From positions 81,015,566 through 81,079,565 of the forward strand of contig CM026426.1 in the NCBI GenBank assembly GCA_014871385.1: a stretch of DNA of 64,000 bases. The letters run 5' to 3'. The position numbers and the translations under genes are program-made. This stretch comes from Ceratodon purpureus. Lineage: Eukaryota; Streptophyta; Bryopsida; Pseudoditrichales; Ditrichaceae. The first letter of the stretch is position 1. Each line of letters begins with the position of its first letter. Shown in pieces: positions 1 through 64,000 of this stretch. Below the pieces are notes generated by a model, which was given only the letters and a program-made list of their open reading frames with translations, made no database searches and had not been told where the DNA came from.

Positions 1-1
1 T

Positions 2-814
2 CAACAAAGATATATATTATCCCTCCTAACAAAATTCAAACTTGAATCTTGTAACCCAGTTACTACACCCTTAGAACCGGGACAAAAACTTAGTATCAAT
101 GATTGCCCTCAAACTGATGATGATGTCAACAAAATGAAAAATATTCCTTATAAAACCATTGTTGGTTGTCTTCAGCATTTATCTGTAAGTACACGGCCAG
201 ATATTTCTTTTGCCACTAGTACTGTTGCTCAATATTTATCCAATCCTGGAAATACTCACTGGATTGCCGCTAAACGTATTCTGCGCTATCTCAAAGGCAC
301 ATCAGATGTTGGCCTCATTTACAAGAAATCTCCTTCAGACTTTAAGCTTATTGGATACTCTGATGCCGACTGGGCCAGTAATGTTGACACTCGAAGATCT
401 ACATCAGGCTATTGCTATTTACTTGGTAATTGTGTAGTTACTTGGGCTAGTCGCAAACAACGCTCTGTCGCTCTTTCTTCTACAGAAAGTGAATATATGT
501 CTTTATCAAAAGCAGCTACAGAAGCTATATGGCTTCGACGCTTATTATCTAGCTTATCATGTTAACACTTGCCTACCACTATATATTGTGATAATCAAAG
601 TGCCATCAAATTAACTGAAAATCCTAAGTTTCACGATCGGAGCAAACATATTGATATTCAAATTCACTTTGTTCGTGAACAAGTTCAATCTGCTCAAGTT
701 CAAATGATTTATTGTCCTACTCAAGACATGGCAGCGGATATTCTCACTAAAAGCCTACCCAAAGATAAACATAACTATTGCATGACACTTTTAGGCCTCC
801 ACCACTCGCCTTAG
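2..814 (+). pseudogene. Ty1/copia reverse transcriptase end and RNase H (broken, 5' truncated)
   Basis: This is the C-terminal end of a Ty1/copia polyprotein, which copies element RNA into DNA and degrades the RNA strand. The frame is open from base 2, through an internal Met at 134, so the 5' part lies outside the window. Visible landmarks are the copia signature TRPDISFA, the RILRYLKGT linker, and RNase H motifs YSDADWAS, STESEY and YCDNQSAIKL, followed by FHDRSKHIDI and DILTKSLPK at the end. An in-frame TAA at 563-565 splits RNase H between the SxxSEY block and the YCDNQ block, so the protein is broken. A polypurine tract and 3' LTR follow directly. The family assignment is secure; the element is dead unless the stop is read through. 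Confidence 0.93.
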
Positions 815-816
815 CT

Positions 817-859
817 ATTTAAATCAGGGGGGTAGTTAATAGATTTAAATCAGGGGGGG
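817..859 (+). promoter_or_regulatory. Duplicated polypurine tract of the copia element
   Basis: The block ATTTAAATCAGGGGGG occurs twice, starting at 817 and 843 (26-bp offset). The second copy abuts the LTR start. A polypurine tract primes plus-strand DNA synthesis in LTR retrotransposons. The second copy is in the working position; the first looks like a local duplication. A third, G-less ATTTAAATCA lies inside the LTR near 891. Confidence 0.7.
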
Positions 860-1067
860 TGTTAGATATATTAGTGTTTAGATATATAGATTTAAATCAA
901 GTGTACCTTTTAGAATATGTAACGTTGTAGTGTAACGTTTCAATGAATATGAAAGGTTGTCTCCTTCATATATAGAAAGAGAGACCTCACTTCTCATGTA
1001 CAGATGATACTATTTTATAATACAAAATGGTTGTCTTTAAATATGTTCTGATTTATTAACTTTAACA
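860..1067 (+). repeat. 3' LTR of the copia element
   Basis: The 208-bp segment starts TGTTAG next to the polypurine tract and ends TTTAACA. This gives the expected TG...CA ends with a 5-bp inverted repeat TGTTA/TAACA. The length is short but usual for small copia elements. The 5' LTR is outside the window, so target duplication and insertion age cannot be judged here. Confidence 0.75.
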
Positions 1068-1288
1068 CTTGCTTTCCTCGTTTTTGTTGCACAGTGTAAT
1101 TAGCTTCACATGTTGGCACCGATTCTATTTCCTGCTCACAGAGTGCTCAGAATTGACGTGGTTTTGAAATGATGCCGGGGCTGGTATTGTTCTACTGTTC
1201 GAATTCTCTGAATCCAATTTTACTTTGGAGATCTTCTGAGGTTAGATCGCAGGTTTCAGACAATTAACTTAATATTTCTCTGTTGCAG

Positions 1289-2254
1289 ATTGAGCAAGCA
1301 CCGAAGAAGGTATCGAAGGTGCCGCAAGAGCTAGTGAACATGACGATGGTGTTCTCTATCATTTTGGGAGTTGGAGCAGGCACCAGGCTTAACCCCCTCA
1401 CCCTCAAACGAGTAAAGCCTGCGAGTAAGCACAAGGACTCTGGAGTCGGTGTGACCGTCTCTTGTGTGCCTATGGACGATAGCCGTGCTTCTGACTAGGG
1501 GTTGATGAACGATGGCAAGGGCGGAATCAACTACTTCAATAGGAAGCCTAAGGGAGATGACTTGCAAGCTATGGTAAGAGCTTGTTCCACTACATAAGCT
1601 CATCAATTTATGGCTGCAATTCTTTTGTGAAATTTCTTTCATTTGCTTTTGAACTATTCGTGCCCTTGCTTGATGATTGCGCAGCAAATGAACACAACTA
1701 TTCTTGGTCTGTCACTACATGAGGCAAAGAAGAAGCCGTACATTGCATCCATGGGCATCTACGTCTTCAAGAAGAGCGTCCTCAGCAAGCTGTTGAGGTG
1801 GCGCTATCGCATGGCCAACGGCTCTGAAATCATTCCCCAGGCAGCTAAGGAGTTCAACGTGCACGCCTACCTGTCCAATGACTACTGGGAAGACATTGGA
1901 ATAATCAAGTCGTCCTTCGATGCGAACTTGGCTCTCACCACCCAGTCATCCAAGTTTAGCTTCCAAGACGCTGCGAAGCCAACTTACACCTCCGCACGGT
2001 ACCTCCCGCCCACGAAGATCGAGAAGTGTAAGATGAAGGACTCGATTATCTCCCATGGATGCTTCTTGCGGGACTGCAGTGTGGAGAATGCCATCATCGG
2101 AGTTCGACCGCGGCTGGAGTCTGAGTGCGCTGTGAAGAGTGCCATGGTCATGGGAAATAATTTCTACGAAACAGATCCCGAGGAAGCTGCCCTCCTACAG
2201 AAACAGCTGCCCTCCTGGAGGAAGGGAAGGTGCCTTTGGGTATCGGCCAGAACA
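1289..2254 (+). pseudogene. ADP-glucose pyrophosphorylase large subunit, rearranged pseudogene
   Basis: AGPase large subunit makes ADP-glucose for plastid starch synthesis. Exon-like blocks are recognisable in order. After an intron acceptor (TTGCAG, 1283-1288) come the nucleotide-binding loop GAGTRLNPLT and then VKPA. The sequence jumps directly to HKDSG...SCVPMDDSRASD, so a large part of the catalytic domain is deleted in frame. An in-frame TAG (1496-1498) follows ASD, and the frame continues to NRKPKGDDLQAM. A GT-AG intron (about 1576-1683) follows, then [61 protein letters not shown] and YETD. An 11-bp word, GCTGCCCTCCT, repeated at 2186 and 2206 adds 20 bp and shifts the frame before the [10 protein letters not shown] block. 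The YETD ending favours the large over the small subunit. It cannot make an enzyme. Confidence 0.9.
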
Positions 2255-2299
2255 CGATTGAACACGATTTTTGTTTCAAATTCTATACTATTCATTTAA

Positions 2300-4516
2300 C
2301 AAGTAATTTTCGTTGACGGTTAAGCACAATAACCCAAAGCCCTAGTTTTGTGAATGCTCTCCACCTCTAGCGGCTCTCTCTTGGCTGCTCTCTCCTATCA
2401 TATGCGAGTCAAATCGCTTTTTATGTACTACATGGAGGAATTCAATTACTCACGACTACAAGATCAAGAACTGAAGGTTTAATGTGTTATCCTCCCGCTT
2501 TGGCAGGCTAGTTGAGTATGTTAACTGTTGATGGTGGCTTAGTGGCGAGCATTGGCTAGAAAGAACTCTTCTCAAGCCTGCTAAGTGAAGACGAGGGATT
2601 GGTTTAAGCATGGAATCTGTGTCCAATTGTCCAAGCTTGAATACAATTGGTGCAATGTATCACCTTGGTTTCGTTGGTAGCGAGTTGAGGCTATACAGAG
2701 GCATGCTCCGTAATGGAAGTTTCATAATTGGGTTTGGCCTCCGGCAAGGCTAGAGAGTGGGCTTGCTGGATTGACTAGGGTTTATTGGAGTGACTATTGG
2801 CGAGTATCTTGATTTTTTGATATTTTTAGCCAGTGTCTGAACAACTGAACAACTCAACCAAGGCAGCCTACGACGCTTGAACTTCGCTTTGGTACTGATC
2901 TGCATCTTTTCATGCACTAGCATGTTCCTACTAAATGGGAGCAAGGCGAGCAATCATGTTTTTTTCTGAAGGCCATGGCTATCACCATGTAAGGAGTTGT
3001 GTGACAAAGTTGGCTGCCTAGCTTTGGACTTCCAAAATGTGGTTGACCATGGCTGCACCTTGGAGGTTGTGGAATGTCCGTAAGTATTGGGCCTTAAAAA
3101 GTTAGGTGTAAGGTAGATGACCTGTTTCCGATTATCTTAAGCAATTCAGCATACTTCCGGTAAAGTAACGAAGACACAAATAATTTTGGAGCGTAGGAAG
3201 ATAGATTTGAGGAAGATCATATATTTTTGAACAAATTTTGGAGCAATATTAAATTTCCTATGAATTTTCCAACCCATTCTCGCTGTATAGGCTGATCTAT
3301 TTCCAAGAACTGAAAAACTACATTCCAATACTGGTGCTACTTGATATCAAGAACACATGATATCCAAAAATCAAACTTTCTTCCAATTGAAACTGAACAC
3401 TTGTGAACTTTATACTATGACGCCATTTACAAATGAATTTGAAAATAATGCGAGCCTATGATTGGAAATAGGTTGGCCTATATTGCGTTATTGGGGGCCT
3501 GATTGGAAACATGTTGTCTACCTTAGATGAATTCGTTGGTGTCAAGAGAATTATTCTTAAAAATGATGGCGCGAGTCACTTGGCTAAGTAAAAAAAGAAG
3601 GAGATGGCTTTTTCCCCCGTAGTGGGAGCTTACATGGCCGGCCAGCCTATTGAATCGGGCACTAGACTCGTCCCCTTTGCCCCGCTTTTACCCCGCCGCC
3701 TGAAGCGGGGATAATTTACCCTGTGCTTTAATGCCCGCTCGTTAGAATACTAGCGGGTGTCCCGAGGACATGTGCCTCCCCCTCCCGAGACACTCGACAT
3801 GCCATGGCCATAATGGCACATATGCCATGGCCACTAAAGCCTCCATACCCTAGCTCCATGACACAACCTTCGTGACCTACCTAAGTCTAGGTCGTCTATG
3901 ATACATGTTAGGGTTTAGTTTTGAGGTTTTTTGTTTTGGCGGTGGCATTCAAAGCACCAAGACCGCACTGAAGCCTCGCCACATTGCTGTCGCTATCTCC
4001 CAACAACGCGTTCAACTGTGACGGAGCCCCGGGAGGAAGCATCTACGTCGATGGCGGCGTCGAAGTAGAGAGTGGACAAGGATTGAAGAGGTCTGTATGG
4101 CCTAGAGGCCATGTTGAGACCTCATCATTGTCAACTAGTGATTTAAGGTAGCACACCTATTCATTGCATGGGACTCCTGGAATGTCTCCATGGAGTGTCT
4201 GTGACGAGTGACACCTTTGCTAGTACGGGTGAAAGAGGTGTGTATATGTTGATGACTAAATGTCTCCGTTTTCTGCCTACCGGTCTTCCCGTTACAAATT
4301 TGTAGTGTTACCCATCAATGAATTAGCAGTTGGATTTAGGAAAACTTGTTCACCTCCTCAATAACCGTGCTTCATATGTTGGTCTTGGCATATTTAGGGT
4401 TTAAGGTAAGCTCGCGAAGTTTACGGCCGACTTCAAACAATCGGGACATTACTCTTCTGTGCACTTAGCTGCCATCGTAACCTATCCAATACTCTTCTTT
4501 GGTTCCACTAGCAGCG
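2300..4516. other. No recognisable gene; GC-rich hairpin near 3.7 kb
   Basis: I see no ORF with family features here. Around 3675-3712 the sequence CCCCGC...GCGGGG can form a hairpin in a locally GC-rich patch. Around 3798-3835 the words GCCATGGCC and ATGGCACATATGCCAT are palindromic. This stretch lies just upstream of the MULE transposase start and could contain its promoter and terminal inverted repeat, but I could not find the partner repeat. Confidence 0.4.
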
Positions 4517-5099
4517 ATGGCGATGGAAGCACCGCCTCCTACCACTAGAGCAGAACAGTGTCCAAAGTGACGTTGTTTAACGCTTTTTTTAACGCGGTTT
4601 AACGCAGTTTAACGTGGACAGTTTTTATGACGCAAAAATGGCAAAATGGTCACGGACGTCGCATTGGTTTGACGTGCTGCGTCAACCTTATGTTAAACCG
4701 TTTAACAGGACGTTATGTTAAAAGTGACGCAAACACAGATTATGGAAGTTACCCAATGTAAGTAACTTTGAGAGTAAGTTTTTTGCCACGTGAGCAGTTC
4801 CTTCCTTTTTGCATTCCACATTGCATGTGACATGGACATTTCCCAATGTTAATTAATTCCAGGTCAGATATGACGTGGGCAAGGCTCCGTCGTCCTGATG
4901 GATGAAAAAAATTCTGATGTGGCATGGAAATTTGACGTGTCATTTAGGTTTTCAATGGCCTAGATTGTGACAAGTGGAGTGATCGTGGATTGAAGATATA
5001 TTTTCGCATCAAATTTGGGATTTGTATTATTTTGTGTTTATGTAAACGCAGTGTGACGTGTTTTGGAAGTGCGTCTTGGACGTTAACTTTGACACTGTT

Positions 5100-5312
5100 T
5101 GATGCTGATAAACACATGTACCACTTATTTTAACGCGTTTACGGAAACGTCTTTAGACGTAGGATGATGTTTGCCATGTCAATAGTGACGCATTCAATTT
5201 GAATTTTGTGTCAAAAGAAACACAATGTAGTGTTCAACTTGACGCTAATAAACACATATGTCACATATTTTGACGCGTTTCGGAAAACGTCTTTAGACGT
5301 AGGATGACGTAA
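5100..5312 (+). repeat. Pair of subterminal direct repeats inside the first CACTA element
   Basis: Two imperfect copies of a roughly 65-70 bp unit, near 5100-5168 and 5240-5308. Both contain AATAAACACAT..., ACGCGTTT and the shared core ACGTCTTTAGACGTAGGATG. The core holds the palindrome ACGTCTTTAGACGT. Subterminal repeats of CACTA elements are transposase binding sites in known families; whether these are such sites is inference. Confidence 0.6.
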
Positions 5313-5536
5313 TGTAAGGGGTTGCTCATGCTGGATCCTCCTTAATCTACACACCCCACATCACTGTGCTCATGGTGAGTTCATAGCAACACATCATTCA
5401 AGGAACAAGGGAAGAATGGAGACAAGAAGAAGATGGAGAACAAAAATAAAGTTAGGAGAAATCCCAACCCCCCTCCCCCCCCCCCCCGGATTTTATTGAA
5501 GTACCTTTCAGTTTATAGGTCGCCATTACTCCATCC

Positions 5537-5815
5537 TTGATTGGATTAAGGCGTGCCTTAGCTTTTTGGAAAGCTAAGTTGATTTTGCATCTACCCTCAA
5601 AATCTCAAGATCATAAGATCAAAATTCAAAGATTGATTGCTAAAAATCCGAGACCCTTCCTCCAGCCGCACTCCTTTGACAACCCCAACTTCGGTAGGCG
5701 ATATCTCACTCCCTATAACTTAGAATTGGACGTGCTTTCTACCATTGGAAAGCCCTACAAGAAATTTACAACTCTTTTGAATCTCAATCTACTTGTACAA
5801 GAAAAAAGGGACTGA
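5537..5815 (+). CDS. 92-residue ORF inside the first CACTA element, function unknown
   Basis: An open frame from ATT/ATG context at 5537 to TGA 5813-5815, basic and leucine-rich (about KFTTLLNLNLLVQEKRD at the end). It follows a run of Cs (about 5468-5487) and begins in sequence unlike the subterminal repeats, so it may be filler or a captured piece of other DNA. I recognise no family. It could be a chance ORF. Confidence 0.15.
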   Translation: MIGLRRALAFWKAKLILHLPSKSQDHKIKIQRLIAKNPRPFLQPHSFDNPNFGRRYLTPYNLELDVLSTIGKPYKKFTTLLNLNLLVQEKRD

Positions 5816-6027
5816 TAGGGAAAACAATGGGAGACACTCTATGGAGTAAGGAGAAAACACAAAAAGCTTGAAAACAAGCTCTCAAATACTAGATAAGAAG
5901 CCGCCGAAGTGGCGGCTCACCCTAACCCTAAACCTAGGCTTAAAGCCCTAATCTAAGACCTTCATAGATGAATGTTTCCACCAAAGAATGAACAATGGAA
6001 ACATGAGTTAACGTGTACATCACCAAA

Positions 6028-6600
6028 ATCCTAGCCGCCACGTTAGCCATAGCCTCTACGCACATCTGACACGTCAGCTATGTGATTACGTTTCTTGAAA
6101 CACAATTTAAAGCAATTTATGTCACTTCAAACGCGTGTGTCACTATTGACACCCCCTAGGATGTTGACCAAGTCAAACCATAGCCGCCACGTCAATCACG
6201 GCCTCCATGGACATGTGACACGTCAACTATGTCAATATGTTTCTTGAAACGCAGTGTGACGCATTTTTATGTCACCCAAAACGCGCGCGTCACTACTGAC
6301 ACCCCCTAGGATGTAGACCAGGTCATAACCTAGCCGCCACGTCAGCTCTAACTTACACGCATAGGGGACACGTAAGCTATATCAATATGTTTCTTGAAAC
6401 ACAGTGTAACGCACTTTTATGTCACCCAGAACGCAGGCGTCACTATTGACACCCTCTAGGATCCGAAACCTACGTTCCAGGTCAGCCGTATCCTCCACGC
6501 CTTTGTTCCAAGTCAGCAGGGCATTCCACGTAGGATCTGTTAATATGTTTTTAGTAACATAGTTGAACGTTTCCGATTTCACCTTAAACGCCCTCTATGT
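6028..6600 (+). repeat. About four tandem copies of a 150-bp unit in the first CACTA element
   Basis: Landmark TTTCTTGAAAC recurs at 6091, 6240 and 6390, a spacing of 149-150 bp. Each unit also contains a GCCGCCACGT block (near 6030, 6182, 6332), ATGTCACTT or ATGTCACCC, and TGACACCCYCTAGGAT. A fourth, more diverged copy follows from about 6463 to 6600. This is the right subterminal array of the element. Confidence 0.75.
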
Positions 6601-6952
6601 TAAAAGAAACGTGCTGACGTGGGATGTGACTAAATTTAACCATTAAAAAACTATTGTGAGGTAAAAAACTCTCCAAAAAAGTTACTTTCCACAATGCAAG
6701 TTTATGTTTAAGTTGACGCGATGTCACTCATGTTGTTATTTTTAACAGTGAACCGTCACTTCAAAATTCAAGTTGACACTCTTTGACAGAAGCCGTTAAA
6801 GCAACGTCAAAAGTGACGCGTGCACGTTAAAACCTTTAACGTGCAGTATGTTTATTTGGATCACATTTCCACACTAATTTCCATAAATCCAGGTTTACGT
6901 TTCTGATGACGCAGTTTAACGCAGGACAGAATGTTGTTCTGCTCTAGTGTAC

Positions 6953-7240
6953 ATTGACTACCCCCTCTATTGCAAATGTCGATGGCAAAAATTACGAGCT
7001 CACTATGTCGGAACTTGATGATTTTGACCGGTCCATGCTTGCCACCATCAAGCGATCAGTCCAAATACCCACCTCCGAGAATATTTACATCAAGGGATCT
7101 CCTTTGGGTGCTCCAACAAAGGGCATGCCGTAGAAAATACGGCAAGAATCTTGTGGTCCACCAATGTTATATTACGACATCACGAGTTCTAGATTTGTGG
7201 CTGTAATGCAATCAGGAAAAGACGGAGCTCAATGTGTGTT
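6953..7240 (+). pseudogene. N-terminal exon of the MULE gene, downstream of the CACTA insertion
   Basis: Reading from 6953 in the frame set by ATG 4517 gives a coding-like protein segment containing NYELTMSELDDFDRSM and PTSENIYIKGSPLGAPTKG. A TAG follows at 7131, then more coding-like sequence (SCGPPMLYYDITSSRFVAVM) to a TGA at 7241. Shortly after is RGRPRKT, an AT-hook-like basic motif, just before a probable intron donor at 7315. I do not recognise a named domain. It probably belongs to the N-terminal part of the transposase; separate gene identity cannot be excluded. Confidence 0.5.
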
Positions 7241-7499
7241 CTGAGAAACAAAGGAGAAGCCCAAGGCAGAGGCTTAAGAGAGAGGACGTCCACGAAAAAC
7301 ACTGCATTTCTCCAGGTATGCAATCGTACAGATTGCAGCTTAAAATATATATTTATCATGCCGTTGATATGATTGTGACATATTCTCTATGCTGCTGTAG
7401 GTGGAATTGTGAATACGGACCAGAGGTTTCTCAGGAATTGTAAAGGACATCACAACTGACCTCCTTGCAAAACCAAGAAAGAAATTTAGCGTCTCTTCT

Positions 7500-8117
7500 T
7501 TGCCAAAGGGAGACGCTCATCCGGATCCCAGTAAGTCACCCCTTGGAAAAAAACAACGGAAGCCTCCTAGAAAGTTCAAGCAAAAATCTGCACCTCTGCT
7601 AGATATGAACTCCATTCGTGAAGAGGAACTTGTTCAGGTCAAGCGTCGTAGAGCCCCTCGGAAGAAAGCCTCTACAGACGTGGCCAACAGAGTATGCCCT
7701 CCAAAAACAATGACCAAGCATCCAACGCACTTGCAAAAGAGGAGTTCTGCAAAGCCTACGCCCCCTCCAAGCTCTGGTTCAAAGAGTGTTGTTGGTACTG
7801 TTGAAGGTACTGACGGGAGTGATTCAAGCATCCATGACACTGACAACGTAACACTGAAAAAAAAACAGTGTCCTCGTGCACCTAGAAAGAAGAAGCTCCG
7901 TGATTTGAACTTCGCAATTAAGGTCCCCAAATCTCCTAAGAAGGAGGGTTTATCTAAGGGTGTTAGAAAGAGAGGAGGGAAGGGAAGGAGCCCAAAATTT
8001 GCCACCTCATCTATGGAGGGGATTGGTTCTATGATGACAACACTTTGTGCCTCTCGAAGTGAACATCTTCAAACACTACACAGTGCGAGAAGTCTCAAAG
8101 AAGGAGCATTGACATAA
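7500..8117 (+). pseudogene. Basic Lys/Arg-rich region of the MULE gene
   Basis: A 205-residue open stretch rich in Lys, Arg, Pro and Ser, with repeated motifs of the RRAPRKK and RAPRKKKLRD type (near residues 49-55 and 129-138). It has no recognised fold. Such clusters can act as nuclear localisation or non-specific DNA-binding segments. It lies directly upstream of the Cys/His block and ends 8 bases before the next open stretch, which is in another frame, so one frameshift is needed to join them. Confidence 0.45.
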
Positions 8118-8124
8118 GGCAGAG

Positions 8125-8844
8125 GTGACGGTGTCACAGACCCTAATGCAGTCACTGGTTCTATGTCATGGGGGCCGGAAGAAGGATCGCAGCCAACTAC
8201 TTGTCTTTGATTCCTCACAAGCCTTCACAAACGGATTTCCTAAGGTCAAAAGTGCTCATACTATAGGGGGGCCTTCTTGTGCACGAGGTTCTGCACTCCA
8301 TCCGGTAGGAGATTCCATGCACCCGGATGTCACAGACTCCGGGAGTCAGACACCGCTACTACCGCAAGATGATACTGTCTTGCGTGCAGCAGGCTCCATG
8401 CATTTAGAGAATGACAATACTTTTGAGACTAGAATAGACGGCTTGCAGACATCCAATAGTGTCACCATTAAGAAGGAGAGTTGTAACACCAAGAAAGGAA
8501 AGGACTCCAAGAAGAAGTGGGGTCTCTCTATGAAGCGAGGCTGCACTGCAAGGTTCACAATCAAAGTTCTTCTGCATGCGCTGCACACATCGGAAGTGTG
8601 TATTTTACAGGGAAAGCACGTGGATGAAAACGGATTCCTTGTGCACGGGGGCCTGAAAATTGGCGATCATAGTGCTTATTCAGCCCACCTCTCTTCTATT
8701 ATAAAGGACGTTGTTGATGGGTGCTTGCAAGAGGGATACGATGCTCATCAGATTATGAAGAAGCACCTGAAGTTCCTTCGGAAGTGGCAGGCCGACGAGA
8801 AGGATGTGACTAGGGATCTGCTTATAACAAGGAAAGATATATGA
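8125..8844 (+). pseudogene. MULE transposase N-terminal DNA-binding-like region
   Basis: A 239-residue open stretch. The first half is low-complexity and may be linker. From about residue 130 it becomes ordered: KRGCTARFTIKVL, then HTSEVCILQGKH and GDHSAYSAHLSSIIKDVV. The Cys and His spacing resembles the FLYWCH/WRKY-like zinc-binding region in front of the catalytic domain in many MULE and FAR1-type transposases (family knowledge). The ending, KWQADEKDVTRDLL, resembles the helix leading to the catalytic core. It stops at TGA 8842-8844, but the same frame continues straight into the catalytic block, so the stop is probably a mutation. Confidence 0.6.
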
Positions 8845-8877
8845 AACATATCCCAAAAGCTTGCAAGTGAGACGTAC

Positions 8878-9480
8878 ATGTTGAACTTCAACGATGTACA
8901 AAGCGTTCGAATGTGGGTTCAGAAGAATCTTGACAAAACGTTCCACTACAATGAAACCAACTTAGCTAGTCCTGTCCAGGTGCAGGGGCAATTAAATGGG
9001 GAAAATATGCCTTTCACTATTGTTATCCAAACACCCTGGCAGAGAGAAATGATGGCAAAGCACGGGAATGGAGGCTGGGTCTCGATTGACGCTACCTTTG
9101 GGACAAATGATAAGAAGGTGAGCACTTGATTCTCTGTGACAACTATTCTCCACGCGTTGCAAACAACTTTGCAAGTTTGCTTGCATCCGAGATGCTTTGC
9201 GGAGTCTAACATTCTTCTCTGCTGTGACACTGATGCTGTTCCCTCTATATACCTTAATGGTGTTTGATGAGTGGCATTAAGGGATTCCAGTAGGTTGGGT
9301 CCTGACATCAAGGTGCGCGGAGGAGGATTTAATGCCATGGATGACCGCACTTAACCAAAAAAGGCTACGACGTGCGCTGGGTGGAATCCTTCCGCGTTCA
9401 TTGTTGGCTGTGCCCCCGGTGAAATAAACGTGCTGACGTAAGTGTTTTATATCACTATCTGTGGGCACATGCGTTCCCGT
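8878..9480 (+). pseudogene. MULE transposase catalytic core (degraded)
   Basis: This block contains FTIVIQTPWQREMM and GGWVSIDATFGTNDKK, a clear MULE core where DATF carries the first catalytic Asp of the DDE-type nuclease. The frame is shared with the preceding block. TGA at 9127-9129 ends the open frame, after which the same frame remains coding-like (FSVTTILHALQT and onward). Near 9330-9410 there are patches such as FNAMDD and CAGWNPSAFIVGC that fit the second Asp region, interrupted by another stop. Catalytic function is lost. Confidence 0.78.
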
Positions 9481-10028
9481 TTCTATGTAGGGGAGGGAGG
9501 ATTTCTAGAATGCCAAAAAAAATAGACCAAATGCAAATGGCTAAGTTTGCGACGACTCATGTTGATCCCATCTCTGTTTGTGACACTGCCGACTGTTGAC
9601 AAAGGTTGCAAACACAATGTCCACCACCGATACGTATAGTCTTACTACTCATGGTTACTAGATCTATGGAGCAAAGACCACTGCCGCCCACTAGAAATGT
9701 TTACTTCACTGCGTCTTGCATGTCTATGTTTGTCCCCATGTGTCGTAACACCAATGTGCATATTTTGATGGACTTGCGGGAAGGTATGGCAGCAGACACC
9801 GGTGTTCTTATGCTTGTGGCTTGTTGGCTGTGCATCGCAAAGAAATTTTTGTTACAAGATTTCAAACATTGCACGGCATGAAGAAGTGCTCCGTGAGCTT
9901 GGACAAATAAAGCATGACAGTACAATGCCGCTTGAGAAAGCCTCGGAGGTCTGGGCAAGGGAGAAATTGGATGCCCTCTCTAAGGAGTACCTGGCCAAGA
10001 AGGAATTCTAGAAGTACATGGAGAAGCA

Positions 10029-10679
10029 GTGGTTCGGGAAAGTCCAAATTGGGTTGTGGATTACCGCAACTTGCCCTATACAGGACAGGACACTAATCCA
10101 GATATTGAGGGATATCATGGCTTCCTGAAGTCCATGCTCAAGTCCGAATGGAGTCGTATGCACGGGAGGCGTGTCGATTTGATAGTTACTACTCTCACCG
10201 AGGACATCCACGACCATTACAGATAGAAGTCCCTGAGGAAGGAAAAGGGTTTTATCGACAACAAAAAGATGCTGGACTACGCGTCAATTGCAATCTTGAA
10301 GGCTCGTGACATTCTTGACTCGAACATCTCATTTAACTAGGAACTAAGGAATTGCGTGCTACTTACTTCAACGGAGCATCGCCACATACAATATATGGTT
10401 CACAATCCTGGCGAACAGTGGCAATCACATAACTGTGTCTGGGCGCAGAGAGGAAACATGTGCAAGCATGTAGTGAAGGTCCTACTAATGTTACGACCAG
10501 ACATTGCGGAGGGAACCATAGCACGGTTCTGCGGAAAACAAGCAGGCAATGTCACGGGGGGCATGCAAAGGCTACAAGATTGTGCGGGATCCATCCCCTG
10601 TTCACCTTTGCGAGACTCAATCCCCGTAGCAACACTTGTTCAAATCCGGCCAAGACTACTGTTGCGACCACTGATCTAA
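10029..10679 (+). pseudogene. MULE transposase C-terminal part with SWIM zinc finger
   Basis: From 10029 the reading gives NWVVDYRNLPYTGQDTNPDI and GYHGFLKSML followed by RRVDLIVTTL, which fits the region after the catalytic Glu in MULE/FAR1-like proteins. A TAG (10224-10226) and further stops follow. The SWIM finger is at 10426-10470: HNCVWAQRGNMCKHV. The usual pattern is CxCxnCxH; here the first Cys is replaced by His, and the remaining C...CKH is kept. This supports the MULE call and shows decay at a zinc ligand. Confidence 0.72.
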
Positions 10680-10680
10680 G

Positions 10681-10951
10681 TGAATCTCTAGTGCAAGTGG
10701 TGATTACTCTATCTAATGAAGTTTATGAGGAGCGACTGCTCATGGAACACCTGATTTTTGATTCAAACCAAGCAGCGGGGAGAGTCAAGGCACAGATGGC
10801 AGGGATGCGGTTAGGGACACTGCACCCTCTTGTAGCCTCTCTAGTGTTGTGGACTGTAGAAGACGGAAGAGATTTTAGTCTTGTGCGGGACAAGGACGTC
10901 ATTGTGAAGGGATTTAAGCCAGCATTCAGAGGGCTAAAAATGGGTGCTTAG
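10681..10951 (+). pseudogene. Tail of the MULE gene after the SWIM finger
   Basis: About 90 open residues in the frame that also covers 10460-10679. They contain a helical stretch (VITLSNEVYEERLLMEHLIF) followed by GRVKAQMAGMRLG. No domain is recognised. Position and orientation make it the likely C-terminus of the transposase. It ends at TAG 10949-10951. Confidence 0.35.
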
Positions 10952-11346
10952 TTAGAGGGTTTGTCATGAGGATAATACCGGAATCATGTCACGGTGCTGC
11001 TTGTGACATTGGCAACTTTGCCTCCACCATAGACTTCGTGCACTTTTGTTAAATTCTTGATGGAATTGGAGCATGATATAGAGATGTAGTCCGTTTCTAA
11101 GGGGAGGGTACCATTTTTTGGATTGTTATATCAGATAGTGAGACTATGGATCAATCAATCTCCATTGATTGTTGCGGATGTCTCTTTTAAACACGGCTTT
11201 AGGTTCATTTCGGCAGAACATGTGCTGTGGTTGATCGCGTATTTGAGGAACCTCCTAAAGAGACCAAATGCTTCCTAGGTCTCTCTTTGCAGAGTTCCTC
11301 CTCGTCTATTGAGTGACACATCATAGCAGAGGATAGTATAGTTAGT

Positions 11347-11712
11347 TTGGAAAAGGAGGCGGTCCACTTCCTTATGTCGTGGGGTTCTCCAGGTGTCTTT
11401 GACTACGATGATGCATTCGGCGACTTGGCGGTGGACACCACTAAGGCGCAGGAAAGAGCTGCACTTTCTAAGACATACCTAGAGGTAAACATTGGGGATT
11501 CCTCAAAGGATACACGCATTGTCTGCGTTTTGATGGAATTTGCACCTGCCACTAAGACGACCCTTTATAAGTGGCAAAAGGAGCTCCGTACTTCTGCTAG
11601 TTTACACCCTTATTCAGGAGGAAAGCAAAGTGTCGTTGTTGCATGCACAGATGGCACTGCAAAGACTTTGTACATGGCCCACCTCAAGGCAACTTGGCTA
11701 GCGCGTTACTAG
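11347..11712 (+). CDS. Uncharacterised 121-residue ORF next to the MULE gene
   Basis: An open frame starting at TTG 11347 and ending at TAG 11710-11712, with no recognised family. It includes DYDDAFGDLAVDTTKAQERA and RIVCVLMEFAPATKTTLYKW, a mixed soluble-protein composition that looks coding rather than random. It lies in the same orientation as the MULE gene, about 400 bases beyond it. It may be another exon of the same element or the remains of a cargo gene. Confidence 0.3.
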   Translation: MEKEAVHFLMSWGSPGVFDYDDAFGDLAVDTTKAQERAALSKTYLEVNIGDSSKDTRIVCVLMEFAPATKTTLYKWQKELRTSASLHPYSGGKQSVVVACTDGTAKTLYMAHLKATWLARY

Positions 11713-12985
11713 AAGTTGAAGTGAGCTTCATCACCGGTACGGACAACAAGTGACTATCTCTGAACTAGAGGGCAGTAGATGGAGCAAGCGGAGCGCCTTG
11801 TTAGAAGTTAGCTATGGTGTCTTGGAACCCTAGAATATATTCTATGTCTACACTAAGAGTTAAATGTAAGGCATTAGTCATGCTTGTAGGCAGTGTCATA
11901 GAAGAAGTTAGCTTCCTAGTAAGGCTATCGTTTTAAATCAAATATATATACAACTCTTTTTCTTCATTTTTCTCAGCTCTGGACTACTGATTTTCATCTC
12001 TCAGACAACTATATTGGCTTTGGCATGGGCTCCCTTCACTTGGTTCTTGTTGGAGAAGTGCAAACCTCCTTCCGTGTACACTGTGTTATGTCCTTGCAAT
12101 GGTAGGGTTGCTACTGTTTTTGGTTTTTAGATTGAGTAAGTTCCACGCCATCATGGTAAGACGGTCGTCCCCAGGATCTAGCATTTCTACTCGCCGCAAC
12201 GAAACACAAAAGCGATTGACTATTGTCCCATCCTCAATTGAAGTATGACGAGCGCAAGTCGTGCGTACATGGAGCTATTAGGCGGCCGAGCACAAACATG
12301 GAGACGTTGCGGCACAGGAGTGGACTAATGCTGAACTTGTTTGTCTAAAGGAAGAGTTCTACCTAGGAATGTGCAAAGAGGCGGCAGATAATCTTAGCAA
12401 CCACAGTGTTGACTAGTTTCAATATCCGCAGTTCAATGTACTACACGAATCGCAACCTAGAATGTGCATTATTACTCTCTCTAGAGCATAAATTTTGAAA
12501 TGAAAAGATTGATGTGCAGTAAAGTTGTCTTTATTTGCATTTACAATGATCTATATGGATAAAAGCATTTTGGTCAGTGACATAACAAGCATCCGGAATC
12601 ATGGCAAGCGCTTCGATTGTGGGCACTAAGTAAATGCAATCATGACATAGTGTAGTTCATAAATATGATTGCCATTTCAAATGGTGATATTACAACCCTT
12701 ACGCTATGGGATCCTATGGAGAGAGTTCCTCCTCTGAAATCAAAAGTTCCCTCCTATTACTCATGGCAAGTTCACGCCTATCCTCCGGCCGTGGTCATAC
12801 ACTATGGCTTCTTTTTGCACTTGGGTCTTTTGCTCAGTCCTATGATACAATCAAATCCACCAATGCAAATAGGTTAGTGTCATAGACCTGCAGTTTCACG
12901 TGCTATTATGTGAGGAGATATCGCACGGGCCGTCTCATAGCCAGGATTGTACTCACCTTCACGTATAGCATGACGTTACAATAGG
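11713..12985. other. No supported gene; space between two convergent remnants
   Basis: This stretch separates the plus-strand MULE gene from the minus-strand uncharacterised gene. Short coding-like patches occur but none is long enough or family-like enough to call. Downstream ends of both genes, and any terminators, should lie here. I see no LTR or TIR. Confidence 0.4.
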
Positions 12986-13880
12986 TCAAATGGCCGCAGA
13001 CTCTTTGTTCCTTGCTTGCTGGTAGACTTTACCTGTGACAACATTCTCGCTTGCTTGCCTGGGTTTGCCAACGAGGCAATGCCCGGCCTTGGACATGCAT
13101 CCCCAAAACTCCGAATGAAGCCCTACAAGAAAGTTGTATTTTTCTTTGGAGGGGTCAAAGTGGAGCAACGTATTTGGTTGAAGAATTAGTACTGACTAAT
13201 GGTCGTAGCACACCCAAGGTATTATGAATCCTACACCTTTCGTGGATCCACGCCTGCTAGAGGCTTTGACCATTTGTGCGCATAAGAACTAACAATATGG
13301 ACATCATTGTGCAAGTTCTCATCAGAAGCCCATTTTAACCGTGACATTGCAAAATCCACGATATCATTTCAAAGGCGCGTTTTAACATGCTTCAGGTCTT
13401 GGATAGCCTTGTGTTTTAGTATTACCTCTTTCCTGCAGTGGCTGAAAATTACAGTCACGGGCTTGTGAAGGATACCCTCCTCATCGTATGGTACTCTCTT
13501 CAAAAGGTCGTCTATCTTCAAAGTGCGGTAAACCTTCTCCAAAGAAAGACTTGGGAATTGAACAACGTCAATACGGTGCTCACACCCGGAAGTTGGTCCA
13601 CTTGACCCTTTGTTTTCCGATGTAGGCCTCGCAACTGAAGGGAAGTGTGTCACGTTAGGTTTGAGATTTGACTTTCGGTCGTCAAAATGGTGTGATAAAC
13701 TGATCAACTGCTCCACAGCCTCCAAGTCAACGTCTTTCTAGAATTTGTAGGAGAGATTCAGAGTGCGGTTGTTGAAACCTCCATTACGAGCAACTATATC
13801 TTACGAACATCCGCAAAGAATTGATACTCCATTCACAGGGGTATTTGGAAGCCGAGCTGAATTTCCATTGATCTATTGAG
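12986..13880 (-). pseudogene. C-terminal part of an uncharacterised minus-strand gene, left of the second CACTA element
   Basis: On the minus strand, reading down from 13878, the sequence stays coding-like in one frame: GNSARLPNTPVNGVSIL, NGGFNNRTLNLSYKF, then the open 118-residue stretch 13725-13369 (EAVEQLISLSHHFDDR, LSLEKVYRTLKIDDLLK, KPVTVIFSHCRKEVIL). TAG, TAA and TAG stops interrupt the part before 13725. Weaker coding-like sequence goes on to about 12.99 kb. I recognise no domain. It joins in frame to 21776-21944 when the CACTA element and one 3-bp target copy are left out. Confidence 0.5.
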
Positions 13881-14199
13881 ACACACTACAAGAAGAACTA
13901 TGCCAAATTGATAGAACTTTGATAGCGAAATTTCCAATATGATAACTTCAACATTGATCTCTGTATTCTTGTCAATTCAGTCATATTTTTTTATCCCTGT
14001 CAACTTTTTGTCAACTTTTTAGTCCCAAATATTCTCCCAAAGGACGAGCTGGCAGTGCAAGGAGAAAAATGCTGAGCTAGCAGTCTGAGATGGAAGAAAG
14101 AAGGGATGATAAAAAATCCGATCTTTAAGGATCCTTTAGGTTATGATGTTGTAGATGTTGGAGCGCGAGAGTGTTTGAAGCGTGGTGCGAGGTGAGGAA

Positions 14200-15400
14200 G
14201 TGAAAGTATGGCGCCGCTGGTGTATAGCGATGGGCAGGTATTCGTAGCGGGACGACGACGATGTGCATGGTGGGATTGGGGGAATCGGGAATGCTGTTCT
14301 ACCGGACACTAAGGGCCACGGAATTGGCTTCTTGGGAATTGCTTTCTGCTTTGGTCTTGGTGACTTTCTCCCCCTCCAGTTCCTTGGTCACATTTCTGAT
14401 AAAACTCTACACCCTCTCTCTCTCGCCGTGATCCAACGCGTCTTCGAAGTTCACGTGTTTCTAATATCTTGAATAGAGTTCGCAGCCTTGCTTACATTCT
14501 GTTTTTGGGTTTAGGGTTTGAATGGTGAAAGTTTGTACTGTGTGTGGAAACCCCGTGTACTCAGAACCTGACTAGTAGAACCTGACTTCCATTGGCTCCT
14601 CATTGCAACCTGATGTTGTTTTGGCTGGTGCAAACAGGTCTTATCAATCTAGCATGTCGCACTTGCTGCAGCCGTGGTGGGCAAAATCACATGGAGTCGG
14701 TGTTTTATCTACATAGCTGCAGAGATATTAGGTGGATTCTTGGGTGGTTTTCTTGTTTGGTTGACGTACATCCCGCATTCCAGCCATTGGAGTTTGTGGA
14801 ATCGACGGAGGACAAATATGCGTTTGCTGTGATCATCAAGCAGGAACTCAGGGAGCCTGCTCATCGGTGGAGGGAGCTTACAAACCTAGAACCATTTCTT
14901 TAACAGATTTTGACGATCAGTAGAATTATCTTGTGATCATATTTCAGAAATCATTGCATAATTTGACAATTGCTATGAAGGTTGGGATCAATTGGTTTAA
15001 TGCTGACGATTGGTTGCTCCGTTGCCGACTAACCTTAAATGATTAACCTCTTGTGTAGGTATGCGTCAGCAGGAACGAGGGACATCACAAATGTTACGAC
15101 TGGTGTTTATTTGATGTGCTTTATTTGACCGGTGTACTCTACTCAATTCTCTGCTGATACGAGAGGCAGATTTTACTTGCCCTCCTTGGTTCTCATCTGG
15201 TGCCGTATCACTAATTTCAAAGATTTCGGATCCGAATCCTCGAATTGTATTTCTCTCTAATATCGATTCTCCTCTATGCATGCATTTGTGGAGTCTTGAA
15301 GCTATATGCGCTTGTTTTTCCACGAGGAACCTCTGAGTTTGAAATGATTTGCTTAGTAGTTGAGGTCAAAGATTCTTATGAGCTCTAGACTCCAAAAAAA
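14200..15400. other. Left interior of the second CACTA element, origin unknown
   Basis: Several short open stretches occur on both strands. One plus-strand piece (about 14780-14901) contains FVESTEDKYAFAVIIKQELR and looks coding, but I cannot name it. On the minus strand, a charged patch (RNVTKELEGEKVTKTKAES) lies near 14330-14420. These may be further captured fragments. No splice-bounded exon is evident. Confidence 0.25.
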
Positions 15401-15426
15401 GCATGAGCTAATAGACTTTGGTGCAG

Positions 15427-15549
15427 CGCATCAGGATGGAGGGAATTCGCAGTGATGAATGGTTTAAAAATAATTATGTACCTGTTCAATTGTACGACGA
15501 TAAAGACATCAATCTGGACGATGTCAAGGCTGATTTTGATGACACCAAG
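15427..15549 (+). pseudogene. CIPK (CBL-interacting protein kinase) exon, end of the kinase domain
   Basis: CIPKs are Ser/Thr kinases that bind calcineurin-B-like calcium sensors. This 123-base exon (41 codons, phase 0) has an acceptor GTGCAG before it and a GT donor at 15550. It encodes RIRMEGIRSDEWFKNNYVPV and then LDDVKADFDD. This matches the end of the kinase domain and the start of the linker, typically IRxDEWFKKNYxPV and then LDDVxAVFDD. Only this exon and the one at 16633-16749 are present, so the kinase is not encoded. The exon-intron structure fits the intron-rich CIPK clade. It was copied as genomic DNA, since introns are kept. Confidence 0.85.
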
Positions 15550-15786
15550 GTTGGATATCGTCTCTGGCCATCGGCCTCTATATCCATATTCTACTGTAGA
15601 CAAGTAATATTTTTTTGTATGTCAAATGAGGGATATTCGGTTACGTGTTTAACTATATAACTCTTAGGGTGTGTCTTGGAGTACACCGCTTAAACGAGGA
15701 AGCTAGAATAGTCTTGTATGGGATAAGATTGTATCTATTCTGAGCACTGAGTTTCTCAGATCTTTGTAGCATTACTTGATGCTTAG

Positions 15787-15974
15787 GGCAACAATTGGCG
15801 GATGTGCAAATTTGCATGGAGGGTACCTTAATTGACGACCAGATTGTGAGCATTTTGTCGGATTGCCAAATTAAAGTGTGGGATACGCGAAGCAGCCGGT
15901 GCTTAGAAACAATCATTGAGAATACACAGTGGGAGCCTTCACGCGTCAACATATGCTTCGATAGTGTGAAACAG
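15787..15974 (+). pseudogene. WD40-type gene exon lying inside a CIPK intron (first)
   Basis: The exon has acceptor TGCTTAG before it and a GT donor at 15975. It encodes LADVQICMEGTLIDDQIVSI followed by SDCQIKVWDTRSSRCLETII. IKVWDTRSSRCLETI is a classical WD repeat ending (xxVWDxRxxxCLxTI), and the rest reads as the next blade. I cannot assign the parent gene. It sits between two CIPK exons that should be neighbours, so it was inserted into the CIPK intron or joined during capture. Confidence 0.7.
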
Positions 15975-16205
15975 GTTCTTATCATCTCTAGATTTCCTCT
16001 CAGCAACTCCGTTCTCATCTTCCTCTTGATACAAAAGGATTACTTTCTTTGTCAAAATAATTTGGTGAGACGAAGTCTGGAAGTTCACAACAAATTTGCA
16101 ATGCCTCAACTGGTGATCAGCAATGCCATAACTATCGAAGCTTGATATGATTTTTCGTATCGTTTGTGATATTTATATGAATGATGATTAAAGCTCTTGG
16201 TACAG

Positions 16206-16313
16206 GTTCTTTTGGCTGGAGGTGACAAACTTGAGATGTGGCATAAGCGACGAGCAAGAGAGGCACGGACAGCATTAATTGCTGCGATGGTCTACAATCC
16301 CCTTCTTCACCAG
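16206..16313 (+). pseudogene. WD40-type gene exon lying inside a CIPK intron (second)
   Basis: The 108-base exon (36 codons) follows acceptor TACAG and ends at a GT donor at 16314. It encodes VLLAGGDKLEMWHKRRARE followed by a segment ending YNPLLHQ. It continues directly from the first WD40 exon, whose last residues are FDSVKQ, with a GT-AG intron at 15975-16205. The LAGGDKLEMWHKRR run suits a WD blade. No stop or frameshift is present in either WD exon. Confidence 0.65.
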
Positions 16314-16632
16314 GTGGATATCCTCCTGTGATGCGTGAATTTTCTTTCCATTACGTGACATAGGCAGTTTTCACTCTAAGTTTCAAAATGGGCGGCACCT
16401 TTTGCTTCACATTATACTTCCTTCGTATCTTACATCGTTATGTGACGATGGAGAATTTTTGCGTGGCTTGACCTGTAATTAGTTTGTCTGCACATTTTGC
16501 TACGCACCTCCAGAATCATACACAGAGTAATAAATTTAGAGTCACCTTTAATGAGGCTCAGCATACTCCCGATTGCTTAGTTCGGTGTGCTACTGTGATT
16601 TTAATGCAGCAGTTTCTTTTTGAGTGGTGCAG

Positions 16633-16749
16633 GAATAATTTGTCAAAGAGCGGGAGGTAAAAGACGAGGGTCCGTCGTTGATGAACGCATTTGAACTTAT
16701 AAGTCTATCCCAAGGACTCAACCTCTCTGCATTGTTTGATAGGCGTCAG
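16633..16749 (+). pseudogene. CIPK exon with the NAF/FISL motif
   Basis: The 117-base exon (39 codons, phase 0) follows acceptor GGTGCAG and ends at a GT donor (16750). It contains the CIPK-specific CBL-binding NAF/FISL motif as MNAFELISLSQGLNLSALF. The second codon is TAA, so a stop was created in an otherwise intact exon. In a CIPK gene this exon directly follows the DEWFKKNY exon, so the two are co-linear here with WD40 sequence between them. Regulatory (PPI) and C-terminal parts are absent. Confidence 0.9.
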
Positions 16750-16915
16750 GTATGTATCAATTTTTCTAGAGTTCATTTCGGCGTTCACTTCATATTATGG
16801 GAACTGTACTGACTGATGCCAACTTATCACAAAAAGTTAAAAGCATTTTTTCCTGCATTTTTGAGTGACGATATGTTTAGTACTTCATTGATTGATCGTT
16901 AATATTTTTGAACAG

Positions 16916-17082
16916 GGAACAAGGTGATGATCAAGGAAACGAAGAGAAGTTTGCATGATGCCTTGTGTGTGGCTCATAATCTGATTCGGGACAAAGCTAT
17001 TGTTTATGATGGCGGTGCTGCTGAAATTGCATGTTCCCTGGCTGTGGAGGCTGCTGCTGACAAGATATATGGTGTTGAGCAG
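16916..17082 (+). pseudogene. CCT/TCP-1 epsilon subunit exon 1 of 3 kept
   Basis: CCT epsilon is one of eight subunits of the cytosolic chaperonin ring that folds actin and tubulin. The exon follows acceptor AACAG and ends at a GT donor. It contains [40 protein letters not shown] and [10 protein letters not shown]. This matches the family block with [13 protein letters not shown]; here the first Gly of GGG is Asp. The frame is open. Confidence 0.92.
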
Positions 17083-17251
17083 GTTTATTTCTTCTTAACG
17101 CTATGCTTGTAATTGTTGGTTTTTGTTGCTTTTATGCCATGTGTTCCAGCTTTTGCTATCTTCCAAGGTTAGCAGGTTTTCTTTTTTTGGGTGAATATTT
17201 CGTGGTAAAGTTGTAGATATGTTTTAGCGCTGATCCTATTGTATTCTGCAG

Positions 17252-17297
17252 TCAGCCAATCAACACACTTACTGGTGTAAAAGCTCAGCAAGTGAAA
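17252..17297 (+). pseudogene. CCT epsilon exon 2 of 3 kept (short)
   Basis: A 46-base exon after acceptor TCTGCAG, encoding QPINTLTGVKAQQVK and ending at a GT donor (17298). It corresponds to the family block QPIETLxxVKxxQVK. The block that should come between GVEQ and QPI (about 23 residues, with AFAxALDxxPMALAENSG) is not found in 17083-17251, so that exon is deleted or unrecognisable. Confidence 0.8.
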
Positions 17298-17526
17298 GTG
17301 ATGTGATGATGTCGGTTGATTTATTCTTCGAGTTCAATTAAATTGGATAGTGAAAAGAAGCCATTTGCTTGTTTAATTGTTTTTTTATTGGAGCAACAGG
17401 TTTCTTCTTAGGCATTTACAATGTCTATCTCACTTCTTTCAGGTTTATTTTTAGGTTCAAAGGGTCTAAGTTGCAGATTACAGTTCCTCAAGTGTTTTGA
17501 CCGATTTTAGATTCCCTACATTACAG

Positions 17527-17695
17527 GAGCAGAATCCGCATCTGAGCATTGACTGCATTGATGTTGGGACCAATGATATGCGAGAGCAGAATGTTTTTGA
17601 GACACTCATTGGGAAGAAGCAACAGGTTTTACTGGCAACGCAGGTGGTGAAGATGATTCTCAAGATAGTTGATGTGATCAGTCCTTCAGCATTTT
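17527..17695 (+). pseudogene. CCT epsilon last exon, cut by the LINE
   Basis: The exon follows acceptor TTACAG and encodes [36 protein letters not shown] and [19 protein letters not shown]. This is the C-terminal end of CCT epsilon, with the hallmark [14 protein letters not shown]. The LINE insertion begins within the final codons. The first target copy TTCAGCATTTT is 17685-17695, and the matching copy is at 21065-21075. Confidence 0.92.
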
Positions 17696-18249
17696 ATTTT
17701 TTATTTTTTTATTTTTTTTGAGTCAAATGGTGAGATTCCATTACAGTAAATAAAAATACACCGTCGCAAACCAAGCCGAGTTGCCCCTGCTGGCAAAGTC
17801 AAATTTTAGGGAGTCTTACCTCCAATGCTAATTCTGCCTAATACCGCACTAGCTAAACAAAATCACTTCTAGGCGGGCGAATGTGGGTCCACCTTATATG
17901 GTCCTCCTGGACTCTGCAAATGGTGTTGGTGTTCCCCTAGAGGGCCATGAATTCCTGCCGAGCTCGTAACGCCGCAAGTGGATTGGCCTTCGAAAGCATT
18001 GTGACTCGGATCCAGTTGGCATGAGTCAGGTCGACTATCGTATCCCAGAGGGTGCATTCCAACTGCTCACGAGACCAAGGGTGATTTTGAAACACCCAGG
18101 GGTTGCACCTTAGCCAGATCACCCAAAGAATGGACCCTTGGATAAACGACCAGGTCAGTTGTCCCGCCTGCAAGGGCCCTAGTAGTGCGTCTCCAAGCAG
18201 GCATTGCTGCCAAGTGAGGGACAACCAGGGGCTAGGGGTCCCTGCATGA

Positions 18250-18465
18250 TCAAGAAGGTGAGGTCGCAAAGCACCACGCTTGAGTGGCGGCAACACAATA
18301 AAAAAAATCGTGAATTAAAGACTCCGGGGCCCCTACGTCACAACAGCTGCACAGGTCGGACGTAGCAGGATGAGCAACGCGACGCCACTGATTAACAGCG
18401 ATTGTCCGGTGATATAGACTCCATAGAAAGCCAGCCTCTTTGCGAGACCGGCCTGTGCGCCACAC
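18250..18465 (-). pseudogene. LINE zf-RVT zinc-binding tail
   Basis: The minus-strand reading gives GFLWSLYHRTIAVNQW, LCSCCDVGAPESLIHDFFYC and then ATQAW. This is the C-x2-C...H...C pattern of the zf-RVT domain that follows RT in plant LINEs. It lies about 1 kb past the RT, at the position expected for the C-terminal part of ORF2. Confidence 0.75.
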
Positions 18466-19520
18466 CTCCGTCCAATCGGGATCGAAGTGGGCTCTTAATT
18501 CTGCTACCGTAGCCTAAGGCCTGCCATGCAGCTGGGATTCGGGCCTGGAAGAGGGCGATCTTGGGGCGCTCCTCAGCAAGGAGGCTGAACCGTGTCTGAA
18601 GCTCCGCCCACTGCCGGAGCATCATGGTGCCGGGGAGCTAGAGGTCGCCCAAGCAATGAAGGCCATTAGAGGAGATTTGCCGCGCACGTTGACGTGTAAA
18701 ACCAAAATTGTTCGCCAAGAAGTGAGTCGTCCACCACAGGTGGGTGATCCTGATTTATTCAAATGTCCGCGGAGGTTGGGCGTTGACCAGAGGGCTCAGA
18801 AGTCGCCAGGACTGAATGAGCCGGTTCCAAAGCTTGGAACCTTGGGGACCGAAAATTTGGCGAGTAAAGCCCAGTGCAAGCTTCGAGGCCATCGGCCAGG
18901 GCCTGGGGGTCTAAGCCCGACCAATCAATGCCGCAAGAGCAAATGCATCGGGGAAGTATCAGGGCCAAGAGCCTTGATCACCCATTTTCCCATGAGCGCG
19001 ACCAAAGCCTCTTCTGAATTAGTGATGCCGAGGCTGCCAATGTGTTTTGCCGCACAGCAGTCGTCCTATCTAACCCTTGCTCGCGCATTCTCCTCAATAT
19101 CGGACCATAAGTAACTCCAAAGGGAGGTGCGGATGGAGCGAAGAATCGTAGTTGAGCCCCTCCATATGTTGATGAAGTACCATAAAGTAGATAAGAGTAC
19201 CGAATTCACCACTACGGCGCGGGCTGCCAGAGCTAAGTGTACCGAGGTCCAGTACTGTAGTTTGGCGGTAATCTTGGCCTGGAGAAATTGATCAACATCC
19301 TGAGTATCTATGGACACCCCAAAAGGTGTGCCCAATAGTTTGGACACGGCCCTGTCCGGAGCAATGGTGCACCCAAAAGTGCTCAACCAGTGAGGAGTCA
19401 AACCAATAAATGCCGTATTTCCTGCGATTGAGAGTGAGACCTGTGGCAATGCCGAATTCGGTCAGAAGGGTAGAGGCTGCTATGCGGTAGCGTTCGCTCC
19501 CAAACAGGAAATAGGTAGCA

Positions 19521-19850
19521 TCATCCGCGTTTTGTGTTAATACCTGCTGCGTGTGGCCATCGGATCCCTCTCAGGTAACTACGTTGGACTGCTTGTCGTG
19601 AGGCGGTGGCCAGTGCTTCTGCGATGAGCAAGAAGAGGTATGGCGCCAAGGGGCAGCCTTGGCGCACACCTCTCCGAATGGAGAAGTCGCCTGTTGTAGT
19701 GCCGTTGATGGAGACCACTGCAGACGCGTTCTCAAGTAGCAGGTGGACCATGTTGATGAATGATTGTCGCAGCCCCATTCTGCCCATGGCCCGAAAGAGG
19801 ACGCTCAAGCGAACGGAGTCGTAGGCCTTGCTGAAATCTAATTTCAGCAT
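19521..19850 (-). pseudogene. LINE reverse transcriptase, palm region
   Basis: This is the best-preserved piece of the LINE. LDFSKAYDSV is the RT palm motif with the first catalytic Asp. GVRQGCPLAPYLFLL is the fingers/palm motif. The open frame ends at the frameshift just before QNADD, where YADD is expected. Enzymatic function is lost on both counts (Tyr changed, frame broken). Confidence 0.9.
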
Positions 19851-20518
19851 GACTAATGGTTGTTCCGATTCACGAGCCTAGGATATGGTTTCGTGTTGTA
19901 GCATTATGGTATCCAAAATATGGCGTGAGGGCACAAAAGCCGATTGGCTAGGGTGGATAACATCCAGGAGGAGTTTTTGCAGACGAACCTGCATGACCTT
20001 GGCCGGAATTTTGTAGGAAATATTTAACAACGTGATCGGCCTCCAGTTGGGCAAAAATTACAAATCTCTTTCCTTTGGAAGGAGGATCACTAGCCCTTGG
20101 TTCATGCCCATCGGGAGGGACTGAGTTGCGATAGCTTGATGGATCATGGCAGTAAAATCTGCACCAATAAGATCCCAAAAACGGTGATAAACTCCATAAC
20201 AACTCCATCAGGTCTAGGACTTTTTCAGAGCGGCAGCTGATGAAGAGCTGCTTTGAGCTCTGCAGCTTCAGGGACTCGTCCGAGGTGTTGGAGGGTGGCT
20301 GGCGGGAATTGATCAATAAAAGAGGCCAGGAGGAGGGCGAGGAGATCTTCCTTAGCCTCGAGCGTAGCTGGTGAAGCTGTAGGGTCAGCGTAGAGAGCCT
20401 AGTAATAAGCCAGCACCGTAGACTCCAAGTCTGCGCGGTCCGAGACGCAGGAACTAGTAGCCGTGCGGAGTGAAGCAATTTGAGTCAAACCGCCAGGGGC
20501 GCTGACAGCGCGGAAAAA

Positions 20519-20863
20519 CTACTTAGTGACTGCATCCCCCAGGAGCTTCAAGCGGGAGCGGGATCGTATTCGTCGATCCTCCGCTTTGCGATCGTGAAAG
20601 GTTTCCAGTCGCAGCCGTGTAGCCCCGCGCTCCTCGAAAGCAGCATCGTCGGTTGGGTCAGCTTGAGCCTGCGCGGTGGCCACTGCAACCGTGGCGATGA
20701 GGGCTTCCTCGTCTCCACGGAAAGCTTGAGCTTTAGCTTTGCACAAGCCTCTGTAGAAACACAACACAGAGCGGAGCTCCGCAAAGAAGGAGGTGCCCAG
20801 CCGGGCGGTGGTCCATCTGCGCATGATGTCCTCCGCGGCGTCGTCGAACCACAGGCAGTTCAT
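20519..20863 (-). pseudogene. LINE segment between endonuclease and reverse transcriptase
   Basis: Open stretch of 114 residues with RLRLETFHDRKAEDRRIRSR, a highly charged linker. Such a linker between EN and RT is common in L1-type ORF2. It begins shortly after the DHHPI endonuclease end, in another frame, and ends in FFRAVSAPGG (across a frame break). This identifies the domain order and the strand. Confidence 0.6.
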
Positions 20864-21775
20864 TTTCCAGTGGAGATTCTCCGGGGAGTGGCTGCAAGCT
20901 GGATGGTGGCTGTAATCGGATGATGATCGAAACGAGTATAATTCTCCTTAATGATGTATTCAAGAAGAAGGCAATGAGGGGAACTTGGGAGAGGTCCTTC
21001 AACATTTTAAGTTTTGTGGTTCTAAGATTTTTGGTAATGAAATTTTACTGAGAGCGCCATTTTGTTCAGCATTTTTTGAAGCTGAGCTCGAGGTTTCGAA
21101 AAGATTTTCTGGACACGGAGAAAAGCTTCTCGAGATATAGCGGATGTACCCTAGTATTGTTAGCTTTTTCCCATCGTGATGATGATCCTTTTGCTAATGA
21201 TCACACGAGGATAGCATATAAAGATATAACCAGGATATCTAGTAGCTGCAAGTTTAGTATTTGCTCAGTGACAAATTGTGGTTCAGAACATTCAAATAAA
21301 TTGAAATCCTTTCATCCAATGTGCATCTATGTATTTACCATGTCAAATATAGGAATTTTGTGCATAAATATTCTAGATGATTTCCACCTATACAAAAGCA
21401 TAATTATCAGATTTATAATCAAGACACATGGTTATTCTTTACACGACCACTTGTACTTGAGAAAATCAAAACTTTGCAAATTCCCCAAAATTTCCACATG
21501 GTTAAACATCAAAGTTAGTTGATTTTACCTGAAGGTAAATTAATTTAACCTAAAATAAACTGATTTTACCTTCTAGCTAATATGGATTCAGAAATCCAGC
21601 ATGGCGATGGGATTCAACCACATGTGCTGCAGACGTGTAACTATGTCCTAATTGACAAAAAAAATTGACAAAATTCTGTCAATAGGGTGAGCGAATCAGG
21701 GTCTCCTGATTGACAGAGCAGTTAACAAAATTTTGTCTTATCTTCGTCAATACGGTCACAAAAGTTCTTGTAGTG

Positions 21776-22808
21776 ACGATGTGCCCTCAAACCGAGGTGC
21801 CTCTATATCAACCCCTTTGACGCCTTCCACGCTCCGCATCACTTGTGTGACGGTCATACATGGTTCTTCTATTGGTGATGCACTTCTTGCCTCTATGCCA
21901 GGCTCTATCTCGGGAAATAAGGTTGCAGTGGGGCACTCGTGCAAATTCTATCTGCCATGTACTTCAGCGTGGTTAGCATTGCCACCACGTAATACACTGG
22001 TGAGATTCTGTTGACATCTTAGTCGGTATGTCATGTGGCTCTTCACTGACAGAGGTACGCGTCGGGACATCTACATTGCATCTGGGACTGTCAAAAGTGT
22101 AAGGATTGTTCATGTTAGCTTCCCCACCACTTAGTTCGACTCCTTCGGGAATAATAGTTCTTAGTGTTTCTAAATTGTCTATGGTCGTGACTCTAGCTGT
22201 CAGGCAGTGACTCGCCATAAGTACCGGGTTGAGAAGAGCATGTTTAAGGTGGGCTGCATCACGCCCCGAAATTGTGTCAACCACCTCGTCACTGACCTTT
22301 GCGGCAACGGGCACTTCTGATGCAAGGGACAAACTCACTTGTATTAGGGAAGAGACTGTTGCAATCAAAGGAGGTTCCATCGTCCGAGTTTTTGTTTTGT
22401 TTGTCTAGCAAATGTCGTCTCCAGTGGCACTCTCAAGTTTGCAAGTGAGAGGACTGTCACACAGGTGTCTCGGGATTTCCACGCAGATGCCCACTGCACA
22501 TCCTAGAAGAAGTAGGCGTAGGCGTAGAGGGACGTAGGCGGGTTGCAATTTACTCTCTAATTTTTTGCTTATTCTAGTCTTCGGCTCTTGTGCATCGTAT
22601 GAAATGTGTGCTTCATTGGGATGAGAGGAGGAGAGCAACTGATGACCCACCTCAACATTGCCTCATTCATGACATTGCCATTGGTTGTCATCTTCCTGCC
22701 TTGTTGCAGCCACAATTTTAGCAACAACTCGACGGATGTCATTACAGAGGGATGCCACTTTATTGTTGCAAGAAGGAATGTAAGGTCATGGCACCCATCT
22801 AATGTCAC
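21776..22808 (-). pseudogene. Uncharacterised minus-strand gene, right of the second CACTA element (part 1)
   Basis: Minus-strand reading from about 22.81 kb to 21776. Blocks are VGHQLLSSSHPNEAHISYDA, then KLQPAYVPLRLRLLLLG and, after one stop, EPPLIATVSSLIQVSLSLAS. A frame change near 21.99 kb leads to HECPTATLFPEIEPGIEARS and VDIEAPRFEGTS at the CACTA edge. The frame then continues at 13880 on the far side of the element. I recognise no domain. It is probably a TE-associated or orphan gene. Confidence 0.4.
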
Positions 22809-23508
22809 GTTCCTCTCTTGTGCGCAAAGTGGTCAGCAAAGGTTTCCATTGTTTAGGCCAATGACCTAGCCATTTATCACACCACGTCTAGTCAAACTAG
22901 AACAAGCTCATGGCAGCGTTGTCTTGCAGGGCACAAAATTGTACGTTCCTAACCCACCTCATTGCATCCTGCACAAAGTCATCACCTTCTCCATCTCGGA
23001 TTGCCGTGAATTTTGATTTCAGGCGATGCAGTGCATATTGCCTTCCCTCAAGCCCTCATCTGCAAAGTAGATGTGCCCTTGGTAGGCAAACATTGCTACG
23101 CCCTCATGATCCGCTTTTCCTCTCTACACGCATCAAAGATAATTTCATCCGCCTGTTTGTAGAGAGGACATGCAAGTTGACGAAATGGAGTGTACTCATA
23201 CAAGAAAATAAATCTTCATGATGTAAATAAGGGATACTGGCTCCATTGGACTTGCTCGCTTCTGTAGTAGTTGTTGCCGCACTCCTTGAGACTCAGACAC
23301 TATGGAACAAAACACTATAGTTGTCAAGTACAGCATTACGAATTCAAAAAGGCACAAGCAAACAAGACAACACGCCCACACAAATCGGAGGATTTTCCAT
23401 GAGAGGTGGAGGATGCATGTCAGAGATCTCAATGTCGTGTGTCCATTGTAGAGGCGGAAGGTCCTTCATAACATCCACGTTGTCTATGAGGATTTGCCAA
23501 ATTGAGCA

Positions 23509-24250
23509 CTAATCCCAAACAATTTGTTCAATTGTCCATGCATGCTGCCTTCTGAACTCCGCTATAGCAAGCTTGAGGTCGGCTCTATTCTCCGCTTCGA
23601 CTCTTGTCTTGAACTCAACATTCACCTTTTCATATGTTGCAAAGTCTTTGACCCACTGAACATATGCGCTGAGGGCACTGAGCTCGGGATATGGCTCCTT
23701 CGCGGTCATGTTTGCCACAAGGTTGTCTATGCTTTTTGAAATCCGTTCCCGCATTGCTTCAAGGGGTTTGGCAAATTTTTGTCGGTCTGCAAGTACTAAC
23801 ATGAAAAGTTGGTAAGCACAAAGCTAGGGAAGGTTGTTGTACAAGCTACAAGCAAGCGGAGGATGCATGTTGCATTTATGCACAATCCTGGCTTGGCCTG
23901 TAATACTAATGTCACAAGGTCATTCTATAATCACTTGGTTCTTTGTTAGTGTAACTAACCATTTTAGCAGACCACCACCAAAGGCAGCCCATGAGCAATC
24001 CTTGGAACTCGGCACTTAAAAAGGCCGAATCCCACTTCCGTCCGAAGTCGTCACCTCCGTCACAATCCCATGACCATGGCAGTTCCACAACGTTCGCAAA
24101 TGTGCGCAAGTAATAGAGGCCAGACATGGGTGGTTCTACGAGCAGTGCTGTAGGTTGCAATCTTGAGAGACTATCATTAGATTCAGCTTGTGCCAGCGAC
24201 AAATTGACTCTTTCAAAATCACGGAGGACTTCCTCACGCGCCAATAACAT
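23509..24250 (-). pseudogene. Uncharacterised minus-strand gene (part 2), coiled-coil-like
   Basis: Two open stretches in the same orientation: 24250-23912 (REEVLRDFERVNLSLAQAE, then PPMSGLYYLRTFANVVELPW) and 23802-23509 (KPLEAMRERISKSIDNLVAN, KDFATYEKVNVEFKTRVEAE). The second is charged and helical, likely a coiled coil. They are separated by a non-coding gap that may be an intron. They probably belong with the parts at 21.8-22.8 and 26.0-26.9 kb. Function unknown. Confidence 0.4.
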
Positions 24251-24380
24251 ACGTTCTAGTTTAGGATGGAACGTGGTCGGGTTTGGTCATTCATTGCCGT
24301 CGATCCAATATTGCAACAACCTCGGGTTTGTCGCGAATTCCACTTTCCAGGTAACCATCTTAGAAACCGTTGTGGGAACA

Positions 24381-25642
24381 TGGAAAGTTATTTTTTAGCT
24401 AAATAGTAGTAGAATTAGATTAGGAAAATTGTTTTAGTTTTATGTTTTTAGTTAGATAGCACAAAAGTGATAGTGGTAGATAAGTTATCGCATAGAGCCA
24501 AGTGTGAAAGGGCTAGTAAGATAAAATGATTCAGGATAAGAGTGGCATTTCCACCGGTAACCGGGTTGTGTCTTAAGAAATGGGATCCGGATTGGAGTTT
24601 CCGCATTGGAAGATCCGGATTTGAGATCGAGGTTGGAAGTTCCGGAAATTGTAGATCTGAGATCCGAAATTCATGGAAGGGGTAAGATACCGGGATTTCG
24701 GCGCAACGCCAATGGGCGGTGCTGAAGGTGCGTGAGCGCCTGATTTGAGTTAGGGTTAGAGTTATCATTGTGTTAATAAGGGGGTGAACTTCCAGCTATC
24801 CCTGATCCACTTTCTTTGTTTCTTTTTCCTATGAAGTAAAGCAGCATCTGGAGTTTTGCTCCAAGTGTTGAGTCGAGAGTTTTTTATAGACGTGTGAGTG
24901 AGCTTGAGAGGACCACTTGGAGGGAGGAACTTAGGGGAGTACCCAAATCTATCTTAGGGTCTGGTTCTTGGGTTGGTTCAAGAGCTAATTGAAAGATTGA
25001 TTGTAGTAGGAGTGAAGCCTCACTAGGTGTGTTTGCTTGTATAACTTTCATGTGGGATAGCCGCTGTTAGGTTGAGTACGGTCCTAGAAGATCCAAGGAA
25101 GCGCCAACCGACCTGTCAAGAGTTTCTACAGTATCTCAAAGGAGTAGACAACAAGTGGTACAAATTGCCTAGTTATGTGGTCACCAAACTCCCATCCAAA
25201 ACCGGATCCAGATCGGTTATACGGAAGGAACCGGATCCAGATAGATTCATCGTTGTAGTATTGGTAGGATTGTTGGGATTTCCAGCGTGACCTGCTAGAC
25301 GGGAATGTCAACCCGGAATAGTTGTGAGGACGTAACTCCACCCTTTGTGTTTGTTGTTGTTTTGTTGTTTTGATAGTAGTACTACTGCCACTCAAATCTC
25401 TAGAAGGGTAGGAGTCATCCTTCTTAAATACCAAACGGCATCCTCTGATATAGAGGTTAAACTTCAATTTTGTGTTAGCTTGTTGTGAACTAGATCTGGA
25501 TTGGAAGATCCGGATTGAAACCGGATCGGGCAAGGAAAGGATCCGGATTTGACTTTCCGGAAAAATAGGTAGGGGGGAGTTTAAACCTTTAGTTTTGCTT
25601 ACCTTTTGGGTTGTTTGATACCTCCACTAGATTCACTTTCCA
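24381..25642. repeat. LTR-like insertion with GGATCCGGAT motifs
   Basis: The segment is bounded by TGGAAAGT (24381-24388) and its inverse ACTTTCCA (25635-25642). It contains at least six copies, in both orientations, of GATCCGGAT or close variants (24583, 24611, about 25202, about 25231, about 25520, about 25545). A polypurine-like AGGTAGGGGGGAG lies near 25567. It interrupts coding-like sequence of the minus-strand gene. I did not find a matching 5-bp target duplication, so the boundaries are uncertain; it could be a solo LTR or another repeat. Confidence 0.35.
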
Positions 25643-25739
25643 ATGCTCAATTCAAAAAATCCCAGGAACAATACATGAGCCAATCCCAGGGTGTTTTATC
25701 ACTTTTAATTACCTAAAGGGAATATTTTGTACAAACTAT

Positions 25740-26970
25740 GTTTTGACAACCGCTTCTTCTACAGTTTTGTTTTGCGCAAGCACCTTCGTAGTGTCACGGG
25801 CCATGGCTCTTTGGTTCTAATCACTGAAACTCACCATCACTCCCTCAAGCTTCATTCCTGTGGCGTACTCTGCTGCATAATGGTCGGTCTGGCACTCTTC
25901 CTTGCTAGCGGCAAGGAGGTCTCCAATCTTGTCTCTTTGGACGATGAATGCCCTCACTAATGCGCTAGTTATCCCGTCCACTTCACGTCCCTTTGGTTTG
26001 CAGAAGGGACTGTGTCCATCCGAGCACCTCCAGTACTGCCACTTCTCTTGCTCCTTTTAGGAAGCTTTAGCTTTATCGTTCCCCCACCTGACCTCGTTGT
26101 TTCCTAGGCGATCGTGGTGACATTGATATTTGTTATTCTAGAGGGGAGTGGCCTCCTCCTGCCCATGTAGTCATCGACACGCATCGACAACGGGAGCGAG
26201 ACCCAAGCTAGAGTATTAAGACCTTCACATTCAAAGTTTCATGTTTGCCGCGACAAGGTGCATGGTGGAACCGTCTCCCGCTCTTTGAGTCAACGCTCAA
26301 CCACAAAATCCGTAGGTGCACTATCGAATTCTAATAACACATCACATTGACCTCTCTTAGATCTCCGCAGCGGTTCCTTTAGATCTTCAGAGTCGTTTCC
26401 ACTTGCTCTCTTCCCCTTCAACACCTCTCGACTAACACCCGGATTCAAGATATTCTTTGCCTTAGGGTCTAACTACGTCAATTGCGTCCTACGCTGTGTC
26501 TCTTTCCGCCGCAGCACAACTTTGGCGCAACATTTACCTGCCCTCCCAATGGCCTAAGGCCTTTTCCGAAGGAGGTGCTAGTCTACATAAAATATCACCT
26601 TCGGGTGAAACAACAGGCTTTGACCGCAAAGTTGGTACTCCTGTGACACTGCCTTGCTTCTTTGTAGCAAAAGCGCCGAGATGGACACTATCACAAAAAG
26701 CAATGTCTACATCATGAAGATCTCTCCCTTCTAGAATCCACATCCTCTTCAAGATGGTACTCTTTTCTAAAATATCCGTGGGCTTGGAAGAAATTGTGAC
26801 TCCCTTGACCATACCTTGCACCATCTTTCCTTGTCTTGGTAAGAAATATGGGTATAGAAGTAATAGAGCCTGCCTCTTGTCGGGGTACTTTGCTTCTAGA
26901 CATCCCTCTTTGTACTTGTGCTATTTCAGCGTGAGCTTACAGTTGCTGACGACATCTTTGCCGCAATAAA
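25740..26970 (-). pseudogene. Uncharacterised minus-strand gene (part 3, N-terminal side)
   Basis: Minus-strand coding-like blocks: 26824-26534 (VQGMVKGVTISSKPTDILEK, RDLHDVDIAFCDSVHLG) and about 25990-25740 (ALVRAFIVQRDKIGDLLAAS, YAAEYATGMKLEGVMVSFSD). Stops lie between. The second block is helical and charged. No family recognised. The gene probably began upstream near 27 kb and ran to 13 kb before the CACTA and LTR-like insertions. Confidence 0.35.
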
Positions 26971-29150
26971 TGCAGACAAAGTACTTTCAAATAGCACTTG
27001 GCTTCTTATCCCCTTTGCACTTAGTTGCAAATTTGAGCATGAGTTCCTTCACCTTACGCTCGTTTGGGTGCTCCACATTGTAAAAACATTTGTATATCTT
27101 CACCGGCAGTGTCACGGACTCCGTCTCTGCCATCCCTCCATCCTTGCAACGCACCATCTACGCTACCACTCTGAGGCAAAAATAAGAATTATTGATATAT
27201 GTTAAGTTGTCACATTTTAATTATAGTATTTGCAGAAACATTGGTACAACAAGATATCAAAGAATTAAGTGTGTCCGGAAGTAAAGCACAATGCTGTTAA
27301 TCCGTCATCAGAGTAAAATTTTACGTATGATAGTGTCACAAATATTAATGATCATTGCAATGCATGCATTGTTTCCATATGCCCTCCTAAATATAGAGAC
27401 TTGAAAGAAACAAAGCTCACTACTACCGTCAAGCACACCGTTATAGACCTAGAATAGAATTGCACGTATTCAGGCATCGTGTTACAATATACTCTTTTAA
27501 TCATGTACTGACTTGTCCTTCAAGAAGACGTAGCACAATGGCAAGACCCCGACTGAGTGTTGAGATATCAAAAGACCTAGAGTAGCAAGCAAGAGGATCA
27601 GTGTCTTTCCCGATTGTTGGTAGGTAGAATGCGCGACCTAAATTCTCCTCCACAGAATGACCCCTTTCCATTCTTTGATGTTGTTTCTAAAATTTCAACT
27701 AATGAAAAAACCTAAGGTGCATAGCGAGGTTGTCTCCCACTTTAATCAAGAAGGCAGTCATCAAATTGTAAAAGATGATGAAATCCCTACTGCTCGCAAT
27801 AGAAGTGCTTTTCTCAAACCCTATTGCAACAACCCACATAACCTTCTTTTTGATAAAACATCACAATGCTCTATGAGTAAGTATTTTAAAACGTCGCAAA
27901 CCTAACGGTTTGCGACCTCAAAACTCCTAATCCCATTTCAGATGGAGATCATCTAGCACAGTAGTTTCAATATCTTACTATGTCGTGAAGTACGCGTTCG
28001 TGCCGAATACCAGGTCCCGCCCTCATGAATACGCACACCAATCGTAGACTAAAAGTGCAGCATGTGCTACACATCACTTGAAGTGGCTTCTCGCAACCCA
28101 AATCAACAATGCCTTCCTCATATTCCCCGCCTCAGGTCTTGATGTCCATATCTGCAGTAAAATTCAAAATGGATTGTTGCTAATACCACGCAATCTCCTC
28201 TCACAAAAAATCATTGATTTTTGCTCTGTGGCGTTCTTCTTCATGGACTCGCAAAACACTGCATAGCAAATACCCAACTTTTATGTCACAATGGCCACAG
28301 CTTGATGACGTGGCCTTCTGTGTACGCAAACCCATGGGCCCCCAAATCAACTAGACACTAGAATACAAAGTTTTCATGTTCCAAATTAATATTGTAAATG
28401 TGACCTTTTCTAGAATTCCGTGAATTGTTGTCTGTGACTTGCAACACCTTGGAAGCACTACACCATTCTATACACAATGTAGATATATAGGGGCATTCAA
28501 ACGGTGAATATATAAAAAAGGATGAAACGTGTAGTTCTAGGGGCAAGTGATGGGAGCAGAAAAAGTGAATCCATGTAGGCAGTCACAGTGGAGGAGGGGG
28601 AGAAGTCCCTCCAAAACACATCACCACATGGCACAACCACATTCAAACTAAATAAATTCAAAGGATGGGACTATACTTTGAATGAGGAGGGGGTGCTTCT
28701 ACAAGTGCATTCAAAGACCTGTGGAATCCAACGAGAACATGCAATAATGGGGCAAGAGATAGAGATCCTTGTAGCCTCCAAAATCAATTTACAATCAACC
28801 TTGACAAAGCTAGGATTCTAAGAAGTCATTACATTCTTACAATTACAAGTGCCACAGTAGTGAAGGTGGCCGGCACTTCCAAAAAATGCCGGCATGAGCA
28901 CAAGAATGTAAAAATAGCAAGCAATGCAAGAGAAAGTGAATATTGTATTCTCAAATTCAAAGACCACAATGGGGCGGCACCATCACTGCAATTACAGAGG
29001 AGATAGGTGACGGGGGTCCTCCAACAACTACTTCACAAGACATGTCAAAAATTCACTAAAGCAGATCTGAAATGAGACCTTCCGCGTTGATTTTGGAGAG
29101 AGGGTGTTTGGTGCAGTGAGCGGGGCCGAGGGAGAGTGCAATCAGGGTGC
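26971..29150. other. No supported gene
   Basis: Short open stretches occur on both strands but none has family features. A 7-bp hairpin GCCGGCA...TGCCGGC lies near 28868-28893. The stretch may include the upstream end of the minus-strand gene. I see no LTR or TIR ends here. Confidence 0.35.
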
Positions 29151-29169
29151 ACTAGAGGTCGAGCATACA

Positions 29170-29949
29170 CAAGGGTGACAAAGCTAATCGGGCGAGGGAG
29201 AGGGAGGATCCGAGAGGGAGAGGGAGAATCCGGGAGGCAGAGAAAGGAGCAGGGGAAAACATGTTGAGTGGGCGAGGAGATTTGGAGTTTGGGAAGGTGG
29301 AGCTAACTGAGAGAGGTGGGGGATTTGGACAGTGAGGAGGGAGCCGTTCAGGGAGTGAGGAATGGTTCGGGGAGGGAGAAGGGGATTCAGGGAAGTAGAA
29401 GTGAAGTTAGAAAAAAATACAGGGAGGGGTTGGGAGATTTGGAGAGGAAGGGGAGCAGTGGAGCAAGGTAGAGGGTGAGGTGCATTCAGAGAGGTAGAGG
29501 GAGAGCTGACTGAAAAAACAAGGAAAAAAAGGGAGAATCTGAGAGGGAGGGTGAGCGGGGGAGCAAGGCACATGATATAGTTGAATTTGGGGAGGAGGAG
29601 GGTGAGTGAACAAATTAAAATCAGGGAGGGCAGAGGGAGATTTCGAGAGGGCCGGTGAGCAGAGGAGCAGGGCAGTGGGCAAGGGGGGGTTCGAGGAGTG
29701 ACCAAGTGGAATCAGGCTGCAAAACAGGGAGTTAGGCGAGGTGCGGAGAGAGAGGGGTTGATTGAGAGACTGAGATTTGGGGAGGGAGGGGCTGATTGAG
29801 GAGCTGAAGAGTGACAAAAGAGGATTCAGGAAGGGAGGAGGAGGAGCTATTCCTGAGAGCAAGAGATCAGCCTGATTCGGAGAGGGGGAGTGTATGCTGT
29901 AGATCTGCATCACATCAAACAATAGGAGAGTTAGAACTTTGGGAGGCGA
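29170..29949 (+). repeat. GA-rich (purine) tract of about 0.8 kb
   Basis: The plus strand is very purine-rich for nearly 800 bases, with recurring GGGAGAGGGAGAATC, GGGAGGG and GAGGAG words, and few pyrimidines in long stretches. Open frames on the opposite strand are Pro/Ser/Leu-rich artefacts of this bias. It directly precedes the Arg/Gly-rich ORF at 29950 and may be its 5' leader. Such tracts can form triplex DNA; that is inference. Confidence 0.65.
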
Positions 29950-30582
29950 ATGGGATATGCACCAAGTCGCTACGGGTTTCCACCACCACCAGAGCCACTA
30001 GAAGATCTAAGTGAGCATGCAGTAGCAATAGCACATTGGCTCATAGAGGAACAAAACGCTAGTGAGTATCAAACGTCTTTGGTGTTGGAACTTGAGCAAG
30101 AGAGATTCGGGCAGCACAAGGCCGCAAGGTGGGGGTTGGAAGAGAGGTGGGCGAGGGCACCTCAGGAGAGGTTGTTGGTGCAATTAGCTTTGGAGTGGCC
30201 AACGACAAGGGCAAAAGTTCAGCCAACGGGATCGCATCCAACTATGACAATCGGGGTCGAGGGGAGAGATACGAGTGGAGTGGTAGTGGGTAGCGGAAAA
30301 GGACGGAGAGGTCGTGGGCCGGGAAGAGGGAGAGCTTTGGACGAGGGCGAGGGGACCACTTGTGAGACGCTGTCAATGAAGGGGCGGGGAAGTCGGGGTG
30401 GGCAGGGATCTCGTAGGGGACATGGACCGCATGGGCGGGGCCGGGGGAGTGAAGAGAGTGGACGGGGCCGGGGGAGGGGAGCGGTTGGGGCAGTGAGGGG
30501 AAGGGGAGCGGTTTGCCCAAAGAGGCCAAAAAAAATTGTTGCAGGATCTATTGAATATTGGTTTCGACATAAACATGGGTAA
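29950..30582 (+). pseudogene. Arg/Gly-rich N-terminal part of a piggyBac-type transposase gene
   Basis: A 210-residue open frame. It starts with a Pro-rich patch (RYGFPPPPEPLEDLSEHAVA), continues with a charged region, and then becomes an RG/RGRG-rich disordered tail (residues about 105-190). It ends in CPKRPKKIVAGSIEYW. It stops 6 bases before the next frame, which opens with the piggyBac domain, so a one-step frame change joins them. Disordered N-termini are common in piggyBac proteins; the RG content is unusual. It could be a fused unrelated ORF. Confidence 0.4.
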
Positions 30583-30587
30583 CAGAA

Positions 30588-30872
30588 GTGGATTCCTACA
30601 GTTATGATACAGACTCATTTTCAGAACCAGAGCCAGGGCTGAAGGTAGATTTTAACAAGGTGCCATCACCTTTAGGTCTATTGCATAGGTTTTTTCCAAT
30701 GTCTACACTGAAGACCATAGCAAAGGAAACCAACTGTTATGCATCAAAGGTTATCAATGATGATGGTAGCACTAGAGGTGGGGCAAAATGGATGTCCGAG
30801 ATCCATAGGGACTTAGAGGGTTACCTATCCATTTGCATGTTTATGAGCCTCCAGCGTTTACCTAATCTTTGA
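30588..30872 (+). pseudogene. piggyBac-type transposase, start of the DDE_Tnp_1_7 domain (truncated)
   Basis: The 94-residue stretch carries the entry to a piggyBac (PGBD) transposase domain: FNKVPSPLGLLHRFFP, STLKTIAKETNCYASK, GGAKWMSEIHRDLEGYLSIC and MSLQRLPNL. The pattern FxxxxSPxxLFxRFFP, ETNxYA, W...ELxxYLxIxxxMxLxxLPxxxDYW is known for the family. A one-base shift after LPNL gives DYI, the DYW equivalent. The catalytic Asp residues come later in the domain and are not found, so the gene is truncated. piggyBac is uncommon in land plants. Confidence 0.65.
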
Positions 30873-30881
30873 TTATATTCA

Positions 30882-31283
30882 TCACGTAACCAAGTTCCGT
30901 ATCACTGTTACGTTGTCTCCCTCGTAGTTTTTCCCCTCTACTTGTTCTTTGTATTTGTCAACTTTTTCTTCCCCTTCTTCTTCACTGCAACCATCTTCTA
31001 TGACAACATTGTCGTTTCGTTCAAAGATGGATAAAGGTTTATCAATCATGGTTGGATCGTACATCTCGTCGTCTTCGTCACAAGGTTGGAAATTGTGACC
31101 GCCGTCATGTCTTATGACATTTTCTTTTCTTTGATCTTCGAATTTTGGCGAGACGTCTTCATTGAACATTGATTTGTCTACCTTGTATTCGTCTGAACCT
31201 TTATTACATTCTAAAGAAACCCATGGCCCCCATTTCAGCGCATAAATTTCAACAGAAAAAAATAAAAATAAAAACATTGACAA
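30882..31283 (-). CDS. Acidic minus-strand ORF, function unknown
   Basis: A 133-residue frame starting at 31283 (minus). It begins with a hydrophobic MSMFLFLFFSVEIYALKWG that could be a signal peptide or chance, and then becomes very acidic: FQPCDEDDEMYDPTMIDKP and EDGCSEEEGEEKVDKYKEQV. It ends just downstream of the piggyBac fragment, on the opposite strand. I recognise no family. Composition and length make a real coding piece plausible; a chance ORF is possible. Confidence 0.25.
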   Translation of the reverse strand: MSMFLFLFFSVEIYALKWGPWVSLECNKGSDEYKVDKSMFNEDVSPKFEDQRKENVIRHDGGHNFQPCDEDDEMYDPTMIDKPLSIFERNDNVVIEDGCSEEEGEEKVDKYKEQVEGKNYEGDNVTVIRNLVT

Positions 31284-31299
31284 TGTAACTCAGCAGAAG

Positions 31300-32195
31300 C
31301 ATATGACATGGGCTATTGAATGTTGGAAAGATGGTGAGAAACTTTAAGAAGGTGACTGTGAGCTACTGTTGACTTGAGAAGCTCCTAATTTACGCAAGGA
31401 TCTGCAAGGGGCTTGCTACCGAAGGGGGCTTTCGGTGAAGAAGATCAAGGGAGCGGTTAGATGGTTGTAGAGCTCTCGGCGGTGCTGGTTTTCCTCTAGC
31501 TTTGGAATTTCCGAGAGGATCTTGAGCTGTGGAGGATTGCAGCTACTGCTTGAGTGGTGTGGAGTTTATTTTGACTTTCCTTTTTATCTTTGTTGATGGA
31601 GAAGGGAGCTTGGGAGTGAAGTTGTTGGGAGGAAGCTCTAGTTGACATCAGCGGAGGCTACATCAACATTGCTAGACTTGCTTTAGCCAGCTGGGATAAT
31701 TTTTTAGATTTCTTTTGATGTTGTTGGTGTTGGTTGCTTGGGGCCGGGGCTGCTATGGAAGTAGCAGTTGAGGCGGTGTCAACCACTGCATCCAATGTGG
31801 AAGTTGAAGCGAGGAAACGTCACAGTATTGGAGCCTGAATGACTTTGGTGTTGGCTGGATCAGCGACTAGCTGAGGCCTTCGGACTATTTTATGTTGGTT
31901 GTTCCCTTTTGTATTTTTCTTGTGGCTGCCGGAGTTATCAAGGACAAAGACAGTGGTTGAGTACGCTTGATTAAGGAAAAGGTGACTGGTTGGGAAGCAA
32001 AGAAAGGTGCAGATAGTGGCCTTTTGCTTTGGATTTGTTAGTTTTTATATTTTATTATTTAATATGTTGTGTTCGTGGGTATTGAGAGTTGTGTGTTATT
32101 GTTCTAAAGCATTTTGATTGTTGAATGTGTATATGTGCACAATGAATAAAGGAAGTTTTCTTCAAAATAAAATTAAAATTAAAAAAATTAAAAAC
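31300..32195 (+). repeat. Possible 3' untranslated part of a LINE or other retroelement
   Basis: A G/T-rich, non-coding stretch that ends in CAATGAATAAAGGAAG followed by TTTTCTTCAAAATAAAATT and more A-rich sequence. This AATAAA-plus-A-rich end resembles LINE 3' tails. A similar pattern (GTGCATATGTGCATAGAGTGAAG) ends another G/T-rich stretch near 62.9 kb. No RT is attached, so this is only a suggestion. Confidence 0.3.
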
Positions 32196-32599
32196 TTGTC
32201 CTTGTTAGTGTCATGCTTGTGATGATGTACGTAATTCAGCAATTTGGACATTGAATTTTTTTCATGTGATTTCTTAATCAGATAGAGCGTAAAATATAAT
32301 ACCTTAGTTGCAAAACCCGTATGATTTTGAAGTGAATTTTTGGGAGTTATAACTGTAGAAAGTAGGTGTGTAAATATTAAAGTAAAGTAAAAACAAAAGA
32401 TATTAAGTTATTTAGTAAAAAGAACTGACTAGGGTTACTATTTATATAGATTTACTAGTTATGTGGGATTGATAATTACTTAGGATTAGTAGAGCAAACA
32501 TAATTATTCTTGCTCTTACTAAATTACCTAGGTTAATTATGAGTTTTACAGTAGTATAACTTAAATTTTATTATGGTCTGTAAGCCTGAGTCAACTATT

Positions 32600-33169
32600 T
32601 CAGAACTTTACCTTCCTGATGACACAATGCCCCAGTTGTTGAGGTTGTCAATATGTACGGTATAAGATTTAATATATGGTTCATTGAATGAATCATCACT
32701 GCCTTCTTTGGTGGCATTGGAATCTCTAGATAAATAATCTACAATTATATGTTTTTTCCCTTAGACATATATCACTTTGAAGCCATGTTCTAGAAGAATC
32801 ATTATCCAGCGAGCTACTCATCCTGTTGACATGGGCCCGTTTATGAGATATGATAGGCTATGATAATCTACAATAAAACAAAATTTGTTTCCAAGCAAGT
32901 AATAACGATATTTTTTGACGGCATACATCATGGCTAGGGCTTTCTTTTTTGTTGTAAAATTGTTTTTTTTTTTTTTTTTTTTTTGTTTTTTGTTTTTGGT
33001 AATTTAAGAAGCAATTAGCATATGCCACAGGTTGAACGTATCTACCATTTAGATTTTGAACAAACATAACTCCTGTGGCGGTATTGGCAACGTCGGTATG
33101 GACATAGAAGGGCTTGGACCATCTGATGCAATGAGGATGGGAGCGTTTGAATAGGCCAATTTCATCCTT
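32600..33169 (-). pseudogene. Ty3/gypsy RNase H remnant
   Basis: Minus-strand reading: PFYVHTDVANTATGVMFVQ, YRYYLLGNKFCFIVDYHSLS and, after a stop, HGFKVIYV then DYLSRDSN. These correspond to the TD(A/V) block, the FxxxTDHxxL block and the VADALSR block of gypsy RNase H. The poly-T run (about 32961-32984 on plus) lies inside the domain. Decayed. Confidence 0.75.
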
Positions 33170-33983
33170 TTAAGGACAGCTTGGATCGCGGGTATCTAAT
33201 CCTGCGGATATGTGTACATAGCATGTTTGAGTGCTGTAATGGGACGATAGTATGTATATAATGTTGAATTGGTAAGGTTGAAGAAGCTGTTGTACACCTT
33301 TATGGTCTATTGAGGGCATAATATTTAGGATCTCCTTGATTTTCTTGGGGTCAAGGAGTTTTCCATATTTGCAAACTATGTATTCCAAGATGACTCTGGC
33401 AAAATAGAGAAACATACTTTTATCGGCCTTTAAGCTGACCCCTTTTGCTCGTCGAACATGGAAAATTTGCTCAAGGTGTGTGACATCATCCTTCATTTGA
33501 CCATTAACTATCTCGTCATTCAAACAGATATGGTCCCCATTTGGTGGAAAAATTGTCTTATTTTTATCTTATTTTGCCATGGCTTCTTGATGATATCGTG
33601 AAAAAAAATCGAAAAAGAAAAATATTTCGTCGCTAGCAACTTCATCAATAATTTCTTCCATGTATGGCAAGGAATAATGGTCTTTCTAGATAGTTGCATA
33701 TAATTTGCAAAAATTCACCCAAATTTGAAGCATTTTTTTTAGAATGATAAGCATTAGCGATAACCAAATTGCGAAGTCTGGTGGTGAGATAAATTTGGAT
33801 TTTAAGAAGCTTGTCAAGCTCAACCTTGACTTTGATCACGTAGTTTGGATTCATCCGGTATCTGCGTTGTTGTACAAAAGTAGCATTGGGAACGAAATCC
33901 ATGTTGTGTTTGGCTACTGTACAAGGTATTTCTTTGAAGTCATCATGGCCCCATACGAAAATGTTGAGGTAATCATGGAACAA
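33170..33983 (-). pseudogene. Ty3/gypsy reverse transcriptase remnant
   Basis: Two open pieces. 33983-33645 carries DYLNIFVWGHDDFKEIPCTV and FVQQRRYRMNPNYVIKVKVE, the standard gypsy N-terminal RT block. 33523-33170 carries GVSLKADKSMFLYFARVILE, the block after the active site. The expected YLDD is degraded to CLND, so catalysis is lost. Identity is secure, function absent. Confidence 0.85.
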
Positions 33984-34443
33984 AGCTATAGCAGCTTATT
34001 TAATTTGTCTGGAGGTATTAGTGTTTATTTTGATGAATTTGGGATTAATCTGCAATTCCCAGCTTTAGCAATTTGATCTTGTCCTTGGAACCATGGGACC
34101 ATCTTGTAACGACTTCTTTTTGTAAGGCCTGATTTGCGGGCGTGGCGTTTTTTGTCATGGTTTCATGATATACTAGAAGAAGTGTGGAAATATCCAGTTG
34201 TCTTGGTTAGCAAGTACGCTGGCCAAGTTAATTGCTGCAAATGGAATCAAATCAGAGTTGGCTTGAAACACCAAGGCTTCTTGTTTAAGCGAGAGATCTT
34301 GAGCCATATTTTATTTGCTTTGGCTTGGGTGATATAGCTGTCGACAGAAATTATTACTGTTTTTCCTTTGCGTTGCATTCAAATCTGATTTTTGGACAGG
34401 TTACAAATAGCGTTCATGTCCTATAGCCACAGGCGACCTAGGA

Positions 34444-34665
34444 TTACTTGAAAATTAGTATTGTTAGGCATCTCAATGCTGACAATATTGCGGGTGTGGA
34501 TACCCTGTAAGTGGTGATGGCGACTCTGAACAATACGCCCAAAGGAGTCATCAAGGCGTCTACAGCCATGCAGAGTATGAAGTGTGCAAGTTTTGGTGAG
34601 GATAATTTCAAGCGTTTTATCAAATGATTGGTCATCAAATTAGCATCAATACCCCCATCTACCAA
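34444..34665 (-). pseudogene. Ty3/gypsy aspartic protease remnant
   Basis: The minus-strand reading is VDGGIDANLMTNHLIKRLKL followed by MTPLGVLFRVAITT and, after a frame change, LGRLWL. Gypsy proteases of this clade have a D(S/G)G active-site loop within VDGGSGVNLMTxxxxxxLGL, and a later LGRPWL. Both parts are visible. It sits between gag and RT, as expected. Confidence 0.75.
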
Positions 34666-34899
34666 TACATTTGTGAGTTCATGGTCTCCAAGCTATAAGT
34701 AGATGAGTATGGCGCCCGAATCAAGCATAGTGGCATTGCCTTCAATGACAGCAGAGTCAAGTAAGCTCTCAAATATGGCCGCCTACTGTAAATATTTGTG
34801 AAGTTTGGGCTTTATTTGATTAGCTTGGACAGCTTTATAGTAAGGGTGGTATTATCCAAAATTTGTTGTATATTAGGATCCGTTGTTGTGGTTTCAAGC

Positions 34900-35810
34900 C
34901 CCATCTAAAGGTCCTACCTTATTTTGTGTTGTCCTACCTTTATTTTTAGGGTATAGGTCTAAGCGTGGCTTGATTTTGATCAACACATTTAATTCCTTGC
35001 TGATATCATTGGCAACAATGAGCATGTCATTCGAGCTTTTCATGCCACGGATGACAATCAATTATTGTATCCATGGTAGCAGTCTCTTTTTAAACCATTT
35101 ACACAAATAGTCCTCTTCGGGTTGTTGACTCAGCTTATTGGCGAGTTGTTTGAGCCTATCGTAGTATTTGTCCACATGTTTTTTCCTATCTTGTTCAATG
35201 CTACCCAAGGCTCGTTGTATTTTGGAACTAGTTTTGAGTTACCAAAACTTGTGGAGGAAATTGCTTTCTATTCCTTCCTAACTTTATTGAGAATGTTCCA
35301 TTTCAAAATCTATATACTAATTAATGTGATTTCCTTGGAGTGTAGTGCCAAAAATATTGTGCATTCTTTTGGTGTTAGTGACGCCATTGGTGCAAGAGAT
35401 AAATTTGAAGCGTCGTATGTGCCAATCAGGGTTTCCAACTTTGTTAAATATTAGATATGATATTTTGGAAAATTTGGTGTGTTTGTTAAGGTCGCTTCAA
35501 ATTGAAGTCATGGAAGCAATATGGTTGCACTTGGAATAGCAATGGACCTCCTAGCTTCAAAGGGAGCTTCCACAGCTTGGGTGTTGTGTACATGGCCTCA
35601 TGATTTGTACTGCCTTGAAGATTCTGGTATAGGATGCTTAGCATTCTAAGTTTAGTGTTGGTAGTGTCATTTTTTGCAGCTAGGTCAATCTTTTGTTGCT
35701 TCATCCATCAAAGAAATTCTTTGGTGGAGTCTAGGTCATCTTGTTGGACAACGTCTTCCGCATCATTGTACCTTTTTGCACCAACCTTACAAGGTGGCAT
35801 GGTGGATATA
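34900..35810 (-). pseudogene. gag-like region of the gypsy remnant
   Basis: Minus-strand piece 35704-35486 is open and charged at its start (KQQKIDLAAKNDTTNTKLRM), preceded in frame by PCKVGAKRYNDAEDVVQQDD. The rest is broken by many stops. No zinc knuckle is found. It is called gag by position and composition only. Confidence 0.4.
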
Positions 35811-36590
35811 TTTCAGGGAAGAGTAAGATATTCTAAGCATTCCATCCCTAGCATGGTTGCCAATGTTAGCTCAAATAAAAACATAGAGATGCGTGAGAAT
35901 GTGAGGTAGAGGAGAGGGAACTAGTGAGGTGTGGTGACTTTAGGGAGGTTAAGCAGGTAGGATCCGAGGGAACTATAATTTAGAAATAAGAGGAAAATGA
36001 TTTTCAAGAAGTGCTGACTTAAGCAATTGTGGGACAATGAGGGCAAAACTTGGAATGACTAAAGGAAGCTAAGAAAATACCTTGTCTGAGTAGAGACAGA
36101 GACATCAAACCCTAAATGGGGAATGGACTTGGCCTAGACTTCCAAGCAAGGGGATAGGCTAAGAATAGAGTAAAGAAAAAGCTATAGCCAAAGTGCAAGG
36201 AAGTGGGGAGAATTTTGCATGTATAGAGTTTATACATAGAACAACAAAAGAGAGAGCCAAAGTTTAGAGGGTCCATGTTTAACCAAGGTTGTCCGAGAGC
36301 AGTGCGTACTTAGATCATACAAGGGGAGGAGTATCCTCAAACTGAGACTCAACTCATGTATCAAAATGAGGAGTGTAATTTCAATGTTGTCTACCTTGTT
36401 TTTACAAATCTAATTGTAGAAGGTCGCTTATATTGCTAGTTGCCACAGCTCCGTGTTTCTTCTAATTACCGTGTTTGGGCCAGGTAATAGTGAACCTTGG
36501 ATTTGCTGTTTCTGAAGCCCTGCATTCCACTCTCTACAGCCCTAGTTCCTTCTTGCTTGGGCTTGTGAAACTAACGTCTCCCTTCATTTA

Positions 36591-37720
36591 CTAGGAATGA
36601 TTCTCAACCAGTAAAACCGCCCGAATGTGGTCATTCGCGGTAGCTACGTAAAAATTGCTTTTGTTCTTGCAAGAAGGTTGAAGCCACTTGTTGACGACCG
36701 TCTCAGCAAAATTTCTACGACTTTGCAAGTCCGACCATCGTGAATTTATGCAAAGCAATAATGTAGATGTGATCAGCAAGTTGCCACAATTGGCTTAATT
36801 AACATAGAATATCATATAAATGGGCAACGTGATCCACCCCATTAGCGCTATGAAAAGTGCCAAAATGCAAGCCATAAGTCCAATTCAGACAAACCTTTGC
36901 TACGTGATAAATACTTCTTACGTATGTCATTGACTAGGCCTTCTTGTATTGCTGCTACATCTTCTTGTCTTGGTTCAACAAGTCTTGAGCAATGTACTTC
37001 TCTATATACTTCACCATGGACTTGGTCTAGCAAAATTGACATGTCCTCTTCCTTCTTGCCAAATCCATAGACAACTGGGATGGCATTCTAGTTAGCTGGA
37101 GGGCTATCCTCCATAAAATTCTTGAAGTACGAATTTTTCTCGCTATCTCCTCTTTTGACTAGAAAATATGTTGTTTTGAACAATATCTTATGTGCTGAGA
37201 CCCTGCATTTTAGTTATAATATCCATCACGCCATACCTCTTTAGGAATCTAAAAGTGACCACCTTCTTCCGGATGTTTGGTGATGCAATGTCCTTGCACC
37301 AATCCAGCACGGCGACTAGCTTCTGAAGAGTGGTGGTCTTTGACAAATCATCCTCCAACCGTAACAAAGAACTACCAATAAGCTCTTTGTTGGCCTCCAA
37401 CACAAGTGCACTCTTTGTAGCATGTGGTGTCTTTTCAATGTGTTCTTCAATATAATTGTTGATTTCAACCTTGATGTCTCAGTAGTTGGTCACCTTAAGA
37501 GAGTGCTCCAAAGATCCTAGATGGATACACGCTCGTGATCATTTTCTCTTTCTTGTAACATTAAATATCTAGGCAATATATGTAGCGATACACGCAGAAG
37601 GGTCGTTTGGTGCAAGTAGAGGATCAACAAATGGAAAGAATTTTGGTGGACGCTGCCATCTAGAAGTCTATCAGACCGTACATTTTGAATCTTCTGGGTC
37701 CAAGCCTCCACATCTTGCAA
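36591..37720 (-). pseudogene. Uncharacterised minus-strand ORF remnants
   Basis: Several short open frames in one orientation: 37720-37517, 37403-37188, 37042-36848 and 36779-36591. They include EANKELIGSSLLRLEDDLSK and LVEPRQEDVAAIQEGLVNDI, which look coding and helical. No family is recognised. They could be exons of one decayed gene. Confidence 0.3.
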
Positions 37721-38145
37721 TCAATCCCATCTATGAGGGATGTGTGATCTAGTGTGTGAGTGATCTCTCCTGTGAGGTCATCAAAGATCTCTTCTCTACC
37801 GCCAATTTTTGGGATCTAGAAGGATATAAGACTTGTATGAGAAAGTCACTAGCATTTAGCTACATGTCAATTAATATTGTACTTATCCAAGATTTAAGTA
37901 TATTCATGCAAGGCACACAAAGTGTGGAGATTCTTGAGAGGTATAAGTAGAGAGGCCAGTGTTAGAGATACATGTCGATTTGTCACGTGGAGATGTAACC
38001 ACTACTTTTGCATAGAAGAAGAGAAGGAAGAAGGCGGTGTTCTCAAGGACAAAGAACTTGAGACCTGCAAGGATGAGAATTGGGGAGGAGAGAAAGTGAA
38101 GTCTTAGAAATTTGAGTGGTATCGTGAAGTCATTAGAACACCATA

Positions 38146-38884
38146 GGGGGGAAGCACAATAAAGTGTACCACAAAGTGCAATATGTGACGACTAAGAAGT
38201 GAATATGAAGTGTGCTGTTTTTGAAAGCTCAAAGCTGATTTTGAGCATTTTGGTGTAGTTTTTGAGCATTTGAGTCACTTTCTAAGGTGTCATAAGGTAT
38301 CTTACACACATCTCCTTGAAAAAAACACCTTCAATTGAAACTTAATTTGACCGCTAGTTCTAAATCATGAAAATGAACTTTTTCAAAGTTTTAATTTCTT
38401 CACTTGGGGACCTCTATTGTCTTTAGAGGATGTTTTTTCCAATTTAAAAAACAATGTTCGGTGAAAAAAACCTCACAAAAAGTTTCACGGAAAACAGTGT
38501 TTTAAAAAACGTCCTTGAAATACTTCTCGTGCACCCAAACTTTCATTTCAAGTGGTCATTGCCATTTATACATCCGCAATTCACAAACGGAGATCCCGGT
38601 GGAGTCAGAAGTGATTTCCGACAACATTCGACATCGTTCTTATCACTTTTTCAAATGTGGACATTCACTTTGTCGGACTTTGAGCTTCTCGTAGAGCATT
38701 GTAGAAGACCTGAATTCATACCATATTTTCCCACACTTTAGAGAATCAAGTCTATTTTCTAAACCCATACTTCTTCCCAACATACCAACAATCGAGATGC
38801 CACTTTCTTATGTCTTTGCGATAGGGGCTGAAATGGACAATGAGCAGAGCACTTTTTTGGTACACTTTATTGTGCTTCCCCCCC
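38146..38884. mobile_element. Small TIR transposon (MITE-like), about 740 bp
   Basis: The left end (38146) and right end (complement, from 38884) share a G run of 6-7 followed by AAGCACAATAAAGTGTACC and a near-match AAAGTG. A TA lies on the outer side of each end (38144-38145, and 38886-38887 with one extra T), compatible with a TA target duplication. No transposase is encoded; a 95-residue open frame at 38454-38741 has no family features. The superfamily is uncertain; Tc1/mariner is one option. Confidence 0.65.
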
Positions 38885-38889
38885 TTAGT

Positions 38890-39945
38890 CATTAAGCCGT
38901 ACCGTTATTTTGGGAGAATCATACATTCCAAAGATAATTTACTTAGCAAGAGTAATTGTAAATGTGCAAACCATAACTATGAAGATACAACACTATTGTG
39001 GGTATTCCATAAAGAAATGTCCATTATATTGGATGTATACATAAATATGTAGTATCAACATCAAGACGACAAAATTTATAATTATATCAAGTTTGAGGGG
39101 ATTGATATATTCTTCTGATGTCAAACGGTTCATTAGAATGCACACTAGAAGACAAAATAGTTATCAGTTCTATTATAGGAATGACAAGATAAGCTTATGG
39201 CAAAGTTCTATGTATAGGTATGAGTCATCTTTCTCCTAGCTTAGGAAGGAGGTTCAACTTGTGTAGTATTGATATTTTAATTAAGTAGTGTACTTAGTTG
39301 TGATGGGATTGTGAAACATGTTGTGCTTGTTTATGGTATTCTTGTGACGTTGATTAATGACTTTCTTTATTCTTCCTAATCAATTTTTTGTATTCTGCAA
39401 TATCTTCTTTGTCCAATTGTACTTGACCATTCAATCCCTTAATCATCATCTAGTTTTGTCTTGGAAAGATCTTAATCTTTGCTTCAATTGAGCTTTCTTT
39501 GTACATCTAGGTTTCTACCTTTTGATATAGTTTTGCAAATGCAAGCCTGTATCACATATGCTTCAAATTTCTTGCCATATGCTTTAAACTAGATATGTTT
39601 CTATAGCAAAAACATGATTGATTAATTCAAGGGTCTTGGCAATTAGTCAATGTATTTGTAAGTACTTTGTGAGTCATGTATTTTTAAATTTCGCAATTGG
39701 CATATGACTCTACAATGCTAGAAAGCAACCTATTTTTCTAGTATAAATAATGAATAACATATGTGATATAAGGAATAAATTATTAAGAGGATCATAATCT
39801 TTATAAAGATGCTATCATCAATTTTGCAAGGGCAATTAGTAATATACACCATCACAAAGAGTTTCAGACATCAAGATAGAAAGTTTAGACAAGAATGTTT
39901 TTAGGTTTAGGACATAGATTCCAGTTGAAAATAATTGTATGTACT
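38890..39945. other. AT-rich stretch, no gene seen
   Basis: AT-rich sequence with short ORFs on both strands that look like chance. No terminal repeats, LTRs or coding motifs recognised. Confidence 0.4.
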
Positions 39946-39949
39946 TTAA

Positions 39950-40501
39950 CCCTTTAGGGCCTAGCAAACCAAATTTGGTCGTTTCAAATTGAATTTTGGG
40001 AATTGGAACACTTTTCTAGCTTAAATTGCCTATGAAGTGTGAACGAGATGTGAGGGCACAAAATCCCGCTTCCATTGAGCCATTGGCCATCAAATTTGGA
40101 GTAATAATAATTTGTCTATGGCAATTTAAAGTTGGGATTTCTAGAGTTCAAAATGCATTGTCGAACATGTTTTTCTATCAAATTTATTTGTGTATAACTA
40201 AAGAGAGCATGACAACTTCACCATAGTGTTCAATACTTTTTTATTTTTATTTTTTTGTTTAATTTTCCTAATAAAATGAGATTTTTTGGAATTGCTACAA
40301 TTTTTCAAAGGTAGAAATTCTAAAAAATCCTGTCAATTCCATTTTTTTCAAAAAAAAATAAAAAGATAAAAATCTGATAGAAGACATGAATGGTTGTTTG
40401 TGTAAAAATAATAAATTAAATTAAATTATAAAATTTCAATATGAATATTTGATTACAAAATAAGTTAAGAGATTGTTTGGGGCTCCTTAGGCCCTAAATG
40501 G
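39950..40501. mobile_element. Probable piggyBac-type MITE with TTAA target duplication
   Basis: The element is 552 bp. It has TTAA directly outside the left end (39946-39949) and the right end (40502-40505). The left end is CCCTTTAGGGCCTAGC. The right end, on the complement, is CCATTTAGGGCCTAAGG. Outside one mismatch they share CC-TTTAGGGCCTA. Duplication of TTAA and a CCC start are hallmarks of piggyBac elements. A 66-residue plus-strand ORF (40026-40226) has no family features. A piggyBac-type transposase fragment lies 9 kb upstream. A chance TTAA is possible in AT-rich DNA, but both flanks at the exact ends is unlikely. Confidence 0.65.
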
Positions 40502-40509
40502 TTAAGGAT

Positions 40510-42460
40510 TACGACCATGTTCATGATTTAAATTTGGTTCTAAAGTATATAGAAATATTTGATGAATGAAGGAACCTTTTTACAAAATGTGGTAGTTTGT
40601 AAGCTAAGAATGAAAGGACAAAGACTATCATTAGCTAAAGATGGATGGACTAGATTAAGAAAATCCTGCATATAACTTTTTGTTTATTCGTTATATTTTA
40701 GGGTAGTGTAAGTCTTGATGACAAATCTACAAAAGGTTACTGACATGTACGTATTCCACATCAATAATTTCTGAAAATAAACTTAAACATAAGTAGAAAT
40801 ATCACATTTAAAAATAAAATACAAGTCTCCAAAATATATTTGGTCTATTCAAATTAAATGTAGAATTAGAAGTTTTGCAAGCACCTATAGTGGATACACA
40901 TTTATTTTATTTTATATTATATATATATGTAATATAGCATATTTAAAATACAAATAAGTTGTATTTACATATGACAAGATGGATATTAAACATACTTTTG
41001 GATATAAGATTCTAAGCACTGTGAACTATGATAAGAAACATTTATTTGGAAAAAAATACTAGCTAATAGTTTAGTGGTTTTAATATCTAAAGGACTTAGA
41101 GGACCAAAACAATCATGTGCGGATTTTGGGCAAGTTCCTATAATTACAATACATTTTCCTCTTTTTTTGTTTTTATTTTTATTTTTCCATTCTAAAAAAT
41201 TTCTCAACAAATTCTAATAAATACAGAGAAAGTTTTGAGGTTTTAAAGATTTTTGCTTGAAATAGGGTAGCAACGGCACTGCAAGAAAATTCTTGGATTT
41301 TTATTTTTTATTTTTTATAAATTTGATTAAATTGTGTAAGTTTTGATGAATGTAGGAAGCTTTCATTCATTTCATTTTTAAAAGCCAAGAAAATGATACA
41401 ATAAAACATGTTTTGTAAGCACTTGTCCAACAGTTTTAACAAAAAGAATTTGGAAGTCTTCTCTTGAATTTAATTTCAATGATTTTTAAATAGTAAAAAA
41501 AAGGAAATGTACCACTAGATTCCTACAACACTCTCACTATCAAAATCAATATTATATGGAGTAATATTTTGTATTAACAAAATTAGTGATTTAGATTTAC
41601 TATCATTTAATACCTCTTTTTACTTTATTTTCTTTTGAAAGACAAGTATTGAAGTTTCTTATTTTGAATTTGTTTGGTGAATCCTTATATCATTTACCTA
41701 CTATATTACCAATTTCCTTCATCAAGCACACGAAGCTGTAATTTTTGAAAATTAAAGACATTTGATTTTCACTTTTAGCAAGGATTGAAAAAAAGATATT
41801 CTTGGTGTGTAAGAGTTACAATCTTGGCGTCTGTATTGTTTTTAACTTGATTTTAAGTAGAAGAAGTTTTTTACTATATCAACTATAAGATCTTATGATT
41901 GATTTTAATAAAAAATATCACAATGTCAAAAGACTTAGTTTGATTTATCAAGAGGTTTTTGATGATAGTTTTGCAAGGAAAGGTCTTAGATCTCTAGGGG
42001 TTTAGAATGAAATAATGCTATAAATTTATCATGTTTTATAATATAATGAAATTGGAATCTTATATCCAATACAATTTTTTCTAAGATACATACAAATTGA
42101 AGTCTATAATTACCAAACATTAAAGATATCAAACACGCATTGGAGGAAATGTTGTGTTTTTTCATTAAATGATATATTATTACGAGGAATAAATTTATTA
42201 ACAGTAGACTTTACGTTATTCCGTGGATTTTAATGTTCATTATGTTTCCACAGAGGTACATGATATTGCATAATTTTTGGGTTCTTAAGATTTCTTTCCC
42301 TATGAGCATTCAATTGGTCAATTGTTTTATATAATCATTTATTCAAAAGAATTATATACTTAATTATTCCAAAAATTAAAAAATATTGAAAGATTTAGAA
42401 GGAATATATCTTATTTTGAAAAAATAACATATAATAGTTTAATTTATATAAAATATTTTG
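40510..42460. other. AT-rich stretch, no gene seen
   Basis: Very AT-rich sequence with many homopolymer runs. No coding motif, no LTR and no terminal repeat pair recognised. One CACTA-like word CACTGCAAGAAAA occurs at 41277 but without a partner. Confidence 0.4.
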
Positions 42461-42467
42461 GTTGATA

Positions 42468-42665
42468 ACACACAGTCATGTATTTTATTGCATTTTGTTG
42501 AACCTCCATATTCTTTTTGGAAGCATCGTCTTCAAGATGGATCATGGAATTAGATTGTTTAAAAACATACGTTTTATACTTTTGAAGCTCAACTTCAAGA
42601 TTGTGTATTGTCACTTGATTAACCTTCACCAAGTCTTGTTGTTTTTCATTAACAATCTCTACCTA
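42468..42665 (-). CDS. Coiled-coil exon, parent gene unknown
   Basis: On the minus strand an acceptor CTTTACTAG is followed by an open exon: VEIVNEKQQDLVKVNQVTIH, then NLEVELQKYKTYVFKQ and HLEDDASKKNMEVQQNAIKY. It ends at a stop after CYQPKYFI. The charged, Leu-spaced pattern is a coiled coil and looks truly coding. The surrounding sequence is AT-rich and unassigned. It may be the last exon of a gene whose other exons I cannot see. Confidence 0.4.
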
Positions 42666-42669
42666 GTAA

Positions 42670-44270
42670 AGATAAATTCACATGTTAAAAAAAATGATTA
42701 AATTATAATTTTCGTTTTGCCTTTCATTTTATATATATTGTCAGGACTGACTTGTTTATTTTTTCAATTTTCTATAATTTTTTACATATGCTCTTCTAAC
42801 TGTTACCACGATATTGAATTCAAATTGAGTATAATATGTACAATGTAGTGGAAACAAAAATAAACATTTCATATAAATTTTCTTACTGAAATCAGAAGAT
42901 ATTTTATACTTTATTTTAATAGCAAGCATTTTCATGATAGTGGTATCTACTTGGCAAAAAGAATAAAAAACTAAAAATGTACACGTAGTATTTTAGCTCA
43001 GAATTGCTAAAGAATAAGTAAGCAATAATTCATAAAAAATTGTTTGAATGGGATCTATTCAGATCATTTAGAATTTTCCAATAATATTATGTATCATTTT
43101 GGTACCTTTTAAGAGTAAATGTAGGATTTTTTGTATTCCACTTCAACATGGTAATTTTAGCTTTATATAAAAGAAATTTGAAGAAAACATCAGACACCTA
43201 TATCTTTAATGATACCTCTCCAATACTTGACTTTTAAAGCATAAGTATGACATTTGTCACCAATTGTTTCCTCAGATTAATCACCAATCTGTCAGTATGA
43301 AATTTATCGGTATGAAATTTGTCACCAATTGATTGCCCATTAGATCAACTTCACTCATGTTGGAGTACAATCGAGAAGATGACTTTGATAGCCCCTTTGT
43401 AGGAGTGTAAAACATTATTAATTTTTAACCATGTATGCCTTGATTATGGCCTCTACAACTTGGAATGTGATGCGGTTACATCTCCATTTGCATGTTCAAG
43501 GATGTGCTGCACATTCTCTCTCTTTCAATAGAAGATTAGAGAAAGGAGGAATGTTAAGAACCACCATGCATCTCAAGCTCTATTTCGGAGGATGTCATCC
43601 AATTTGTCAATCCTTATGCTCGTTGATATCTGATTTGCAACAAGTTTCATTATGGTATATAGCCTTCTATAAGTGCGCAGCTCATTGAAGTTGATGACTA
43701 TAAATGCCTTTTGCATTGTTGATGGTAAGTTGTTTGCGATGAGCCTAGGTTGGTGGGTCATGCAAGATCTATAGACCTATGTACATGGATTCATTAGAAC
43801 TCCATTTAGCTTAAGCATTGCCTTTGGATCAAATGAAATGTCCACTTTCTAAAAAAAATGGAGATAGCTTGTGACAGATCTTCATTGACTGGCAAGATTT
43901 TGATGCCAACTTCATGTGGATGGGCCCTACTAGACAAACACAAAGAATCAAGGACAACTTTAAATATGGTTTTTTAGAGGCTTATCCTAAATCAAAGTAC
44001 ATACGTAATCAAGGTACAAGTATTTAACTAGTACCAAGACTTCTTTGAAATTTGGGAACCCTTTGCAAATTCAACACATTCCATCGCACATGGTGCGGCT
44101 CTTTATGAATGGTGGGATGCAATGAATTGTGAAGCTAGGACCTCTAAAATATTAGATGACAGATCTTTTGACACATGAGCTTAAGATCAAAATGTGATTG
44201 TAGTTGAAGCTTATACACCATTGTTTACAAGAAGGTTGAACACAATCTATTGAAGCAAATCATGGCAAAG
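42670..44270. other. AT-rich then mixed sequence, no firm gene
   Basis: Up to 43.4 kb nothing is recognisable. At 43.4-44.2 kb there are short coding-like patches on both strands without a family. The stretch may be the interior of the LTR element whose 3' LTR is at 45.3 kb. Confidence 0.3.
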
Positions 44271-44274
44271 GACT

Positions 44275-44276
<2 letters not shown>

Positions 44277-44326
<50 letters not shown>
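44277..44326 (+). repeat. (AT)25 microsatellite
   Basis: Fifty bases of perfect AT dinucleotide repeat, uninterrupted. It can form a hairpin or cruciform and is prone to length change. Confidence 0.98.
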
Positions 44327-44328
<2 letters not shown>

Positions 44329-45251
44329 ACAATAGGTACTCAAACAATGTAGGGGCTAAAGACCTTCCCAATGGTACAGAGTAGAAAAGGTTCATTTCAA
44401 GGATGATCTAGGCATGGAAGATCACATGACAATGAAGGCGAGATTGATCTCAATGAGGCAGTAGGAGGTGATGGCCTTAATGGTCATGGCAACATGGACA
44501 TCAATGTAGACAGATCAATATATGAGGATCATGGTTCTCATAGTAATGACGATGGCAGAGGTGGAAACCGTAGAGTCTTTGAATTCAATGAGGACGACGT
44601 GCCACATCATCATGGACGATATGGCCATTATGCGGAGGGGGGGAGTTGAGGGACCTTCTTTGGAAAGTCTTTTTTATATATTAGATCTTTGGCGTGACAA
44701 TATTGATGATGCATTGGCTATGGAGATTGCAAAGAATGAGATAGAATCTTTGCAGCCTCTATGAATTTCTTTGTCATTTGCTTAACGTCATTGTGATTAA
44801 GAAATTCATGATGTAGAAGATCAACTCATTGCTTCACAAAAGTCAATTCTACACAAATTTCACTTTGAAAGTAAAAATATGACCGGTGCCTCTAAAGGTC
44901 CATTGGATGTTGAGATGCCCCATGTACATCTTGCAACGACTTCTCTGATAGGTAGTAGTAAAAGATAAGGTAGAGCCACCTTTGAGCTTCATTCACAGCT
45001 CAAACCACAACATTCTACTATGACTTGAAGTATTGCTAGTACATAAACTTAGATGTTCTAGGTAAAGTTGAAGTTGAAGCTACCAGAGTGGCTAAATCCA
45101 ATGTCCCTAGAAATTTTGGTCATGCAATACCACGTTGGAAATCTATTATATGAGCTATTGCAGTGGACACAATTGCTACCAATCAATTCACTTCAATACC
45201 TCTTCGATGATGTTGATCCGTAGAAAGGCTCATAGTTTGTGCTACTGTTCA

Positions 45252-45851
45252 AGGTAGGGGGAGAACGTGATAACGTGATTAAGGTGACGTGCTTAAGATA
45301 ACATGATTTAGTTACGCACTCTTGTTTCCTTCTTGTTTGAATAGTTTTCCATCTCCATCCGCCTCCCTTCCATCTCCGTCCGCCTCCCTTCCATCAGCTC
45401 TCCTCAATCCCTTCCATGACTACCTTTCTTTGACACTCTTCCCTCGTCATCTCTCCCCTCATTCCAACCCCTTCATTTGCCTCTATCCTAGTCGCCGCCT
45501 CTACACAATCCAACTCCCGTCCGCCTCTTCTATTCAATTCTTCTCTGATCCATGTCCGCTCCTTTCGATCCGATCTTTGTCCAAATCTTGGCCGATCCCC
45601 CTTCAAACTTTGCCAAACCTTCATGTCTGTCCCTCTCGTCCTCCCACGTCAGCTCCATAGCAACCCCCCTCCCCCTACGTCCTTCACTAGACTCTTGGCT
45701 TCCTTATTTGCAGTTTTTCTATTGCGGTTTCTAAGATCTTGCTTCTTACATAATTTATTCACATCATTGGTGTTATTTTTTAAAAACAAAAAATTTTGTC
45801 AGAGAATTGAAAAGATCGAGCAACAAACTCTATTCTCTTCTTTGTTCATCA
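45252..45851 (+). repeat. Probable polypurine tract and 3' LTR
   Basis: A purine tract AGGTAGGGGGAGAA (about 45252-45265) is followed at 45268 by TGATAACG. The candidate LTR ends TTGTTCATCA at 45851, with TGAT/ATCA as an inverted 4-bp end pair. Its interior is pyrimidine-rich (45340-45650, repeated CCATCTCC, CGCCTCCCTT). Length is about 584 bp. The 5' LTR and target duplication were not found, so this is a suggestion. Confidence 0.4.
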
Positions 45852-45859
45852 GCAATGAT

Positions 45860-46880
45860 TGATATAGTGCAAGCCATTATTAAAAGTATCTTAGTTAATC
45901 TTTTATAGTACCTTAAAGCATGATCCATTTCTTTGGTGGAGTGTCTGACATTAAGAAAGGTGTAGTTCCTCATTAAATACATCATAATAAGTCATATATA
46001 TTTCACTTTTACTTGTAGTTTTTTTTTTTTTAATGAAATGACTTACATAGATATATTTCATATTATTGAGACGCTTTTAGCATTCTTTTTTACTAGCAAA
46101 GTTGGCTGCTTGGCAACTCTACTCTATTCTTCGAAACAATGATAACAAATTTAGCCATGGCATACAAAACATAGAACACCCCTTCAAGCATTGATATTTG
46201 AATTGTTTCATTCAGATTTACTACAGCATGTTAGATTTTTATCACAGCATAAAACAAATAAAAAACTTCAATGCAACGAGATATCTTTGTTTTTGGATGT
46301 ACCATATATGTACTACAGGGAAATCAACCTTCATATAATAAAACTAAATTGCTATAACTACGTATGTGCATCACAGTGGTAGACTGTTACATATAATCAT
46401 TTAGGGTAGGTTTGTTAAATTGTTAGTATTATTTATACATAAAATTAAATTACAAGGTATAAAACTATCCATTATCAAAACATAAATTTTAATAAATTTT
46501 AAGTTTAATTTTAATTAAATCAAAATAATATTGCTTCATCATATAAAGATATTATTTGAAACAATCACAATGTTCACAACGTTCATCCTCTTCATGTAAT
46601 CACCGCTAGTAAGGTATACATTATCGTCAGGAAGTTTGTCTTGTATGGTCAGAAGCGTTGGCGGGTAGCCGACTATTCCTTATGAAAGAATAGGTGAACA
46701 AGGCAACATAAACACAAAGTTATGCATAATAGATGATTATGCAACTATACGATTGCTTCATCATGTCAAAATATTATTTGATAAAATCACAAAGTTTATA
46801 GTGGCTACATCATTAGTGCTACAAAGGTTAACATTACTCTCAACAAATTCGGACGCTAAGGTCACAAGCGTCAGTAGGCA
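45860..46880. other. AT-rich stretch with a diverged duplication
   Basis: No gene seen. Two diverged copies of a 150-bp unit start with ATTGCTTCATCAT at about 46530 and 46752 and share AATATTATTTG and a GCGTCAGTAGGCAG or GCGTTGGCGGGTAG block. The second copy overlaps the 3' end of the DUF7869 gene, so the first may be a duplicated terminal exon. Confidence 0.4.
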
Positions 46881-46885
46881 GCAAA

Positions 46886-49153
46886 CTAATCTTCATCTGA
46901 ATCATACCAGTTCATTGCAATGCCATTAGATTCAAATTTTGCCATAGCAGCAATTGCAACTTCATCGGATATCAAATGAGTCTTCAAAGGACCCTCATGC
47001 GTGGTCTTCTTGGTCCTATTAGTGTACACAACGGATTTACACTCCACCCACTTTGCAAGAGTCAACTCCTTCTCCCACCGTCTTGTCCAAGACACCCTAG
47101 CAACTAGTTTCTTACCTTCCTTCCTGCCCTTCATCAAAGTCCACCATTCAACTTTGAACTTCCCATAATTAGACCCAGACTCTATTATAAGGCCCTATGG
47201 CCCTACCCATTCAAATGAGTAGGTGGTATTTATTATTTTGACACCAAAAAACCTAGTTGGCACGTAACACGACACGATAGGGTTTGAACAAAGACTTTGG
47301 CCTAGGTTTTTTAGAACCGCAGACAAATATCTAGATCCCCTATATAATTGTCGTGTGCTTCAAACGCAATGACATGATCCCTTTTCTAGTTTGCGATGGG
47401 CCAAAATCCTTTCTGCAAGGTGGCGGGATTATCAGGAAGTGGCTCATTGATTTCCTTTGAAATTTTCCCCAATAAAATTCGTAGGGTTACATATCTTGTG
47501 CATATTTCTTATCCCGAGCCACGCCAGTACTCCAATACTCAATGTATTTAGATATTCCATTTTTAATGAAATTCCTCTTTTTGGAACTTTCTTTTGCTTG
47601 TACAACTTTGTCATTCACGATTGTCTTGTTGTCATCAATTTCACTACTGCCCCATAAGTGCTCATAGGGAACAGGTTTTGGATCACCAATGGAAAAACTT
47701 GGTTTGCCCTCACTGTCTCCCCTCCACATTTTCACAAATTTACAAAGTGGGATCCATGAGGCATAAGTCACATGCTTCTTTGCCTCATCACGGGCCATCC
47801 TACGTCATCTCCCTCCTCTTTTACATAGAACTTAAATAGATGCATTTCACCATGTCCCTCTATCACATCGTTTCCTTTGTAATAAAAATCAACTATGTAA
47901 AATTTGATGTCAATCACTTTCTCAACAACCTCCGAAATGAAGGCAACTGCCTTATGTGAATCCATGAATCCCTCCATGAGGTCGGTAAGGCAATATGTTT
48001 TCTTCCGTTTAATGAGCTTCAAAAGGTGACTAAAGTGCACATCAATGTCCTCATGTGTGTGATTGACGATCAAGAAACCAATTGTTACTTTCATGAATAT
48101 CCGTCTTGTTGTGAGTAGCGAGCAGAATGCCAAAAAAAACCGGTTCTTGTTGTCTTTGGTTGAATTATCAAGCATTGTTCTTTGGCAACACAATGGTAGG
48201 CCTACCAAGCAGAGGGGGAGGGAGAGGCTCATCTCTAGGGGGGTAGGATAGAGGAAATTCAACGTGACTTTCTATGCACTAACGCATCAAAAAATTCATT
48301 TTGCGGCAAAGCTTGAAAAAACACTCTTGTCTCCCGAATAGGTAGTCTCTCTAAGGCACAAAACACCCTACACAACAAGGTTATCGTGAAGTTCAAATCT
48401 CCTGGCCATAGGGCAATTGAGTAGTGTGCGTAAACATCGTCTCCATGTCTGTAAGTTAACATCCTCGTACATGATATAGAAATTTTACAGAGATCCGCTA
48501 TTGCCTTTGTGATACACTGCATTCGTGAAATAGTTGTTTTGGAGGTGTCCATCTTGTCGTGTATGATGTAGGGGAACTCCGTTGGCTTTTGTATAGATTG
48601 CGTTCACCACCCGTAATAAATGTTGCAACAAGCAACGTTGATAGTTCAGGTGCCTATTCCTAGCCTCTATCAAGCTTTGCCACTCCTTTGAACCTCTTGG
48701 ATACTTTGCAATGAGTTCAATAAGAAAGAAACACTCATTGAACTTGGAGAAATTACTACCTACCACCTTCCCCTTGACATTTCCGAAGTATTCCTTCCTC
48801 ATTTGACTAATGGAAGACTGCAAAATAGGCTTTGCGGTGCACTGCTCAATTACCTACAGAGATCATAGTCAAGACAATCAGTTGGTAAGGTTTTGAACTT
48901 GTTGGCGGGCAGGCGACAATAGTAATGAGTGAACGTGTGATGATTCAACAACATGATGGATGGATTGTAGATGGTGATACACTACTTGCCAATGAATCAA
49001 CTCTGCAAAGCATAAAGAGAAGGAACTTACGAAATTGGCCATTTTGCACATGTGATTCTCGTTCATGGCCAACAGGAGTACTTTCAACGCTCCCACTCTC
49101 TTCTTTCCAATCATATGGAGTGCAATAGGCATTTGGTCTACGTTCTCGTTCAC
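46886..49153 (-). pseudogene. DUF7869-type gene (transposon-associated), frameshifted
   Basis: Minus-strand reading from 49153 to 46886. The first part carries GNVKGKVVGSNFSKFNECFF and LIELIAKYPRGSKEWQSLIE. A frame change leads to KMDTSKTTISRMQ and YRHGDDVYAHYSIALWPGD, and another to LDNSTKDNKNRFFLAFCSLL, then VGFLIVNHTHEDID in slightly altered form (TIGFLIVNHTHEDID). HTHEDID after D-N-x4-K-D-N-K-N-R is the hallmark of the DUF7869 family, found in large, uncharacterised gene families of seed-free plants (family knowledge). At least two frameshifts break it. The last pieces are 47798-47487 and 47137-46886, ending NWYDSDED. Confidence 0.8.
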
Positions 49154-49496
49154 AATTGTAGTCAGCCTTGCACGCGCTTGTACCGTGTGAATTTGAGGAC
49201 GATTTATTCTAGCTTTGCCGTGACTATCATTGACTCGGCTACTTTTAGCAACATCTTTGTAGCTTTGGTAGGTGAATTTTGAAACACCGTGAATAATATA
49301 CTATGCTACCTCGCAGACGTCAACCTTGGCAAGAGTTACAAAAAGTTTTTGTTTGTCAGGTACAATGTGCAATTGGTCGTGCACAGCAAAAGACATCTTA
49401 GGCCTCGCCTCAAAGGTAGTGGCGTAAAATCTACAACGGATAAGCACTGTATCTTCTCATCAAAAATTCTGACAAAACCATTACTTGCAACACCTC

Positions 49497-50417
49497 TTAG
49501 AATTCACTAAGCGGCAATTGGTAGGCACAACAAGGGAACAAAATTTTATTAGAGGAGGCGTCGTCTTTTTTGCGGACTCTTCTTTGGACAAAGCAATAAG
49601 GATTTTTAGCAAAACCACCCAAACCATCCTCTATATTCCTGGTTTGGAAATTCTTGGAGCAGGACGTGACGATATCAGAGAGACAATGACCCCCTTCAAG
49701 TGGAGTATGAGTCAGACGCCATCTAAGAGTAGTTATTTGCAAGAGCTTGTCCTCATGGACAAACAAAACCCCAACTTCATTATCCTCTATAAATTCGTCA
49801 TCACATGCCTCGTCCTCTAAACATACTTGAATCATTGCCCTATTATAAACCGAGAATTCATCATTCAAAAGCTCGCAATACCAGTTCCTTCAACAGTGGC
49901 GGTCGGGATAAGCCCTATCGGATGTCGGAGTGGAACTTGAAGTTGTTGACTCCAGTCCTCCACTATGTTCAATAGTTTCTAAGTTGTTCCCTCGGAGGTA
50001 GACTCTTCATCATCATTCTAATCAGTTCTCTTAGACCAAATATACTCACAATAAGCCCTTTGATCCTAATTGTCCACATGGGAGTGGCATTCCTCAATAT
50101 CTTGATTGACATTTTGAAAGGTGACTTCCATTGGTTGCCCACCAACGGGACATGTGCGTGCATTGGGGACATAACTTGTATCCAATCCAGAGTATCAAAC
50201 GCCCCATGCATCCGCCATGCGTTACCAAATCTGGTATCTCGCAAAAGGCAACTTTGTTGGAGAATTTAGGATTGATGGTGGACACTCTCACAAGGAGGAA
50301 GAAGCTTTGGAAAATTAGGAAAATTTTCGAAGTTACCTTTGGAGAGCACTCCAAATTGACTCCCGTAGCAACACTGCGCCTTGTATTCCCTAAATCCGCA
50401 AGAAGCGCAACTTTCAT
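49497..50417 (-). pseudogene. Minus-strand ORFs upstream of the DUF7869 gene
   Basis: Two open frames, 49868-49497 (FIEDNEVGVLFVHEDKLLQI, RRVRKKDDASSNK) and 50417-50094, lie upstream of the DUF7869 gene on its strand. They may be its N-terminal exons or part of another decayed element. Domain not recognised; plus-strand frames overlap both. Confidence 0.3.
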
Positions 50418-50449
50418 CTGCTCTGCAAGGTCCAGGAACTCTTAAACAT

Positions 50450-51930
50450 GCTTGACATCTTGTACAACTTCTGCTGGTTGCCCGTCGAAGGTGTCGATGA
50501 GATCCCCACTCCGGCGTAAGACCTAAGATCTGCCTCCTTCCAAAGGATCTTGAGCCCTAAACAATTGCTCAACAACTTAAACCCTCCTTTAAAAATATTA
50601 AATTCATTTCCATGCTGTCTGAAACCTTAATCATCTTTACCATAACCAATATAGGATCTCGAGATTTTATACGGTCAATTAGTGCTCTGCCAACAAAATA
50701 AAGCCGAGAATGAGTGAGGGCCACGACAACGCCCTTTCTAACTACTATTGACACAATCGGCCATTCTTAAGAAACCTTTAAATTTGCTCCACTTCCATAG
50801 AATAGAATTTAATGTCGAGCATAACACTCTAGTCGTCGGCAAACCCTCAACAAACCTTGATGATGGGACAAGACTCTCTGTCAATCCAAGTGAAGTCTCC
50901 GACAAGTGCAGCCGCCGAAAGGGATGGATCTATCCGCAAACAAAATCAATGCCTCGGCGGCATCGAACTATTCCTCCTATCTAAAGTAATGTCATCCGCC
51001 GACTATGACTAACGGTTACGCCAACACATATTGCACAGGACATGTCTTGCCCATTAAATCAAATCCACTAACCGATCCAATCGGAATCAATGGAAAACAT
51101 TAAGTGTACGGCAGCAAAAGGGGCTATTAAGTTATTCACATCTAGAAATAAAGACAGTTCTCTCTGAAACGGGTGATTGAGGAGCGCTCTTTGATTGAAT
51201 CAAAAGTGAAATGACTTAAATAGAATGAAGTATGCGCCTTTGACGGGAGGTTAGTTGGGAATTCTCTTGAGTGTAATTTGGCGCTAGAGTTGAATTCAAG
51301 TTCACTTGCCTTGTTCAGATCAAGATTCTATCATGATAGCGAGATACTGCCGTTGTTAGAGAACAACGTAAAGTCTTTATTAATTATTTAGAACGTGGCA
51401 ATCAGAGAAGCTGTCACATCAAACACCTACAACGTAGACAAAAATCATGACTTGATGGCTAGATGAAAAGAAATCACGGCACATACCATCGGTCGCCAAC
51501 GTGGCGTGATTGGACGGATGTGTTGTATGGCCATCCTTGCATGGATGGTATGTATATAAACATACATCATATATCCATCGGGTGCACGGGAGGAATGCCT
51601 GTTGAGGGCAATGCCAAAACATGGAGATAAAAAAGGATGTAAAGAAGCAAGGCTTAGTAGAGGCTCTAATTCTTGCAATCAATCTGACCATGAAGACAAA
51701 GGACACTAACGTCTATCTTATGTACCAGACGCTGGAGGAGGGTCTTGGGCAATGTTTTCTTGGAAGGTGAGATACAATGTCTTCCCGTACTGTGGTGCAT
51801 TTTTGGCTCAATCGCGTCGATGGGCCGCCGACATTGGTATGGGTCCAGTTCATACGTGAAGAATATTACTGATATGTTGATCAACTTCTGATGTGCAAGA
51901 TTTTTGTAAGGAGAATTTTAGTCCTATCCT
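50450..51930. other. No firm gene
   Basis: Short ORFs on both strands, none with family features. No terminal repeats found. Confidence 0.35.
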
Positions 51931-51949
51931 TTAAAAGGCACCCTAGGCA

Positions 51950-52860
51950 AAAACATGGAAATTGCCCCTTGTATTTGTATTCGACAAGATGCACGAGGAC
52001 TGGCAAGCGGTCTTCAATGCATGAAGGAGGGGTCTTGCACTGGAGAGAATGGATTGAAGCCTAGCATGATTAAGAAGCTTGAATGACGGGACATAACATT
52101 GAACGGCTTGCAGTGGTTGATCAACTTCCGCGTCTATAAATGTAGGGAGCTCGCAAAGGAGATTATTTACTTTGATGTCTACATTAAGGTAACTGGCAAA
52201 GAGGTTGTCCAGCAAGACGAAATCTTTTTGCACATGTGGTGTGAGCAGAACAAGATGGATTACATCATTTGGAAGAAGCTGATGGTCTTGTCCTAGAACT
52301 ACTCGCTTCATAAACCGGGGGAGTTAACCGACAAGAAGTAGAGTATTTCTGAACCAAAATTGCTTCAAAACAAGAAGGAGTTTAATGACACCATGATGAG
52401 CAACATCAAAGCTGAGGTGTTTGATAGCAAAGTAGGATCAAAATGACTTTTGGGGTGGTATAATGGCTTGACCTCCACGACTACGCTAGCTCTTGACATA
52501 TTTGACGAAGTTGTAAAAAATACTCCAAGCTAGAGCTTGCAGATTCGTTGCAATTGGGAATGCAATTTGATGCCCGTGTTGATCTGACTCTCGAGGAGGT
52601 CATAAAGGTACTTGAAGATACTTGATCCTTGTCCTTTCATTGCTGCGTTCCTAAGATTTTTGTAATCTTTTGCTTTGATAAAGTGGGGAATAGCGTGCAC
52701 ATTTCACAAAAGGAGGTCAAGCTTGTTGGCGAGAGGGTTGCCCAAGAGGTAGAGGAGGATCTCTACAAGGATGATGAAGATATGGAAGCGGTGCATGTGG
52801 GGATTGTTGTTACCATCGCCTTGTGGCTTTCAAAGACAAAGTCCAATCACTCCTTTTAGG
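51950..52860 (+). pseudogene. Uncharacterised plus-strand gene remnant
   Basis: The plus strand gives coding-like blocks in one frame: LASGLQCMKEGSCTGENGLK, LNGLQWLINFRVYKCRELAK, EVVQQDEIFLHMWCEQNKMD, then KEFNDTMMSNIKAEVFDSKV after two stops. Piece 52629-52859 ends with EVKLVGERVAQEVEEDLYKD. Stops TGA (52084), TAG (52294) and more break it. No family is recognised. The minus-strand frame 52311-51943 is probably its shadow. Confidence 0.35.
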
Positions 52861-52869
52861 TAGAGGCAA

Positions 52870-54380
52870 GGCCAAAGAATAGCCCCTGGACAGTGCTCAC
52901 GTTGTAGTTTATTCCAAAAAACGCCAATGAGGTTTGGAAAAGCTTGCAAATCGATTCAAAGCCCAACATTTCTGTTTCCATTATGTATGAAAATCAAGAT
53001 GTGCCGGGGATTCTTTCCATAACTTCTTAGAGGTCACCAGCTTAAAACGGCTTTTGCCGGCACTTTGGAACGAAGCGAAAATGAAGACTTGTAGAGAAGT
53101 AGGGAATGAAGCTAGTGTGTGAGCGTAGAGCGGCGAGCACAGAGCACAAAGTAGAAAATAACATCAGAATATTAAAAATAGAAAGTTTCTTTGGCCATAC
53201 TTATTATCTTTAGTATAAAAATTGGACCTATGACTGTGGATTTCTTGTCCAAAAGTACCCCAAAAGTGTCAAGTTACCTCCTTGGAGCGAATGCTAAATA
53301 AACATTGTTGGATAGGACACAATACAATTCATGAGTTGGAAAGACGGGAAGAGAGGACATTCTGGGGTTGGATCATGGAGCCCACTGTTTTTGTATGTCA
53401 TCTTGACTCGTGGATGCATTTTGAGTTTGAGCGCAATATCATTCGGCTTTTGTCAAGCTTAGGTGATTACTTGGCTCCGGGTACAAATTAAGTTCCGAAG
53501 AGAGAGAGAGCACTTATTCAAGGTTCATTCATTCTTAACAATGGCACGTCATATATCAAACTTAGGAAGTCTCACTACACTCGGAAAATTACAAGTTTGT
53601 CTTTGCCCAGCGGAAAGTTGAAGAGGAGTGCGCCAATGTTAAGGAGAGTGATCACCAATCCTTATGAAGGTGATGTTGGAGACATAAACAGAATAGTGAA
53701 TTTCCTAGAAAGTTCGTGGTGGTTGAAAACTAATGTTTTAACTTCCAGTAAAAATGTAAATCTTGAATTCTACTATTAATCTGCTCTTTTTAGTGACTTT
53801 GTTAATATTTAGTGGCAATTGGTCATTTTTAAGTTTTGTACCAATGTTACAAAGACAAGTGTAGTCACATTTTTCAAAACTAACCAATGCAACGAATTCT
53901 CATAATTTCAAAAACACAAATTCATACTGTATGATTTTGAATACAAATTGTAGTGTAGAAAATTTGAGTTATACATGTTTACAAATTGAGTGTAGAAAAT
54001 TTTAATCCTCCACAACCGCTTCGGCAAAAAAATTAATGACAACAACAATGGAGAATCTGTGGTGATGGAAGATTCCAGCGGCTACAAAATACTAGGGAAC
54101 ACATGGAATTAATTCCGCTTGACTCTGTTCCTCACGCCTCGTAATTTCTTCTTTGCTGGACTCCTCCCTTCTCCTACAACTAGATTATTTTCCTACAAAG
54201 CCACAACATTGTCTGTCATTCATACATGGACGGCTTGCTAAATACTAAGGATCTAAATTTTTTAAATGTCTACCACTTAATCTGTTTTTTTGCTATTTCA
54301 CTTGCGTGCATATAACAAAATAATGTTTAATGAGTGAAATTCTTCTAGTTTATAATCTGAAAGAGACATTGCTGCCACAC
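52870..54380. other. No firm gene
   Basis: Short ORFs only. CACTACA-like words occur at 53574 and 54788 and TTGTAGTG at 53949, but they do not form a credible terminal pair. Confidence 0.35.
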
Positions 54381-54821
54381 TTTTAAAAGATACTGTAAAT
54401 GCTCCAAATAAATTTCACTACGGTTGTTGGCGCTAAGGACATATATGAACATTGGCCGCAATACACAATGAAAATTTGGAAATCCACCCCACACCAACCC
54501 ACCATTCCATCCTCCTCCTTCCTTTTTTTACTATATTGCTTGCTTATACACCTGCGTTGGATATTCTTCACGTTCACTATTCTACAAGTCCTTTCCCTAA
54601 CCGTCAAATACAAATTCAGTTTAAGTTTGGACATGTTGTAAGAATAAAAAACCGGATTCTCTACACTGAACTTTGAAGGCTGTTGCTCGTGCCATTGAAT
54701 TTTTCTTTCATTCTTTTGTCATAATTTGAACAGCATTTGGGCTTATGTTAATGATATTCACATTGACATGCAAAAGTATATAACATTTTCACTACAACGC
54801 AAAAATTAACATGTCCTACAC

Positions 54822-55560
54822 TCACTTGCGTAATGCGTGTGTCCCCTGCCTCATGTGGAGTTTCAAGTGCCTCTGCTGATTCTGTACCAAAACACTGCCA
54901 ACAAAAAGCAATGCGTCAATATTCCTTCTAAGTTCAGTGGTTTTCCAAAATATATACCGTCTCCATTCAATATTGAGACCATAAAGTCACAATTTCAAGT
55001 CAAAAAATGAGTAGTCGAAGATCTGATTGCCTTTATAACATTTCCTTACCTCAGTGCCTGTAGTTTGTACTTCACTTGCATTAAGGGGCGTCTGACATTC
55101 ATTGACACTAGAACATACCTTTTGCGTGCTCCCTAATGCAAGTTCTGTTGTTTTAGATTTCAAAGACTCTTCTAAATTAGCTAGTCGTTCATGAGTTTTA
55201 GAATAAGTGGGTTTGACGCAATCTGCTCCTCTGTCTGTCCAATCGATGGATCTAGTTTCCTAGATAGTAGCATGACCCCCCTGCGCCAATCACTTACACC
55301 TGCACTAAATTTGTTTTTCTACTGAACTGGTCAATTAGCAAATAGTTCCTTGCTTTACCTTCTTGACAACGCCTATCCCCCTCTTTCTCTCTTGCCCTTT
55401 TTGCATACCTCCTCCCCTTCTGTTTTTTTGCTTTTGTCTCACCGTATAATTTTCTGGAACCAAGTCAACTGATGTGCATTGTATTGTTCAATAACATCCT
55501 CAAATTCTTCTTCATTGTATTCCAAGTTGTCATCTATAGAAGGCAAAAACAGCCCAAAAT
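54822..55560 (-). pseudogene. Multi-exon minus-strand gene fragment, function unknown
   Basis: Three exon-like pieces with splice sites on the minus strand. The first (about 55547-55372) follows acceptor TTCTATAG and reads DNLEYNEEEFEDVIEQYNAH, then in a shifted frame GSRKLYGETKAKKQKGRRYA, KRAREKEGDRRCQE to a GT donor. The second (about 55255-55047) reads ETRSIDWTDRGADCVKPTYS, KTHERLANLEESLKSKTTEL and ends TTGTE at GTAAGG. The third (about 54882-54822) follows TACAG and reads SAEALETPHEAGDTRITQ to GTGAGT. The composition (acidic, then basic nuclear-localisation-like, then coiled coil) suggests a nuclear protein. Family unknown. One frame change in the first piece argues it is decayed. Confidence 0.45.
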
Positions 55561-56468
55561 CCAAGTATAACTCCTCCTAGTAGCTCTTAGACCTCCATAA
55601 TCCTACCTCCACTATTGTAGAATGACCTCCAAAAACCCGAAAACTACCTTTTAAATCCCTTGGAAACTGCCAAAATTCATCCAGTCAGCTAACAAAGTTC
55701 ATTTGTAGGAACTGGATGATTGTGGAGGGAACACACGGATGAAATTTCAAGGGAAGTGGATGGAACTGAGAGGGAGAGATCGGTGGGATCTCCAGTTAAC
55801 AATATCTCCTTTTTCCAGTAGTCCTACCCTCTGACCCCGTGCACACCAAGGGAATAGGGTGGAAAATGGAAACAAGGCTTAGTAGCATAGAGTAAGAAAA
55901 ACTAACTACACTAATAAATGGTCGAGAAGAAAACTAATCTTTAGTATCAAAAACATGGAATCCCTGCCTAGCTACAAATGATGCTAACGCCTCTCATGAA
56001 GTCGTCTGTTGGTAAAGTGGCTATCGCTTGAGCACAGCGATGGAGCCTAAGTTTGAAACAATCGGCTCCGTAGAAGTTGGCTGTGCAAAAGCTAGCTTCC
56101 TAAAAACCAGAGTGTGGCCCTATGAATGATCCAAAGAGCCCTTTGAAGAAGGCTGTGGCAGTAAGTTGTGTAAAGAATCCGCTCGCAAGAGCCACCTGGG
56201 GAACCGCCTCCTTGAAATGGAACCGCACTCTCTAGAATGGTTGAAACGTCTTGTGAGAGCATGATGTCGTTGCCCTTCATCTCTTCATATTTTAATGGAC
56301 ACCAAAGAACCATCTCCCAACCTGTAAGGCTTAGGTTGGTCAGCACAAAGTGTGACCAGTGAAAACGCTCTTGCCATACGGTTGTCTGCTTTGCTCCAAA
56401 GATCGTCTCTCTCAATGCATTGTTGACAATAACAGCCGTTGCTTGAATCTAATGGTGTACTCTAATGC

Positions 56469-56651
56469 TTATACCCACACGTCCTCCTCTTCTGTAATCA
56501 AGTTGACTCTAGAGCCCCCTTCCAAAAGTGAGTTCTCAAAGGTTGAGTCCTCCACATGTACAAAAATTACAGGGGGACCTAGATCAATATCCACAGCTTC
56601 GACAACCACCGTAGGATGTATCTTTGGATCATTGGAGACTCTTGGAATCAA
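56469..56651 (-). pseudogene. gypsy aspartic protease remnant (second copy)
   Basis: The minus strand reads FENSLLEGGSRVNLITEE. This is the active-site loop VLIDGGSGVNLITEE of the family with the catalytic Asp replaced by Glu (LLEGG), so it is inactive. The preceding part, SNDPKIHPTVVVEAVDIDLG, fits the linker before protease. Confidence 0.75.
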
Positions 56652-57399
56652 CTCTCGTGAAACCTAGTTGGCAGTTGGCTCGGCATGGTCAGCTAGTGCA
56701 GGCGGCTCAACCAAGTCTACAGACACAGTTGGCTCGCACGCACTTTTTGGAAACACTTAAGTCTTCACGTACTTTGTGAGGGTAGGGGCCACTGCCAACA
56801 ATTGTTCTAACAACTTTGTAATGGGGGTCTCCAAGATTTGGCGACTGATCTCTTGCACAAAAGCTTCTAGCTTGTTTTCAAGCAGTCTCTTAGTATTTAC
56901 GTCAGGTGCCTTCTTTGGGATATCGTGTAAACAGTTAGTGTTAGGGAAACCAACCCAATCACCATCCAGTATTGGTTGCGCAGGTGCATTGGCCTCCAAG
57001 TTGGCTGTTTTGGCCCTCTGAAGCTCCTTATGTGCCTCTTTGTCTTTTAAGGGAAGGCCAAACTTCTATTGATGCTCTTGTCAATATAACTGCCACCTCA
57101 AGGTCTTCTAGGTCCTAGAGTTCCACATTATTGACACCCAAAGTATCCGTGCGGAGTTTATTAGATGTCACAAACTACTGAAACCTCAACCTATAAAGAT
57201 AATTGCGCATTTGATGGTTAGTTCCCATGCAAATGTAGCGAGTATCATTTTGGCCAGAGCCACAATGATGGTACCCTCGAGGTCAGCTATAAATTGGTCG
57301 ACTGGAGTTGCTGCCTTGTTGGTGAGCAGCTACTTCGTTGACCCCCACAGTCAGTGTACCTTCAGAGGGGTGGAAGTCTATTGTTTAGGTTGGCTATAT

Positions 57400-57445
57400 T
57401 GAAAAAACAATAAGCATCCTCATGGCCGTGTCTCTTGCATACTGT
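57400..57445 (-). pseudogene. gag CCHC zinc knuckle
   Basis: The minus strand reads YCTVCKRHGHEDAYCFFN. The spacing C-x2-C-x4-H-x4-C is exactly that of retroviral-type zinc knuckles, which bind element RNA. All four ligands are intact. Confidence 0.85.
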
Positions 57446-57660
57446 GCAATACCTCCTATTAGCTCACTCTGCTCCCTATGCCTGAGCTGGTGAGGCAGGG
57501 GGCTGTCCACTTGTTAGCTCTGTTTGCCGGGCTTGAAGGTACAATTTCTTTCTTTAAGCATTGGTGCAGTTGGTTTGAAAGTGCCGTGCTACTTCCTTTA
57601 ATTCCACTAGAGTGTTGGATGTATAGATGCTTGTCATTACCTATGGGTAGTGTGGTAGGC

Positions 57661-57868
57661 CTGCCCTAAAGTAGATCAGCTTGAATTCTTGCTATAAATC
57701 TGTTTGCAAACATTTGATTACTTTTATTTATCTCTCATAATAGTCTTGAACCTTCTCATCGTACTTTGTTTGAAGGTCCTTAGAGTCATGTACACATGTT
57801 CATCAGAGTCTTGCTCCCTATACCTCAACTTGAATGCCTCCTCGGCCTCCTTCCAAGTGCAATAGGAT
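57661..57868 (-). pseudogene. gypsy gag capsid region
   Basis: The minus-strand reading is TWKEAEEAFKLRYREQDSDE, then YMTLKDLQTKYDEKVQDYYE and EFKLIYFRAGLPH, with two stops. This is the retrotransposon gag pattern (FxxRFRxxxxDExVxxKLxxLxQxxxEKVxxYYERxxxL). It places the zinc knuckle downstream, as found. Confidence 0.75.
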
Positions 57869-58085
57869 TGATGAGAGCACCAACAATAGTGGCTACACTA
57901 CAATAGTGGCAGGAAAAGCAACAATGGATTGAAGAACAACACGCGGCCTTGCTTCTGAGGGACTTCAACGGACGTGTCGAGGAGGCAGCTCAACAGTAGG
58001 TTATGTAGTAGCTAGAACAAGAGAAGTAGGAATTTGCCTGATCCACGATTCCCACACAAGGCACTAAGCCCCCTCTCCACATTTA

Positions 58086-58343
58086 TCATTGAGCCATCAC
58101 GTGAATAGAGTTTTTTTTTTCCCCCTCACAACCAATGGACTTGTTGCCATTGTGCTCGAAGAAGCAATCCTTGAGGATACTACCCACCTTATAGGCAATC
58201 TCTCCACGTGACTCTTTTGCACAGTCACAAGGCTGCGCAGATTGTAAACAATCTTGAGTCCTACAATTACAACATTTCCCAAGCTTTGAAAAGAAAAGGC
58301 TCAAATTCAGAGAGGCCTTCTTATGAACCCTGTTGGTGGACAT
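58086..58343 (-). CDS. Short Cys-containing minus-strand ORF
   Basis: An 85-residue open frame with KCCNCRTQDCLQSAQPCDCA. The Cys spacing is suggestive of metal binding but no family is recognised, and two overlapping frames exist in the same place. It lies upstream of the gag region on the same strand. Low confidence. Confidence 0.2.
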   Translation of the reverse strand: MSTNRVHKKASLNLSLFFSKLGKCCNCRTQDCLQSAQPCDCAKESRGEIAYKVGSILKDCFFEHNGNKSIGCEGEKKNSIHVMAQ

Positions 58344-58798
58344 ATACTGTAATGGCTACATGTGAGCATGGGGATAACAAACTGGAATAGGGATAGGCTT
58401 CATCTTCCTCGACAAATCTCCAAGATCATAGGACATAGCCTAATATGGGGTCCAACCCCAGAATAAAAGCCCCAAAATCATCAAGGGCCAAGATTAAAAC
58501 ACCTACATTGATAAGAATTCTAGTTTTCCACCAAAATTTAAAACATGTTGTAGTTACATACACCTACATGTATGACAAAGCCCAAAACTTCACAAAAAAT
58601 ACACAAATGAACAATAACACAAGGGTATGAATACTCTTGGCTCCTATTTCAGCAGCCTTGTTGCAAGATAGGAGCTACATTACAATGGCTTCATTTCGTA
58701 ACCAGTTATAAGATCTACTTAATTGCCACGACGCTTCTTCGGCTTCGTTACCAGTGTAGGCGGTTGAAGCTTCTCTTCTCACCTTGTCATCACTCTAC

Positions 58799-59760
58799 CT
58801 AATCTGCAGGGGCTTGAGGACCTTCACTTTCCTCCCCGGCGTCCTTTGTACACTCTTCACCACCCTGCTCACAAGCGTGCTGAGCTGCCAAATTAGTAAG
58901 CTCAGTGAAAGTGGTGGCCTTTGCACTCGAAAGGTTCTCCATCAATGTGGAGAACTGTTCTTCCTCCTTCTCAAGTTCCAAGCTCTTCTTCCTCTTCTTT
59001 GATCCATTATATGGCCCTCCTTCTCCATTACCTTCTCGGCATGCTCCACCTACACATCTTCCTTGCTCAAGTCTGTCTCCTTTATAGGCGCATTCTCTCC
59101 TTTGAACTTGTCAACCTCTGCGACTACCTCCTCCAAGTCTAGCACATCTTTGTCCTTTTTCCTCTCAACCATCATCTTTTTCTTTACACGTGTCTTCTCC
59201 GATGCCTCTTCAAGTGTCTTCTCTGGTGTTTTCAAGATCCCATTCGTCGGGACTTCTCCTATGTCGTCTCCGGACCAAAGAGTTGGCGTCCCAATTTTCT
59301 TCTTTGGATTGCGCCCTTCCAAGCACTCGGAACCAAGAACTTCCATTGATGTTGCCTTCTTCGATTGGTCCTCCTGAGCATCATTAGTCTTCATAGGCTC
59401 ATGTAGGCTCACCATCATCAGAGCTACAATCTCTTTGACCAAAGCGTTGGCATGATCATCTCGAGCAACCTTCACCCTCAACGGCTCTTGTGGGCTTACA
59501 AACTGTGCATCATAAGACTTTAGAGTACGCAACCTCACAATATCCTCCTCTTCCACGTCTCTCTCATCTGAATCTTCACGCTCTTTGGAATCCACAAGCT
59601 TTTCGCCTTCAGAGTCTCCTTCGTCCGCACCTTAGAGAGCCGTTCCAGAACAATCTGGCAACTTCAAGATCATGCCCCGTTCGCTACCGCTAGATGACTC
59701 ATCTCCACTGAGAAGGTCAGGCTTATTACCCATCCTTCTCACCGCACTTGTCTCAAACAT
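58799..59760 (-). pseudogene. Acidic and Lys-rich minus-strand ORF, function unknown
   Basis: The main open frame is 59595-59050, with KEREDSDERDVEEEDIVRLR, LKTPEKTLEEASEKTRVKKK and KDKDVLDLEEVVAEVDKFKG. Upstream in the same frame, beyond one TAA near 59632, are RRMGNKPDLLSGDESSSGSE and ILKLPDCSGTAL. Downstream, in another frame, is 58981-58799 (ELEKEEEQFSTLMENLSSAK). It is strongly charged and largely disordered, with short coiled-coil patches. No family is recognised. It lies upstream of gypsy gag on the same strand, so it may be an extra ORF of that element. Confidence 0.4.
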
Positions 59761-59989
59761 TCAAAGAGGACCTCATTCGTCTTTTGTAATTTATTTCTTT
59801 GTGATTTCCTCTTTGTGAACCTCTCCCTTGCGGATCACGTCCTTCACAATGCCTTGCATAGGGTCTAGCAACGCAGCAGGTGAGATAACCGGGCCATCCA
59901 GAAGAGAGCTTCTTGCTTAACTCACGTCATCCTTAGTAAAACTTTCTGAGCAATACCTTGATGTAGGATGAGCAATTTTCTGATACGAC

Positions 59990-61390
59990 GAGCCTAAATT
60001 CCAAAAGTCATTACAAAATTCAATCAGAATTGTGTAGTCAATCCTAAAACTGACAATGTACAGCTAGGGGTGTAGACATTAGTACGAATGACACTAGACA
60101 ATTATACTTCATGCATCCATGAATAATACCATAAGTATATAAGCATATATAAGTCTTACCTTATAGTATACAATGCCTACAAAAACAAAGTGTTTGTAAG
60201 TAGAGTATAAGATGCACGTGGAGTTTAGCACTTAAATTGCTCACTTTCTTCTTTCTATTTCAAAATCCCTTATTTTAGTAGGAATTTGCATTTTTTAGAT
60301 TAAAAGTCACCTAAGCTAGAGTAGTTAGAGCCGTAAATACTAATTATTCTATTTTTACTAATTTCCTCCAAAATCCCTAGCTTTGACTTTTCTAATTTCT
60401 ATTTTTCTATTTTTTATTTCCTTTGATTTCCTTCCTCTCCTAATTTCAATTCATCTTTTAATTTTTATTTTTTCCTATTTCTGATTTTTCCTTAAAATCT
60501 AATTTCTGTTTTTCCTTTAGTTTTTATTCTTATATTTATTTTTCCATTATCCCACTTTTAATTTTATATTTTATATTTTATTTTTGGTTTCTCAAAAATT
60601 AAAGAACTCAAGCGGCCGCATTTATGCAACCGCCACAATTTTTGGACATGCGCGCAAGCCACTAAGAGCTAATGTTGGAGGCAGGTAAATTAGTTTTAAA
60701 CAAATAGGAATTGACGCGATGAGGATCATACTTTTTTTAAGTAGAGAAGTTGTGGGTCAAGAAATGAAGAATTTAGAGGTTTGGGATAGTGGCCAAATGA
60801 AATTACCTAATTATCAATTTAGTTTTGGAGTTTAGGATAAGAAACGTCGGTAGATGGTGGAAGATAGGATTTTGAAGACATGCGCATGCGCATGTACATG
60901 GCATGGTCATGCTATGGTGTGGAAGTAGGTTAGTGTGAAGGCAGCGTTCTTTGAGAGAATGGTTGGAAGGGTTAGGGAGAGTTTAGGTTAGAGGGGGGCT
61001 TCGGTGCATGTGGCCGGGGTGTGTGTGAAAAAGTGTCTGTCGTTGCATTAGCTGTGAGTTAGGTCAAGGATTAGGAGGCTGCACAGTGCGTGAAGCGGGC
61101 TTGGTGAAGGGAGTCAGAAATTAGATGTGAAGGTTAGATTAGCAAGGATTAGTTAGGAATCGGCTTTTAAATTAGTGAGTTTTGGAGTAGGAGGCTCTCG
61201 GACGAAACAAGGGGAAGTCAAAGAGAACTTTGCTTGTGGCTGCGAAAATATTATAGTGCGAATGCTGGTTTGAGAGGAGTTGGTGGCTTGAGGTGCTTAG
61301 CCAACGAAGTTTGAAAGCGGTTGCAGCGTGAGCGGTTGCAGTGCGACGGCCGGTGCTCGTTGGTAGTGGTACGTTATTTTTATTTAATTT
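59990..61390. other. Low-complexity A/T tract, then G-rich non-coding DNA
   Basis: From 60240 to 60600 the plus strand is T-rich with repeated ATTTTTATTTTT, TTTCCTTT and TTTTTATTTC words. From 60.9 kb it turns G-rich on plus. No ORF of note. Confidence 0.5.
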
Positions 61391-62930
61391 TTAGGTTGAT
61401 TGCTTGATGGTGGTTACTGCGGAGAGTGGATGCGGGTTACTGGTGCAAGTAGCTGCAGTTGGTGATTCGTTTTGTCGAGGCCGGTGTTGGAAATTCAAGG
61501 GAGGCGGCATGGCTGTCGTGGGAAGCACCATTTGCCAAGGAGGGGCGGCGAGATTATCGCCCAAGAGCCTCGGCAGGAAGAGACTGTCTGTCTGGCGAGA
61601 TCTCGGCAAATGAGTGCTGGTACTCCAATCAGACTGGTGGCTTGGAGTGTGGAGAGTTCGGTTGTTAGTTCGACAAGAGGTTTTATTCGGAGGGAGGTCC
61701 CGAGGTTGTCGGTTGAAGTAAGTGGAGGTTTAGAGGCTGCGACAAGGGTCGTGACTCAGGCGGAGTAAGGGAAGCTGCTAGACCGAACGTGTAGGAGATT
61801 TGGCGAGGAGCAATTTTGGTGGATCTTTTGGTGTCCTAGTTGTTTGTTTTTATTTATTTTTTATATTTGTTGTTCTATTCTCTCTGCGAGGCTCATGCCG
61901 ATGCTATTGGTGATCGGCTGTGGTTGTATCCGGCGGTGCATGCTTTGACGTGGGTGGAGGAAGTGAGTTGCCGAGGGAAGGTTGAGAGCTCGAAGGGCGA
62001 GAGGTGGTGACTGAATTGAGTTGAAGGCGGAAGGCCGGCAGATTTGGTTAACTTGTTCTCGTTGAGCCTCTCAGTTGGTTGAGTGTTGGGACGCTGATCG
62101 GATGTTGCGAACGAGCTGGGATCGGTGAAGAGCTAAATTGGTGTAGTTGCTGATCGACAAGAGAAAAAGGATTAGGAGGTCGGACTGATCGTAGTAGCGA
62201 AGCTGGACTGTCGAGGAGGTGACCGTGGAAAATTCGATGTCGACCAAGGGGCGGCAGTTGCGGGCTGAGAAGCTTTGGCTCATATCAGACTGAAGTTGCC
62301 GGCATTTCATGTTCTAAGTTTCTTTATTTTTCTGAATTGCGTTGCTCTTTGGGAGCGGTGGGTGTAAGTGTGGTGAGTTCGGCTCCAAGAGGAAGGTCGG
62401 TTTAATGCTGCTGGTTGCTTCACCGTCAGTAAGGTGGCGGCATGTGTGAGTGCCGATGCTTTAAGTTGGCGTGTGAATTCCGATGTTGGTCGGCTGAGAG
62501 CTTAGTGAGATGGTGTCGATCATTAGGTGGCGACTGCAGTGGAAGGTGATTTGCTGTAGGTGGAGACAAGTTCGGAAGTGGGTGGTGATTTTGTGAAGAC
62601 TCGGTGAATGCTGCTGGTTGAAGGTGATTCGGTGGAGGCCGAGGGCTTAAGGAGGTGGTTTGTTTTGTTTTGCTGGCGGTTGGTTTAAGAAGTGGAGCGG
62701 TGTTAATTGTTGATTCAATGAAAGCAAGATTGACGGTTGCATAAGGAAGGCTGCTGTGAGGTTTTGCTGAAGAAATCAGTAGCCGTGGCTATTTAACTCG
62801 GTTATTATTGTGTTGATTTTGATTATGATTTTTGTATTTTTGTTGATATAAGTGAGATCATGTTTTTGGGAATATTATGTTCATTTTGTTAATTGTGCAT
62901 ATGTGCATAGAGTGAAGTTGAAATTTCAGT
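61390..62930. other. G/T-rich region with no supported gene
   Basis: A G/T-biased plus strand with short overlapping frames in several phases, none coding-like. It ends in GTGCATATGTGCATAGAGTGAAG, like the end of the 31.3-32.2 kb stretch. It may be untranslated parts of a retroelement. No LTR pair was found. Confidence 0.35.
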
Positions 62931-63789
62931 TTGGAAGCCTTAGCATTTGTGTGAATTTTGAATGATTTGATCGGCCTTGGAGTTTGGTTGAAGAGGGCTC
63001 GTTGTGTGTGTTTTTGTTTGTTTTGTTTTGGTTCCTTTTTGTTAGTTCTTGATTAGGTTGTGGTTGTGACTTAAGGTCGTGTGGGGTTAAGAGTGAGACC
63101 CTTGCTTTTTGTACCCTATAGCCACCTTGAATTGCTTCTATATCTTTGTTGAATGACTGCATGTGTTGTGATTGATTTCATAAGCCAAGGCCAATCTTAG
63201 GCTTGTGTTTTTTGGTTTTACATGGAGTACATGAAAGGAGTACCTAAATTTTCGTCAACATGTAATACAAGTATTCTGATGTTCTCATATATACTTCCAA
63301 TATATGAAGTAAAGTAATTTCTAAGCATATTCAATATACAAAACGACTTCTAATCTCACATTGTACACTATGATTGCTTATACGGTAAAGTGTCAATGTA
63401 TAGTCAAAATACTAAACCTTTAATCTAGTCAGAATGTATAATTTTCTAAGGTTCTATAATTATATTGGATAGAAATTGCATTTTCCATGGAGCTCACACA
63501 TTAGTACTCTCGACATTGTGAATACGTAATCATCCCTAGCGGACATCACGAAACACGTTGACAGTTGTACTTGATACTACTTTCGAGAGGCACATACTTT
63601 AAACGTTGTGCAAAACGCCATTTTTAGAGTAATCATTCTAATGAAATGTATCGTTAGCTTACCTCTAAACTACTAAATAAAGACCTAACATACTTATGGT
63701 ATATTCAAATTCACTCATTAGAGACTAAACCATACTCTTAGATACTAATAAATTATTAAAAATAGTACACTCCAGACTCAAAAACTTAC

Positions 63790-63895
63790 TACCATTTGGA
63801 TAAGTGGCTTTCGCTTCTTCCATCCTCAATTGCAAGTTTTTCCTTCGTTCTTCGGCACATCCAAGCATCTCGACCCTCTGAAGCATCTTGTGCTA
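63790..63895 (-). CDS. Coding-like exon at the right edge, function unknown
   Basis: The minus strand reads KMLQRVEMLGCAEERRKNLQ and RMEEAKATYPNG before a stop. The helical, charged pattern looks coding. Upstream sequence is outside or unclear. No family recognised. Confidence 0.3.
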
Positions 63896-64000
63896 AACTC
63901 TCTCCACCCAAAACTCTTATGCCACTCTAGATATGACACATCTAGCACCCCTTTAGCAATACATGTACCTCTATGCGCAAATACAACCAATGCACAATAG

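Follow-up and report, generated by a model that had tools for sequence, protein, structure and literature searches.

The segment at positions 13884-21775 of the window (the whole 64,000-nucleotide stretch of DNA that was analysed) is very probably, with a likelihood that we put at almost nine in ten, a non-autonomous Pack-CACTA transposon whose cargo would have been captured serially, with gap filling as the favoured route. It lies on the V chromosome (male sex chromosome) of Ceratodon purpureus (contig C6, 110,524,308 bp), and its cargo was traced to four unlinked donor loci: an aquaporin gene (C12), a CIPK24-like kinase gene (C11), a WD40 gene (C3) and the gene for CCT epsilon (C12). The segment and its left flank are composed as follows.

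13881-13883, no strand: left flank ACA, read directly; possible decayed TSD with ACG at 21776-21778
13884-14138, + strand: left CACTA end with the TIR at 13884-13894 and subterminal TTGTCAA words; recurs across the genome
14139-15104, + strand: aquaporin/MIP fragment with introns; donor C12:4867370-4868363(-), 83%; protein M758_11G053400
15105-15109, no strand: 5 bp filler at the aquaporin/CIPK junction, from junction reading
15110-15829, + strand: CIPK24-like fragment, part 1; donor C11:6936745-6937464, 92.5%
15830-16443, + strand: WD40 fragment nested in the CIPK intron; donor C3:967455-967936, 93.5-94.6%
16444-16760, + strand: CIPK24-like fragment, part 2; donor C11:6937470-6937791, 95.7%, contiguous with part 1
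16761-16776, no strand: 16 bp CIPK/CCT junction, in part like the CCT intron, from junction reading
16777-17696, + strand: CCT epsilon fragment; donor C12:15014224-15015205, 96% and 93%
17697-20993, - strand: LINE truncated at its 5' side, with reverse transcriptase and zf-RVT; sits at the CCT stop codon, TSD about 16 bp
20994-21279, + strand: CCT epsilon coding end and 3' flank, resuming past the LINE; donor L041 3697-3979, 90.2%
21280-21775, + strand: right CACTA end with inverted subterminal words and the TIR at 21765-21775; right-end matches in the genome

Ends of the element and its relatives

The TIR CACTACAAGAA is exact at 13884-13894 (+) and 21765-21775 (-), and these two ends are its sole exact copies within the window. 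Inverted pairs of exact 11-mers spaced 0.5-10 kb apart number 347 in the window; three begin with CACTA, the TIR pair of the element among them. The 400 terminal bp contain seven TGTCAA/TTGACA words against 0.43 expected (P ~4e-7, for words that were picked after inspection), and six of the seven have the expected, mirrored orientation. The trinucleotides flanking the element itself, ACA on the left and ACG on the right, agree in two of three bases, an imperfect TSD that weighs against the main reading. Approximately 148 bp are missing from the inner edge of the right end relative to a related copy, L034, and no internal copies of the CACTA ends were detected in the element at E 0.01. The 7892 bp can be tiled into ends, donor pieces and the LINE with only about 160 bp remaining over, which leaves no space for a transposase; none was found in the ORFs given to Pfam (part of all ORFs), and Pfam scans of the flanks yielded nothing useful. 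The initial annotation had described CACTA ends, inverted TTGTCAA subterminal words and the lack of an own transposase, and all three descriptions agree with these results.

The left end was found at 33 places in the moss's own genome, the window included (40 of 46 candidates scored). Alignment of seven members revealed a conserved stretch of about 237 bp, beyond which the members without aquaporin diverge. With the right-end query, 43 of 46 matches reached the right end, some of them fragments of one copy. Ten relatives were cut out; both ends were present in six (L034, L038 and L064-L067), each of which is flanked by a perfect 3-bp TSD (6/6). The two ends thus occur together elsewhere as one element, and on this point the initial annotation survives its own refuting condition. 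L034 and L038 have the aquaporin piece as well as both ends in common with the window element, and L064-L067 have both ends in common with it; right-TIR candidates that are weak, at 5338 in L036 and at 5190 in L037, were left out of the end counts. The V contig, which makes up 30.5% of the assembly, carries 22 of the 33 left-end places (P = 2e-5), or 21 of 32 if the window is omitted (P = 4e-5), in both cases with 40 of 46 candidates scored. The family therefore looks over-represented on the V chromosome, provisionally because the count comes from just those 40 of 46 candidates.

Captured gene fragments and their donors

Every cargo block has its match at a locus of its own, with introns and on a different contig, which answers the objection, raised with the initial annotation itself, that the exon blocks might lie in their native place. 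Since introns are retained, the cargo was captured from DNA, as had been proposed. The CIPK, WD40 and CCT epsilon fragments listed earlier are real and all on the + strand, but a fourth donor, the aquaporin gene represented at 14139-15104, had been missed. Raw differences to the donor were 103/940 (aquaporin), 62/1035 (CIPK), 28/471 (WD40) and 70/1195 (CCT). Mean divergence is equal, about 6%, for CIPK, WD40 and CCT, and K2P distances vary within one donor (0.075 and 0.036 for CIPK; 0.037, 0.067 and 0.095 for CCT). By eye, the junctions show 0-2 bp of microhomology.

The aquaporin fragment retains its native start codon, at 14208, and carries two or more frameshifts and a deletion of 8 codons. 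Its first family matches were weak (Pfam MIP 5.8e-4, under the cut-off; NCBIfam down to 6e-7), and in the PDB a zinc transporter came out on top, followed by aquaporins; comparison with moss proteins and with the donor locus makes its identity clear. In five of the six aquaporin carriers with a left end (the window element, L034, L036, L037 and L038) the fragment begins at donor position 2138; in the sixth, L035, the alignment begins at donor position 2174.

In the CIPK piece, the splice sites on both sides of exon 15427-15549 are the native ones; exon 16633-16749, encoding the NAF motif, contains an in-frame stop that is not in the donor. Residues 252-290 and 301-332 of PDB 4d28 were matched, and the NAF domain scored 1.6e-10. 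Own-species CIPK proteins among the best 120 of 385 matches reached at most 65%, and the donor was found at the DNA level alone. In the donor the two CIPK parts adjoin each other where the element has the WD40 piece, and no more than 2 bp went missing at that point. The inserted piece begins within a WD40 exon, includes the full exon 16206-16313 and has 141 bp (16045-16185) without donor counterpart; TE ends beside it in the CIPK intron were sought, and nothing convincing was seen. The exon that had been drawn at 15787-15974 is WD40 sequence from 15830 onwards, its first part (15787-15829) being CIPK intron.

The CCT exons are 16916-17082, 17252-17297 (with a 68-bp deletion at 17252/17253) and 17527-17696. 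The LINE that follows (RVT_1 9.3e-13, zf-RVT 3.8e-8) fits the pattern of that class, with reverse transcriptase, an A-rich 3' end and a TSD of a length that varies between insertions; it makes up 42% of the element and was inserted later, its insertion site being empty in L034 and in the CCT donor L041. The breakpoint between CCT (donor 4054) and the right end is the same in L034 and L063. Because this breakpoint is deleted in the window element, we infer from L034 that the CCT capture is common to both.

Order and route of capture

L034 has the same outer cargo as the window element, aquaporin and CCT, with a pectinesterase piece from C1 between them and no CIPK or WD40. The order suggested is aquaporin first, then CCT, after which the middle would have been filled separately in two lineages; in the window lineage CIPK would have been captured and then WD40. 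Because the mean divergences of CIPK, WD40 and CCT are equal, their order is taken from the nesting and from L034. Alternatively, the ancestor of L034 may have lost CIPK.

Gap-filling repair is the favoured route. The transposase of a putative autonomous CACTA partner would recognise the terminal and subterminal repeats and move the element by cut and paste. Upon excision or breakage, repair would copy inward from both ends and be interrupted, and the leftover gap would be filled from an unrelated host locus, so that each round would retain both ends together with the cargo next to them (aquaporin on the left, CCT on the right) and refill the middle, with pectinesterase in one lineage and CIPK in that of the window. 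The WD40 piece would then be a second filler, acquired at a break within CIPK. Our search found no papers on gap repair with filler DNA. PMC8277862 makes a case for gap filling in those animal Pack-TIRs that exist as single copies and explains the multicopy ones by fork switching; the CACTA family studied here is multicopy, unlike the gap-filling class of that paper.

The strongest rival, which we think rather unlikely, is the model of neighbouring insertions: two copies land on either side of a stretch of host DNA, their inner ends are lost, and the outer ends then travel as one hybrid element with the host DNA between them. It has been proposed for Arabidopsis Pack-CACTAs, according to PMC13317346 and PMC8903248. 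Like gap filling, it can put new cargo between old, that is, between the left and right parts, and L065 contains a 1.6-kb single-locus stretch, in order, up to the right end. However, it does not account for how WD40 entered the CIPK intron at a cost of no more than 2 bp, remnants of inner ends were not found in the element, and pairs of insertions would presumably have to occur again and again, on several chromosomes.

Templated insertions happen genome-wide, and the similar degree to which CIPK, WD40 and CCT differ from their donors (about 6%) would fit a chimera of CIPK and WD40, or of the whole cargo, that had been built elsewhere by double-strand-break repair and was then taken up whole by the CACTA element. 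This is improbable, however: the aquaporin breakpoint is common to relatives without CIPK in the fetched stretches, L034 combines aquaporin and CCT without CIPK, and no free-standing CIPK-WD40 chimera occurs among 47 matches (40 of 46 candidates scored). Cargo made up of several fragments that all point the same way is frequent in Helitrons, and a Helitron or other capture element nested in the CACTA ends could explain the common orientation of the exons; it is very improbable, as the aquaporin cargo directly adjoins the CACTA left end at a shared breakpoint. A strict scan revealed no hairpin-CTRR end on the + strand and one - strand candidate inside the LINE; TIRs are present. Nothing was found to support the view that the exons are native genes or part of a segmental duplication, bounded by TIR-like words that arose by chance. 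It is ruled out by the donors, which occupy different places (two on C12, one on C11 and one on C3), and by ends that recur with TSDs.

Coding potential and comparison with known elements

Exon joins were tested pairwise, taking 15787, which is non-native, as the start of the WD40 exon and leaving out the CCT exon at 17252. All foreign-exon joins into CCT exon 16916 were out of frame, as was the join of CIPK 15427-15549 to WD40 15787, and all joins into CIPK 16633 hit a stop at the second codon. The reading frame was kept in joins into WD40 16206 and CCT 17527, so there is a slight chance of short fusions. Chimeric transcripts may come from the element; a working fusion protein is unlikely. 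No annotated chimeric gene model was seen among the best 120 of 385 protein matches (lengths about 155-493 aa). In the cargo, pN was 0.037 versus 0.083 at non-coding sites, with pS of 0.10 and dN/dS of 0.35 (stop and gap codons excluded). We read this pattern as that of a putatively neutral copy compared with a constrained donor, and on this reading the selection figures give no case for function. A low dN/dS ratio by itself is compatible with constraint. The window copy is now decaying and probably does not make a functional protein.

A speculative extension, which we hold to be doubtful, is that repair makes the middle of the element a site of recurrent capture, which takes in ever different host exons while the outer cargo stays, in a combinatorial exon-shuffling family concentrated on the moss V chromosome; some members may give male-specific chimeric transcripts. 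Such transcripts would run from the captured aquaporin 5' end and its ATG to the CCT 3' exon.

Gene pick-up by DNA transposons has often been argued from end products. Here, a capture series whose order is known in part emerges from related copies, located donors and breakpoints mapped to the base, and as the series lies in one family, the gap-filling and neighbouring-insertion models become testable there. Judged by title, we found no moss Pack-CACTA in print, in a search whose coverage mostly excluded subscription journals, and no report of gene capture of this kind in the Ceratodon purpureus CACTA literature. For Sphagnum, PMC9946827 gives CACTA as 6.8%.

The initial annotation had called a CACTA cargo from several genes uncommon, which is less so than stated, since such cargo is documented in PMC1947982 (five genes) and PMC8903248 (maize Pack-CACTAs). 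Tgm-Express1, a CACTA element of soybean located in the wp allele and containing pieces of five host genes (PMC1947982), resembles the window element in its CACTA ends and in keeping exons with their introns, and usable splice sites, from several host genes unrelated to one another. It differs in host, in lying within a gene and in its demonstrated chimeric transcripts, those of the moss element being hypothetical; on the other hand, for the moss element much of the capture order can be read from relatives, and one fragment is nested in another. The Arabidopsis and maize Pack-CACTAs share with the moss family the TIR CACTACAA, the TSD (perfect in the two-ended relatives, two of three bases at the window element), captured coding DNA and, in maize, cargo from several loci (PMC8903248); the moss family is set apart by its host lineage and by sister copies that have common outer cargo and different middle genes. 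In animal Pack-TIRs (PMC8277862), fillers likewise enter within the element and a repair explanation is argued, but the moss fillers are serial and nested, in a multicopy family. Compared with the known multi-gene Pack-CACTAs of soybean and maize, the value of the moss element is its resolved, nested capture history.

Composition of the element

In a BLAST comparison the donor loci tile the element almost completely, and the summed part lengths (7892 bp) equal the entire element.

Parts of the element (window coordinates) and their donor loci
13884-14138, left CACTA end
14139-15104, aquaporin piece, donor C12:4867370-4868363
5-bp filler between the aquaporin and CIPK pieces
15110-15829, CIPK piece, first part, donor C11:6936745-6937464
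15830-16443, WD40 piece, donor C3:967455-967936
16444-16760, CIPK piece, second part, donor C11:6937470-6937791
16-bp stretch between the second CIPK part and the CCT epsilon piece
16777-17696 and 20994-21279, CCT epsilon piece, donor C12:15014224 onward
17697-20993, LINE
21280-21775, right CACTA end

The initial annotation had named CIPK, WD40 and CCT epsilon correctly but overlooked the aquaporin, whose native start codon is at 14208. Protein searches agree with the DNA-level assignment: the two best matches were the Ceratodon aquaporin M758_11G053400 and WD40 protein M758_3G002600, and Physcomitrium CIPK24-like proteins gave an 84% match to the CIPK cargo. Since the CIPK donor is unbroken at the WD40 site, with at most 2 bp absent from the element there, it was CIPK sequence that received the WD40 insertion. 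The WD40 piece starts within a WD40 exon; position 15787, previously taken as a WD40 exon start, lies in a CIPK intron. Within the piece, 141 bp (16045-16185) have no counterpart in the WD40 donor.

The LINE, 5'-truncated and carrying RVT_1 and zf-RVT, is a later insertion at the CCT stop codon with a target-site duplication (TSD) of about 16 bp (one mismatch); the empty site is present in the CCT donor and in the sister copy, L034. One CCT exon of the window copy has a 68-bp deletion absent from L034. Nearly at the LINE site, the relative L063 carries a 353-bp insertion (2682-3034; TTAA in the CCT stop codon, CCCTTAAA-like inverted ends), by appearance a piggyBac-like MITE. L034 contains a near-palindromic 356-bp foldback repeat (4942-5297) with dozens of genome-wide matches at about 88-94% identity.

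Ends, relatives and surroundings

Exact CACTACAAGAA occurs at 13884-13894 (+) and 21765-21775 (-), the only two copies within the window. The 400 terminal bp of the element hold seven TGTCAA/TTGACA words where 0.43 would be expected; the left side has three TGTCAA, and the right side three TTGACA plus a single TGTCAA. Across the genome, CACTACAAGAAAA was counted 214 times versus 27 for the reversed control; only one of eight cut-out sites (L005) has subterminal words in number, so the terminal word alone does not prove family membership. The left end was found at 33 places among the matches listed, the window included, 22 of them on C6, the contig that holds the window at 81015566-81079565 and makes up 30.5% of the assembly; this excess is provisional. 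With the right-end query, 46 matches were obtained, 3 of them covering CCT sequence alone. Ten relatives were excised with flanking DNA. Six have both ends, each with a perfect 3-bp TSD: L034 (CCA), L038 (TTA), L064 (ATC), L065 (TTG), L066 (ACT) and L067 (TCC). Within the excised stretches L035, L036 and L037 show the left end only, and L063 the right end only. The window element is flanked by ACA (left) and ACG (right).

L065 (G000:C12:15565100-15568100) carries cargo from C1:23267728-23269542 in four collinear pieces reaching the right end, with introns kept; comparison with the donor locus showed 62, 77 and 87 bp absent between pieces. This different donor indicates that the CACTA family is pack-type more generally. 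The losses are partly exonic, and their size resembles that of the CCT exon deletion. The L065 ORF, which we take to resemble a methyltransferase-like protein, gave no match in a Pfam search.

Elsewhere in the window, the AGPase-like ORF (1631-2299) is 100% identical to Ceratodon purpureus KC19_VG241000 over 93% of its length. We assume that KC19 is a male isolate and that "VG" denotes the V (male) sex chromosome. At 227 aa the annotated gene product is roughly half as long as AGPases usually are, and the gene may be a V-chromosome copy that has been truncated. Plus-strand ORFs at 7413-11712, which match the SWIM zinc finger weakly (E 0.022), are perhaps a degraded MULE-like transposase gene. 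A perfect 56-bp palindrome lies at 44274-44329.

Capture order and proposed mechanism

Five copies (the window copy, L034, L036, L037 and L038) have an aquaporin piece that begins at donor position 2138, indicating a single capture; in L035 the alignment begins at 2174, preceded by 20 unaligned bases. The junction of CCT 4054 with the right end is the same in L034 and L063; the window copy would share this CCT capture, its own edge having been lost with a deletion of about 148 bp. Between aquaporin and CCT, the window copy has CIPK and WD40, whereas the middle of L034 is occupied by a pectinesterase fragment (Pfam 1.2e-11) from C1:23895819-23897681, and the aquaporin-pectinesterase neighbours recur at C6:100664496-100665680. 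In donor coordinates, aquaporin extends to 3131 in the window copy and 3167 in L034, and CCT starts at 2725 and 3115, respectively. We infer that the middle was filled or replaced separately in the two lineages. Raw divergence from the donor, summed over alignments, amounts to 11.0% in aquaporin and to 5.9-6.0% in CIPK, WD40 and CCT, with variation between the pieces from a single donor; these values fit an order in which aquaporin would be earliest and the other three near one another in time.

Interrupted gap repair with foreign templates would have filled the middle of the element with host fragments. It fits the different middle genes in sister copies, the nested filler with almost no loss, the little junction microhomology and the search for inner CACTA ends inside the element, which gave no match. 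In the excerpts of PMC8277862 cited here, gap repair is argued for single-copy animal Pack-TIRs and multicopy ones are assigned to fork switching, which by analogy would serve for this family too. The neighbouring-insertion model (excerpts of PMC13317346 and PMC8903248) can explain the outer cargo but leaves the WD40 piece unexplained.

Coding potential and known multi-gene elements

Donor splice signals are kept at exons 15427-15549, 16206-16313, 16633-16749, 16916-17082 and 17527 onward (for the last, the acceptor alone counts). Reading frames are broken by frameshifting in the aquaporin copy, by a stop in the CIPK copy and by an out-of-frame deletion in the CCT copy; the WD40 piece has an open frame but is truncated. 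The substitution patterns of the cargo fit neutral drift. A maintained fusion protein is unlikely. Chimeric RNA is possible by analogy with Tgm-Express1, for which it has been shown (PMC1947982, in excerpt). CACTA elements with several genes are known, from excerpts of the same paper and of PMC8903248, in soybean and maize, respectively; the present element is a moss case, with a nested and unusually well resolved capture history.
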